64,000 nt of DNA from Apostichopus japonicus (lineage: Eukaryota > Echinodermata > Holothuroidea > Aspidochirotida > Stichopodidae), in assembly GCF_037975245.1 (NCBI RefSeq), contig NC_092583.1:14673264-14737263 (forward strand), written 5' to 3'. Of the stretch, positions 1 through 64,000 are shown piece by piece. How positions within the stretch are numbered: position 1 is the first letter of the stretch; every line of letters starts with the position of its first letter. The translations under genes were made by a program, and so were the position numbers. The notes under the pieces were generated by a model. The model worked only from the letters and a program-made list of their open reading frames with translations. It searched no databases and was not told where the DNA came from.

Positions 1-1973
1 CCTTTTTAAAAACATCCCCATCCCCACCCCCTTTAAGGATGCCCATGGCAGATGTCTGACTTCCTATGAGGTCACAGGGTCAGATAAAGACACAGCTACT
101 GAATTTTTATCGGGTCCATATCATTATCATTCCACTTTGTCTTTTAACATGATGAAACAATTTGAAAGACTACTAAGATGGAAATATGCATAAATTTTAA
201 CCAAATTGACATTGCACAGACAGTACAGTACTCTACTGGTGTTAAAGTGTCAACATTCAACAAAACACAACATTAAAAAACTCCCCAACACGAATTACTT
301 TATCAAGGTTCTTGAGTCTAGGAACTGAAATACCAAACGAATCTAATCTATGATCTTAAGACACCAAACTGAATTCATGGGATGGTAGTAAGATCCTTCA
401 GGAGAAAACCAGTGTTTGTTTCTTTTGTGTTGTCTATAATGAAGATTGCCAACACTCTACGGCTACTACTAATTTAAATGAGTTGTTAGTGTCTTAGAAA
501 AATCACAATAAGGGAAAGACATTTCTGTGAAAATTAAAAGCAAAATGGGGAGGGGGAAAAGATGGACCAAGAAAGACTACAAACCACCCACCCTCCAGGT
601 CACTGCTTCTTCAAAATCTTCCTATAAGCCAGGGATCATCATACATTCTTACAATTCAGAAATCACCTGATGGTGACATTCATTTTAATCCAGACTATTA
701 CTTGTCAGGGATTATCTTCCCAAAACTTGAGCAAAAGTTTATCAGGTGAAAATACTTTACATTTAAAATGACCATATCTTGAAGTGGGGAACCAGATTAT
801 TGAGATGTAGGGTTTTCAATTACCACTAGAATATATTTGAGAATATTTTCACTTCCATTTAAATGATATATTTGCTGCCAATATATTTGTGATCCCTCTA
901 AAAGTTTCAAGGATGTCAGTATTTCTCTTTGCATTTCACCACAGGAAAATTGCTAGAACTTTCAAAATGTGCATTCCTGGAGGTTAAAAACAAAGATAAC
1001 AATGAAAGTTGACAGTGTTAAATCAAGGCCCCACAAGACTTTTTAAAAGATAATCACTGGTCACTTGTTGCGTTCACAATCCCAAGGTTGCACAATACAA
1101 ACAGTCGCTCCCAGGGTACTTCTGTGTGCCAGACATGGGCTTTACCGTGGCCACATCACATATCTAGTGCACACATTATACAAACAAGTTACCTCGCAGG
1201 TCTCCGTTTATACACCTGGGTGAAAAGTGAGGCAATTGAGATCAAGTGCATGAATTCCCCTATGGGAAGTCCCCCAGGGGGACACATAGATGTGGTGTAC
1301 TGCAGTGCCCCAGGACGGATTGTTTGGATTGTGCTCAATTTAATGTGTGGGTGTGACAAGTTAACCAATGACCAGTGGTTAAGTGTTGTAAAGTCGTGTG
1401 AGAGGGCCTTACCCTCATACAAGACTGTAAACCTTCAACTTTAAGAACACGACGTAATGATCGAGGCCAAGACTACGACCAACAAGTCCAGTATTCTACC
1501 ATTTTGCACAATGCTCTGAGACTCTCTCAAAAATCCTTAGACACAGAGGAGTTTCCTTAAACTTACATGAGGAAAAGTGTCTTGAAAATGTGGGTGAGAT
1601 GCTTACTACATTTTGGCATATTAGTGACCATTATCAATCAATTTTCTAGCAGATTTTGGGCACAGCAACAATGACCTTGAAGTGACACAAAACTGTATAT
1701 AAGAATATTAAGATTCACTGCGCTAAACCAAAGTCAGGATTATGTATTTATCTTGAAGTGTGGTTAACCTGTACAAAATTAGCACCGGGCAGTGTTTTCC
1801 CATTAAAATCGTAGTTGAGCTTATAAACCCAAAAGCACCCAAAAAATATAAATTAACATTGATATGATTTTGTTCCCCAGTTAGAGATAAAAAGGAAGGG
1901 ACGATTCTTGCAAAATATAAAGTTATCTGTGTCATAAATATAAATTTCTTCAAATTTCTCTGCAGTAAATCAG
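1..1973. other. 3' flank and probable 3' UTR of the guanylate kinase gene
   Basis: This stretch lies directly downstream of the guanylate kinase stop codon, which is read on the minus strand. The proximal part is probably 3' UTR. I see no canonical AATAAA on the minus strand here, only ATTAAA-type variants (for example 1339-1344 and 684-689), so the transcript end is not fixed. A 118-codon ORF at 1088-1444 on the plus strand overlaps an antisense ORF, resembles no family I know and is left out. Confidence 0.5.
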
Positions 1974-2140
1974 TTAACTGTTACCGTTGACTAACCCATC
2001 CGATTTGCCGTCGTTTTGCTGATGGCTTCTAGCTTTAACAAATTGTTTCCCAATTTCTTCTATATTTTTGAGATTCTCATATGCCTTGGCGATGTCGTCG
2101 TTGACGATAATGTGACTGCCGTTGGCGACTTCTTTCTCGA
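1974..2140 (-). CDS. GUK1: GUK1 exon 6 (last coding exon)
   Basis: Acceptor TTTTCAG precedes 2140. The exon supplies residues 168-222 and the stop at 1974-1976. It includes HIIVNDD, matching the family's VVIINDS strand that closes the nucleotide fold, then AYENLK and a variable hydrophilic tail. Confidence 0.96.
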
Positions 2141-5100
2141 CTGAAAAGACAAATGAAAAGATCAAAGAAATATATATAAAAGCATGTCAAAATCTTGTAC
2201 CAAAAAATATTGCAAAACAAAATCTGTTAACACACAAAAAGTTATCTACTAGAAAAGAGGTTCAAATGCCTGAAATTTTGAGAATAACTAGCATCTTCTT
2301 TTAAGAGAGCCGGGTGAAATTTAATTTTTTAACAAAGCTACAAGTAACGCAGCTCTGCAAATACAACTGACTGAACTTTCACAGAGCTTTGTCGCAACCA
2401 AATATAATAATATTCACAGCAGCAAAGAAAATTTTAGCCAGAAGCTTAGAACACGATTCGAACTGGTGACCTCGGGAATAAAGGTCCAAATGAGATGATA
2501 TAAATAAAGCCCTACATTGGTTGCTATTTATATCAAAACTATATCACACCACCTGTCAAAATTCTTATTTGAAGATACTTTCAGAGTTTTTGGCTAACTT
2601 CTGTCTAGCTGCAATCTTTGCTCTAAGGAATGTCCTAAACAAGGCCACTACAAAGCAAAAGTTAGGAAAGCGACCTATTAAAGGTTGATTCAAACTTACT
2701 GAATTTCATCTCCTTTTCTGCAGTTTGCAGCCTCTTCTGTATTGCTTCTTCACTCTCTGTTTTTCTGCCTCTTAGCCTCTCCTCCTGTTAGTCAACAAAC
2801 ACAGACATATATTTTAGCAAAACTATGAAAAAACAAAATATACCAAGAAGGAAACCCAACCATTATACCCAATCCTTGAAGATACTTTTGATAAACAACT
2901 CCTTCAAAGAGATATAGTTTAGACAGGGTAGGGGAGATATCATGTTTCAAATCTTCCTAACGATGACATCACAGAGCCAGCAATGCTTCAATGTTTTAAT
3001 GTTTGACATTATTTGGTTGAGGTGGATTTGCAAATCTTGTGAATAAGTGAAGAAGTTCATAACAGTTACCTACACATTGATAACTGTTTCATTAGAAAGT
3101 ACTACTTATTTTTCAACAGTAAAATATCAACATGTTTGTATTTTTTTCCAGATCCTCCTGCAAGCAGGAACTCGCCAAGAAGCCTCATTGGCTTATCAAA
3201 GCCGCAAGCTGACCGAAGACAGTCTCAAAGATTCATATTTAACGTCCACGATTATGAATTGTCAACAACACTGTAACTGGATAACATACATTAGTGACTC
3301 GAAGTGGGGACCTTATGATTTGAAACATGAAACAATCAAAAATTTGACACATGCATTCACAACCTTGCAGCCACCCGACACAACATCTTAACATCTCTCA
3401 AACAGAACAATGTTTTGCTGAGTTACTTAGAGTTGTTTGTACATCACAATTATCTTCATTTATTTATTTATTTAGGATAAAGACAATAGTTGAGTTTCCT
3501 TCTGAATTAATGGAACATTTTAATATCCAATATAAAACTTCTTGAAGAATCCTTTGAATCCTTTAAATTATAACTTCAGTCTGTTTAAGTGTAACGTTAC
3601 TTAAAATACATCTTGTTTACAAAACAAGACTTGAAAAGTAAATGACACTAAAGGGAAAGATCTTATAAATAATGCCCTATTGTTGCAATTGTTGTATCAT
3701 ATACCAAACACATATGATTGCCCTTTAACCTTATGATTATGCATTATGCAGATTAGCCATTTTAACTTTGTCTTTATTGATTTGAAGAGAAATGTTGCTG
3801 CATACTAATTGGTCTGATTCTAGAAGTCTGATTGGCTGGAAGCAGGCACTTTCTCCACCTGGTGTTGAAAGGTAAGTTAGCTGTCTTGTTGCACATCTTA
3901 AAGGCGTAGGGATCTCTGTGCTTCAAACATTAAAGAGTTTTTCATTAATTTCACCATCATTGTATCATCACTGCACAAATAAACACAGCAAATCAATATT
4001 CTGGCTTTTTGGCGTGATTCCTTACTTTAATTTATTGTGAATTTTTGTCGTTCAATCCCTACTTTGCATGCTACAAAATTATCAAAATTTCCTTATCAAG
4101 ATGGGGCTGACAACAACAAGAATCAAATTCTGTTTCTGATCCCTGCTTTTGAAGTGATTACTTACCAAGACAGTCATACTGGGAGGCTTGACAAAGACGT
4201 AGATGGGGTCGAGACTAGTCCCCCTAACACTTATAACTCCTTGCATATCAATATCCAGAATACAGACTTTATACTGCTTGATAACATCCTCCACTGCTTT
4301 CTTACTACAAACCAGAAAAGAGAATGCAAAATTATTAAATACACATCATCATCAACAATGTACATAACTTCAGTGAACTATGAAAAATAAACAAGGTGAG
4401 GACTGTGTTGCAGGCTTCCATAATGTTCTCTTGCTGCATGGCTACAGGCTTTCCTGGTGGGGCAAATATTAGAAAAATTTCAAATTTCAACATACTGTAG
4501 GCTGTATAGACTACGGTTGGTTACGAGTGGCATCACACAGGATGGAGGTGGGACAGGGTGGGGAGGGGAGGGGTGGAGGAGGGAGTGAGGGGTAGTAACA
4601 AGCAATTATCGGGGTATTCAATGTCATTGCACATGATGGAAGGGTGGAGGGAAGGTCTACAGGTACGCATGAGAGGGTCCTTTATGATTTGATGGGAGAA
4701 TTTTATAGGTTGGAGGAGTGGTACATGCATTATGTGCATGCTCCCACTTCATCTGTTTTATAATCACTAAATACATGTAGAACACAATTAACTATCCTGG
4801 CTTGAGTAGTTGTATTCTCTTCTATGACTCTTACAGCTTTCACATACCTGAAAACATTACAACAGTACATACTAAAATTCCGGCTTTGGTATTTGTAGCA
4901 CTTTGACAGCAGGTACACATACAAGGATCATGGAAAGTAAAAATAAGAGAATCTTGAATTGGTGGATAAAAGGAGCCTCCAACAAGGAACTTTTGATAAC
5001 CTTTAGCAAACTAATATTTAGATTAGATGCCCAAGGTATTTGTTTAAAACCACTGTATTGTACAGCATTATACTTATAGATACTTGTACTACTACAATTT

Positions 5101-8100
5101 CATCTGATCAAAAAGCCCTTTTTTTTTTTTACAATTTCTGAAACTCTACTTAGAAATAGCTTCAAGCTCATGATTGTAATACATCATCAAAAGTATTTTC
5201 ACCAATGTCAAACTTGCATTCCTTTGACATATCTTTACCAGACTAAACTTGACATTGCCACAAGAGTCTGTTCAGGCCGTGAGAATATTCAGTTTGGCTT
5301 ATTGTACTCTGGGTATTTACATTTTAATCAGTCCCAACAAGAATCTTATAATTTCATTAAGTATGCACTCAGTATTTCACTCAGTATTTCATACATTAGG
5401 TATGCACTTCTTATTATTTCATTAGGTATACACTCAGTATTCTGTAAGATGATAGAAAGAGTTAAATCCAGCAGCCGTGAATGGCAGGTGATCCTTCCAT
5501 CTAACTGACCTAGCTGACAAATCCCTGGTTTCTCTTTTTCCCTTTGACAATAAACAAACAGACTTTCATTTAACTCCCCCAAGGCTTGCATTTTGATGTT
5601 ATCTTTCTACTTTAATTTACTTCACACCGATAATAAACTCGCATTTGGCGTTTCTTGTAAATTGTATTTACGAGTCACCCTTATCTACACTGGTGAATTA
5701 AAGCAGTCATGCAATCAGTCCAGAGAACAGGCTGCTATTGTTTTACCACTCAAAGCTTCATACGAAAATGAAAATGAAAAGAGAGAAAAAACTGCTAATT
5801 AACTGCTTATCTAATGCAAAAAGGCCTGTGGAGGTAAAAAATAATGAAAAAGTCAGAGGGCTTGGCATTATGATACTAGCAGGATCTTCTCCAGAGGTGA
5901 CAGCAAATTACAATACTACAGTGAATGGCTGTTAACCCCTCACACGTCGCAACAGACAGTGTTTAATCATCTCTACTAACCTAGTCCCGTACATATTGCC
6001 CGAAAATCCAAGGTATCCGGGCGAATTTTGAAGAAAATTTTTCCCAATACGAAAAACATGTGAGACACTTTGGAATGGTAGAATATGAAGGAGTTCACTT
6101 GGGGTCAGTAAAGGTGCACAGTGTTAAAAGATTACCAGGGCATACTAGACACGGTAGAATGCGGTGCTTAGGTTGTGGGGAGACAGGTAAGTGGGGAACG
6201 AAGTAAATAGTGTTTAATCATCTCTACTAACCTAGTCCCGTACATATTGCCCGAAAATGTCGCTGTTTCTATGAAATCTCCATTGGCTACAGCCTTCTGC
6301 ATGTCTTCCATGTTGGTGTAGTGATAGTCTGTAAGTAGAAGAAAAGTATAAAATATCACAGCAAACTGAGAAGCAAATAGTGTAGATCCTTCATCCATTA
6401 ATACTGAGGTGAGGGGGGGGGAGGGGAGGGGTCTATGAGAAGCCAACTCTGAGGAACACAGGAGCATTAGGGAAGGTTTCAAATTGGAGGGCAAAAGGAA
6501 CCAGTTTTAATTAAGAATGGTTTATATTGGTTCCCAGCAAATTCATTATATTATGTAAATATATGGTGGTTACCATAGAAACAATGATTATATTTACATT
6601 CAAGACCAGATATTTGAAACTAGGTTATGTAAGGAAGAATGGATATATATATATTTATATAAGGGTGCAATCGAACCCCGGATCTTGTGTCACAGACCAA
6701 AGTCCGTACCACTCGACCACAGTGATTCTACTAGTGTGTGAAAGCGTATATACTTGGCTTTGTACAACTGTCAATGAGGTGGTATTTACCCAATGAGGGC
6801 GTATTTACCGGTCGTGAATTGGAATTTTTATGGTGTGTTTATCTCTATTTAATTACTATACATATAGAGCAAAACAATTTTTAAGTTGCTTTGAAGAAAT
6901 GGTATTATATCGCCAAAATATATCAATATATTGGTGATCATCATAATCCAAAATAGAAACAATAAAATTAAATAGAACCTATATAAATGAAATAATAAAA
7001 TCCAAAAATCTTTCCAAAGCAAGCAATGATTCATTTGACAGATATGAACTTACGGTTTGTAGGAACTTTATTTACCATTGATAAAACTAAATAAATACAG
7101 TACACTCATGTTTTTCAACATGTTAAAACTACAATTATAGAATTGAAACTATTAACCCAGCAAAGAGTCAGCTTTTGGTTGAATTAATGTGATAATATCA
7201 AAGCTAATTTGGAGAATATTAAAAACACTACTCATCAATTGAGAGTAGAGATCTGGGGCCTACAATGCAGTGGCAGTGGGCACCGATCCTTGTGGAACCT
7301 GACATTTAAAATTCAAAGTTCAAACAGTCTTAGATGACTTTGTTTGCTAAAAAACCTACGCAAAGTCAGTCCGGGGATATAACTACACAAGGATTAAAGT
7401 CTCTTAACTTGCAGAGTTTACGGAAAGCCAGAAGAAACAATTTGGCAAAGGAATTTGCATCTCACATAATAGATTTGTGTAGGTGGTATGTAATCCTCAG
7501 GGCATAGGTTTCATTTTAAGGATTCAAGTATTATCCACATACAGCCCCAATACAAGTCAGGCATGGCAATATCACTCCTCACAAGGGGGTACTGAATGGT
7601 TTCATCGGGCAGAGCCTGAGGCCAAAGAGTTACAGTAGTAGAGGGTTCCCTGATATCCCCTAAAGCGAACCCAGTATTTAGTAGGCTTGCCTACCGTAAA
7701 CTTGGTCCCGATGTTCCAATCATAACTCAAACAGAATTTAATTAAGACGTTACAAAACATATAATTGTGTTTTTCGCTTTATCTTTTGTACCTATTGTTG
7801 TCTTGTCATTACTGATAACAGATAAATGGTACTCAAGTTGTCTGTACTCAATGTGGATAAACTTCAATAGCATTAAATATTTACACGAAGATATAATTAA
7901 TAAGTTATTCAAGGAGTGTGTGTGTAGAAGTGATTTTAAACTGCAGGTGGTCACACAAGGGTTGCCACTTGTTATTATCCTAAAGTAAAAGCATATTAAA
8001 GGGTGTGAAGACTCGTGCAAATATTAACGTCTAATGCCTGTAATCTGACCTAGTTTCGAATGAAGTGTAACAGAAGTGTTAGACACCGCCATCAATCCCA

Positions 8101-11100
8101 GAAAATACACACAGCTTGCTACCTTCGGTAATTAGACACTAGTGTACAGTCAGTACATACAGCTGCGGTCAATACCCACAGCACAGTGTATAAACGATAC
8201 AGCGATGGACATCTCAGGTCCAGCTAAAGATAACAAGGTATCACGTTTCATTACTGTCTGCATTTTGTAGTGACAAGCAGAAAACTTCACTTGCAAGCAA
8301 CGGAAAGTTAACTTTTTCAGAGCGCGGCAAACGGTTTGGAGCGAGTCTTCAATGCCTTTAAAGTGAGCAAGACTACCCTGCATGAAACATCCATGTCATT
8401 GCAACAACACTGTTAGTAATAGCATGAAAGGAACGAAGAAATGAGACACCCATTATGACCCATAGACAGTGCACTATGTCAGGTTTATACAAGATGCTAT
8501 GAGTCCCAAGGAGCTCAACTTACCAGTGCAAGAAAATCAATCAATTTAATCATTTTAGTTTTAAATCTCAGCAAATGAATAAAACTATGAAGCCAAGACT
8601 TGGACATTTGTTCTGTGCTTCACAAACTCAATACTTTTTAAGCCTAAGACTTCATTATACCATTAAAAGAATAGTTCTGAGGTTAATTAATGATTTTTTC
8701 AGCCTTTAAAGATGAAATTTTTAGCCAATATTTATTTCGGAAAAGAACAAAATACTTTGGTCCTAGTCAAAAATTGCTCTGCTCTTGGAAGTAACATATC
8801 AGATGAAAAAGATACCTTGATGGCAAACTTTCTTAATAAAAGTCACAAAATGTCATTTCTGAATATTTCTGAGAAAGATTATTTACCAACACCATCTTTC
8901 TCCCCTGGTCTTGGCTTTCTTGTAGTATCTGCAAAAACAAAAAGATCATGAATCAAAATTAACATCATTAACCTCTATGACACTAGTGTGCGCATGAGAT
9001 GGGAGGGGGGAGGTGGGGGGGTTTGCTTCTACATAATATTCATTTGGTGGAAAAATGCTAGAAGAATGTCTTAGTTTGAGTACTACTCGATGGAATGCCA
9101 AAAGGATAATCAGATATCATGATGTTCAGATAGAAATGTCCAGGTTTCTGTAAGATACGTCCGTAGTGTAAAATGTTAAAATAAATTTTACATACATGTA
9201 CTTTCACAGTTGCACAGACCTTTTGGAACATCATCAACTTTTACAAAGCATTGTTTGCACGTAAAAGCTTCACTAAAAACGCTGACGCTATGTAGGTCAT
9301 CAGTTTCAAATGAATACTTTTTATAATTTATGCATTTTACATGTATGTTATCTTACAACATACTGTACCTGTTTACATTAGCAACCTCAGTTTATAACAT
9401 TCATATAAAAATTGATATATGATTTCACTTGGACCATGGACATATCCTTTCACAATCATATCTTGTGAGCCACTTGGCATTCCCATAAAGCTGTGTGCAT
9501 TTGGCGAAACTTGCCATAATTCGTAACCAAATGCAAATACAGGAGCTTCTGTACAAAAGCAAAGAAATTTTAATTGGCCATTAAAACGCCATGGCTGGCA
9601 GCTGCTTGCAGACTTTCTGAACAATATTCCAGTATTTAATACCTTTAAGCATTTTATCCTGACTGCAGAAAAATTTTCACCGCACTACTGATGAAGCCAG
9701 CTTTTCTATATAATTTATAAGAGCACAAATACAAATGAAATTGGATAAGAAGCTTTCGGACTTAATTCCAAAGCTATGGTTTTTTTTTAAAATCACCATG
9801 GCAATGGAGAAAATGTAATTATTCACGACAATGATGTAACTTCATTACGACTCTCAGCCCAATCCTTTTTTGAACATTAACAAAGTAGTCTGCTGTAAGA
9901 CTCAGTATAGGACCTTGTGTGACTTAATTAGTGAGAAGAAGCTTTAGAGTAATACTGTATGCAGCACGTACTGAAAGGTAACATGGAATTAGGTCTCTGA
10001 AAAGCACAACTGCCTGCCTGCATGTTTCATGGCAAGCATTTGGCACTAAATTCCCAAAGACTTTACACGACGTTGCTTTAGTTTTGATTTTGATAGAGAT
10101 TTTGATACTAAATTCTACAGGTACTGAAATCAGATAACAAACTAGTTTATTAACTCCACTAGTCAAGTCTAAAATATGTGGATGTTTAACCACAAACTTT
10201 TATAATATTCCATATTGTCTTGTTATATATGTGATGCATGCTATGATCAGATATATAAGGGATAAGGGAGGGGGGAGAAGAGGAAAATAAGGGGGACAAT
10301 CATAGGACTCTTGAAGAACTAATATGAATTTCTTACACTTGACTTCTTAAAGACTACGGTTAATTTGTGATCAAGGTGAACAAAAACATAGCGAGGAATC
10401 TACATCATTTTTGCTTTCTACTTTTCATTAAATGGAATTTTTTCACATTTTCCTTTTAGAAGAAGACAGAGGTACAGACAAGGAGTGAAAAAGGCTGAGA
10501 AATTTCAACAGCTGCTTCAATAGACTTCATTATTGACCTTATCTGGACTCTTGGGTAAAACACTCTCTCAAATAGGACCACATGCAGTTCTAACAATCTC
10601 AAGGAATTTTTAAAAATCTCACAGTTCCAAATTAGGTTAAATAAACACACACTTTGTTTGTTTGGTCCATTTTAGCTAATTGTCATTTTACTACAAAATT
10701 GACTCAACTGGATACACAATCCTTTTGCCGGGGCTGTAGATAGACACCGACTCGATCAACTGAGCCTACGGTAAAAGTATTGTTTGTCTGAGTGACCACT
10801 CCCAGTTAAACACCTTTTTTTTTCTTTTTCTTTTTTTTTCCTTTTTTTTTTGTGTGGGGCAAACAGGATTGAAAGAACCTTAGTATGTAGCCAAACATTT
10901 CCAGGGGAATGAATGCAGTTTATCTATACCTGAGCACACAAATTATCCAGAATAGAACAAATGCAAGAATAGAATAGCAAACTGATGACTTAAAACCAAA
11001 GTCACTGAGCACTGTAAAGGACTAAAATTACACAAACTATAGCACTGAGTCTAGATAAACTACCAATTGTGAGTGAGGAATGTAGAAAAAGTAGGAAGGT

Positions 11101-12799
11101 TTTATTTAAATGATCAACATTCGGTGGGTTAAACTATTACAGTAGGCTCATTTTTACATACATTTGTGAAGTCATGATCCACATTGGAGATGATTTCTTG
11201 TTGCCATGGATTCATTGGGAGTATGATGTCCATTAAACACACTAAAGTAGTTGTATATATGTTGTTTGATGTAATGGGGGAGGGGTTAAACAGCTGTGAG
11301 TAGGCACACAGAACACCTAGTATAATTGATCCAGGCAACATTCATGAAATCCCTTCAAGAAAGGTATCCCTGGAACATTACTTTATATACCCAACTGATG
11401 GAAGTACTGAGAGTGTAACGGTACTGTAGGTATGCTAACTTTAGTAGAACTGTAAACAAGATTATGAAGACTTATAGTAATCAAATAGCAAATTCTGGTG
11501 AAGGTCATGGAGCTTACATGTATGCACTATATATGACACAGTGAATAAATACAGAGCTACAACAGTTAAATCAATTAACTAATTAACTATATATTAGTAT
11601 AATTAACTAAAATAAATGAAATATATAATGCTCCAGCTACTCTCACTGCACACTCTGGAAAAGAACCTGTCCTTTCCATTACCCCTCCCCCCCCCCCCTT
11701 GAATCAGAGAAAACTAAATGACTTCTGTTTTACACATATAGATCTCGCAGAGTGATATGACCTGCTTGGAGATAATTCATCTGCTTGTGTGTCTAACTAG
11801 TGGTACTTATCAAATATATATGATATATGCTATACCACAAACCTATAATCTACTGGAAGTGAGTTCCACAAAAGGGGGGCAGCATGATGAAAGCTGCGAT
11901 CCCCAACCGTTTTTATGCAAGACACTGGAAATTGAGCTGCTTAACATACAGTATCGTAATCTAGAGAGCCTATTTTAGTTTTTTGACGCATGATATCACA
12001 TTAGTCACTCAATTTAACACCAATATCTTCACTAGATTCTAAAATGTCCAGAGTACGAGTAAGAAATCCAGGAGGATATTTACGGGTGTAAGCAACTTTG
12101 GTACCATTTATGGGTACAGGTATTGCTTCACTATATAGGCCTGTCATACCATGCATGCACAATGACTGTCTTCAAACTGTACAGGTCCAGTACCATACTA
12201 CCATACTAAACTATACCATACTAGACCATACTATACAGTACCATAATTACATAGTACCATACTACACTTCAGTAACTTCACATTGTTGAGGAAAATACTA
12301 AAATCAAATACTAAGACGTTGTAGAAATTCTCCCAAACAGGGAACCATGTCACCTTGAATACTTTAAAAGAACAAACAATTTAACTACAATAGACAGCTC
12401 TCAATGGTATGCATCTTACCATATATGCAACTACGGCTTCCATTAGTGTCTTTGTTAACAGACTATGAAATGCTGGCACAACCCCTAAATAGAACAAGTA
12501 TTTACCCTCACCCCCCCCCCCCAAAAAAAAAGCAGAAGCATATATAAGGTACCACAAGAAAAAAAGTGTTTAGTCTCTGGGGGGAGGGGGGGATGGGGGT
12601 GGACAAATTGAATCTAGTTCTAAAGTTAAAGTGATGCATAATGTACAATGTGATACTCACGACTGACAGAGAATCCCATGAAATCTCCATGATCTTTCTT
12701 CAACATCTTTATCAGCGTGCTTTTACCAGAGCCGGACGGTCCCGCAAAAATAATCGGCTTCGGCAAATCTGTGGGGGAGTGGTTGCCATCGCTCGCCAT
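1974..12799 (-). CDS. GUK1: Guanylate kinase, complete six-exon coding region
   Basis: Guanylate kinase transfers a phosphate from ATP to GMP or dGMP, giving GDP or dGDP, in cytosolic purine nucleotide salvage. The joined minus-strand exons are 12799-12661, 8928-8887, 6328-6232, 4304-4166, 2784-2700 and 2140-1974, totalling 669 nt, or 222 residues plus stop. Human GUK1 has about 197, so both ends are slightly longer here. Every junction keeps frame at a GT-AG intron. The P-loop GPSGSGKST is at residues 20-28 (Lys26 contacts ATP phosphate). The GMP-binding region has TTRKPRPGE at 48-56, GDFIE at 77-81 and YGTS at 90-93, and the DIDMQG segment at 110-115 matches the family's DVDLQG. The ATG context (A at -3, G at +4) is strong. 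A 5' exon near 15992 is spliced 11 nt upstream of the ATG. No catalytic residue appears to be missing. The C-terminal tail after GKQ is Asn/Ser rich and not family-typical. Confidence 0.97.
2700..2784 (-). CDS. GUK1: GUK1 exon 5
   Basis: Acceptor AACAG before 2784; donor GTAAGTTTG after 2700. It encodes residues 140-168, starting EERLRGRKTESEEAIQKRL. This is the helical lid-domain segment, whose arginines and TES-EE pattern match human LRQRNTETEES. It ends in split-codon phase 1. Confidence 0.96.
3141..3325 (-). repeat. tRNA-derived SINE, 5'-truncated copy
   Basis: Read on the minus strand, this stretch matches the fuller SINE at 35071-35335 over nearly its whole length. Shared blocks include CATAAGGTCCCC, CGAGTCACT, TTGTTGACAATT, GACGTTAAATATGAA, CTTCGGTCAGC, GGCTTTGATAAGCCAAT and the hairpin CCTGCTTGCAGG. 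The A-box half of the tRNA head is missing. The copy sits in GUK1 intron 4 in the same orientation as the gene. Confidence 0.85.
4166..4304 (-). CDS. GUK1: GUK1 exon 4
   Basis: Acceptor TTTGTAG before 4304; donor GTAAGTAATC after 4166. It encodes residues 93-139, including KVCILDIDMQGV (the core strand with GMP-binding acidic residues) and PIYVFVKPPS (family PIYISVQPPS). It ends in phase 0. Confidence 0.97.
5361..5440. repeat. Short degenerate tandem repeat, AT-rich
   Basis: Phrases of the type CACTCAGTATT and CATTAGGTATGCAC recur about every 15 to 40 bases. This is a small imperfect repeat in GUK1 intron 3. No function is evident. Confidence 0.5.
5958..6007 (-). repeat. 50-bp perfect duplicate of GUK1 exon 3 end plus splice donor
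   Basis: The 50 bases at 5958-6007 are identical to 6209-6258. The source copy is the last 27 bases of GUK1 exon 3, its GTTAGT donor and the next intron bases. The duplicate lies 251 bases further into the same intron in the same orientation, so it forms a second, identical 5' splice site. Use of that site would add 251 nt, which is not a multiple of three. Confidence 0.95.
6232..6328 (-). CDS. GUK1: GUK1 exon 3
   Basis: Acceptor CTTACAG before 6328; donor GTTAGTAG after 6232. It encodes residues 61-93 (DYHYTN...GDFIE...FSGNMYGT), the GMP-binding lobe. The donor region is duplicated exactly at 5958-6007. Confidence 0.97.
6665..6728 (-). repeat. tRNA-like fragment (SINE head or tRNA pseudogene)
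   Basis: On the minus strand an A-box-like TGGTCGAGTGG is followed at tRNA spacing by a B-box-like GGGTTCGATTGC. The flanks do not form an acceptor stem and the anticodon arm does not fold cleanly, so this is more likely a tRNA-derived repeat remnant than a functional tRNA gene. It lies in GUK1 intron 2. Confidence 0.55.
8887..8928 (-). CDS. GUK1: GUK1 exon 2 (42-nt small exon)
   Basis: Acceptor TTTTTGCAG before 8928; donor GTAAATAATC after 8887. It encodes residues 47-60, HTTRKPRPGEKDGV, the conserved GMP-binding TTR-PRPGE loop. The donor is weak for a small internal exon. Skipping it would remove 14 residues in frame. Confidence 0.95.
12187..12268. repeat. Short ACCATACTA-type repeat
   Basis: Variants of TACCATACTA recur about eight times in roughly 80 bases. 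The repeat is simple and degenerate, and lies in GUK1 intron 1. Confidence 0.65.
12511..12531. repeat. C12-A9 homopolymer junction
   Basis: Twelve C are followed by nine A. The same C12-A9 arrangement occurs at 28841-28861. Both are intronic. Confidence 0.9.
12661..12799 (-). CDS. GUK1: GUK1 exon 1 coding part, start codon and P-loop
   Basis: The acceptor CTTTCCAG ends at 12811, so the exon runs 12810-12661 and the ATG is at 12799-12797. It encodes residues 1-46 with the P-loop and FGFSVS-like FMGFSVS. Donor GTGAGTATC follows. The frame upstream of the ATG stays open through the splice to the 5' exon (see findings). Confidence 0.96.
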
Positions 12800-15700
12800 C
12801 CTTCTGATTACTGGAAAGGTGTACACAAATAATATGACGTTAATGGTTTTTTTTTTTTTTGTATCAACTTCAAGATGCTTGAATTTAACTGATTGAATTA
12901 GCCAAGTTAGCTTGCATCAAGATTCAGAGTCAATCCAGCCAGTTTAATCTGAAATGATCTTATCAAAACCCAGGAAGTGGTGTTTGTCACCTGATGCTGA
13001 TAAGAAAACTTTATCACTCGAGGACCTGTATATAACATCCCTATGAGCCAAATGTTATCAACTTACAGTAGCATTGCTCTTGGTACAGTATAATGGGAAA
13101 GGCAGCCATTTATCCTGATCACAATTAAATACATTCAACGCTTGTTAACTGTTTTGCTGCTATATATGCAAATGGCACATACAGGGATACCTAGTGTACT
13201 TTAGGTTGACATCACACACACACCTGCACACATGTAGATATGAAAGTCCAATAGCATGATCATTCAAAGAAAATTGCAATTTGAAAATTCATTTGAGCTC
13301 TATGTAATTCATCAAACCAATGTCTGTGGCTGCAAGAATGTTGCAAGTTGTAGCTAAACATTTTGAGATATAGTAATACACTGTACTGTGCTAAGTCCTG
13401 TATGGTTTGGCAGATGTCTATTCACCTCATACAGACAAGATATGTTTGCAACATATGACAGAATTACAAAAAGGAGAGGTTTCATTTCAGTTTTTGTGGT
13501 AAATTGCATCACCAGAGAATTTCTTCACTACAATCTATAAACCATCTTGTTATATAGTGATAAGGCTGGTTTTCTTGACCTTTGAGGAAGTCATCTTTGC
13601 TCAGGGATGATATTGAAACACCTATCATTGAAGGTCAAATCATTGCTTTGCACTGTAACATCACACAGATCAAATACATATATATTGAAAGTACATTTTA
13701 GCAGTACAGTAAGTCCACTAAACTACAGTACAAAGTTTAACACAGAAATCTATGCAATCTATGAAATATTGTGTTTATGAGATTTTACAAAGTGTGTGAT
13801 CCCAGGGAATAATTTATCCTATATGGTATCACAAAATGATCAGCATATTGGTCAAATGACTATGTATACAAGTACAAAGGTATCTGTTGAACCATACAGT
13901 ATTTTACAAGAGACCAAATTCAGAAACTTTAATTTAAGTGCTGCACAAAATCTTAAAACTCAGTTATTCCCTGGATCCATCCAAGTTTTCTTTTTGAAAT
14001 ATCTTGTCTATTACAAGCAAGGTGTAACACACAGATACAAACACAGACACACATGCCATCAGGATTGCACTAGCTACATTTTACATTGGACACACCCAAA
14101 AATCATGAAACTTTATACCATTTATAGTTTCCATAGGTTCTTAATGTTCTTTATATCATGACATAGAAGCTTTAGATTGCCACACCCTATAGAAGAAATA
14201 GAATAATCCACAGCCATTTTTTTTTATCATTGGAGACCACTACAGTATGTCAATGAGGTCTTATAGATACCAGGTGCTTCCTTCAATTGCCATTACATAG
14301 CCCTGCAATAGATAAGTACTATTATCACCAAAGTTCAATGTCTAGGCAGCTGAACAGAACCGATAGATCTCTCTCAGTCTATTAAACCTGATTACAGATA
14401 TAAACTAAAGGTGTAAACATGAAGTGAATATCCGCATATGGCAGCCTATAGCACTCAGTCCTGTGGTGAGAAGATACATGCATCCAATGTTAATGGTTAC
14501 ATATAATTGAACCTTAGAACTGTAACTGGTTGAAGAAAACAGAGAGAGTCTGAAGGGTTCCAAGAGGAACATTTTTAAACTTTCTTGAAAAAGGCTAAGA
14601 TTTTCCAAATTTCAAGGGATAAAAAGACAACAAAAATCAACACAGTGATAGATACAACTGTACCCCAACAACCCAATCCACCACTTTTGAACAAGAAAAC
14701 CTAAGCAAATTTTACTCATTAAAAATAAATATGGTGCAATTTATTTTCAGAGTGAAATGTGAAGTTAAATGTGGTTGTCTAGTGAATTTCAGTTGTTAGA
14801 GCAGGTATTTACAGTGGTATTTACAGTCCTGGAAAAATTAATTTCATGTTCATGCAAGCATGATCAAGAATGTATATAAATGCAGCCTAACACAGAAACT
14901 TCTTATCAGGTCAGCTTAACATTTCTGCTTACAGGATAAGAGAATCTTAATAAATACCTTATAGTGGGTGACCTTCTTTCTTTTTCTTTAAATGGAATTG
15001 CTTTCTGCTAGCAATCTCAGCAGAGTGCATGGTTACTGATCAAGTGTGAATTAGTGATAGGGTGTGAACAGATCAATTATGCACTCTGTTCTGAGATGAT
15101 AAACATACAATCTTAATAGGCTGATGGCAATGCTAATATCATGTAGTCAACTACTCGGCGAGGGAACAACTTCTCTACTAGGTGCTAGTTTTGGTGACTC
15201 CCCAAAGTCAGGACATGCATGACTTATGTTGTGTAATAGAAATAACAAAATCATTTTTGACTGTTTACACAGGAATATTCTTTGAGGTATTAAACCATCT
15301 ACAGGGCTTACAGCTCATACAAATCCCATAGGAAAGTATTGCTAGTTAATTATTAGGGCCCATATGGTATCACCAACTATATAATTACCAAATGTGTTTT
15401 CTGCCATTGTCCACAAAAGTTGCATTTAGTTCAAATATATGCCTGTTTCTAGTCAGAAAATAACATGAAAAGCCACATACATACATCTCTTTATCTATGA
15501 AATGTTCCTAATCAATGCTACACATTGTAACAAATTTCAAACAAGGTACCCATTTTACTGTGATATCTTGACAATACAAGGAACTTGATTCACCAACACA
15601 CATGTTCAAGTCACCTAAAATTTCTAAATGACATTGAGTCCTGGCAAATATTTGTCAGTGCCTTTTCCTTTTGCAAAGTTGAAAAGATCTCCAACTAGAC

Positions 15701-15991
15701 CTACTGGACTAACTTACAATATATAGATCTCTCAATCTAACACTACAGTAACACTAATGGTAGCTACTGTAGCTAGGATTACAACAGTTCCATCATAATT
15801 CTTACTGCAGTTTATTATAATAAAAAATAAATTGAGGAATGGATAACATATGGATAACAGTCCTATCGTCATATTTGCTAAAACGTAAAAGCTTATGAAA
15901 CTGATTTTCTACTGAGGCCTTGTATAGTAATTATATAACTGTATCATGTATACATGTCCTAACGTAGACTGTATCAAAATAAGTTACTTAC

Positions 15992-16080
15992 GAAGTCTCG
16001 CAGAACAGGGGAGGGCTGCAAATCGAGAATAGAAAGCCAGATCGTCTGAGTAAAGAAGAACTAGCAACAGTATTTTATTA
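15992..16080 (-). other. GUK1: GUK1 upstream 5' exon (5' UTR or N-terminal extension)
   Basis: A strong donor, GTAAGTAAC, follows 15992 on the minus strand, matching the acceptor 11 nt before the GUK1 ATG. The 5' limit (16080 here) is arbitrary. Joined to exon 1, the ATG frame stays open upstream for over 30 codons with no ATG until a TAA. The open segment reads FYSRFAALPCSARLLIRRM just before the start: Arg and Ser rich with no acidic residues, like a mitochondrial presequence. A CTG in a fair initiation context (G at -3, G at +4) precedes it. Confidence 0.6.
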
Positions 16081-16192
16081 TCAAACACCAAGATGACTTG
16101 ACAGAAAAAAGTGAACACTACACTGAGCTAAACTGAACCTTTCAGATGTTGTCCATCTACTAGACTTTTTATCTGTTTTGCAGAAGCAGACT

Positions 16193-16200
16193 CCGGAAGT
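16193..16200 (+). promoter_or_regulatory. ETS-type motif CCGGAAGT near the GUK1 first exon
   Basis: CCGGAAGT is a consensus ETS/GABP site, common in TATA-less housekeeping promoters. It lies about 100-200 bases upstream of the inferred first exon. A single short motif is weak evidence. Confidence 0.4.
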
Positions 16201-16362
16201 CCCAACGTAACGTTCTGTAAAGTTGTAGTCAACGGTACAGGTACCTGGTATGCATATGAAACTTTGCCCACGTACTCGCTCGATCAGAATGATCAGAACA
16301 CGACTATAGTAAACAACTCATAATGTAACGCGCTACTAAACACGCTTTTGCATGGCATAATG

Positions 16363-16740
16363 ACCTGCTTGAAGGTAGCGGACATTAGTAGCGGACAAAT
16401 AATAAGGAGAAAAGCGGAGAGCGCCATCTATTATCTAGCGGAAAATAAGCAACGGTGAAGGTGCAGTGGTACTCAATAATTGTTTGTAAATCAAATTAAA
16501 GACAATTCATCCCACTAATGACATGTTTAAAATTAATTATCTTTCTTATAGGAATAGATAAGAAGTGTGATATGCAATAACGAGGCAGAGAAGAGTCCCT
16601 TCTATCACTCTATTAATGTTTGATATCAGTGACATAAAATCTTTGGCCGTGGCTATTCTTACAATTAGTTGTAACAATTATTTATAAACTATTCTTACGA
16701 CATCGGCGAATTCAAGCGCAGTAAAGAAAATAAAGCAACT
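16363..16740 (+). repeat. Left inverted arm of the foldback element
   Basis: This is the inverse of the right arm. The motif AGCGGA occurs four times in the outer 90 bases (two within GTAGCGGA, one in AAAGCGGA, one in CTAGCGGA); such subterminal repeats can be transposase-binding sites. It starts about 280 bases upstream of the inferred GUK1 5' exon. Confidence 0.85.
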
Positions 16741-16755
16741 TCGCATGTAGTAGGG

Positions 16756-17470
16756 ATAACCCAAACCCAAACCCTAACACCTAACCCTACCCCTAAGCCC
16801 TAACCTACCCCTAACCCTAACCACTAACCCCTAACCCTAACCCCTAACCCTATTCACTAACCCCTAACCCTAACCCTAAGCTAAACCTAACCCTAGGCTA
16901 ACCCTTACCCTAACCCTAAGCTAAACCTAACCATAGGCTAACCCTAACCCTAGGCTAATTCTAACCCCTAATCCTAACCCGAACCCTAGGCTAACCCTAA
17001 CCCCTAACCCTAAGCTAACCCTAACCCCAGGTTAACCCTAGGCTAACCCTAACCCCTAACCCTAGACTAACCCTAACCCTCGGCTAACCCTAACCTAGGC
17101 TAACCCTAAGCTAACCCTAGGCTAACCCTAACCCTTACCCTAAGGGCCTAGGCTAACCCTAACCCCTAACCCTAACCCTAGGCTAACCCTAGCCTTACCC
17201 TAACCCTAAGCTAATCCTAACCCTAACTCTAACCCTAACCCTAGGCTAACCCTAACCCTTACCCTAACCCTAGGCTAACCCTAACCCTAGGCTAACCCTA
17301 ACCCTAGGCTAACCCTTACCCTAACCCTAACCCTAGGCTAACCCTAACCCTTACCCTAACCCTAGGCTAACCCTAAGCTAACCCTAGGCTAACCCTAAGC
17401 TAACCCTAACCCTAATCCTAGGCTAACCCTAACCCTAGGCTAACGCTAACCCTAACCCCTAACCCTAACC
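16756..17470. repeat. Degenerate interstitial telomere-like array (CCCTAA/TTAGGG)
   Basis: About 715 bases are almost entirely CCCTAA hexamers on the plus strand (TTAGGG on the minus), interspersed with AGGCTAA and AAGCTAA variants. A common 17-base cycle is CTAACCCTAACCCTAGG. The array is bounded on both sides by the inverted arms, so it is internal, not a chromosome end. Confidence 0.95.
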
Positions 17471-18502
17471 GGACTTGTTACTCCTAGTCGTAAAAAAAGT
17501 ACTCCTAGTCGTTAAAATAGCCATGTTAAAGCAACTGCTCATGCGTATTTATAAATTATTTTTACAACTAGTCTTAAGAATAGCCACTTTGAACTTCTTT
17601 ATTATGCTAAAAATTCCACTACATCTTGTAAACACTGCCGTTACGTACCAACGAAATGTTTAAAATCAATTATGTTTAGTTAAAGAAATAGTTACATAGT
17701 GCGACATATATCACGTTATAGATTAATGTGACCTCTATCACTCTATATTAATATTCTTATTTTGTTCAATCGAAATTTTGGCGAAGATGTCACCGATATC
17801 AAACATAAATAGGGTGATAGAGGACACTTTGCTCTATTCTGTGATGTGTGTCGCACCATCTAACTATTTCTATAACTAAAGATAATTAATTTTAAACAAT
17901 TCGTTAGAAGGTAACGGCAGTCTGTACACGATGTAGTGGAATTAAACGCAATCACAAATATTCTTATTTCTTCAATCGAAATTTTGGCGAAGATAGAAGT
18001 TATGTCACCGATATCAAACATAAATAGGGTGATAGAAGACACTTTGCTCTATTCCGTGATATGTGTCGCACAATCTAACTTTTTCTATAACTAAAGATAA
18101 TTAATTTAAAACATTTCGTTGGTACGTAACGGCAGTTTGTATACTCGCAGAGTGGAAATTAACGCAATCACAAATATTCTTAATTTTTCAATCGAACTTT
18201 TGGCGAAGATAGAAGTTATGTAACCGATATCAAACATGGATAGGCTGACAGAAGAGATATTGCTCTTTGTCGGGATGTTTGTCGCACCATCTAAATATCT
18301 CTATAACTAAAGATAAATAATTTTAAACTTGTCATTAGTGGTACGGAATTGAACCTTAAATTTGATTTACAAACAATTATTGAGTGCCACCGCACCTTCA
18401 CCATTACTTATTGTCCGCTAGATAATAGATGGCCCTCTTCGCCTTTTTCCTTATTGTCTGCTCTTATTGTCGGCTACTAATGTCCACTACCTTCAGGCAG
18501 GT
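17471..18502 (-). repeat. Right inverted arm with about 210-bp tandem units
   Basis: The phrase TTCAATCGAAATTTTGGCG (last copy AACTTTTGGCG) starts at 17765, 17971 and 18187, giving spacings of 206 and 216 bases. Each unit carries CACCGATATCAAACAT, a CTCTATTC-type phrase and ATAACTAAAGATAA. The part at 17620-17740 is inverted relative to 17840-17950, making a local palindrome. Next to the telomere-like core, ACTCCTAGTCGT occurs twice in tandem (17480-17515). Confidence 0.85.
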
Positions 18503-18633
18503 GCAATATTGTACAATACATATTAATAGAGGGCGCTGGTACAATCCAGTCAACAGAGCCGTACATACGGATGTGCCAGTCATTATGAGTTCGTTTCCCT
18601 ATAAAAGTACTCAACCAGTCAGGAGTAGCAGCT

Positions 18634-19015
18634 GGCCCACCCAGTGGTGGAGCGTCCATACAGTCACGGGGGGGGGTGCCCCCCTGACGGACTCAAATGG
18701 ACTTCTGGCGCCCTTTTCAGCTTTTTACCACTTTTTACTTATTCGCGATTATTGACTTTTTTATTGCGCTCTCATCTACCTATTGACATTTGTCACAATT
18801 TGTTGGTGATGACACCTATTTATTCTTCGTTTATATGCAAATTAGCAAGGCCTGGCAAGGGTAATTTCCGGCGATCTAGGGAGTATCTTTACTCAAAAAA
18901 TTCCTGTACATTCCGCGCCAACCTGTGGTGGCGCTCCACTTAGTGTCGAAAGCGCCCCTACAGACCATTCTCATCCCCCCTGACCAATACCCCTAGCTCC
19001 GCCACTGGGCCCACC
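18634..19015. mobile_element. hAT-type MITE with perfect 8-bp target duplication
   Basis: The element is 18642-19007 (366 bp), starting CAGTGGTGGAGC and ending GCTCCGCCACTG, which are inverse of each other with one mismatch. It is flanked by the identical 8-mer GGCCCACC at 18634-18641 and 19008-19015. An 8-bp duplication with CAGNG-type termini is diagnostic of hAT transposition. No transposase is present, so it is non-autonomous. Confidence 0.92.
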
Positions 19016-22000
19016 ACAATGACTTTTGGGATAATATTTTCATCTCGGGTGGCAACATATACCAAAGCAAATGTAGGAGTTACTAGACACATTTAATTTG
19101 CGTTGAAACTAGATATGATAAACAACCGTATGACAGCATGGTCCGGTGCCCTGTTCGCCATTCAGGCACAGAACCCTGTTATATCAGGACTGTTACCCAC
19201 GTGATCATGAAGCTGTACCATGAGTGGGCCACCATGATTGATACTGATCTGGTATCACTGTAGACAAAATTTGGGTCAGACCTCCAACCTTGCTACAGTA
19301 CCTACTTGAAGGGTGTGGGCAAAACTGATGGGAGAGCGACAAGGAAAAAGATCATTATATTGCCATGCAGCTTAGGCAGGATGAGAGAAGTATGACCAGT
19401 AGTATGTGAAGCATGATCAAAGCTATGAGAGCCTTCACAACATTGATTCTGTGCACGATGTGATCAATGCCAGAGCAGAGATGTTATACTGGACACCTCA
19501 CTGGATCACTGAGAGCAATGCTGTTGTCTGAAAACACCTGAGCATTGGAATCCAGAGCCTACAATTGAGAGCCTTTCCATGTTATTCTTTATCCTGTACT
19601 TTCCACTCCATATTGTGCTAGTTATACCCTGATTTACCCCGGGTCCTAGCTTAAGCTGTAGGTCCATCTGACTGCCCTCGCCCCTATTGTCCAGCCTATC
19701 CTGCTCCTACAGCACTATGAGGATTGACCTGAAAAGGGACCCGGTGTGGTCAAAGGGCAAGCCCAACTGGAGGAATCTGGGTAGTCAATCCCCACAGCCA
19801 CTGGACATCTGTCATTGTTATCCTGCTATTTCATAAACTCATGGAGACTAGCAACAGGGGATGTTAGTTCATGTACAGAATGCGTTACCAAGCAAAATTC
19901 TTTTGTAACAATTTGATAATTGTAACTAGCTGTTAGTAATCTATGATTGTGATTCTTACATTTGAAGGGCTTTATCCTAAACGAAGAGAAAACAAAAAAC
20001 ATGTGTCAATGTTCATTATTTTAATGTTGTACCAGAATCTTGAATGTACTTTTCAAGATTAAACCCAATGTTGAACATAAACTACAAATTTCAAAAGAAT
20101 TTCAACAAAAATGTCCCAAAAGGTTGTGTTTGCCAGATTATATACGAATAATCTTACAACAACCAAAAGTTCAAAGGCATTCAAACCTATGCAATATATT
20201 GGTATAGATAGGTATGAGGTACTTTGCTCTAACTTTAAATAAGAAATTAACCTTTTCAAATATTACCTTGTACTTACATGACTTACTGAACATAATGAAT
20301 TATATCCCCAATCATATTTCACAGTACCAATATCTGGCATAACCTTTGACACACGTATCCCTTCCTCTTCCCCGCCTCTCCCCCACCTCTCGATACCTTC
20401 CCCAGAATCAGGTTGTTCCTCATTTCTTACCCTACATGCATAATTGACCAACCCACTGCTGTTGCTGGTCTCTTCCTAGCTTCATTTGTAGCGAAAACGA
20501 TTCAAGATTAAAGCATACTGCAACATTTGATACAAATGAAATTGTTACATTAGTTTTATAGCGACAGGAAAGAATGATTTATGGAAAATTGTTTAGTTTT
20601 ATTAGTGGAAAGGAAACTAATGAACCCAATACTCAGCTTTACAAATAACAGAAGATTTCTTCATTTTTAATAATTATGCAGGTATTACAACAATTTTGTA
20701 CAACTAGCAAAAGTAAAACTTGCAGCATGGGTTAAACAAAGCTCATGTCCAAAAATACCTCCAAGCATAGATTTGAAAGTCCCTTGTCATAAATAATATT
20801 GCTGCTTCTTTTAAATTGCAGGCATCATCAAGCAGTTCATGCAATTCCAAATTCTTTGCAGTAACTAGCCTTTTGTACCGTTTTTACACACAAAAAAATC
20901 CAAAACGTTCAATTCCAATCTATACCGGGGTGAAAAATAAAAATTAACTACCACTAAAGGTAATAAACTACGATCTTAAAGATACAAATTTTGCTGGGAA
21001 TTTTGTTACAAATTAACGGTACATTACTCAAAAAATCTTTAAAGGAACTCGAAAGACAAAGAACCTGTCTGTTTCTTTAGCCCATCAGAATCAGACCAGT
21101 AATTATGGAATTAGGAATCAACTTTCAAGGTCCACTGACATTCTGTTTTGGATTAAATAGCGCATAAAACTTGCTAATCAGGCACAGACAGATGGGTTTC
21201 ATCCATGAAGACCTCTTGGTAAGATTTTAAAGGATTCAATTATGAGTGAATATTAGATAGCCTAGCCAGAGTGATCCTACAGTATGGCAACCCGACAAAA
21301 TGTAACTTTAACGGCCCCATGTTTCTTGTCCAATTTAAGGTTAGAGACACCGTCGTAGTGACTTGAGATGAGTCTATGTACTACACCAACGTCGGAAATC
21401 GCTCCACTTTGGAGCTTCAGTGACTGCAGTCATGAACTCACTACAATCCTAGGTAGAGTGATACCTAAAAGTGCTCAGTTTAGGTGAATTTATTTTCCTA
21501 TCATTCCTAAATCTTAATGGAACACTGGTCCAACTTTACAACCCTTCCCAACCTCTTGGAAACATATTCAATATGGATGGACAGAACCTTCAGGAAGATT
21601 GCCTTTAAATTGACAAAGCTTTCATTCTTGGGCTTTATCATAAATGCAAGCAGGAACCAGAGGCTGGGCTTCCACAACATTTAAACTGACAATACACTAC
21701 AGTTGGATTGAAGTTTCAATCGGCACCGCACTGGCAAACAAGCAAAGCTGCAGCGGCTGCAAGTTCCTGCTCAGGGAGGATGAAAGAATATTTCCTATGC
21801 AGCCTAGATGCAGCCCCCTACTTTTGACATGCTAAACACTATTGTTTCGTTACCACCTAAACACGATGATTCAACAGAAAAAGTTGATCTTCAAACCTAT
21901 CTTCAGACCGATGGCATGCAGTAGGCTTGTATTCATATTAATAACATTTCTTTGCAGCAATACTTAACTAAGCTTAATTATGCTCTCAATACCTTTGAGA

Positions 22001-23143
22001 ACTTACAATTACAAAGTCTAGCTCTGTAACGCGAGAAATTTCCCGCGAATACAGAGTAAGTGAACAGAAGAGTGTTAGTAGTTCCCTTCTGTCATCTATG
22101 TGGCCAAATAGTGACCAAAACTGATATAACAAATACCCCTCGATTTCGTTTGAGAACAGCAAAGCTGTGACGTTTCACCCTTTTAATTTGCTCTTAATGT
22201 TAACACATCCTAGTTTTAACTTTTACAACATTTCTTGAGCAAATCACCTTGTCAACAATCTATGATGAATATACAAAATGCTTTTTCTGAAAGAAATTGT
22301 TTCAGAAGTTTTTATAGACATCATTTGAAATGATACATACATATTGTTTTATTCAGTAGAAAACAAAAAATGGAAGATTTAATAGTTTTGCAGGTGAGAC
22401 CCCTTTTTTCTCCCTACTCCCCTCTTGTAACCATTCACTCATACCAAGTCTTTTTTTTATCTTGGGTGGTCACACACCACAACTCCACAGTACTGTTCAA
22501 ACTCTCTGAGTCATATCTCGCCGCACCTCAACAATACCGGCCACACAACGACAAACAGACACACAGACAACTGAACATGCAAGAAGACACATACACACAT
22601 ACAGCTTATCACCCGTATTATTCACACACTTTTCTTTAATGGTGCATTCTTGTTTTTCAACATACAAAGCTAATCCGGTCAATCATATTGACTCCATTAT
22701 ATAATTTTAAAATGGTAGAGATTGTTCAAAGAGAAAATTGTCCAATTTTAGATATGCTTAAACCAGGTAGGAAAATTTGGTAAAAATATGTCACTTTTCA
22801 TGACAACAAACTTCAAATAGTGAGGGAAGGGAAAATTGACTTTTTTTTGTTGACGAGAGCGGCACACCTTCAACTCAGGGGTGCGTACAGTACAGGCAGC
22901 TCAAAGTTACTTTTGCCGGTTACACAGACGTGCTGGTAAATTCACACATGAAAGAACTTTTGACAAAACTAAAGCATTCCTTTTGCCACAAATTTTGCAA
23001 TAAACCTCTTTCCCAACTTCTACCTTCTTTTTCCAAAGTTCTTCAACAATTACATTCAAGAGAAAGGACTTGCCACACACACACACACAGACATGATTTC
23101 AATCAGGCACACAATGCTACACACCTGCACACATACACTAACA
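19016..23143. other. Intergenic stretch without a recognised gene
   Basis: I read this on both strands and found no ORF with family resemblance, no RNA gene and no clear transposon ends. The 19130-19640 part is GC-richer than its surroundings and carries many stops in all frames; it may be a decayed repeat. The distal part could belong to the KPNB1 downstream region. Confidence 0.5.
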
Positions 23144-23235
23144 CAGTGGTCTTCAAACTTAAGACCCACAACCTTGTTCGGGACTGAGCCGCAACCCACC
23201 GAACACCCCCGCCCGCCCCTCCCCTCCCCTCCTCA
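23144..23235 (+). mobile_element. Solitary hAT-like terminus
   Basis: CAGTGGTCTTCAAACTTAAG followed by a CCACAACC...CCGCAACCC sequence has the look of Charlie-type hAT termini (CAGTGGTTCTCAAACT). No matching inverse end was found in the next 1 kb, so it is a fragment or a chance likeness. Confidence 0.45.
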
Positions 23236-23525
23236 AAATTAAAAAAAAATGTATATATTATGTCTGGTGTCTGGATACATCCTGACCCATCAATAAGACT
23301 TCAGGATTCACTTTTGGATAATGGCCTCCTAATTTGAAGTTCATCAAACCGAAATACAGTACAGTACCTCCAGGTAGATGTAATGACAAAACTATGAATA
23401 ACTGAAGTCACTGTTTAAGACATAAATAGTCAAGACAGTTTGTTTGTCACAGTAAATGTTTACTTTTCTGGAATGAAATATGTCACTTGATAGGTGGGCT
23501 GGAGTGTTCAGGTTCAGTTTAAGTT

Positions 23526-23630
23526 TTATCGACTACTTATGGTTACCGTAGTGATACATGTTATCGACTACTGATGGTTACCGTAGTGATACATGTTATC
23601 GACTACTGATGGTTACCGTAGTGATACAGA
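23526..23630. repeat. 35-bp tandem repeat, three copies
   Basis: Three head-to-tail copies begin TTATCGACTAC and contain GATGGTTACCGTAGTGATAC. The first differs by one base (CTTATGG for CTGATGG). It lies downstream of KPNB1, possibly in its 3' UTR. Confidence 0.95.
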
Positions 23631-25020
23631 CTGACCGACTAGGAATGTACTAATAAATGTAATAATATATAGCTTGAATTTTTATTAATTTAGTTTTGGG
23701 ATTATGATTATTAAAACTTTTACAGACGGAAACATAATTGGGCCATGAATATGGTGTAGTGGTGGGTGTGGGATGGGATAATACCAAGGTTTATTTTATC
23801 ATATGAAATAACCCACATTCTTTTCTTGAAGGGAAAAAAATAACAAAAATGAAAGAAATACTCATTGCATACCTCTACAATGTACGTTGTCAATCAGAGT
23901 ATTGCACAAAGAATTCACATATTTATAGCAATTTCTGAATTATTAGTTGCTATTTTTGTTGTTATTGGATATTTCTTGGCTGTGTCCTTTCTCTGATCAA
24001 AGATCATATGCAGCAGCAGCAGCAGCATCATAATCATCAGCATGCAACATTGTCTTCATCAACACCAATCAACACCACACAAACACCCAGACTGTTTCAG
24101 GTCTCACACACTTTTGATACATCCATTCATCCATCACACACACATACCTCTCGATATCACACATAATGCAGTAATTCAACATACGCAAAAAAAACACATT
24201 CCGATCATTCAGTGCAACATCGTCACGCTCCTCCACCCTCATTCAACTTCTCATTCAACCTCTCGATTCATCTCACGCAGACAAGTGAATGTCGACAGAC
24301 GTGGTCGACGGTTAGAAGCTGCTGGATCACAACAACTCTGACATCGGTAAACGTCACCGTGCTCCTGTGAACGAAGAACACAGAGACACATGTGAATATA
24401 GGAGGACAAAACGAATGATGAAGGAAATATGTCATCGGAGGACAAATGAATGAGACGTGGACACGTCCAAGGAAGACAAAAACACGATGATGGAAGACAA
24501 CAAATGATGAAGGAATATCAAAAGAGTCAAGTCAAGGGAAGAATGAGAGATCAATACAAGCAACAAGAGGACAAAGGAATAAAGGAAATAAAGTATTCTC
24601 ATCTACCTCACCCAAATCAAAACCAAATTGTTTAGTTTATCAAAGTATCATTGATCTTTGGGCATGGGAATTAAATACTGACATCCAAACTTTTCGAAAA
24701 GCATTTCAACTTGCCAGTCATTATTTTTCACTTTCATACTCTCTTGGTCCCTGGTGGAAATATTTTTCCAATTCATTAACAGACAGATAGATAGACATAC
24801 AACCATACAGACATTTATAAAGGACACTGTTTGTATATCAGCAGGCAAAAAGTTCCTCAATCTTGGCATAAAATGACTTTGACTTTAATTCCAAAATTTA
24901 AAACCATTCTGACAGGACAACTCCTAGCAAGATATCCCAGGCCCATCTGCCCCAACCCCCCTACTCCCCAACCCACCCACCCAAACCTACTATTAAAATA
25001 AGAATTCAGTACTTTACCAA
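23631..25020 (-). other. Probable KPNB1 3' UTR and downstream flank
   Basis: This is directly downstream of the KPNB1 stop at 25021-25023. An ATTAAA-type signal on the minus strand at 24884-24889 is the nearest candidate poly(A) signal, but longer UTRs are possible. It contains CAG repeated five times at 24011-24026 and a purine-rich segment at 24370-24600. Small ORFs here look non-coding. Confidence 0.45.
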
Positions 25021-25186
25021 TCACTGTGGGATCGTGTTACTTAGCTTCCTGATTTCCTTGACAGCCCAAGTAGCCAGAGTTCGTGTTTTCTTGGTTTTTG
25101 ACATTTTTCCCTCTGAGAGTAGTTGGCCAATCTTTGGTGTTTCAAACAGCTTGATAATCTGCTCCCCAAAAGCACAGCAGAGGTCA
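25021..25186 (-). CDS. KPNB1: KPNB1 exon 22 (C-terminus and stop)
   Basis: Acceptor TTGCTCCAG before 25186. It encodes residues 831-885, [15 protein letters not shown] through [14 protein letters not shown], then a short lineage-specific tail and TGA at 25023-25021. Confidence 0.97.
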
Positions 25187-28100
25187 CTGGAGCAATCAAA
25201 AGAAAATCACAACAAAATACTAAATAAATAAAAAATAAAATATACATAACAAAATTTATATATTTCACCTCATGTAAGAGTAACAATGATACCCTCTAGC
25301 ATCCACTAGACATGGGAAATATTCAATAAAAAAAATTAGTGAGAGGCTCTTATTAGCAAAATCACTTTTTATCTAGCAGATATCCAACAAACATTACACC
25401 ACTTTAACAAGTGACTTAAGTTGGGAAATTGATTGTCGCCCTACTTTTGACAAACCAGAAAATTAACAGCATGTACAGGTTTACACCAGTTTTTCCATTT
25501 CATGATATACACCATTAAAATATGTAAAATATCTGAAATGTTCCATTTTAATCTCAAAATGCCTCTTTGGTCTAGGGCTGCAATGTTAGTATAAATCTAC
25601 CATGTTGTCATGTCTTAGAATCTGTTTATTAGAATTTGTTTTATTTAATATCACATCAACAACAGAACACCAAAACAAGGAAGTCCAATATTTTCTTTTA
25701 TGGTTGCAAAATTTGTAAAGCATTGAAAGCATATGAGGCAATAAGTCTTACATTTGCCTCCTGAGTTTGGTATGCATGATGAGGTCAACTTATTATTGTT
25801 GTGCATTGCTGTGGAGTGGGGTAGAGAGGGGGGGGGGGTGGGGGGCAATATGATCCGTGAATCCTTTACCCTTCAAAGGGTATTTTCCAAACTATAACTA
25901 AAAGGTGGCATATTACACACACTAATGGAATTTTATTTTCAACGTTTGTTGTGTGCATTTCTGTAAGTTGTTAAAATTATTTCCTGTATTACATAACAAT
26001 CACAAGTTTGAATAGCAGTTTATGTTGTCTTTCAGTTGTAGTAGTATTAACACTCACCCAATGAGACCACTGCATGTGGCCACATTACTGTCTGTGTGGT
26101 CATCATCACCTGCGATATGCTCCATGAACTTAACGATGTATTCCACGTGAGGAAGGAGGATTTTAACCTCAGCTGAGGAAGGAAACATAGCTTAAGTGTT
26201 AACTAAGACATTGAAGTTAATTAAGACAATGAAGTGTTAATTCAAAAATAATAATATCAATGTATACAATACAATGTGTGAAGACAAACAAATATATTGC
26301 TACCAAACAGTCAACCTGTGTTTTTTTTTTCCTTGGCCTATAGGGCAGCATCCAGCATTCCCTGTCCAATTGTTCTTCGAATTACATCTTATTAGCTAGC
26401 ATTGTGAATGAACGCAGATATCTTCAGATCCACATCAGCTCATTTCACTGTTGACACCATTATCAAACCGCAACATTTTTTGTGACTCTCAAGAAAATGT
26501 TACAAAGCATGCCCCCATCCAGGTAAGCAGGTAGGCTCCAATTGGGCTATTCGTTGAGCCACAAGTGGCCCGGGAAGATTCGGTTTATCTTCTTTAGTAT
26601 AATTAAACACTACACATGATAGCCAATTGATACACACAAAACCTCACTATTTTCACTAATTCATGATAAATATTCAATAATTAATTTGGTATTCAAATAT
26701 TGGTAAGAAATAATTTGAATACCAAATTAATCCTCCATGCAGTTAGATTTTGCTTCTCATACTTACGACTGACTGGTTTCTCCGAGTCTCCCTTCAACCC
26801 TTGGACGATACCTGTATAGGCTTCTAGACATCCCTCCCTTAGGTCGTTCAAATACTCGATGTTATCATAGTCGCTCTGAAAGAGATTAAATTATACAATT
26901 AATTAATCCACTACACGACGTCTTGTTACTCCCAAATAAATTCACTAGATGGACGAAGAAATTCACCAGGCTTAGTACAGATTTATTTCAGATTTACACG
27001 AAATCTGCCCCAAAAATCGCACGATTCAACAAGACAGCAACTTACCTACTTCCTATACATATGGCATTCCTCTTTTCTGGATAGCAATTTAATCCTATAA
27101 ACCTACAAAATGTGGATTCTGGGGAGTAATTTCCCTTGTGCAAAGCAAAATGGTGCCATATTTATGGTCGTCTCCTTGAAATAGCATTTTATATCTATCA
27201 AGTCACTATGAAGTCCCATCCAACACTCTAACTAGAACAATTCTCACTTTATCCTTTCACATATTTACACAATTTATGTGAAGAAACTTATGCAACATAT
27301 AATGTGCTTGTTATGCTGTCAATTAGATTAACGAAGTATCTTAATTAATGTAAAACCATTGTAGTAAGCTTACTCTGTCAACCTCTGCTTCCGAGGCCTG
27401 CTTCAGTACGGGCATAGCGAGTTCTAAGAAAGGTTTGAATCCTGGCCCGATGGCGAGGGCGATGTCTCCGAAAACTGACAGTATCTGAGGTTTAATTGTC
27501 CGGTTCACATTGTTGTTCTGTAGGAGTGAGCACACAGAGGAAATGAGAATGATTATTACATTATAATATTATGATTACATAATTATGGACAAATTAAAAG
27601 GATGACAGGATACATAAGCTTGAGGTTAGAGGAGGGGTGGTGGGGGGACTCCTGTAATGGAAAATGTGACCTGTGTACAGAAAGGGATACTCCCATGATA
27701 GTCAAAGTGTGGCATTGCTGGCATCACAGTCTGATTTAGGGAAGGGATACATTAGTGTGGGGGTCATGACACTAACAAAGAACAGTAAACATTACACATA
27801 TGCCCAGCTCCAGAGGTGGCTGTGTGAAGGTTAACTTATTCTGGCCAGATAACTACTCAATAACTCCAGAGAAAAGAATACAACAGGCAGTCTATGATTA
27901 CATCATGATTGATATTGTTTTTGAGCAGCTTTGCGTTCCACTTTGGCAGCTCAATTACCAAAACTGGGTACTATGGTTCATGGAGGCAGTGCTTGCCATC
28001 CATTATTCCATCGACCTGCCAAAGCATACATGTCGTCAGAGGTCACCATAAAACTTCCTTTACTTTGCTGCTAGAGTTAATGAATACTGATTAAATCCTT

Positions 28101-31100
28101 AATGACTGGATATTACTTTCTAATCAAGTACAACAACATATGCTGTTACTCGAAGTATGGCAGATCAGAGTCAATTAAATAATTCTTTTTTGATATTTAC
28201 TTTCTCTCTTTTTTTGGGGTGGGGAGGGGGAGAGGAGTGGGGCATGTAGCATGACAGCTTTCTACTAATTTATCAAATACAATAAATAACTCTCTGCTCT
28301 CTCACCTCTAAATTACTGAAGAGAAAGTGCATGATGTTGTGACACATTGGAAGAATCTGTGTATTGAGGGCTCTGCAGAGATCACCGACCAATCCCACGG
28401 CAGCCAGGCAGACAGAGGACTCTTCGTGATTTTGAAGGCCAGAATATAGAACCTGTTCAAAGTGCTGCATGTACTTCAGAAACTCTGGACCGAGGACTAA
28501 AAGGGGAAAACAAAATTGAGAAGAGATGATATAACTATCATTCAGATATCTCCCTTAACAGGTAATATCCAATGCCCCTTCTTCCTCTGTGGCTTTGATT
28601 GCCATTGGGATTAAATCTGCTGATTATAAACACTGTAAACTTCATGACTGGCTGTTATGGCAAATCTTCTGAGATAAACTGGTTATCATATTAACTACAA
28701 ACTGCAAAATTACACCTTGCTAGAGAAACTCCTAATTTACACTCTCCGTACAGGATTTGGCCAGTCCAGTGTCGGAGCAATCCCAATGGGACTGACATAA
28801 TGAAATCTGTTTCACAAGAGTCACTCATTGACCCCCAACACCCCCCCCCCCCAAAAAAAAACTCCCAACAGCAACTACTGCATTTTGTCACCCTTTTGAA
28901 ATGACACGTGCCACTATTAATGCTATCATGTAATTACTCCACAGCCATAGGAACTTCCTCTAAAGTAGTACTCGCAACACAGACCTCACTGCATTGGGTG
29001 TAATGTCCATTATTCCAAACCAAGTAATGCTAAATCCTGAATACAGAAGTAACCATGCCTACCCCACAGATTCGATGTTAGGATTGTAACTACGCCAGGG
29101 ATCAGAACAATAGACCATTGATTAGGTGACTTTTAACTTTTTTCTTTATTATGTTATCAGAGCCAACGATGGTAAAAGAATGATGACCAATGACCATAAA
29201 TGTTATAAATATCATGTTAATATAATCTTATAAATATAATTTATATAATATATATATATATATATATAAACAATATTACATCATATAAATATATAATAAT
29301 ATAAATAAATATAATAAATAAATCAATATATATATAAAAAATATATAAAAATATATATAAAATATATAAAAAATATATAAAATAATATATAAAATATAAA
29401 AATAAATGAATAAATATTATATAATATAAATATATAATAATATAAATAAATATAATTAATCATGTTATAAAATAAAATAAATATAATGTTATAAATAGAA
29501 TTTCTTTTTAACAGTTCACCTTCTACCAAAGTTCCGACAGCTACAAATGCATCCTCCTGGACACCACCTCCAGCTGCTCCCACACTGCTCTGAAACATCT
29601 GTAAGAGAGCTCTCATGACATCGTCAGAGATCTTTAAGGCATCCTCTCGTTTCATCTTTCTAAGGACGCTCTACGGGTGATGAAGAAGAGTACGAAACTC
29701 GCATGAAACCATCTTTCAATGGCCGACCGTTTTGCCCTTTTAACAACTTTACACCATTTTTTTTTCTAATCTCAAGGGAATAAAGTTATGCCAAAATGAA
29801 GCAAAAAGTGAAAAAGAAACTAATTTTTTTCATGTTTCTATATGTGTCTTTAACATTTTAGTATGTTTTAGCCTGTTTGATGAAGTATATAACAACCACA
29901 ACACCCAAGGTTTTCTGGCTCTTTTAACTGCCCCTGAATTCAACTGTAGGACTTGTAATGAGGACATGACCAACGAACAAAATACCCAAATAGTCCTTCC
30001 GATGCTTTGCCTCGTGAATAAAACACTTTTACAGAGAATATTTTGAATACTTTGTAATTTTTAAGATATGCATATTTTTTGTTCGTCATAAAATAATTAA
30101 ATTACTAATCTTCTGCATGCCAAAAACTGCAATGGACCTTCAATCTCTTGATCGATTTCGCGATCTTGTGATGCATTTTTTGCTACGTTAAACTACAAAT
30201 ATCATTTCCTGTTCCAGGAATGCTTTTAGGGGCAAAAATTTCTGTTAGCATATGATACTGGTACCATAGGGTGGCATACTCCTATGAAAGTCTATATCCA
30301 TCCGCTCGATTGTTCTCCTTCAGGAAAAGTGCCAAAAAGCAGCAGGAGAACATCTTTTTTGACCTGTTATCAATCATGATCTAGTATTTTGTGGCTTGCA
30401 TGTTGAAGAGCATGAATGGAAGGAAGTACATGTGGTGAGAAAATTGGGTCAATTGAGGCAATTTTAGACCCCTTTAGGCCTCCCAGGAGCAGCATAGGAA
30501 AATTGTTTACTACTGAGTGAAGAGGTTTGTTTACAAGTGACCAAAACTTCCGTCTCGGATTGCAAAAAATCTACATGGTCATGATACAAAAAATTAGTGG
30601 TGCCATGAAAGGCCAACTTGTCAGCTATCCGGTGATGGGTAGCGTTTAGCTAGTGAAAACTTCTATATAGACTTAAAGACCACATTGCTTTTGTGATTTA
30701 GTCTATAAGTCAATGAGGGCTTTTAATGGGCGTATGCTACCATAGAGATGCTAAGAACTTACTTGCAAAGTAGCACAAAGGAGAGACTGTAAGTCATTGT
30801 ACTGCATCCTATCCATGGCCGTCTGGACTCGTGACTGGAGGCAAAAGATCATAAGAAATTACATCAAATTACATCTCAGACAGGTACCCCCCCCCTTCCC
30901 TACTACTGATAAGTACTCAATTCCGAAATCGTTTTTCTCCACGATCCATTTTTTTGGATTATTTTTAATGGTTGATACAATTTACTCATTCTCAGTTTCC
31001 TTTGAAATCGGTGCAAGTTCTTGTTATTGAGAAATGTCGACAATCAATTGCAAGGCAAAAATTCTCTCGAGTCGAGTACATCTTAAGTGTTCCATGTTTA

Positions 31101-33121
31101 TTGGGTGATGCAAGTACCCATTGAGTTAACTCTCAGCTGCAGCATATTTTTGTGTGTGATTCAGTTACTCAATTTTTATTGAATATTGCTGGTATTTACT
31201 GAGTTTCCTCTCTCTCATGTCACCAATATCAGTTGGTGATGCAAGTAGTCAATTCTGATATATTTCCCTCAAAATTGAGCAAAACTTCTTTGTACTGATT
31301 GATGTAAGTACTACATTCTGAAAGTTTTCTCCTTATTGAGTACAAATTAGTTTCCCATTATAGGGTGATACAATTTTTACTTTTCTCTAACATGAGGACC
31401 AGTTCTTTTTGAGTACAAATCATGTTTACATTACTTTACTATGAAAATTCACAACATTCATAGTATTTACTCACCTCCATCTGTAAGATTTGATTTATTC
31501 TCTGTAGAATCACTAATGTTGTTGCTTGAACTGTGCCATAACAATCCTGTGAAGTATAAAAAGGAAACAAACGAAGCTAAAACTGTTGTCAAAGCTGCTG
31601 AAGGGATGATAAACAAACAGTTGTAATGGTCAGAGGGAATAGGATGGGGGAAATGTGCAAAGGGGGGGGGGGGGGTGGGAGGGGGTCAGAAGAAGAAGTA
31701 TAAGCACCAAAAAACAGAATTGCAGAACATAAAAGGTGAGATGTGTTCTTAAATCAACTGAGTAAAGTATAACCAGCCACAAAAGTGTGAGTAGTACCTA
31801 ACATTTATATATTTTTTAACTACAGCTGTATGTATCTTTAGTTCAAATATATGGTCTAATTATTGAACAGAGAAGACATCCAGTCTGCAGACAGGGTCTT
31901 TGATATCTATGGGCCAAAAAATGGACAAAATATTCCTACTGTCAGGAGGGAATTTTTCGTGAAAAGTTACCGTTGCTGAATTTTTAATCATTTCCATCAA
32001 AGCTTCATAAGCAGCGCTCCTCAGGTTGGCTTGGTGAGCATCCTCCCTAATAAAATAACAAAGTGATGAAGAAAAAAACAGGGGGATGAGATGAGAAGAG
32101 AGGTATATTCAGACATTTTGTAGTAGGGGCAGTAAGTTGTTCTAAATGTTATATAGTAACTGCACCAATTGGGGGAGAGAAGGAAACCTTCATACAGAAA
32201 AATCTGTTCCCTACATTATTACAGCAAATTATGCTTGATAGTAGAACTCTGATATAACATCATGATAAACTGAAACAACCAGTTTCCAGAAGCTTTTATT
32301 TACTTTTGCTTTGCTTAGCATAATAATATTTCCACTGATTTTTCTGCAAAGTAAATTTCGAAAAATTCTACACAAAATGTTAACTCTAATTATTCCTTGG
32401 TTGTGTTGAACAGATGTTACCAAACCATTAAAAGCTGGCATCTGTATTGAATTTGTCACACCAGGAACAAGGAAATTATGTATTAACTTTCATCAAAGGG
32501 TTTTGTCAAATAAAAAAAAACATAAAATATTGCACTAATTTGCAATATGTGACACAAAACTGTCTGTATTGTACTAACATGGAACAATCTGTAAAAAACG
32601 AGCTGCAAAAATGGCTTTTGTCGTAATGAATCTCTTAGTTGTAGATTTATGAAAAATTATTCAAGTTTTTGTAAATATTACATGGCTTGTTAAAGTGACC
32701 CAAAGTTACGATCCAACTCAAGAAACCCCATCTATGATCAGAGATAGGTACAGTCGTACACAGTAGGGCTTGATATAAGGATCATTAGAGGCACGGCAGT
32801 TTCAGGGAAACTTACAAATTGCCTTCTTGCATTTAAAAAAAAAAATGGCAGGGCAGCATGGACATTTTGCTGCTGGTGTCTTGCTGTACAGAAATTAATT
32901 TATTCTTCCATGAAATGAAGCAGCAAGTACTCTACCTGTATGTTGCTTCCAGCAGTTTAGTAACGATATTATCAAAATGCTCGGAGAGGATGTATGTCGA
33001 TGGGTCTTCTTCTCCTTCCTTTTCTTGAGCAAACTCAAATGCATTTTCTGCCAGACTTGAAAATGCCTGGGAAGGAAGGAAGTTAGGAAGGGAAATTATC
33101 TCAAAACACAATAAGGTACAC

Positions 33122-33181
<60 letters not shown>

Positions 33182-36100
33182 CCGTAGTATATAAAGTTTA
33201 ATAATAGCAGTATAGTGCTCAATACAATTGGTGCAGAGCTATATAGATAAATGTCTAAACACGCTATTCCATTGCGTTTCGGCTCTGCTTCTTTATATGA
33301 AATACTTCTGTTGTACTCATGTTGTACAGCGCCGAAAGAACTCAATGTGTGCGTGAAACAAATATATAAAAAACTAAAATGATAAAATACCAAAACAAAC
33401 AATAAACAACAAACAAACAAAACAAGCCTGTATGGTTAAGGGAGTATTAGTGATGCTCAGTGAGTCCATACAATATACTTGCATTTTCCCTGTGCTCGCA
33501 ATCCCCCCCCCCCCCCGTGTGGATTTGTACTCACACAGGCACTTCGTCGATCAGATACTACTGATATATTCAGTTCTCGATCTAATGCCTAGAACCTTGT
33601 ACTCACACTGATATCATAAAGGGATTGTACTTAAACTTGTACTCATGTTGCTGTACTTGTAGTACATGCCCGACATTCATACAACTTACCCAGCATACAT
33701 TGGCTGCTACCCTTGGCTCTGCCTGTAGGCTCTCCAGCAGGGAGTTTATCAAAGCCTTAAAATGATCACTATTAAATATTGCTTGTGGGAGGAGTTCACA
33801 TATTCTTCCTATCGTCCAGGCGACAGTATCCCTGACGACAACACTCTTGTCCGTCAATAGCCTAATGAGGATAGGCACTGCTTCGACGACCAGACTTTGT
33901 AAAGCTTCCAGATCAGGACCTTCCAAAATTGAACCTAAGGAAAAACAAAATTGCAGGGACTTCTAGTATAAAAAACAAGAGGCAAGGATTAGATTAACTT
34001 GTAGGAGATATGTCGGTTTACCTGATCAACTTTAAAATAGGCATCTGATTTCAGCATACTTGTAGGACAGATAACACTGAAGCAAGTCAAAAAAACTGGG
34101 TAATACATTTGACAAACTTGTATGGCATCTTTTAAATACTCACTGATAAGTGAGCAAAAAACACCTTGACCATGTGAGCTTAGTTTGATAAACTGGACCC
34201 ATCTTTTTCAACACTCCTTGGTCTTTTTGGTGAAAAACCGAAAGAAGCAAACAACTTGAGAAAAAGTTGAATCATTGGTTACCTGCGGTACTGAAATAAC
34301 ATTTTCAACAACCGCAAACAAAATCAACTGAGGGCACTTGTCATAGTGGCCCGACCTAGTTCTGCAAAATTAAACAAGCTGCAGTCTACAATGTTGACGT
34401 GAGTTAGGAATCCCCATCAATAACTTGGCACTACCCCATTAGTTCATCACTATAAACTTTCTATTATGTCCTAATTAAATTTCAAGTCAAACTACCTACT
34501 TTAAGCACCTTAACTTGTTTCCATAAATATGTTTTACATTCGGCAAGTTCATCCAGCATGTTCTCACATGCTAGTGAGTGTTTTCATGTGATCATGTTGC
34601 TTTGATTCGGAGATTTGTGAGCACAATGCCAGAATCCATCACAAAACATTCAGACCTTTTACGACAGCACCCTCTCTTCAAAAATGCTTGGGAGGAGGCC
34701 CGATGATGCTAATGGAGGACCTAAAGTTTCACAATTTGCATCCTTGGCATCTTTTACAGAAATTTGGAGTAAAATGGCAACTTACCAAATGCCATGACCG
34801 CTGCATCTCTGCTATGCCAGTCCTCAACGGTGATGTTACTTGTGATAAATGGAACTACGTGTGGAACGATGTCATTCTCTGTACAGTTAGCCAACAACAT
34901 CAAACAGACACCAGCTGCCTTGCATGGATTCCACTCATCTTCGTCATCATTCTCATCCTGCAATCGAGATGATGAAGATATCATGAGATGAGTTTTGATG
35001 GTCTGTCCGTTCATGAACAACCATGACATTCATTTGGGTCATGCCCAAATTTAGCTAATATTGTTGTCCAGGAGTGTTAGCTCAGTGGTTAACGCCGGTG
35101 CCTTTCAATCATAAGGTCCCCGGTTCGAGTCACTCCAAGATTAATGTAGGTCGTCCAGTTACAGAGTTGTTGACAATTGACAATTCATAATCATGGACGT
35201 TAAATATGAACGTAAGAGACTGACTTCGGTCAGCATGCGGCTTTGATAAGCCAATTAGGCTTTTTCGCGAGTTCCTGCTTGCAGGAGGATCTGAAATACA
35301 TACATACACACATACATACACACATACATACAATATAGTGCAAGGCAAAGGTATGACAATTTACAGTGCTTTATGAAGTCAATAAATAGGATACTTTTGT
35401 TTGTCTGACACGACATTCAGCAGTTTTACGATCCACCGAACAACTTAATCAGTCTGATCATTGGGAGGCAAGACAATTCCTGCATACCTAATGAACTGCA
35501 ATAGGGTAACAGACCACTAACAGAATACCTATTACAGGAAGGGAAAGGAAAAAGTGAAGTTCTTACCTGTTTTTTCAGTGTTTCGAGAAGAATTGGGACC
35601 AGGTATTGGAGAGCTCCTTTGGCATAGAATCTGCTGACATGGTCAGGTTGCTTTCCCGTTTCCTCAGCCTGTACAAGCAGAGAAACGAAAACAAGAACGT
35701 TAGTAATAATTCATAAATTCAAAGGTACCTAAAATATTATCTTACACAGGATCAGGAGGATCAATTTACCATCTATTTAATCAAAAGCTTTCAGTATTAA
35801 TCCATCAATCAATTTATAACTATCTTTCTCATGTCTCTGAAACAAAAGGAAACAGGAAAGACTATCCTCATTATTGCAAATGAATGGAACTAATTAGTAT
35901 ATATCTTTCAAATAGCCTATTTATTATCTTTTAGAATTATAAATTGACTTTAATGCAAATTTATAGAAAAGCCTTAAATATCTCCTGCCCATCCTTGCAT
36001 TTGCATAGCAGTATATGATAAAGCATTGACAGCATATTGCTATGCATACAAAATAAAGTATTCACTGGAAGGTACAAACTTGCCATGAGTTAGGGATGTT

Positions 36101-39100
36101 CATTTTAAAGTCAACAAAACGGTTATATTTATATTATAACAAACCTGCACGAAAGGTTTTTCATGTGACAAGGTCATGAGAGGGGTGGCAGGGGTTTGGG
36201 GATGGGGGATTGGTTACAAACCTTAAAAACCCTGACAGCAAGTTCTGCATAAACATCTTCTGCAAGATGTAGTGCAATAAATTACCTATTGTTCTAAAAT
36301 TGAGTGTGTTATCATCACTTAATATTATTATTTGGTTGGTTTACCCTATTTACTTCATTCATCTATGTTCTCATACATATAGTATCAACTAGGCTGCTGA
36401 CATCAATGTAGAGTATGTCACTGGGTAACAGCCTGGGAGGTATATAAGAGAAGGGCACAATAGAGTGAGATGTCTTACTTCTTGCATTTCAATAGTTAGA
36501 TCCATTTCTTCATCACATATATTCGACCAAAACTCAATTCCTTGCAGAGCGATTTCATCCACAGGGCTCTTCATAGCTTCGACAGATATCTGAGAAAGAA
36601 AGGACAAAGCATGTCTGAATATGAATATGCATGTTAAGGACAAATATGAATATGCAAGAGGTAGGACAGATCTGAATATTCATTGTTATAGCACATAACT
36701 GAATATGCATGCCAACAGGAATAATCTCACAATACTATCTACACCTGTACTAGGGACTATCCATAGGAAATGTGCTTTTTTGTGAATGATTGAGTTCTAC
36801 TGTTTGTGGAAATGCACTTTCTATATTACATATCCTTACATGTAAGCCTAACTGTATATAATAAGGTGATTAACTGAGAGTGCACTGTTGAGGGCAAATC
36901 TCTAGATGCATGACTGCAGAACAAATCTGGTAATTTCAAATCTGAACAGAAGATCGACGTCTAAATGTATGCTACTATAATTGCTACTAAATGATGACAG
37001 CTCAAAATTAATTGAAATATTAACCTACACTAAGTACTGTGAACTTGATACTACAGTAGTTGACTAATTAATTAATGACTCAGCATTTCATTAATCACTT
37101 AATCTAAACATCATGATAATAACACTGAACACAGTGCTACTTAGGCTAAACAGCAACTAAAAACGGCTCATAGAAACTTGGCTGTACCAACGATTTGCCT
37201 ATTCCAATGCCCGTCATTACTTCCACTGCATGTGAATATTCATGCCAAGTTTTTTTAAAATTTAATCATTAATGAATATTTATGAAGATAAACTCACAGC
37301 AAAGAGAGCTGGTCCCATGTAGCTTTCCATATGTTCATAATAAAGGGAAACAATCTTGACAAGACACTGAAGGGCAGCCACTTTAACTTGGTTATCTTTA
37401 CACTGGGTGGCTTCACATGTGACCTGCATGATGTAATGTCTCTCAATCTGTTGAAACAAAGAATGAATATGCAGTGGATAGTGAGTGAACCTTCAACCAA
37501 TCAAAACACAACAACAATAATATACAATATATAAACAATATCACTAAGATTGTTCACAGAAGCTAGTCACATGTGACATGTCACTTCTACTTTAAGTGAT
37601 TAGGTTAAATCCCTCTCGATGTTCGTTTACAAATTCACTGTCACGTGACAAAGACTGACCTGTTTCTGTTTTCATGTTATTGACATGACTTAAGTTTAAT
37701 GATAACACTACCAACAATGTGATTGTTGATTTTGTCACTCTTCCAACTAATAACGCATCCGTCTTCAATAAAAACATCTGCAGCCAGGATTTAACGTTTC
37801 AACCAGCTACGTACAGTACATGAATCCCTAACACATACTCCAACAATTATAATTTGAATGGAAAATGGTTTCCTTTCAAAGCAGCAGTTGTATTGACACT
37901 ACATATTATCTCTCTCTCTCTCTCTCAGTAAACAATGATGGATCTAGAGCAACTAAACAAATGATTTCCTAGTGCTGTGACTGAAAATGTCAAACAATTT
38001 TTCAACTACAATTACTAGAAATCTGCTTGGTTTCCACATAAAAATTGAATTGGGGGATACAAAATGTGGATATTAATACATAACTGGTAATGATTTGAAA
38101 CAAAGTACATTATTTGACTAGTTATTTTAAAACTTTATGAAGCTTGACTGTTGTAAACATACAAATGTTTTCTGTGCACACAAACATGCTAGAATAGCTA
38201 TGGACTTGTGTTGCAATTTACAAATAAAATGCTACATTCCCTGCATATAAACTGTCCATTAAAATGAGTAGAAAAACAACCAGGACGTACAGATTCTAAA
38301 ATGTTCACCGGTCTAGTGAAAGTTAGCTGAATGACTTCAATGTTTGTAACTGAGAGAGTTAAGGAACCACGTCCAAAGTAGAATGCTGGGGGGGGGGGGG
38401 CACTTCACTAACATGAGATGTTAGATAAGCATTAAACTTTATTGCCAAGATCGTATGTACATCATAGAACTATAACAAATAAAACAAGAAAAAGACAAAA
38501 AAAGTCATCCTAAGAATCCATGTTCAATACTCACCTCTTTTTCAAAATTGGATTTAGTGAATTCCAAAGAGTTGAGGAGAGCATTTGTAGCCGCTAACTT
38601 TACTCGATTACTGTTGTGAAAGAGAAAGCAAACAACTCAGTTAATATTTATGTATAGAACAGAAAGCCAAATGGAGAAGATACATGAAAAGCTTGCAATT
38701 TTCACATACACAGCTGGGGTGGAGTTATGGACTTCACTGTGTATCACTGTTAAATCTCGGTAATCCGTTCATCCCTGTTCATCGATCCATCCATTCTAAT
38801 GAATCATTCATTCACTATTTATAAAATTTGTTTTTAATCTCCCAGTCACTTTTCTGTGCATAATTAACAGCAGAATATGACTTCTACACAACATAATGCA
38901 GGAGATCCACGTAGAGACCATGTACAACATTTATGTGTGAACTCTTCATTACATCATTTCATAACATATTTCTGAATTTATTGAAATTTCACATCCATGA
39001 GTCTCCATATAATCATACTCACTTTTCTTCTTCTTTTCGTACACCTTGTACAATTGCTGTCAATATTTTATTTGAATGAATCTGAATGTACTCTTGTTCC

Positions 39101-42100
39101 TATAAAAAAAAAAAAAAACAGGGAAAGAGAAAAAGGATAAAATAACATAATTTTTTAAACTGAAACATCTTTTCTTGTGCTGTGTACACAACTACCGACT
39201 TGCCTCCAGTCCCCCAATTGCACATTTATATCATACACATTGAAAATGAAAATTACTCATATAACCAAACAGCACCATCATCAAAACTGAAAGTAAGGCT
39301 TACAAAAGTAATCACAATTAAAAATACTTCAATTCCAAGATGAGTTACTTTTAATACCAAACAAACTTTTAGTTATTTCGCACAGAATGAACAAGTTAAA
39401 AGAACACAAGTACTTAAACGACAACATTCAGGTCTTTTCTTTTTCTTCCATTTTCCGTTTTCCTCATACTGTTATATTTTTTAATAGACTACATCTACCA
39501 TCCTTTAATGACACATTTACAATTTACAATAAAAGTTCGTTGATCTCAGTATTTTTCAACTTTCACTGGATTTCTTCCGTACCTATACACTATTTTATGG
39601 TCATATCTCTTTGGTGTACCCATTACTGATAGTTAATCTGAAAGGTACTTTAGAACATTTTTAATTAATACCTTTAAAAAGTCAACTATATTTGTACATT
39701 GTGAAAACGAAATTCACAGGATTTCGTACTTACACTTATTACTCTGTTTTAATCATAACCTGTGGCACTTCTTTTCTAAGCTTTGAATTGAACATTTTCA
39801 TGTCAATTTTCTCATTCATCACTTGTTACAAAATACAACAACAACATAAAGTGTGGACTATTATCTTCTTGGTATTTTGTTTGGCTCCTTTAAATGTATG
39901 TTAGATTGATCATGAGTTGATTGCAAACGGAGCAGCCGTTAGATTTGATGGTGGCAGTTTAGTCAATAACATAACCTCTCCTCCAGCCCCTGTTATACAC
40001 TGCTGTATACTGACACACACTTCCGAAAGTGCAACTAGCAGTGATGTGTTTACCAGCAGTGTTGTGTTTACTAGCATCGATATAGCACAACCTCTTTTAT
40101 CATGCCCTGTCTGTTACATTACTACATAAAATATGCCCTCATCTTTCATCGACAGGAAGGGAATGAATTGATGTGACTGTTAAAACCAAATTACTCATTC
40201 TGCAAATTCAGTCAACCCTTTGGACTCTGTTATACATATTTTCTCTATAGATTAAATACAGCATCCTACGAACAGCTTTATGGCTTTGGAGTTTGGATTC
40301 TGCAATTTGCACGGAGGTTTGAGGTACATGATATACAGCCAAATGGTCCAAAAATAAGGAAATTTACTGAAAATATATTTGCATCCAGTTAAACACACAA
40401 GTGAGATCTTTCCTGGCAAAGTCTTGGGCAAAACTATTTTTGAGAATGCTAGCTGTGAAGCTATTATGTACAACAAAAAGAAAATGAAAATCATTTACTT
40501 TTTGTTTTACAATGTTTAAACGTATTCGTGTTATAGCTTTATACTAGGCCTGAATCTACATACTAATGGTCAGGTCACTGTCATAATGCTAGTGTACAAG
40601 AAAAAAGCCCCCAAAATAGTTTTACATCATCACATAAGGCACAATCACAGACTCTTTCATTTTTACTACATCACTTCCGGCTACATAAATATGTTAAAAG
40701 AAAAACAAGACAAAAACAAATGATTTAATTTAATGATGTGTGACCATGACATTGTTTTGTATCAGGATTGAAACAGTAGGGCTAATTTAAAATAGGACAG
40801 ACAAACCAGCTAATTGACAATAAGACAACTCACAAGCTTTCCAACTTTCTGAATCACCTTTGCAATAAGACAACCTCAACACAAAGGTTGTGGTCACCTC
40901 CAAGAAAATAAGAAATATTTCTTGTAAAGGCAAAGCAATCATAATTATAACATTGTATGTACACAGGCATACAGACTACTATGTAATAATGGTATTTATT
41001 TAAATTATCTTCTCTACTGGTATGTAACCATGTTGTACTAACAATACAAATGTTACCAAGGAACTCCTATCGATATGTAACCATGTTGTACTTACAATAC
41101 AGATGTAACCAATGACCTCCTATCGATATGTAACCATGTTGTACTTACCAAAGATCTCCTACTGGTATGTAATCATGTTGTGCTTACAATACAGTAACCA
41201 AAGAACTCCTATTGATATGTAACCATGTTGTACTTACAATACAGATGTAACCAATGACCTCCTATCGATATGTAACCATGTTGTACTTACCAAAGATCTC
41301 CTACTGGTATGTAATCATGTTGTGCTTACAATACAGTAACCAAAGAACTCCTATTGATATGTAACCATGTTGTACGTACAATACATATATTACCAATGAT
41401 CTGCTATCGATATGTAACCATGTTGTACTTACCAAAGATCGCCTACTGTTATGTAATCATTTTGTACTTACAATAGAGATGTAACAAATGACCTCCTATT
41501 GATATGCAACCATGTTGTGCTTACAATACAGATGTAACCAAGGAACTCCTAATGATACACAACCAAGTTGTACTTACAATACAGATGTAACCAATGACCT
41601 CCTATCAATATGTAACCATGTTGCACTTACAATACAGATGTAACCAATGACCTCCTATCGATATGTAACCGTGTTGTACTTACAATACAGATGTACCAAG
41701 GAACTCCTAATGATACACAACCAAGTTGTACTAACAATACAGATGTAACCAATGACCTCCTATCCATATGTAACCATGTTGTACTTACAATACAGATGTA
41801 ACCAATGACCTCTTATCGATATGTAACCGTGTTGTACTTACAATACAGATGTAACCAAGGAACTCCTAATGATACACAACCAAGTTGTACTAACAATACA
41901 GATGTAACCAATGACCTCCTATCGATATGTAGCCATGTTGTACTTACAATACAGATGTAACCAATGACCTCACTATTGATACGTTAAGCTCTTCTTGTAC
42001 TTACAATATCTTGACAGATGTAACCAATGGCCTCCAAGGATGCCTCTTTGATGTTGTCGTACGCCTCTGGCGTCCTCTCTCCTAATTCAGAGACGTTCTT

Positions 42101-45100
42101 CACAAGCTGGTCTATGAGTTCTGGCCATTTGTCGGCAGGTATTTCTGCACATGCTATCCCAGCAACACACTGTAACATATGGACAAATACTAAGTGAATA
42201 CATTTGGTGTATTCAAGATTGTTAATATTATTCAAGGTGATGGAACTGGTACCCTGGAACCTGGTGGACCGACCTTAAAAAATTACTACCCGGTCCAAGC
42301 CTTTACTACCCGATCCGAGAATTCGTAAAAATCACTAATGTCGTCCTCCAATTTTCAGTTAGTTTTATTGGAATGATGCAGAAGAAAAACCTCCATGTGT
42401 ATTCTTCCATAATTTCATCATTTAGTGACATTCTTTTTTCTCTTGATGTGTTTAAGGGTATATTTGTTACTTTTTCAACCCCTGAGAAAGATTTGATCAA
42501 TAATGTTAGCTTCCTTTTACATGTGTACACTGGACTGTATAGCCTAAGTAATATCTCCGCATTATGTGCTTGCACACTTTTAATGCAAGAAAACTTGCCC
42601 TTTGTACTCTTGGACAGGTCATGTGTTGACCACCCCAGTGTCAAATTTGGTGGAATGGTCCCACGAAAGTTGGAGAGAACTTTCACATACCTGAAAGAAC
42701 CAAGACCGACTGAAATCAGCAACTTAGCAAACCCAGGAGCAAAGTTTTGGACTGTTCCCCATCACTAATTATACAATATCCATTCAGAACTTAGAAAGGA
42801 AACCGGACAGACGTAGTGGTGTTTTGTCACAAGACCTTTCCTCCATGTCGGAACTGGGGGCATGGTTTGCTCTTTGAATTTAAGGTAATACATGAGGAAT
42901 GACTTCTTGACAATGTATAGCACTTATCTGTCTCTTGCATTACTTAATCGATATATTTTGAAAAGTTCAATGGCACATGTGCCACCAAATCAAAAACATG
43001 TTTCTTGTGCATTCTACAAACCCCTAAACAAGGGTATCACCTACCTGGGCTGCTTGGCTTGGCCTGCTGGTTTCAGTGCCAAGTGCACTAAGAACCTATT
43101 TGGAGAAGATACAAAAGAAAAATAGAAGGAGCAGAATTAAACTTCTCATTAACTTACAAAAGGTAATGAATGATTGTCTTGGTTTTGTCTTTCCTTTCTT
43201 CTGGTCAACAAAAAAAGGTGGTAACTGACAGAGTTGTTACGAGTTAATTCTTTTCCAGTTTGAGGTCACCACTAGTAGCTTTAATATACACGCTTAAGCC
43301 GTAAACAATCTTGTAAACTTGAAATTAATCCCATTGCAACTGACTTCCATGGTAGTATGCAATCTCCTTCAAAAGGAAATTTAACCTAATAGCATATCTC
43401 TAAACTTTTCCCAGAACTGTTTTTGTCTTTAGACAAGGGAGAATAGTGTTCGCAGGTAAAGCATAAAGTTGTTGGGATATTCACAATTTCACAGGCTGCA
43501 ATGGCCCGATGCTACCCAACTACTGGGTATGACCACTAACCTGACATTTCAATGACCTTTGAACACTTTTAAGATATCAGGGGAAGTATGTTATGCATGA
43601 GTCTAGAACACTCATTACTTTATTGCTTCAAATAACTTGGTTGGATTTACTCACTGCAGCTTTGACTGTTCCCCTAACTTCATCTGGCAACTTCATCCAT
43701 TGTTGTTGGTGGTGGAGGCGCACAAGTGGGTCTTTGGATGTGAGGTGATTCTTGAGTTGTAACCCAGCCGCAACTCGGGCTACCGGGGAATTTGCGACTG
43801 CTGCTAGAGCCTGAGAGAGAGCTATTAAAAAGCCAGGCTGCCAAAGAAAGAAAAAACACCATTACAAAATGTTATATATGAAGAAATACTACAAAACATC
43901 GTTAGCTTTTAATCTAGGCATGTTTTCACGATGGAACTGTACTAGAATATGTTTTTGAAACAGAAGGAAATAATTCTCAATGAAAAGTTTTGCAGGGAAA
44001 GACCTGACAGAAATGCAACTTGTTTTGATTATTGTATTCTGATCTTCTTATGAATACATAAACAATGTACCACAGGTTGTCTTTGCCATGAAAATTGAAC
44101 GGAAAACTTCACAAACAAGTTTATAAGATTCACCTAATCAAATGCTTTTCAGCATAAGTACACAGAAAAAAACCTGAATAATCCCAACAGTTTGGGAGAT
44201 CTGGCTCATCTTTCATCAGAAAGGGCACAGATTTTGACAATGGAATTGGAACTTTCTTAGAGAGCTTGAAAATAAAAAGAGTTAGCAACATGACAAAGAC
44301 AAATAATTGCACTAGGCCTGTGATAGGATGACTCCTCCCTGTAGAGCTTCATAGCAAACATCAACCACATCTCACCAGATCTGTTTGGGCAGCAGTTTCA
44401 AGAAATGCTTGCGCAGAATCCAATTCACTTTTATCTGGAAAGGAAACAATTACAAAAAATATATTAGTATGCAAATTGGTGCAACTAAAATTTTGTAAGT
44501 TACTAACTCATTTTCAAGATTGAATAGTAGGTTAGGAAATAAAACCTTTTGTTACTTTCAAATTTAAATCTTGAGTTTTGTATTTGGTCAAGTGTTAAGA
44601 AGACAAGTCTCACAAAAACGAGCTTTGGGAGGTTTCATAAAAGTTTCATAAAATATAGCAATTGATTTGATTTGTTCATTAATTAGGCTAACATGAAAAT
44701 TAATTGGCTGAATGATGGGAAGAAAGATTGGGTACTGGACAAAGTGGTCGAATTCCGTACAAGGAAGTTGGACCTTAAGTGTCCATACTTGTAGTATAAT
44801 ACAAAAATACAACATTAATACTTTCTATCAACTAAGGTAGGCAGATACATGGTGCTATGTAATGAATGTCACAGAATCATTAATATGCACCTTGGCCTAC
44901 TTTTTCTCAAACAATTCCAAAGAAATGCTGATCAAGAAGAATGCCGCTGCATGGTTTCGAAGGTAGCTTTAAACTTCATGACTCCTGTAGTACTAAGGCG
45001 GATACAAACTAGGTGTGGGTGAGTAAACCTATACGGGTCCTCATTGTAACTTCCTGAGCAGGCCTACCCTTCATTATTTTTAAAATTTTGATACAGATAT

Positions 45101-48100
45101 TTCACTGTTACTTCACACCACTGACTAAATAAGAAGCCACCTTTACCCAATGAAAATCTAAGGTTGACAAAGATCCCACCGTCCACATGTGACCTGTGTC
45201 AAGTGCGATTCTGGAAACTTTTTGCAAACAATCATGGCAGCGAAGGACAGCAAATTTTGTCTCAAAAATGTCCTTAAACTTTGCATATTTTGCAAAGTTT
45301 GTCTGATGGCATGTAGAAAATGACTTAAGAAATCATTCAACATCCGCAAGCATAGCTTCACCCACCGTGTCGTTGACACCTGGAACAATTTACTGATGTC
45401 AGCAGTGAATGCACCAACCATTAACAGCTTCAAATCAGAGGTGGATGTGTATCTAACTACACATTTCAACAAGTTCAGTTATAGACCCAGCAGGTGTTAA
45501 TCCTGTTGAGTCTTCCCCCAGTCACCCAGCAAAATAAATCATTGCAGTGGTGTTTTTTATTAGTTTTGAGTGGGCATTATAAGACTTTGTCTTACCAAGG
45601 AGCCCGAGAAAACAGGTGAATACAGGTGAATGTTGTGTTTGCCACCTCTAGTGACTATTGGTATTCTGACATGAAAAACTTGTTTGTATTAACAAACCTA
45701 ATACTTCTCCTATCGTTGTGAGTGCATGGTAGTAAAGCCTAAACAAATCCGCAGTTCCATGCCTCGTCGGCTAACTATTTTTGTACGGAATTCACAAATA
45801 ATCTATTATATTGTGGATTTCATGTTTGCATATCAGCCCCTAAAGGTTCCTATATCATAACCTCATGCCTGGATTTTAATAGTGCCAAATTCTTTCTATA
45901 AAGTTAAAATTGTATCTTCTAGTTGTAGTGATCTAGTCTGTTGTGTTTTATTTTAAGTTTAGACATGGACTTCCCCTTGTTTATCAAATAGGCCTAGGCT
46001 AGTCTACTTGGGCAGCTAGTGCTACAGCCTACTTGATGGTTAGGGGTTGCCTGAGCATAACCAAGCCGTCATGATATCAATCTTCCTCTTACTTTTTTAA
46101 TTGGTTTAGAAATTAATTTGTAAACACAAATAGTTTATGAATACTTTTAATACACATTATGCACTTTGTAAACTTAACCCATTCCAACTCATAAATGGGG
46201 ATACTAGTAATAGGCTATAGATTACTTATTAGACCTTAAATGACTTTGGCACTCAGTTTACAAATGGAAGAAATGCTCCGTGAAGTTCATGAACCATATC
46301 CCCACATACAGATGGCGAACCATTTTACAGTTAGGGGCCTAGGCCAACTTCCCATTGAGATTGGTCATTGACAATAATCAGTTAACTAATACTTGTACTA
46401 GGGACTACTAGCCTATACTTAAACTTTCTTCAAGCTCACCAAGACACTGTTTTTATAACAGGCTTGCTGTGAAATGTTTGTTACAATACAGTCCTGGTGT
46501 TGTGCATGGTTTCAGTTGCCCATGGCAAGAGTCAGTCACCAAAATGTCGAGTGTAGGCCTAGGCTATTGCATATGGCAGATTTCACAGTTACAGGGTCCA
46601 AAAGGTCCCTCCAGATCCCAAATTTTCAAATGCTTTGTTTCAAAACAAATGACCTACCATTTGTAACTTTGACATCCCAATTATCATTTGTGAAAACGCA
46701 GAGATAAAATAACCTACGGTTGTTAGGAAATAAAAGTGAAACATAACACGAGTGGAAACTTTGCTATGGAAGATGATGAATGCATGTTAATCATACTTTC
46801 TTCTTTTTCATGTTTGAGGAGGAACTTTTTATAATTGTTTTGTTTTTAGAGGAGACTATTAGTACTATGGATCTGATATCAACCATCAGATTCATCTGTA
46901 CAGCTGAAGTTTACCATTTACTGGAGCGTGAAGACTTTTAAGGACTTGGACGGACAAAACTCATAAAATTTAAATGGAAAAATTCTTTTGAATAAGATAT
47001 AAAAAAGGCAGGTACTTGAGTGTTTCATAGTTTATTAATAACAACTGGAGTATCAAACATTTGAATGCAAATCAAACATTCAATGTTAATTCAACAAAAA
47101 AATTAGGTGAAACATCACTATTGCAAACATAACACTTGGACGGACAAAAGTAACATATGCATTGCAAACATAACCTTGGACGGACAGATTCACTATCAGT
47201 AAGACAATAGTTTAATCATTTGATATCATTAAATGATTACTTGAATGCTTTTATGGCATAGTAAGGATTCATCCAAATTCCATGTCATGCTATTAGAAAC
47301 TGTGTTTTGCAGTTGTTACCCCTGGACACAAAAAAATGTCAAATGCACATTGCAAACATAACCATTGACAATGAAGGACAAACTTACAATAAATAAGAAA
47401 ATTATTTATTCAGCTAATATATCACAGGTAGTCACAGGTATACATGTACATTCAAGGTAAGGTAAGTTAAACTGCTTCAGGAAAGGTTTATGCAGCCACA
47501 TAATAGCCATGGCCCACTCTCTCCCAGACCCCGAACTTGTCTAAAGAATAGTGTTTACATGGGTCCAAAACTAGGGAACCGGGTACCCGAGAGTTGTTAC
47601 CGGTCGGGTATCCAGGTACCCGGAAAAATTGTTTACCCACGTGTATCGCGATTTTCAAGAAAATACTATTTTTTAGTTGTTCCGTCTATAATCCATTAGT
47701 AACACCTCGTAAAATACCTAGTCAGTATTCTATGTACGAAATAAACGAATGTATAAAAAATAATTGTGAGATTTCTTTCAACATCATCCACATGGTAGCC
47801 TAACACCACACTAAGTCAATTGGGAAAATTCTAGCCTATACTGCAATTGTGACGCAGTTATAAGATATCCGTGGAATACTTTCATTATTGCTGTTATCTT
47901 CGACCAAGGGGTTGCCTAACACCACACTAAGTCAATGGGGTAATCTAGCATAACCATGTTTATTAGCTGAAATTGTGACGCAGTTATAAGGTATCCATGG
48001 AATACTTTCGTTATTGCTGTTAGCTTCGACCACATTGTAGCCTAACACCACACTAAGTCAATGGGAATTTTGCCTAACCATCGGTTTGCAAAAAAAAATA

Positions 48101-49660
48101 ATAATAAAAAAAATAAATAAAAAAATAAAATAAAATAAAATAAAATAAAATAAATAATAACACTGCGTAGGATTCGGGTAATAAATTAGGAACCGGGTAG
48201 TTTCGCGGATACCCCGTGCAAACACTACTAAAGAATAGTGATATGAAGAGGTTTAGTGGGTGGCTAAGCCTAAAATACTTTTGCATCAAAATTTGCGATC
48301 AATGACTAGAGGTGTAGAGATAAGTACTACAAAATTTCGCGCAACCGGTATACCCACACATTAAAGTTATTGTTTTCCGTCCCGCGTTATGTTCGCATTT
48401 TAGGAGCGTTACGTTCGCCTTGTCAAATAATTGTTTTGACCTATCCTTACAGAGTGCTATATGTACACATGGAAGTAACGTTACTTTGTAGCAGACGGTC
48501 AAAATAAATCAAATTATTCATACCACCAGTCCAACAAAACTTTTAAGTTTAAAGGTTTAATACTTTTCCTAAGTTAAATTCTGCGAACGTAACGGTAAAT
48601 CGAACGTAACGCAGTTGGACGGAAGTTGTCAAAATGTGATTTTTTCGTTACGTTTTGTACTTACGAAAATGTTTAGCCTAACACAATTGAAGACTGACTT
48701 CATACAGACTAAATAATCGTGCGATAACAGAACATTGATGACGATAAGTTCGTTCACCTTCAATGAAGTTTCTTTGGTGATCGAGCGAACGTGACATGGA
48801 AGTTTGGACAGACATAACGTTCGACATCAAAGATTGCTTATAACTCACACATTTTTACAATTACTGCCATGTTTTGGACAAGATGATGACGGGCGATTAC
48901 CAATGTTGTAATCACATTGACTGACGGGAGAATTTGTTTCTTTGTTTTGAAGGAAATGATAGATATACATTTTATCACAAATTGGACAGAATTTTAGAAG
49001 TTCAAGGTAAAGAATTTCAATGTGTGATTAGAGAAAATTGAATGGGGAGTTTAACCAAAACTAACTATTTTTTGTTTTGTTCCACTATCCTGTTTTAAAA
49101 AATGGTGGACAATATTTGAAGGGGTGGGTCATTTAACAAGGGAGGCCTCAAGAAATTGAGGTGTATAAACATGTGGGACCCTATTCCGTCCACAATATGT
49201 AGTTCCACTTAATAAAAATTCTTCGGACACAGATAAAAAAGACACCACATAAAAATCATTATTTTTTTTATTTCTACAATCATATAACTGCATAATTCTG
49301 GTATCACAATTTTTTTTAAATTGAATATGTTGCATTACCTCAACTCATATTTGAAAAGTATAATTGGACCCCTTTACTGTGAAATCTGCCATATTCTATT
49401 CGCCAAAGCTAAAATTCAATGTCGAGTAGGCGAACGTATTTGTCAATGACTGGCTTTAGCCTCAGGCTAGGCTCATTTCAGCTGGTACTCGTGTAACAAT
49501 ACATATATAGCCTAGGCATATGCCTGTGTAAGTTACACTAGCCTAGCTAGACCAACTTTTCGGCCTAGCCTAAGCCTAATTAGGCCAAGCCTAGTCTCAC
49601 AGAGCACTGAGCATTCGTACCTGGTGCGACCGTCTTTTCTAGGATTTGAATAAGATCCAT
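25021..49660 (-). CDS. KPNB1: Importin subunit beta-1, complete 22-exon coding region
   Basis: Importin beta-1 carries cargo, directly or through importin alpha, across the nuclear pore and releases it on binding RanGTP. The 22 minus-strand coding exons total 2658 nt, giving 885 residues plus stop; human KPNB1 has 876. The protein is an all-helical HEAT-repeat solenoid. Hallmarks include [13 protein letters not shown] at the start, [17 protein letters not shown] (about 54-70), [11 protein letters not shown] (112-122), [11 protein letters not shown] (156-166), the acidic loop [11 protein letters not shown] at 339-349 that senses RanGTP and importin alpha, [19 protein letters not shown] in exon 12, [16 protein letters not shown] in exon 18, [16 protein letters not shown] in exon 19 and [13 protein letters not shown] near the C-terminus. 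All junctions are GT-AG and keep frame. No exon is missing compared with the human protein. The start is the family-typical first Met in exon 1. Confidence 0.98.
26058..26172 (-). CDS. KPNB1: KPNB1 exon 21
   Basis: Acceptor TTCCTCAG; donor GTGAGTG. Residues 793-831, including [19 protein letters not shown], which matches human EFILSFIDHIAGDEDHTDG. Confidence 0.97.
26680..26731. repeat. 19-bp perfect inverted repeat (hairpin) in intron 20
   Basis: The arms ATTAATTTGGTATTCAAAT (26680-26698) and its exact inverse (26713-26731) are separated by 14 bases. In the transcript the hairpin forms about 35 nt after the exon 20 donor. Confidence 0.95.
26767..26875 (-). CDS. KPNB1: KPNB1 exon 20
   Basis: Acceptor CTCTTTCAG; donor GTAAGTATG. 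Residues 757-793: [19 protein letters not shown] and [11 protein letters not shown], matching the penultimate HEAT repeats. Confidence 0.97.
27374..27517 (-). CDS. KPNB1: KPNB1 exon 19
   Basis: Acceptor CTCCTACAG; donor GTAAGC. Residues 709-756, containing [16 protein letters not shown], one of the best conserved stretches of the family. Confidence 0.98.
28306..28496 (-). CDS. KPNB1: KPNB1 exon 18
   Basis: Acceptor CCTTTTAG; donor GTGAGAG. Residues 645-708: [15 protein letters not shown] and [16 protein letters not shown], matching human VLGGEFLKYMEAF and [16 protein letters not shown]. Confidence 0.98.
28841..28861. repeat. Second C12-A9 homopolymer junction
   Basis: This has the same C12 then A9 composition as 12511-12531, but different flanks. 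It lies in KPNB1 intron 17. Confidence 0.9.
29200..29510. repeat. AT-only low-complexity tract in intron 17
   Basis: Roughly 300 bases of ATATAT, ATAAATA and TATAAAA motifs with almost no G or C. It begins about ten bases after the exon 17 donor in transcript order. Confidence 0.95.
29520..29670 (-). CDS. KPNB1: KPNB1 exon 17
   Basis: Acceptor CACCCGTAG; donor GTGAAC, a weak match. Residues 595-645: [39 protein letters not shown], then TLVE, matching human VLRKVQHQDALQISDVVM. The donor was chosen because it restores TLVEVLGPEF with exon 18. Confidence 0.96.
30763..30834 (-). CDS. KPNB1: KPNB1 exon 16
   Basis: Acceptor GCCTCCAG; donor GTAAGTTC. Residues 571-594, ending [13 protein letters not shown], near-identical to human [13 protein letters not shown]. 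Confidence 0.97.
30965..31400. repeat. Degenerate repeat, about 65-bp period, in intron 15
   Basis: Phrases such as GGTGATGCAAGTA, TGATGTAAGTACTACATTCTG and GGGTGATACAATTTTTAC, followed by TTCTGA..TTTCTCC and TTGAGTACAAAT, recur near 30970, 31103, 31234, 31298 and 31364. The repeat is strongly diverged. Confidence 0.55.
31475..31546 (-). CDS. KPNB1: KPNB1 exon 15
   Basis: Acceptor CTTCACAG; donor GTGAGTAAA. Residues 547-570, [19 protein letters not shown], matching human DCYPAVQKTTLVIMERLQQ. Confidence 0.97.
31971..32046 (-). CDS. KPNB1: KPNB1 exon 14
   Basis: Acceptor TTTATTAG; donor GTAACT. Residues 521-546: [20 protein letters not shown], matching human [20 protein letters not shown]. 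The donor is weak at its +5 position. Confidence 0.96.
32936..33066 (-). CDS. KPNB1: KPNB1 exon 13
   Basis: Acceptor TCCCAG; donor GTAGAG. Residues 478-521, [11 protein letters not shown] then an acidic EKEGEED stretch and [20 protein letters not shown], matching human [20 protein letters not shown]. Confidence 0.97.
33127..33176. repeat. (TA)n microsatellite in intron 12
   Basis: About 24 uninterrupted TA dinucleotides. They produce a false Tyr-Ile repeat ORF on the minus strand that is not part of the gene. Confidence 0.98.
33690..33934 (-). CDS. KPNB1: KPNB1 exon 12
   Basis: Acceptor TTTCCTTAG; donor GTAAGTTG. Residues 396-477: [33 protein letters not shown] and [10 protein letters not shown], matching human [20 protein letters not shown] and EPRVASNVCW. 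This is the largest coding exon (245 nt). Confidence 0.98.
34786..34957 (-). CDS. KPNB1: KPNB1 exon 11 (acidic loop)
   Basis: Acceptor TTGCAG; donor GTAAGTTG. Residues 339-396. It opens with the acidic loop [11 protein letters not shown] of HEAT 8, which in the known structures contacts RanGTP and importin alpha, followed by [14 protein letters not shown] and RDAAVMAFG. Confidence 0.98.
35071..35335 (+). repeat. tRNA-derived SINE, full head and microsatellite tail
   Basis: The head runs 35071-35137. It starts GGAGTGTTAGCTCAGTGG (A-box) and ends GGTTCGAGTCACTCC (B-box), so the GGAGTG and CACTCC ends still pair like an acceptor stem. A body of about 150 bases with a GGCTTTGATAAGCC hairpin and CCTGCTTGCAGG follows, then an ACATACATA-type tail. 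A second copy is at 3141-3325. It lies antisense in KPNB1 intron 10. Confidence 0.9.
35567..35668 (-). CDS. KPNB1: KPNB1 exon 10
   Basis: Acceptor TTGTACAG; donor GTAAGAAC. Residues 305-338: [20 protein letters not shown], matching human [20 protein letters not shown]. Confidence 0.98.
36479..36589 (-). CDS. KPNB1: KPNB1 exon 9
   Basis: Acceptor TTTCTCAG; donor GTAAGACA. Residues 268-304: [20 protein letters not shown], matching human [20 protein letters not shown]. Confidence 0.98.
37298..37447 (-). CDS. KPNB1: KPNB1 exon 8
   Basis: Acceptor TTCAACAG; donor GTGAGTTT. Residues 218-267: [33 protein letters not shown] and [10 protein letters not shown], matching human IMQVVCEATQC and [14 protein letters not shown]. 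Confidence 0.98.
38535..38610 (-). CDS. KPNB1: KPNB1 exon 7
   Basis: Acceptor CACAACAG; donor GTGAGTATT. Residues 192-217: [20 protein letters not shown], matching human [19 protein letters not shown]. Confidence 0.98.
39023..39099 (-). CDS. KPNB1: KPNB1 exon 6
   Basis: Acceptor TTTTTATAG after a long T tract; donor GTGAGTATG. Residues 167-192: [17 protein letters not shown], matching human SNEILTAIIQGMRKEEP. Confidence 0.97.
41021..41980 (-). repeat. 53-bp minisatellite derived from exon 5 end and its splice donor
   Basis: Nineteen tandem units fill KPNB1 intron 5 right up to exon 5. Read in gene sense, a full unit has GGAGGTCATTGGTTACATCT, then GTATT, then GTAAGTACAA, then about 20 intron-like bases ending ATCGATAG. 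The authentic exon 5 end has the same order: GGAGGCCATTGGTTACATCT, GTCAAGATATT, then GTAAGTACAAG. Array copies lack the six bases CAAGAT. Fifteen units keep GTAAG at the donor position, three have GTTAG and one GTACG. Higher-order duplication is visible: 41073-41215 recurs as the next 143 bases. The functional exon boundary is the terminal unit. Confidence 0.95.
42005..42169 (-). CDS. KPNB1: KPNB1 exon 5
   Basis: Acceptor TGTTACAG; donor GTAAGTACAAG. Residues 112-166: [20 protein letters not shown] and [11 protein letters not shown]. Its 3' end and donor are the source unit of the adjoining minisatellite. Read-through past the donor meets an in-frame TAA after six codons. Confidence 0.98.
43045..43095 (-). 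CDS. KPNB1: KPNB1 exon 4 (51-nt exon)
   Basis: Acceptor CCAAATAG; donor GTAGGTGA. Residues 95-111, [17 protein letters not shown], matching human VLQTLGTETYRPSSASQ. Confidence 0.96.
43655..43837 (-). CDS. KPNB1: KPNB1 exon 3
   Basis: Acceptor CTTTGGCAG; donor GTGAGTAAA. Residues 34-94: [53 protein letters not shown], matching the RanGTP-binding N-terminal HEAT repeats. Confidence 0.98.
44376..44434 (-). CDS. KPNB1: KPNB1 exon 2
   Basis: Acceptor CCTTTCCAG; donor GTGAGATG. Residues 14-33: [20 protein letters not shown], matching human [20 protein letters not shown]. Confidence 0.97.
45330..45500 (+). mobile_element. LINE C-terminal remnant, antisense in KPNB1 intron 1
   Basis: The plus strand reads [19 protein letters not shown] then [15 protein letters not shown] and a stop. 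This is the usual C-terminal end of CR1/L2/Jockey-type ORF2 proteins (SQRVVNxWNSLP...AxTxxxFKxxLD). Upstream frames are broken, so it is a dead 5'-truncated copy. Confidence 0.8.
46930..47360. repeat. Dispersed CTTGGACGGACA motif cluster
   Basis: CTTGGACGGACA occurs at about 46946, 47135 and 47167 with GCAAACATAAC preceding the last two. It is an irregular repeat in KPNB1 intron 1 next to the MITE at 47549. Confidence 0.55.
47541..48235. mobile_element. hAT-type MITE with perfect 8-bp target duplication
   Basis: The element is 47549-48227 (679 bp). It begins TAGTGTTTACATGGG and ends with the inverse of TAGTGTTTGCACGGG. The 8-mer CTAAAGAA flanks it on both sides (47541-47548 and 48228-48235). 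Inside, an about 120-bp unit starting GCCTAACACCACACTAAGTC is repeated at 47798, 47915 and 48040, followed by a TAAAA-type AT tract. It has no coding capacity and sits in KPNB1 intron 1. Confidence 0.93.
49445..49610. repeat. CTAGGC/GCCTAG-rich segment next to KPNB1 exon 1
   Basis: The motifs GCCTAG, CTAGGC and TAGGCC recur many times over 160 bases just after the first donor. The same TAGGCCTAGGC phrase is scattered elsewhere (45989, 46553, 51388). Confidence 0.6.
49621..49660 (-). CDS. KPNB1: KPNB1 exon 1 (start codon)
   Basis: The ATG at 49660-49658 opens [13 protein letters not shown], matching human MELITILEKTVSP. The 40-nt coding part ends at donor GTACGAAT, a non-consensus form at +4 to +6. 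The 5' UTR extends to higher coordinates with an unknown start. Confidence 0.96.
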
Positions 49661-50274
49661 CTTCGATGACCGGCCCTACTATCAGTGTGGAAATTTTGAA
49701 ATTTGTTTGTATACTGAGTGAGTGTGAGTAACGTTAGTAGATCTCTTCAGAGATATAGTCCTCGAGATTTTGTCCCACCTACACCTGCGGCCCAGTGATG
49801 TAGGCTAGGCCAACGTAGTATCAACAATGTTTCCTTCAAAAATACTGACATGTACCATTAGCAGTAGCACTGCATCATGCACGAACTGCACAGGTACAGT
49901 TTTATATTCTGAATGTTACCCTATTCGTGGTATTCCCGCATGCAGTGAATATAACGGTAGGTTAGACCTCTCACATGCATACCATGTACATATAGCGGGA
50001 ATATTATATTGACGCATGCTGGGTAAACCGGAAATGACGTTTTAATTGATACCTATCAGGGCGGGCATTTTAACCGCTGCTGTTTACCGCTGCAAAAGCA
50101 TTATTTCCAACAACTCTGCTAACTGAACTTTCACATAAAATATCTGAATGCTTCTTTCTTGGCTGAGCAACTACCTATCATTGCATTTCGGCTGAGATTC
50201 TATACAGCAACGCTTCTCGACATTCTACCTAAGATCATATGTACCATTATATTCCCCTTGTAGGTCAACTGTAA
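49661..50274 (-). promoter_or_regulatory. KPNB1 upstream/promoter region with ETS-CRE-like motif
   Basis: The region holds 5' UTR and promoter. At 50027-50042, ACCGGAAATGACGT joins an ETS core (CCGGAA) to a CRE half-site (TGACGT), a pairing seen in housekeeping promoters. I see no clear TATA box at a set distance. A 61-codon ORF at 49827 on the plus strand is not convincing. Confidence 0.4.
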
Positions 50275-51519
50275 TCAGGGACGTAGCTAAGGCCAGATGA
50301 TTGGGGCGGGGGGGGGGGTGTAGTGGCTGATATTCCAACTGGGTGGCTTTGAAGCCAGAAAATTCCGACTGCTGCCTTGTACCCCACCACCGCCCCTGCG
50401 CTACTCGTCAACGATACAGTCAGTGTCAGTCAGACACCCCATCTTTTGCGACTGCACTTTTTAACTTTTTTTTCGATACATTTGTACCACTGGCCCTCAC
50501 TTCACAAACTTATTAATCACTCTGGTATGCAAGTAAGCAACTGAGTATAAGTTATCTGCTTGAAGGCTACATAGACTACTTACTACAAAAGCTACGTTAA
50601 TGTACCTAAGGGGAAACCTTTTTTTTTACTTCAACAAATTATATTCGACGACATAGTGAATTACCAAACAGTACAGTGCTTTTTCCTAGCGCGCTTAATA
50701 TTATTCTCTTGGGGGGGGGGGGCTATTTATCAAATTTGTTTCAATTGTTCACTTCATTCCAACTGAGCATTTGGAATGAGGTGAACAATTGAACATTTTG
50801 CAGAAAAATGTTGAGTTGACGAGATACGATACGCTGTCATTTAAACATTTTGCAGAAAAATTTCCAATTAATGAGATATGATAAATTGACAATTGAACAT
50901 TTTGCAGAAAATTGTTCGATTGCTCAGTTAAAGCAACTGAGCAATCCAACATTTTCTGATTTTTGATAAGATTTTATCTTGTTATCTAAACAATGTACTG
51001 AAAATGTCAACTTATGGGTAAAAGTTTTTTCTTATGTTGATGGCACTTTTAAGCTTCCGTAGATTAGCATTGCGTGTTTTTTCGTATTCCAGAGACAATA
51101 GACTTATATATCCTGAACTTACTTGAAGCTAGCGAACAGGGACAACCCACCCAATAGCAAAATTAGTATATAAATAAACCGAATTGAAGCTGGCGAACGT
51201 TGTATAGTAGTTCTATTAGGCCTTTTTTTAGAGTATTCAAAATCATACGAAGTTTTGTACCCTGGAGTATAAAGATCGCGAGATACAATTTCTTAAAGTG
51301 GTAAGGAAAACTTGGTAAATATGACTGATTAAAGATCAATTTTGACCGAAATTTTTAGATCATTCACAATCACAAGAATATATAAATAGGCCTAGGTAAA
51401 TTAGAGTGCGACAGTCGGAAATTCCGACTGCCGCGCTCAAATTTTCCAACTATCGTCAGTTTTACCAAGATGGGGGGGTTGAGACACCCCACCCCCCCCC
51501 CCATTAGCGACGTCCCTGA
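50275..51519. mobile_element. hAT-like non-autonomous element, degenerate
   Basis: The left end TCAGGGACGTAGCTAAGG and right end (inverse TCAGGGACGTCGCTAATGG) are inverted repeats, each followed by a G-run, and AATTCCGACTG occurs near both ends in inverted order. The flanking 8-mers ACTGTAAT and ACCGATGA do not match, so the target duplication is lost or the ends are mis-set. No transposase is visible. Confidence 0.7.
50741..50950. repeat. Hairpin plus 52-bp tandem repeat inside the hAT-like element
   Basis: The arms 50741-50762 and 50771-50792 pair over 22 bases with one mismatch and an 8-base loop. ACATTTTGCAGAAAA then recurs at about 50793, 50844 and 50896. Confidence 0.9.
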
Positions 51520-51540
51520 CCGATGATCACAAATCAGTCT

Positions 51541-51743
51541 CTATGCAAGGCGGCTTGGCAAAGGGCATCAAAGCTATGCTATATCCTAACTCACTCTAAT
51601 TTGATAAATGTCTGATATTTACTTATTAATATGTCACAAATGTTGCATTGGCTCGTATGGTTTATATCCTAACTTACTCTAATTTGATAAATGTCTAATA
51701 TATAATTGAATTAATATATCACAAATGTTATATTGGCTCGAAT
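51541..51743 (+). repeat. Direct repeat left of the nested transposon, two partial copies
   Basis: TATATCCTAACT(C/T)ACTCTAATTTGATAAATGTCT, ending TTGGCTCG(T/A)ATGGTTT, occurs twice in tandem. The same sequence, with its TATGCAAGG start, recurs at 55321-55420 on the other side of the 3.6-kb element. Confidence 0.85.
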
Positions 51744-53776
51744 GGTTTCAGGCGTATATCCAGGATTTCCTAACCCGGGGCGTATTACTATCAGAGCCGT
51801 AAATATACGGCTCAAATATACGGCTCTAGCGCCACCATCGGTTGGCGCGCAGCGTACATTGAAGATAATTTCTGGTTTTTTATACCCCACAGATGACCGG
51901 AAATGGCACTTCTCGGTTTTGAAAGTGACCAACCAGATGTACACTTTTTGCCTGAAAACCAAGTATTTCCGAATAGTTTTTTTCTTCTTCATCCATAACC
52001 TTTTTGAAGATTGTAACCAGTCACACATAATTTTCGACCTCATTGCATCTCCTGTGGATCATTGCTTTTGTATGTGATTCTACACCGCGGCCCACAATAC
52101 CCGTCAGCCCCACTTTTCAAGGTTTTAAGCCCATTATTTTTTCAGAATTTGAAATTCACATTTCTCGTGAATAAATTCACTTCAAAACATACCCATAAAG
52201 TTGCACAAAAGTTCATCTATGGACAACCAATATAGAAAAGCCTCCTTCAACCCATAACAGACCGGTCAAAATTGCACGAGCAGGGATCAAGAATGTTGAT
52301 CAGGGAATTTTCGAAAATTCAGACGCAGTTAAGTTATTGGTGTACAAATATTAAAACCTCTTATAACGGCTACTATAAAACTTCGTTGAAGGAAATGAAA
52401 AAAAGACCAGATATTTCCGAAACCGAACACTACACACATAGGCGTAGGAGGCGGGGGGGCTGCAGCCACCTCCCCCAACCAATTATTTTGTTAAAATTCG
52501 GGCAATATGCTGAGAATTTTTTGGGCGAAAAATTTTGGTTATATTTTTCGGGCAAGTCGTTACAGCACCCCCAAATCAAACTCGGCTCCTGTGACTTCAC
52601 ACATATACAGTTTGGAGGCTGTTCATCCTGGTACGCCATTTTCATGCTCACTGATATGATGTGATATCTGTTGTTTGCTTTACAAAAACGAATAATTGAA
52701 ATGAGACAGAAATAAATAACTTTTATCTGTTTATTGTGCAATGCCAACATAGTTTTCATTTTCGAAAGACGCACAGTTTCAAGTTCATTACACACTGAAG
52801 GCTTCGATTCTCCATTTGCCTTCAGTTTAGGGACGATCTTGGGATTACAATCCCTAGATATCCATACAGTACAGTGTCCTTGGGATTTCCCTGGATTTTT
52901 CGGGGCCTGATCTTGGGAAATTTCAAAATCTCGAGTTGTCACACTCTATGTAGGTCACTGCACGACCTCTAGTGGTCACTAATACACAACCCGATCACTG
53001 GTCTTGTTATCGATGAAGTGGTGTGTTGCCGGATTTTGTCAAGGTCTTAGTACTACGGGCGAAAGGTTATTAATTAAGTTTCGTAACTCGTCGGGAAGCG
53101 ATTGGAGGGGTGGGCGTGTAGGGAGGCGCGCGTTTTCATGCAATCTCAAGAAATGATGGGTGCGTCCGCCCTCCCCCTCCCGTCCATGATACACCCTTGG
53201 ATCCACTACATGATATTCACAGGAGATGTGCTCAATTCTCCAATCGCATGCGGAATTTAATTTGAGATTCATTGTACGAGTTACGGTACTATATAGCTTT
53301 GAGGTAACAATTAGCATTCAGGTCGGAGTGTATAACATTTTATCTCTGGATGGCAGTGTTGCATCGAAGGACATAGGGCTAGTGCAGTTCGCATATAGAT
53401 CCTGGTCTTATACCGAAACGTCATGTTCCCCGACGACTCGGTCGAGTTCAAGACCGGCCACAGTTGGTTTCATAGCACAATTGTACAATTGTTTAAGGCG
53501 TTCATACTCACCCACGCGTTATGATAGACCATATAGTATGCATAGTGAGAGAGGAAAATGGAAACGTCAAAACTGGAGCTTTCGGTGTAAGGGTAGGGTG
53601 AGGCGCACGCTCCTTCCGCTATGATCCTTGATCCGTCACTGCATGGCTACCCTGTATATATGTTAGGGATCAGCGCTGTAATAATGTCACTGTTCCTCTT
53701 TCTCTTCCCGGTGTCTTGGGGTTTTTCTTATACTCCCTCCTTTTCTCCTTTTTCTCTTCTCTTCTTTTTCTTTTCC

Positions 53777-55218
53777 CTTCCTTCCAGCGGCGTAACGCCT
53801 ATGGGCTCGGACGGGGCAAACCCAAGGGCCCCCGACTAAAGGGGGCCCCCGCTGCACTGATGTACAGAACTTAGAAGAGGGGTACCCTTTTTTGTTTGTT
53901 TTTTTGTTGAAACGGCACGTTTTCGTTGGAAAAGAAACTATAAACGAGACAGTGGACATATTTTTTTGTGCGTGAATACGTTCGTCATAAATCATATGCC
54001 CCTGCAACTGCAAATCTCGTATCCTTCTTTCCGCACGACTGACTCAAGAGCCTGAGGTACACACTGGAACTTGATAGGCTACGCTGGTACATATTATAGC
54101 GAAATAGCGCCTCCAATTTCAATGAATTCGCTCTCGGTCAGGGTTGCCACATGACATTGGCCGATAACTGGCCAAATGACACAAATTTGGCATATTTTGA
54201 ACCCCTTTGGCTGATGCTTTCCTCAGCTATCGGCCAAATCGCCGATGCCTAAGATTTGTGTGTGGATTTGTATGTTTCCGTATCAGACAGTAAATCGAAT
54301 TTGGCATATAAATACAAAGGAGACATATGCACAGACGGCGTGGATGTAACAGACTACACAACTGACCTTGTTAATGAGATTGAGTCGTTCCGTTGGTGCT
54401 ATGGTGATAACTTGAGAGACATGTCACAAGTTTCTGAAGTCCTGCAGCTTCTGAATGACTGTGACCTTAGTACCTACTCAAAGCTGTTATCGGCTGTGGT
54501 CCTGTTTATTACGCTTCCAGTCACAGTGGCGACCGCAGAAACATCATTCTCCAAGTTGAAGCTAATCAAGACTTACCTACGTTCAACCATTTCTCAAGAT
54601 CGGCTGGATTCGCTGGCTATCCTTTCCATCGAGAGCGAGGAGGCATGGTCACTTGATATAGATAGACTAATCGATATGTTTGCTGACAAGAAGGCCAGGC
54701 TCAGTAAATTCAAGCTCTAGCCTTTCGAAGTTCTCGGGAACTTGGATACCATTTGTCCACAGGAGTTACGCCACGGGTGGAAATATACATGTTTATGTTA
54801 ATTGGACACTGGTCATTTGGTCTTATTGTCCTTTCAATCTCTTAATGTATTCTATCTTTGCAACACATTTTTTTCATGTTCCCAGTATGACAGACAAGGC
54901 GGACCAAAAATGTGTCTATGAACGCAGATTTTCCCAAAAATCTCAGTCGATAAAATCACCAAGAAATGTTCCATATACGGCTTAGATTGCACCAGAGAGC
55001 TCGTAGAACCCCAGAGCTTCCAGGGCCCTAAGGCGGGCCCTGGACCCACGTCTCAGTCGATAAAACTTCGGGACTTCGAGCTCCGCGCTCGTGGAAAAAT
55101 AATCCGCGCTCGTGATGTGCGCTGCGCGCACATCGGTTGATTCTCCGCAGCAGCCAGGGGCCCTTCCTTCCCTGGACCCAGGGGACCCCAGACTCATCGT
55201 TACGCCGCTGCTTCCTTC
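53777..55218 (+). mobile_element. hAT transposon, internally deleted, perfect 8-bp target duplication
   Basis: The element is 53785-55210 (1426 bp), starting CAGCGGCGTAACG and ending CGTTACGCCGCTG (exact inverse). CTTCCTTC flanks it on both sides (53777-53784 and 55211-55218). It carries the 3' end of a hAT transposase gene on the plus strand. The insertion split a pyrimidine-rich tract of the older surrounding element. Confidence 0.93.
54256..54720 (+). pseudogene. hAT transposase C-terminal fragment (dimerisation domain)
   Basis: The ORF has 154 codons. Residues from about 75 on read YSKLLSAVVLFITLPVTVAT, AETSFSKLKLIKTYLRSTIS, QDRLDSLAILSIE, the hAT-family C-terminal dimerisation region (Dimer_Tnp_hAT; typical ERSFSxLKxIKTxLRSTMxxERLxxLxxLxI). 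The N-terminal zinc finger and most of the RNase H-like catalytic domain are absent, so it cannot be an active transposase. It lies between the two termini of its own element, in the sense direction toward the right end. The ORF has no internal stop, which suggests a fairly recent insertion. Confidence 0.85.
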
Positions 55219-55320
55219 CCCTCCTCCTCTTTTTTCCCTTTTTTCTTCTCTCTTTTTTCGCTCCTTTTTCTTACCTGGGAGGCGCGCGCCCCAAACGTCC
55301 CCTGGATATGCGCCTGGGTT

Positions 55321-56010
55321 TATGCAAGGAGGCTGGGCTTCAGCACCACCTTGCGAAAAGGCATCCAACTTCTGCTATATCCTAACTTACCCTAATTTGA
55401 TAAGTGTCTGATATTTAAATTAATGTCTCCACCCCGAGAAACACACTGATTGTCTTTAAATGTGGCTGAAATTAATACATAGGGTTCTTAACATTATTTA
55501 CAATAACTAAACAGGTCTATTAGAGTCATAAGTTATCGCTATGTTTTGTAAAAAAATATTAAATTTGGTAAAAAATCGAATTTAAAAAAATCCACAATCA
55601 ATCGCGTTAGTGAGCTACCCTGAGGTGGAGCTGAGTTTTAACCCCGAGAAACACCCTAATGGTCCATAAACGTGGCTGAAATTAATACATAGGGTACCGG
55701 TACCTAAGATAATCTAAAATAAATATATAGGTTTAGTAGAGTCATAAGCTAGCGATATGTAATTCTTAACTTCGATCGAAAATCGAAACTATAGAAATTC
55801 CACACTCAATCGCTTACTGAGCTGCTATCCTGAGGTGGAGCTGAGTTTTAACCTCGAAAACCATCCTAATTATCCATAAACGTGGCTGAAATAAATACAA
55901 AGTGTTTTCTACAGACTCTGGAATAAAAACATAAACATTTTTATAGACTCTTTCCTCTTTGCAGAAAGAAACACCAATTAAGATTTTCATTATATTAAAG
56001 TCCATACGAA
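55321..56010. repeat. About 210-bp tandem repeat, three degenerate units
   Basis: After the direct repeat at 55321-55420, units begin ACC(C/T)CGAGAAAC at 55431, 55641 and 55851. Each holds ACGTGGCTGAAATTAATACA (or a variant) and CTGAGGTGGAGCTGAGTTTT at its junction. Confidence 0.85.
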
Positions 56011-56761
56011 GCTTCCGTAGCGCATTTATACACTAGGTGGAGCTTATTATGTTGGCGCAACTGCACTGATTTACAGATCTACATGTTATTTTCTACCCTG
56101 GGTGGAGAAGTTCAAAGCTGCAACCCCTGATGCTTTACGAGTATAGTGGTAACCTCTCTTCGTTTGAAAAAGCGGCTAAAAGTGCGGTGGTCGCTGTTAG
56201 TTACCCAAATTGTGGAGCAAATGAATAACACAAGCTAAAGTTTAGCAGACTTCTACAGTTTTATTTGCCTTTTAGGTTAGAAATCCTCGAAAGGGGCTAC
56301 GATGATGAGTTTATTTGTGAGTTTTCTTTGGTTTACTATGTTGCTGTTTGTATTGTACCAGATCCGCTACTTTTACTAGCATAACTTGCTTTAGCCCGAC
56401 TTATGTAGTCTACTGTGCTGTAGACATATATTCATACTGTAAGTATGGAACTTTGTCTATAAATTAAGGACTCTAGCGTAAGCTGTAGTGCACAACAACT
56501 AAAGGCCTATTTATACAATTTGATTACACAGTTGGATGGTTTGTGATCGAATCATGCATCCCTGAACTACATGTTTACCCTCATGCAATCGGTAATATTA
56601 TTACAATATTAGAAACATCTAGGCCTAACTGTACCCTAACATAGCCAGGTTAAACTTAGGCTTATGTCTAACTTCAGCTGTGCTAGCCTATCTGTATATT
56701 CTATATAAATGCCCCAAAGACTTCCACACCAAATTTTCAAGTAATGTGCTCACTAATGCCC
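56011..56761. other. Intergenic stretch, nothing recognised
   Basis: No ORF, RNA gene or clear repeat boundary was found on either strand. It contains a few TAGGCCTA-type words common in this window. Confidence 0.5.
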
Positions 56762-57404
56762 TGTATAAGGGGTGTTACTAAAACGAATGACAATTGCGTT
56801 ACACATAGCGAATGACAATATGTTGTACACACTAAAAAATTGCGTTGACTAAAACGAATGACAGTAATGACAGCACAGACATTTGCTTCAACCGGATATC
56901 ACAGTTCAGACTTCGTGGGTATCTAGATCTAGTAAAGTACGGACAAGATAAAAACGCACCTTATAGTAAGCGAAATTGTAAGTCTGATTTTAAAAAGTTA
57001 ATTTAGCGTCATTTTTCCGATATTAATTGTTAGAAACTAACAATACTATAATCTTGAAACGGCTTCAGTTATCTTTCTATATATATCTACAGAGGTAAAA
57101 AGCACAGCACTCAAGCGCATTCTCACACAAAAACTTTCCCTGTGGTTTCTATCCGTAAATTACACCAAAACCCTGCAACCACGTAACATGCGATTTTCCT
57201 CAAATCATTTTTGCGCAGAAAACTAATAACAGCAGTTTACTCCACTCCGTTAATCTCTTTATCCCCACTCAACACTGTCCTTCGTTGTCCTTCGTTGTCA
57301 TTCGTTGTCATTCGCTGTCATTCGCGAATGATAATTAACCCTGTACAAAGTCAATTGTCATTCGGTCATTCGCTGTCATTCGTTTTAGTTTGTCCCTGTA
57401 TAAG
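56762..57404. mobile_element. MITE with 8-bp target duplication and GAATGACA subterminal repeats
   Basis: The element is 56770-57396 (627 bp), flanked by TGTATAAG at 56762-56769 and 57397-57404. Its left end GGGTGTTACTAAAACGAATG and right end (inverse GGGACAAACTAAAACGAATG) are inverted repeats. CGAATGACA recurs at least three times inward of the left end, and its inverse TGTCATTCG at least five times near the right end. It has no coding capacity. The 8-bp duplication fits hAT or P superfamilies. Confidence 0.92.
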
Positions 57405-57410
57405 TTCAGA

Positions 57411-58318
57411 ATAGATAAGTAAGTAAAACTTTATTGCTCCATAAAAGGAAATAACGACACCCGCCCTTATCAAAAGTACAAGAATACCTATATTCATATA
57501 TTCATATTTACACTTAAGATTTGAAAAAGTAAGAACATATTAAATGGAAGAAAACAGTTAGCATACCCAATAAATAAGCCAAACAATTAACGACTCAAGT
57601 TATTTTTTGTAAAGTATTATTGTAGGGGGATGAAGAAATTACAGTGTTGACTAGTCTTTAGTTGTGGAAGTCTCAGTCTGCCAATACCTCTCTTAATTAA
57701 GCTGTCTAAAAGGTGGTGATGGAAAGGGTGACTACAGTCACTCCACACTGTATCAAGCTTGGATTGTAGAAGGCACTGGTAGACAGTGTCAACAGCAGAC
57801 TGAGAACCCCCAACTATGATTTCAGCTTAAGTAATCATATTATCAATACGATTCCTTTCTAAGTTACTGACACTACCACCCCAGCAAATTAGGCAGTATC
57901 TCCAGACTCCACAAATAGTAGAATTATAAAACATCTCTAAACTTTCTGAACGCACATTGAATAATAACATTTTCCAAAAAAAATATAGCCTAGAATTCAA
58001 CTTTTTGACTAGTACCAAGTCAATGATCATTCAGCACCACTCCTAAATATTTGTATGATGAAACACGTTCTACTTCATTACCTTTAATAATAACGGGCGG
58101 TGGTAAAATACCATTACGTCTAAAATCAATAGTCATTTCTTTTGTCTTCGAGACATTTAATTGCAGAAAGTTAGAGTCACAGTAATCTACGAATGACTGA
58201 AGCTGGCGCAGGTGTGCCCTGTCATCATTACCATGGATGAGGCCAGCCATGGCGGAATCATCAGCAAACTGGAGGACAGGACATCCCTCCTCCAGAGATC
58301 TGCTATCAGATGTATATA
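57411..58318 (-). mobile_element. 5'-truncated CR1/L2-like LINE, reverse transcriptase fragment
   Basis: On the minus strand, YTSDSRSLEEGCPVLQFADD leads into SAMAGLIHG, then LNVSKTKEMTIDFRR and SSYKYLGVVLNDH. This is the reverse transcriptase palm with the FADD catalytic motif (58268-58257) and the conserved NxxKTKxMxxDFR and YKYLG blocks. A frameshift and stops follow, with continuing likeness (KKLNSRLYFFWKM, YCLICWGGS). The 3' end has AATAAAG and a TTACTTACTTA tail, typical of these clades. The copy is dead and cut off at about 58318, head-to-head with the zinc-finger gene. Confidence 0.9.
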
Positions 58319-58458
58319 ATAGTTGACGGTCGTTGTTCCAATCACAAGAACACAGAACAGAACACAGAACAGCTTATATCTGATTGGCTATGCATCATTT
58401 GACAAACAGTGCAAACTGTTTTCAGTTATCAAATATTTCTGCTTTTTCATCCACAGAG

Positions 58459-58482
58459 ATGGTGCAAAAGATTTTGCCATGA
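58459..58482 (+). other. Short upstream ORF before the zinc-finger start
   Basis: A seven-codon ATG...TGA ORF lies 55 bases upstream of the main ATG. A CATCCACAG acceptor-like site ends at 58456, so a 5' intron is possible. If present in the mRNA, the uORF could lower translation. Confidence 0.35.
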
Positions 58483-58536
58483 TCAAATGGACGAGAGTGA
58501 AGAGAACAGGTCTTTCAAATTAGTGTAGACTAAAAT

Positions 58537-59712
58537 ATGGGAGGTGATAGATCTACTGTTACCATGGTAAAAACATCCCCAGCCACCTCAGACAAAGTCA
58601 CTGACTTCAGTTCTCGTCATGAAGAGTTATCAAGCTTGATTACTCTATCCAAAGAGACAACTGATGTGGAATGTCAACAAGAGAATGTGGACCTGGTCCC
58701 AGCAGACATGGCTTGCTCACTGTCTCCTTCTATGAACACCGTAAGCCCTGATGGATCTCATCTTTTGTCAGAGGCTGCACAAAGAGATGATGTCATTGCA
58801 AGTGCTCCAAAAGATCCTCCATCGTCTTCGACTGTGTCGTCAACTTCAAGTGACACACGACACAACAAGGTTATTTGCTCCTCTGGGACAAGCCTTTCCA
58901 TCATGATCAAACCTGCTGACCCTGTGGATCTGTTAGACCCTACTCCTGTCTATTTTACAGATGATCTAGAACATTTTCATGTCGTACAAGAAGAAACCGT
59001 TCCATTGGAGGCCAAAAGTGACGAAGAAATTGAAACTTTCATTCCACCCATTGGTGGTAAGCTGTGCAGTGACACTTCGTCACTCTCAACTTGTGTCCAA
59101 AAGCAATCACGTTCTATCAAGAGCTACGTCTGTGGAGAATGTGGGAAAACATTTGCCGCCAAGAGGAATCTCAGACACCATATCAAAGTAATTCACGTAA
59201 GTGAACAGACCTACTCGTGCCAGGTCTGTGGAAAAGTTTTCCGGCATTTTCATAACATGAATATTCATAAGCAAAATCAGAACCATTTTACAGCCAATGA
59301 GCAGCACCTAGTGAAGCCAAGAAGGACTTTTGAATGTCCAGTTTGTAAGAAGACATTCCAACAGAAGAGTAATCTGGTAGCACATTCTAGATTGCACTCA
59401 GGAGAAAGGCCTTTTAAGTGTTCGTATTGCGACAGGAGATTTGTTCAGAACAGTAACTGCAAGAAGCATGAGCTGACGCACACCCATCAGAGACCCTACA
59501 ATTGCTGTCATTGTCCCAAAAGCTTTACGAGTAGTTGCAATTTACAGAGACATCAGATGTCCCACCATCAGGGTAAAAATTTCCTATGTCCATTTTGTGG
59601 AAAGTCTTTCACACAAAAATGGAATCTGAAGAAACATGAAAGGAGGCATGTCCAAGAGGCTTCAAAACCTCCCGTGATTCTTTTTCAGTCAAAGGAGATT
59701 GGTTCAAAATGA
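58537..59712 (+). CDS. Six-finger C2H2 zinc-finger protein, intronless coding region
   Basis: A 391-residue ORF with an uninterrupted coding region; a likely nuclear DNA-binding protein and possible transcriptional regulator. Residues 1-195 are Ser/Thr and acidic rich with no recognised domain (no KRAB, BTB or SCAN). Six C2H2 fingers follow at about 197-220, 226-250, 265-287, 293-315, 321-344 and 349-371, each with the CX2C, Phe and Leu core. Only fingers 3-4 are joined by a canonical linker (SGERPF). Finger 2 has a five-residue gap between its histidines (H244, H250), and a 14-residue spacer separates it from finger 3. An in-frame TAA two codons before the ATG and an A at -3 support the start. 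The target and orthologue are unknown. It could be a retrocopy, but the ORF is intact. Confidence 0.93.
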   Translation: MGGDRSTVTMVKTSPATSDKVTDFSSRHEELSSLITLSKETTDVECQQENVDLVPADMACSLSPSMNTVSPDGSHLLSEAAQRDDVIASAPKDPPSSSTVSSTSSDTRHNKVICSSGTSLSIMIKPADPVDLLDPTPVYFTDDLEHFHVVQEETVPLEAKSDEEIETFIPPIGGKLCSDTSSLSTCVQKQSRSIKSYVCGECGKTFAAKRNLRHHIKVIHVSEQTYSCQVCGKVFRHFHNMNIHKQNQNHFTANEQHLVKPRRTFECPVCKKTFQQKSNLVAHSRLHSGERPFKCSYCDRRFVQNSNCKKHELTHTHQRPYNCCHCPKSFTSSCNLQRHQMSHHQGKNFLCPFCGKSFTQKWNLKKHERRHVQEASKPPVILFQSKEIGSK

Positions 59713-60112
59713 CGGAATACTGTAACCAACTCCTCTGGGGAGCTGCAAGTAGTTTCATTAAAGCCAAAACTTGAATTTGAAGGAGAGTAATTTAAGTAAG
59801 ATGAAATCAATGAATCAAACTATGAAGAGATGTGAAGTTTATGCTGAAACTCAGTACTTTCTAATTAATGATTATGATGTCCTCTTGGCTGAAAGAAAAG
59901 GGAGACCAACTTCTTTTGCATTGATGATTTAAGTCATTTTTTCTGTTCAGTTGGAAATTTTAATACTATGCACTGAATCAAATTTCATTTAATAATGACA
60001 GAAATTAATTTGTTTTATTAGATTAGATTCTGTTGCAAAACTAACATGGGAAAGTGTTAAGTCAATGTGTTTATTTTGAATTGAATTACCTCAGTACTTT
60101 TTAATTAATAAA
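59713..60112 (+). terminator. Zinc-finger gene 3' UTR with AATAAA
   Basis: About 400 bases of AT-rich sequence follow the stop. AATAAA at 60107-60112 is the first good poly(A) signal on the plus strand. Confidence 0.5.
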
Positions 60113-60168
60113 TGACTATTATGCTCGCTCTTGGTTTAAAAATGGTTGTCTTTCATAGTGTGTGCAAA

Positions 60169-60230
60169 GTGCAGCTTTATCTTAGGTAAGATGCAGCTTT
60201 ATCTTAGGTAAGTGCAGCTTTATCTTAGGT
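60169..60230 (+). repeat. 21-bp tandem triplet with splice-donor-like core
   Basis: Three copies of GTGCAGCTTTATCTTAGGTA (second copy GATGCAG) lie in tandem. The first two read CTTAGGTAAG, close to a 5' splice site; the third ends AGGTCA. Confidence 0.9.
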
Positions 60231-63200
60231 CAAATTCATGGAATCTGGCAATCCCCTGCAACATTATGTAACCCAATTATGATATTGCCTCTAATTTGGT
60301 AACTTTCTAGGAGAGGAGGTGGTGTGTGTTTGTGAGGGGAGGTTCATGATTGAAGTTTTTGACATTCCACATTCCTTGGAGGAAATTGTGTGCCAATGCA
60401 CAATGGTAGTTTAGAGGACTTTTTTCAGATGGGGGGAGGGTAGCTTCTACCAAGGTTTGATAATTTTCAAGTTTGTCAAGGACTTCATGGGGCAAACTGT
60501 ATTTCTCTTTGCTGGCAAAGTAATGGGAAATCATGTATCACAAGTATCACATTATTGCAGGAATAATGGGAAATACTGTATCACAAGTGATGGTTTGGTT
60601 AACTCATACATCAACCTTGAGCGTCTCTGGAGTCGGCAAAGTATAGAAACATATTTGAGTAAAGGTTGGAAGTGAAAACTTATGTTAACTCTTGTTTGAA
60701 AGAGATTAGAATGGCATGGCTTCTGTCAAGAAAATGTTGGAAAATTTCCTTTTTCACTCTCACCCTCATTTCCATTGATCAAGCTAATGATCAATGTATA
60801 ATGATCAATGATCAAGCTATTGATCAAGCTTATCAGGAAAGGCATTACATTTTAAACTGTAGACATGATTCTAACAACAATCCAACAAGGAGAATTTAAA
60901 GAACTACTCTCAAACTTAAATCCCCACCTCACTCCCCCCTGACAAAAAGAATAATAATCATAAAACATAAAATATAATCAAAAGAAACAAGAAATGAGAA
61001 GAAAGAGACCTCACATTGAGTTTCCAAATAAATATGGAGAAACATGATCTGTATAGTAAAACTGAACTGATCATTGATATACAGCAAGTTGGACAGTCAA
61101 ATATTTGCATATCCACTTTAAATGTGTAAATAATAAATCATAATAATAACATTAAGGTAGAAATCAAATTGATGGCAGCTTGCATTTTTTCGTTTTTAAT
61201 GGGAGGTATCCACATACACACATATTTCAATAAGGTTCATACTTATTCACTTTGTAGCATATGTCATGCATTCATTAGTTACTATGCTGATTAATCTAAA
61301 AGTGACTTTTGAGAGAAAGAACAGGAAAAGAAAAGAAAAATTTTGAATGATCCTACGGTGGTGGGCAAAACTATCAAATTCAACTCTTTAAAAATTTCCC
61401 ACACTGGTGGAGATGATCCACTCTAGAGAAAACAATTAATGGTACTGATGGAAAGACTTATGAAGGTAAATCATATTTGTCACCATATTAAAACATAGAT
61501 ATAGTACATATGTATAGATAAACATATATAATAGAATATAAAAAAAGAATAAATAGTACTTGTTCTTTCTGTTTTTTTTAACTTTGCGGTTACTATTTGG
61601 TTGTTGTTTGTTTCATCTGTATGACTGGATGCAACAGCAAAATAAAATATTGTATAGGCTGCTTGAATTTGTCTTTTAATCTAAGAGAAGTGGGGTTACC
61701 CAAAGAGGAACCCTTTACCCAAGGGATCAGTCTCTGCAGTGCCCAAATACTGCCAGATGACTTTTGCCTGTGTGTGCGTGTGTGTACTTCTTCACATGAT
61801 CAAATATGCTTCCACTTTTCCATTCTTGGTGTTAAACACCAAATAACATTATCATGCACTGGATCTTAATTACTCTACATATGATACTCATGCTTTGTCT
61901 CCTCATTCTATGTAACCATAAAGCAAAAGGGAAAAAACGATTCTGTGTGTGATAAACATTACTTGTTTATTAACACTCTCTTCAATATGCAAAGCATTCT
62001 TGTAACTGTACAGTGAAGAGCAGACTTGCTCTAAGCACTTCCACTAGTACCTATACTAGATTTTCAAAATGTCTCTGCTTCAACTATGGGTACAAGTCCA
62101 TGATGAGAAGTACCAATATAGCCAACGACAGCACGATACAGGTACAAGTATGGCCTCACTATGAGTCTGTTGAAGTGTCATTAAGATATTAGGCAGTTTA
62201 CATATTACAGAGCAGGGAATACTTAAGTGAATTTATGGGTAGCAGTATTTGTTGACTCTTTGAGTTTGGTCTCTTATTAATATATTATAGTTCCTGGGTA
62301 GATAATACTGCCATGTATACATCTTTGCATACATGTGTATAGCAACTTTACCACTTTGCATGGTATTCTGCGATGTGATACTGGAGAAATTATTTCCTGC
62401 AGAGAAAACTGTCAGAACTGGTATAATCAAGTGCTATTTATGAAATCTAGCAGCACGTTTCATGAAACCTTTGTTCGAGATTAATTATTGCAAAGAAAAT
62501 TATCATACAAGGTTAAAACTTAAAATTACAATACAGACATATATACATGGAACTGGATATATACCGAAACTTCAAAATAACAGGAACAAATGGAACTCAA
62601 ACAAAACAGTAACATGGCATATTTTTTATTCCCCTTCTTTTATCTTACTTTCTCAAAATTCTTATACCGGTGGAACTGGATGAGATTGAAAATATTGAAC
62701 ATGCATCTAAAGACTGGGTAGAAAAGGAAGTTTTGAGGTCTTCATTTATCCTTATCGGAACCGACTCTTTGTCAATCTCACGAAAAAATATATGCAAGAA
62801 GATACACCCAGGGATTCGTATCAGGTTTGGTCACTGGGTGTTCTATTGGGGAGTAAAAGTGAGAATGCCTTCCTAGTAATGCTCTGTAGTAGACAAGCAT
62901 CAAAATGAGGAGGTGTAATATAAGCCATTGTCACTCAACATTGTAACCAAGATTTGGGTTGGTAATGAGTCAACGTACAGCTGTTTAATCCTTTGTGATC
63001 ACAAGAAGACCACATCAAATCTTTACTGGCTTGCATCTACATGCTGACTTGTGCTGTAACTAGAGCAGACTTCTGTTACAGTACACCGTACAAGTCTACA
63101 GGATGACAACTATACATCCCGAGTTGCAGCAGTTAATACGACACCTTGCTGCAATGATAATAACAAGTACAATGTTCACAGTACTGACTAGTATGTGCAT

Positions 63201-63703
63201 CAATAGTGCAGAGTATATATGATTCTTAAGAAATGCAGCAAGTTCCTGTTATGAGGACAGACACCAGAAGAATCTACAAGCAGGGGTGGGCAGAAGAATG
63301 ATCAGACGAGTTACAGCGAAACTTTTATGACCTATCATGAGTCAAAATATTTTCCTTTCGTTTCAATGCAAATATTGCAAGTACAATAAGAAAGCTCTAG
63401 ACAGAATACTTTTGATATATTTCCTTTCGTTCTTAAAATTTGACACAAACAAATAACAATCGAGCTGATATAAGTAAGCGAACAGAAAAGTAGTTAACTT
63501 GATAGGGATGATACTTGAGAGAGCTCTGTGCGTCTACATCATCATTTCACTTCACTCTGTGCAAAATGCATTGACAGACTTGCTAGCTTACTTTCTGTTG
63601 CTATGGTAAAATCCTCATGAGACTTCCCAAAGTGTGTCATAAATAATTGGTACACCACAGTAGGTTCCTCGACTATACTAAGTTATAACCTGATGTGTGA
63701 TTA
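60231..63703. other. Intergenic stretch without a recognised gene
   Basis: Read on both strands, the ORFs of 60-90 codons here resemble no family. The segment 60774-60832 is packed with GATC palindromes (TTGATCAA, AATGATCAAT types). The rest is AT-rich with short simple repeats. Confidence 0.5.
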
Positions 63704-63704
63704 C

Positions 63705-64000
63705 AGTGGCGTAGGAAGGTACTTTTGAGTGGGGGGGCTGAAGACTGATGGCCGGCCTGGGGGAGGGGTCTAAGGGGAGGGGGTGTCCCCCTCCCCTTTG
63801 GAATTTTTTGCATTTCCAGGTGGCCTCAGATGCAATTTGGTGCAATATAGCACACTTCAACACCCACTCCATTTTGTAAACTTAATTTTGTATTTTCACC
63901 TGGCCTTAGATGCAATTTGGTGCTCCAAATGAGATTTTTTTTCTCATTTGGAAATGAAAAAGGGGTTTTCTGACTTGCGGAGCGGGGGGGGCGGAATGAT
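63705..64000 (+). mobile_element. hAT-like terminus running off the window
   Basis: It starts CAGTGGCGTAGGAAGG, a common hAT 5' end, followed by G-rich then C-rich sequence. TTAGATGCAATTTGGTGC-type units occur twice (about 63827 and 63907). The other end lies beyond 64000. Confidence 0.6.

Follow-up and report, generated by a model that had tools for sequence, protein, structure and literature searches.

A Tandem Array of the KPNB1 Exon 5 End and Its Splice Donor in Apostichopus japonicus, with Similar Arrays at Other Genes

Behind exon 5 of the importin beta-1 gene (KPNB1) of Apostichopus japonicus, the end of that exon and its own splice donor are repeated in a tandem array within the following intron. 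We assign a probability of about 0.78 to the reading that this is a near-neutral minisatellite, seeded across the exon-intron boundary and amplified from one altered copy, in which the first donor is used almost always and leaky RNAs are destroyed. What is new here is that an exon end is also copied in at least 6 of the 35 donor-word arrays that we sampled elsewhere in the genome, including those at KRI1, at a gene that we take to be VPS39, and at an STK33-like kinase. The window, to which all coordinates without a contig refer, is the whole stretch of 64,000 nucleotides that was analyzed (NC_092583.1, positions 14,673,264 to 14,737,263).

Array Layout at KPNB1 Exon 5

KPNB1 lies on the minus strand, where tblastn with human importin beta returns 22 exon matches, from 49660 to 25036, that cover nearly the whole protein; three additional weak rows at the gene are not exons. 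Coding exon 5 (42005..42169, minus strand, 165 nt, phase 0 at its end) was located by tblastn with the same protein, and its boundaries were read in the sequence. The exon matches importin beta-1 in the PDB with an E value of 3e-14, and when used as a query it yields one match in the genome; its peptide, one of ten exon peptides run against Pfam, had no match above the cut-off. The donor starts at 42004 and opens intron 5 (39100..42004, minus strand, 2905 nt), which separates QDI from EQEYIQ. The array sits within this intron and, at 961 nt, makes up about one third of it.

The first unit in the row is the exon's own. In this terminal unit (41974..42035, minus strand), the final 31 nt of exon 5 are followed by the donor presumed to be functional and by the first intron bases. 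Copies were delimited by wraparound alignment, which finds 19 of them after the exon's own unit (42035-41974), each made up of exon-like, donor-like, and intron portions; together they form the tandem array (41013..41973, minus strand). The alignment thus bears out the 19 tandem copies in intron 5 proposed in the initial annotation, and, with the exon's own unit at the head of the row, it supports the proposal that the exon 5 boundary seeded the array. The unit length of 53 bp given there holds for 10 of the 19 copies; the full range is 42-55 nt, with five copies of 42-45 nt. Two three-unit blocks of 158-159 bp (41603..41919, minus strand) are 97.5% identical, as expected from a later block duplication, and two blocks of 142 bp (45 + 44 + 53; 41068..41351, minus strand) are 99.3% identical and represent the most recent one. 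Such near-identical blocks are the usual sign of stepwise block duplication. Searching the genome with a query from the array, by a method that skips very common words, revealed no copy elsewhere: all eight matches fall within the array or the exon unit. The array is therefore without the copies elsewhere that would mark a dispersed satellite or a transposon-derived repeat.

Exon 5 as the Source of the Units

Aligned with the exon end, the consensus unit agrees at 21 of 22 positions. Two codons (6 bp) are then missing, after which the unit continues with ATT followed by GTAAGTACAA, as in the exon; these 13 exon letters are intact in 8 of the 19 copies. Against exon 5, the 25 exon-like nt of the consensus score 39, a value reached by none of 5000 dinucleotide shuffles (maximum 29), and their best score elsewhere in the window is 27. 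The likeness is well above chance level, and the claim that the units are copies of the exon 5 end and its donor stands. The annotation had also included the following intron bases in the unit. This is firm to about +10; beyond that point the intron bases of the terminal unit, considered separately, match the consensus no better than 588 of 5000 shuffles do, and this weak likeness makes it uncertain how far the founding segment reached.

Copying ran from exon to intron, since the exon 5 peptide is ancient: the end of the exon 5 protein is common to KPNB1 here and to human importin beta. The TCAAGA of the exon is present in none of the 19 copies. The 6-bp loss is seen in 16 of them (15 flagged by script and the copy at 41404 by eye), and three short copies lack the whole TCAAGA stretch. 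Where the exon has C, all 19 copies, read by eye, have T. As the 6-bp loss and the T for C are common to the copies that still hold those places, we infer that a single altered copy gave rise to the array.

These features are consistent with a simple course of events. A short segment comprising the exon 5 end, the donor, and some intron would have been tandemly duplicated into intron 5, after which one copy would have lost 6 bp and gained the C>T change. Either slippage or unequal exchange may have amplified the altered copy to 19, with blocks of about 159 and 142 bp being duplicated at later stages, and the donor at the head of the row, that of the exon, is presumably the original one.

Decoy Donors and Reading Frame

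GT is kept in 19 of 19 copies and GTAAG in 15, which confirms both the count in the initial annotation and the row of decoy donors that it described. The copies starting at 41919, 41760, and 41067 read GTTAG at this place, and the one at 41404 reads GTACG. Predicted U1 pairing of the real exon 5 donor is -6.8 kcal/mol. Eight of the 19 decoys equal this value, one is at -6.5, three are at -10.5, and the remaining seven pair less well, at -2.6 to -4.3. All three decoys at -10.5 kcal/mol are located in short units; one of them reads TTG followed by GTAAGT (41427..41435, minus strand), and the other two start at 41290 and 41148. Nine other KPNB1 donors pair at -4.5 to -12.7, with the exon 1 donor at -7.1, which makes the real exon 5 donor middling to weak. 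Since three decoys out-pair it, position must outweigh strength if the first donor wins.

The first decoy lies 57 bases downstream of the real donor, and reading through past exon 5 gives VSTRRA and then TAA, that is, six codons and a stop; the distance and the early in-frame TAA had both been correctly annotated. Because exon 5 ends in phase 0 and the stop follows six codons into the intron, full-length protein requires the first donor. If the array is a near-neutral minisatellite, splicing would nearly always occur at the first donor, the next one would be used now and then, adding 57 nt with the in-frame TAA, and the RNAs retaining these 57 nt and the stop would be destroyed. By analogy with human ABCA7, an effect of the array on KPNB1 splicing is plausible, and its most likely consequence would be a small amount of RNA that retains one unit and contains the stop.

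There is no sign of selection keeping the decoys. The donor hexamer shows 7 substitution cells over the 19 copies, and as few or fewer are found in 28 of 53 six-column windows, itself included, which argues against a special constraint on the hexamer. The GT kept in all copies could hint at constraint; its columns carry no substitutions, as do 11 of 53 neighboring column pairs, the GT pair included.

The decoys might alternatively form a functional buffer or dosage control, in which U1 occupies many sites, regulated use of the decoys lowers importin by way of stop-containing RNA, and array length sets the amount. Such a role is compatible with the U1 pairing of the 19 decoys, which is equal to that of the real donor in 8, almost equal in 1, and better in 3, and with the nonsense outcome that is built into read-through; in human ABCA7, isoform ratios are described as having changed with array length (PMC5954066). 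However, 7 of the 19 decoys pair worse with U1, the donor columns are no more conserved than others, a 159-nt stretch of the array folds as DNA no more than its shuffles (z +1.7), and similar arrays are found in unrelated genes of the same genome. Taken together, these data make dosage control improbable.

Comparison with Human CBS, Human ABCA7, and Intron Gain

Arrays with this structure have been described in human genes. In CBS, a 31-bp VNTR, c.1444_1467+7(16_21), is located at exon 13-intron 13 (PMC2630376; location also in PMC1395315), and by this notation its unit takes in 24 bases from the end of exon 13 and 7 from the start of intron 13, in 16-21 copies (PMC2630376). Because the unit spans the exon-intron boundary by notation, the CBS units should carry a donor. 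As far as these descriptions go, CBS and KPNB1 are alike in having a tandem unit that spans an exon end and a donor, whereas the KPNB1 array belongs to another gene and species, has a 53-bp unit with more intron, and consists of copies with a 6-bp loss relative to the exon. The title of a cited paper reportedly ties the human CBS VNTR to reduced enzyme activity.

The VNTR in intron 18 of human ABCA7 is described with a 25-bp unit that begins at the exon 18 donor and is present in 12 to about 427 copies; in the RNA, the second donor is used with exactly one 25-bp unit retained, out of frame, exon 19 skipping is also reported, and the VNTR is tied to Alzheimer risk (PMC5954066). As at KPNB1, the array starts at an exon donor and repeats it. 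Unlike the KPNB1 unit, that of ABCA7 starts at GT and, as described, leaves the exon end outside, and the evidence is from RNA for ABCA7 and from sequence for KPNB1. A donor-spanning VNTR is defined structurally by units that contain the exon's own donor and by an array that starts there, both of which we find at KPNB1. Judged by this structure, the KPNB1 array is of the same kind as the CBS and ABCA7 VNTRs and not a new kind of thing.

Introns can also be gained when exonic sequence that contains a proto-splice site is duplicated in tandem, as described in PMC2891723; PMC4974935 is on the same subject. That process and the KPNB1 array both involve a short tandem duplication of splice-site sequence, but at KPNB1 there is no new intron and the duplicated segment lacks a good acceptor. 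Intron gain of this type asks for a duplicate that supplies a usable donor and a usable acceptor, and the AGs at the KPNB1 unit junctions have no pyrimidine tract.

Similar Arrays at Other Genes

The initial annotation had raised a local amplification mechanism. The same arrangement recurs at unrelated genes of the genome, so that a mechanism peculiar to KPNB1 is not needed. The 35 donor-word arrays that were sampled comprise 20 found with GTAAGT, 6 with CAGGTAAGT, and 9 with AAGGTAAGT; beyond those in which the exon end is copied, 3 more of the 35 abut a donor, and KPNB1, found independently, is extra to this sample. Exons were judged by eye in three-frame translations, with a detailed reading of three of the first 20 places (L004, L013, and L020), so the counts are lower bounds. 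The GTAAGT sample represents 20 distinct places among 100 matches listed, all on contig C1; the 5′ edge falls outside the stretch for L007 and L009, and L018 is not an array. The exon end is copied in at least two of these 20, with 42 of 46 exon nt at an STK33-like kinase exon (L020, C1:17505000-17508100; PDB STK33, E 4.3e-4) and 36 of 36 at a VWA-like exon whose matches are weak (L004, C1:2181800-2185100; best PDB E 0.1, unconvincing). The array at L013, also on contig C1, abuts a donor with 6 exon nt.

With CAGGTAAGT, 61 matches genome-wide resolve into 6 arrays, and the exon end is copied in three of them. At KRI1 (L022, C2:28047400-28051000) there are 27 copies with 31 of 31 exon nt; this gene gave the one clear Pfam match among the ten exon peptides (E 7.9e-29), the other nine having nothing above the cut-off. 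The array at L024 (C8:23172200-23175400) has 12.6 copies with 34 of 35 exon nt, and that at L027 (C17:903800-907000), next to an open frame, has 9 copies with 37 of 39. The L024 gene was recognized from its exon as, presumably, VPS39. Matches to Pfam Vps39_1 are found on the same strand approximately 1.1 and 2.6 kb downstream of the donor, and one of the matched stretches contains a TAG; a PDB search with the VPS39 and L027 exons returned nothing up to E 1. With AAGGTAAGT, 54 matches give 9 arrays. In one of them (L028, C2:13555000-13556700, minus strand) a short open frame is copied at 24 of 26 nt, and two others lie directly against a donor, L035 with 5 nt and L036 with about 12. The exons at L013, L027, L028, L035, and L036 were recognized as open frames with an acceptor-like start, without database support.

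Two of these loci have units of a particular build. The 33-bp unit at L028 contains about 27 exon and 6 intron bases and is open in one frame through the copies shown; later donors would consequently add in-frame 11-residue repeats instead of a stop. The L027 unit reads AACTTACAG, with about 30 exon-like bases followed by the donor, and might be a tandem mini-exon.

A literature search, with subscription papers mostly outside its scope, did not turn up any account of exon-donor arrays that recur as a class within a single genome. We tentatively suggest that minisatellites made of an exon end and its donor may form an entire class in this genome, numbering perhaps dozens to hundreds, to which those at KPNB1, KRI1, and VPS39 would belong. 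They would be tolerated as the first donor wins, each would be a natural test of 5′ splice-site choice, and length variation of some might tune output via stop-containing transcripts. In several genes of one organism, the real donor is followed by a series of near-identical ones, numbering between a few and about 27; such arrays provide a test of how the spliceosome chooses a donor and let one ask whether position alone protects a gene when the competing donors are as strong or stronger. Several of them in one genome also make a useful comparison for the human CBS and ABCA7 cases, and the KPNB1 array, of middling interest alone, gains from being one of several.

It can also be argued that splice donors are preferred sites (hot spots) of array formation, perhaps owing to transcription-linked breaks, and are not chance hits. 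The proportion of arrays with a copied exon end (3 of 6 for CAGGTAAGT and at least 6 of 35 overall), together with the 3 more that abut a donor, points in this direction. The genome-wide counts, however, reveal no excess: three GTAAGT words at a spacing of 40-70 give 10,103 overlapping matches versus 11,179 for the reversed control, the single GTAAGT being rarer than its reverse (441,668 versus 595,495). For CAGGTAAGT, 8,089 occurrences versus 5,476 of the reversed word suggest that perhaps a third are real donors, in which case 3 of 6 is no clear excess; for AAGGTAAGT (8,447 versus 16,338) the reversed word is a poor control.

Acceptors were considered for contrast, and none of 16 TTTNCAGG arrays with a visible 3′ edge ends on an exon start, as judged by eye. 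That sample consists of 18 places among 100 matches listed of 348, from which L037 (3′ edge outside) and L053 (no array) drop out, and it left out two more copies of a C2 repeat and one multi-place family. The genome count of TTTNCAGG is 125,417 versus 83,692 for its reverse, and the word occurs in none of the nine listed KPNB1 acceptors; the contrast therefore carries little weight. In a genome rich in minisatellites, arrays seeded at random may be sufficient, and we consider it unlikely that donors are hot spots.

Candidates Rejected and Nearby Repeats

An assembly or collapse artefact is very unlikely given approximately 1 kb of diverged units, with a mean pairwise identity of 0.77, in an assembly of 35 contigs. 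Least probable of all, and rejected, is the use of the units as 24-nt in-frame microexons, for which the arithmetic of the initial annotation is correct (AG before GAGG, 24 nt to GT, phase 0) but the junction AGs lack a pyrimidine tract: the 17 that were scored have a mean pyrimidine fraction of 0.50 (maximum 0.56) versus 0.83 (minimum 0.69) for nine real KPNB1 acceptors, and none of 65 AGs in the array reaches 0.70, a value that one of the nine real acceptors also just misses. A structured array was likewise rejected, since the 159-nt stretch folded as DNA is weaker than its shuffles, 190 of 200 being at least equal to it.

Other repeats were noted in passing. Within KPNB1, exon 9 is preceded at a distance of about 29 nt by a 26-bp tandem repeat (36618-36711), and exon 17 is closely followed by an AT-rich tandem array (29199-29503, end approximate). 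Elsewhere in the window, 16757-17470 holds about 700 bp of degenerate internal CCCTAA repeats of the telomere type. Finally, an 18-bp repeat of the GTAAGTATATGGACAATG type is present on contig C1 with similar flanks at three places within 1.9 Mb (L010, L014, and L015), which suggests that it is carried by a mobile or segmentally duplicated element.
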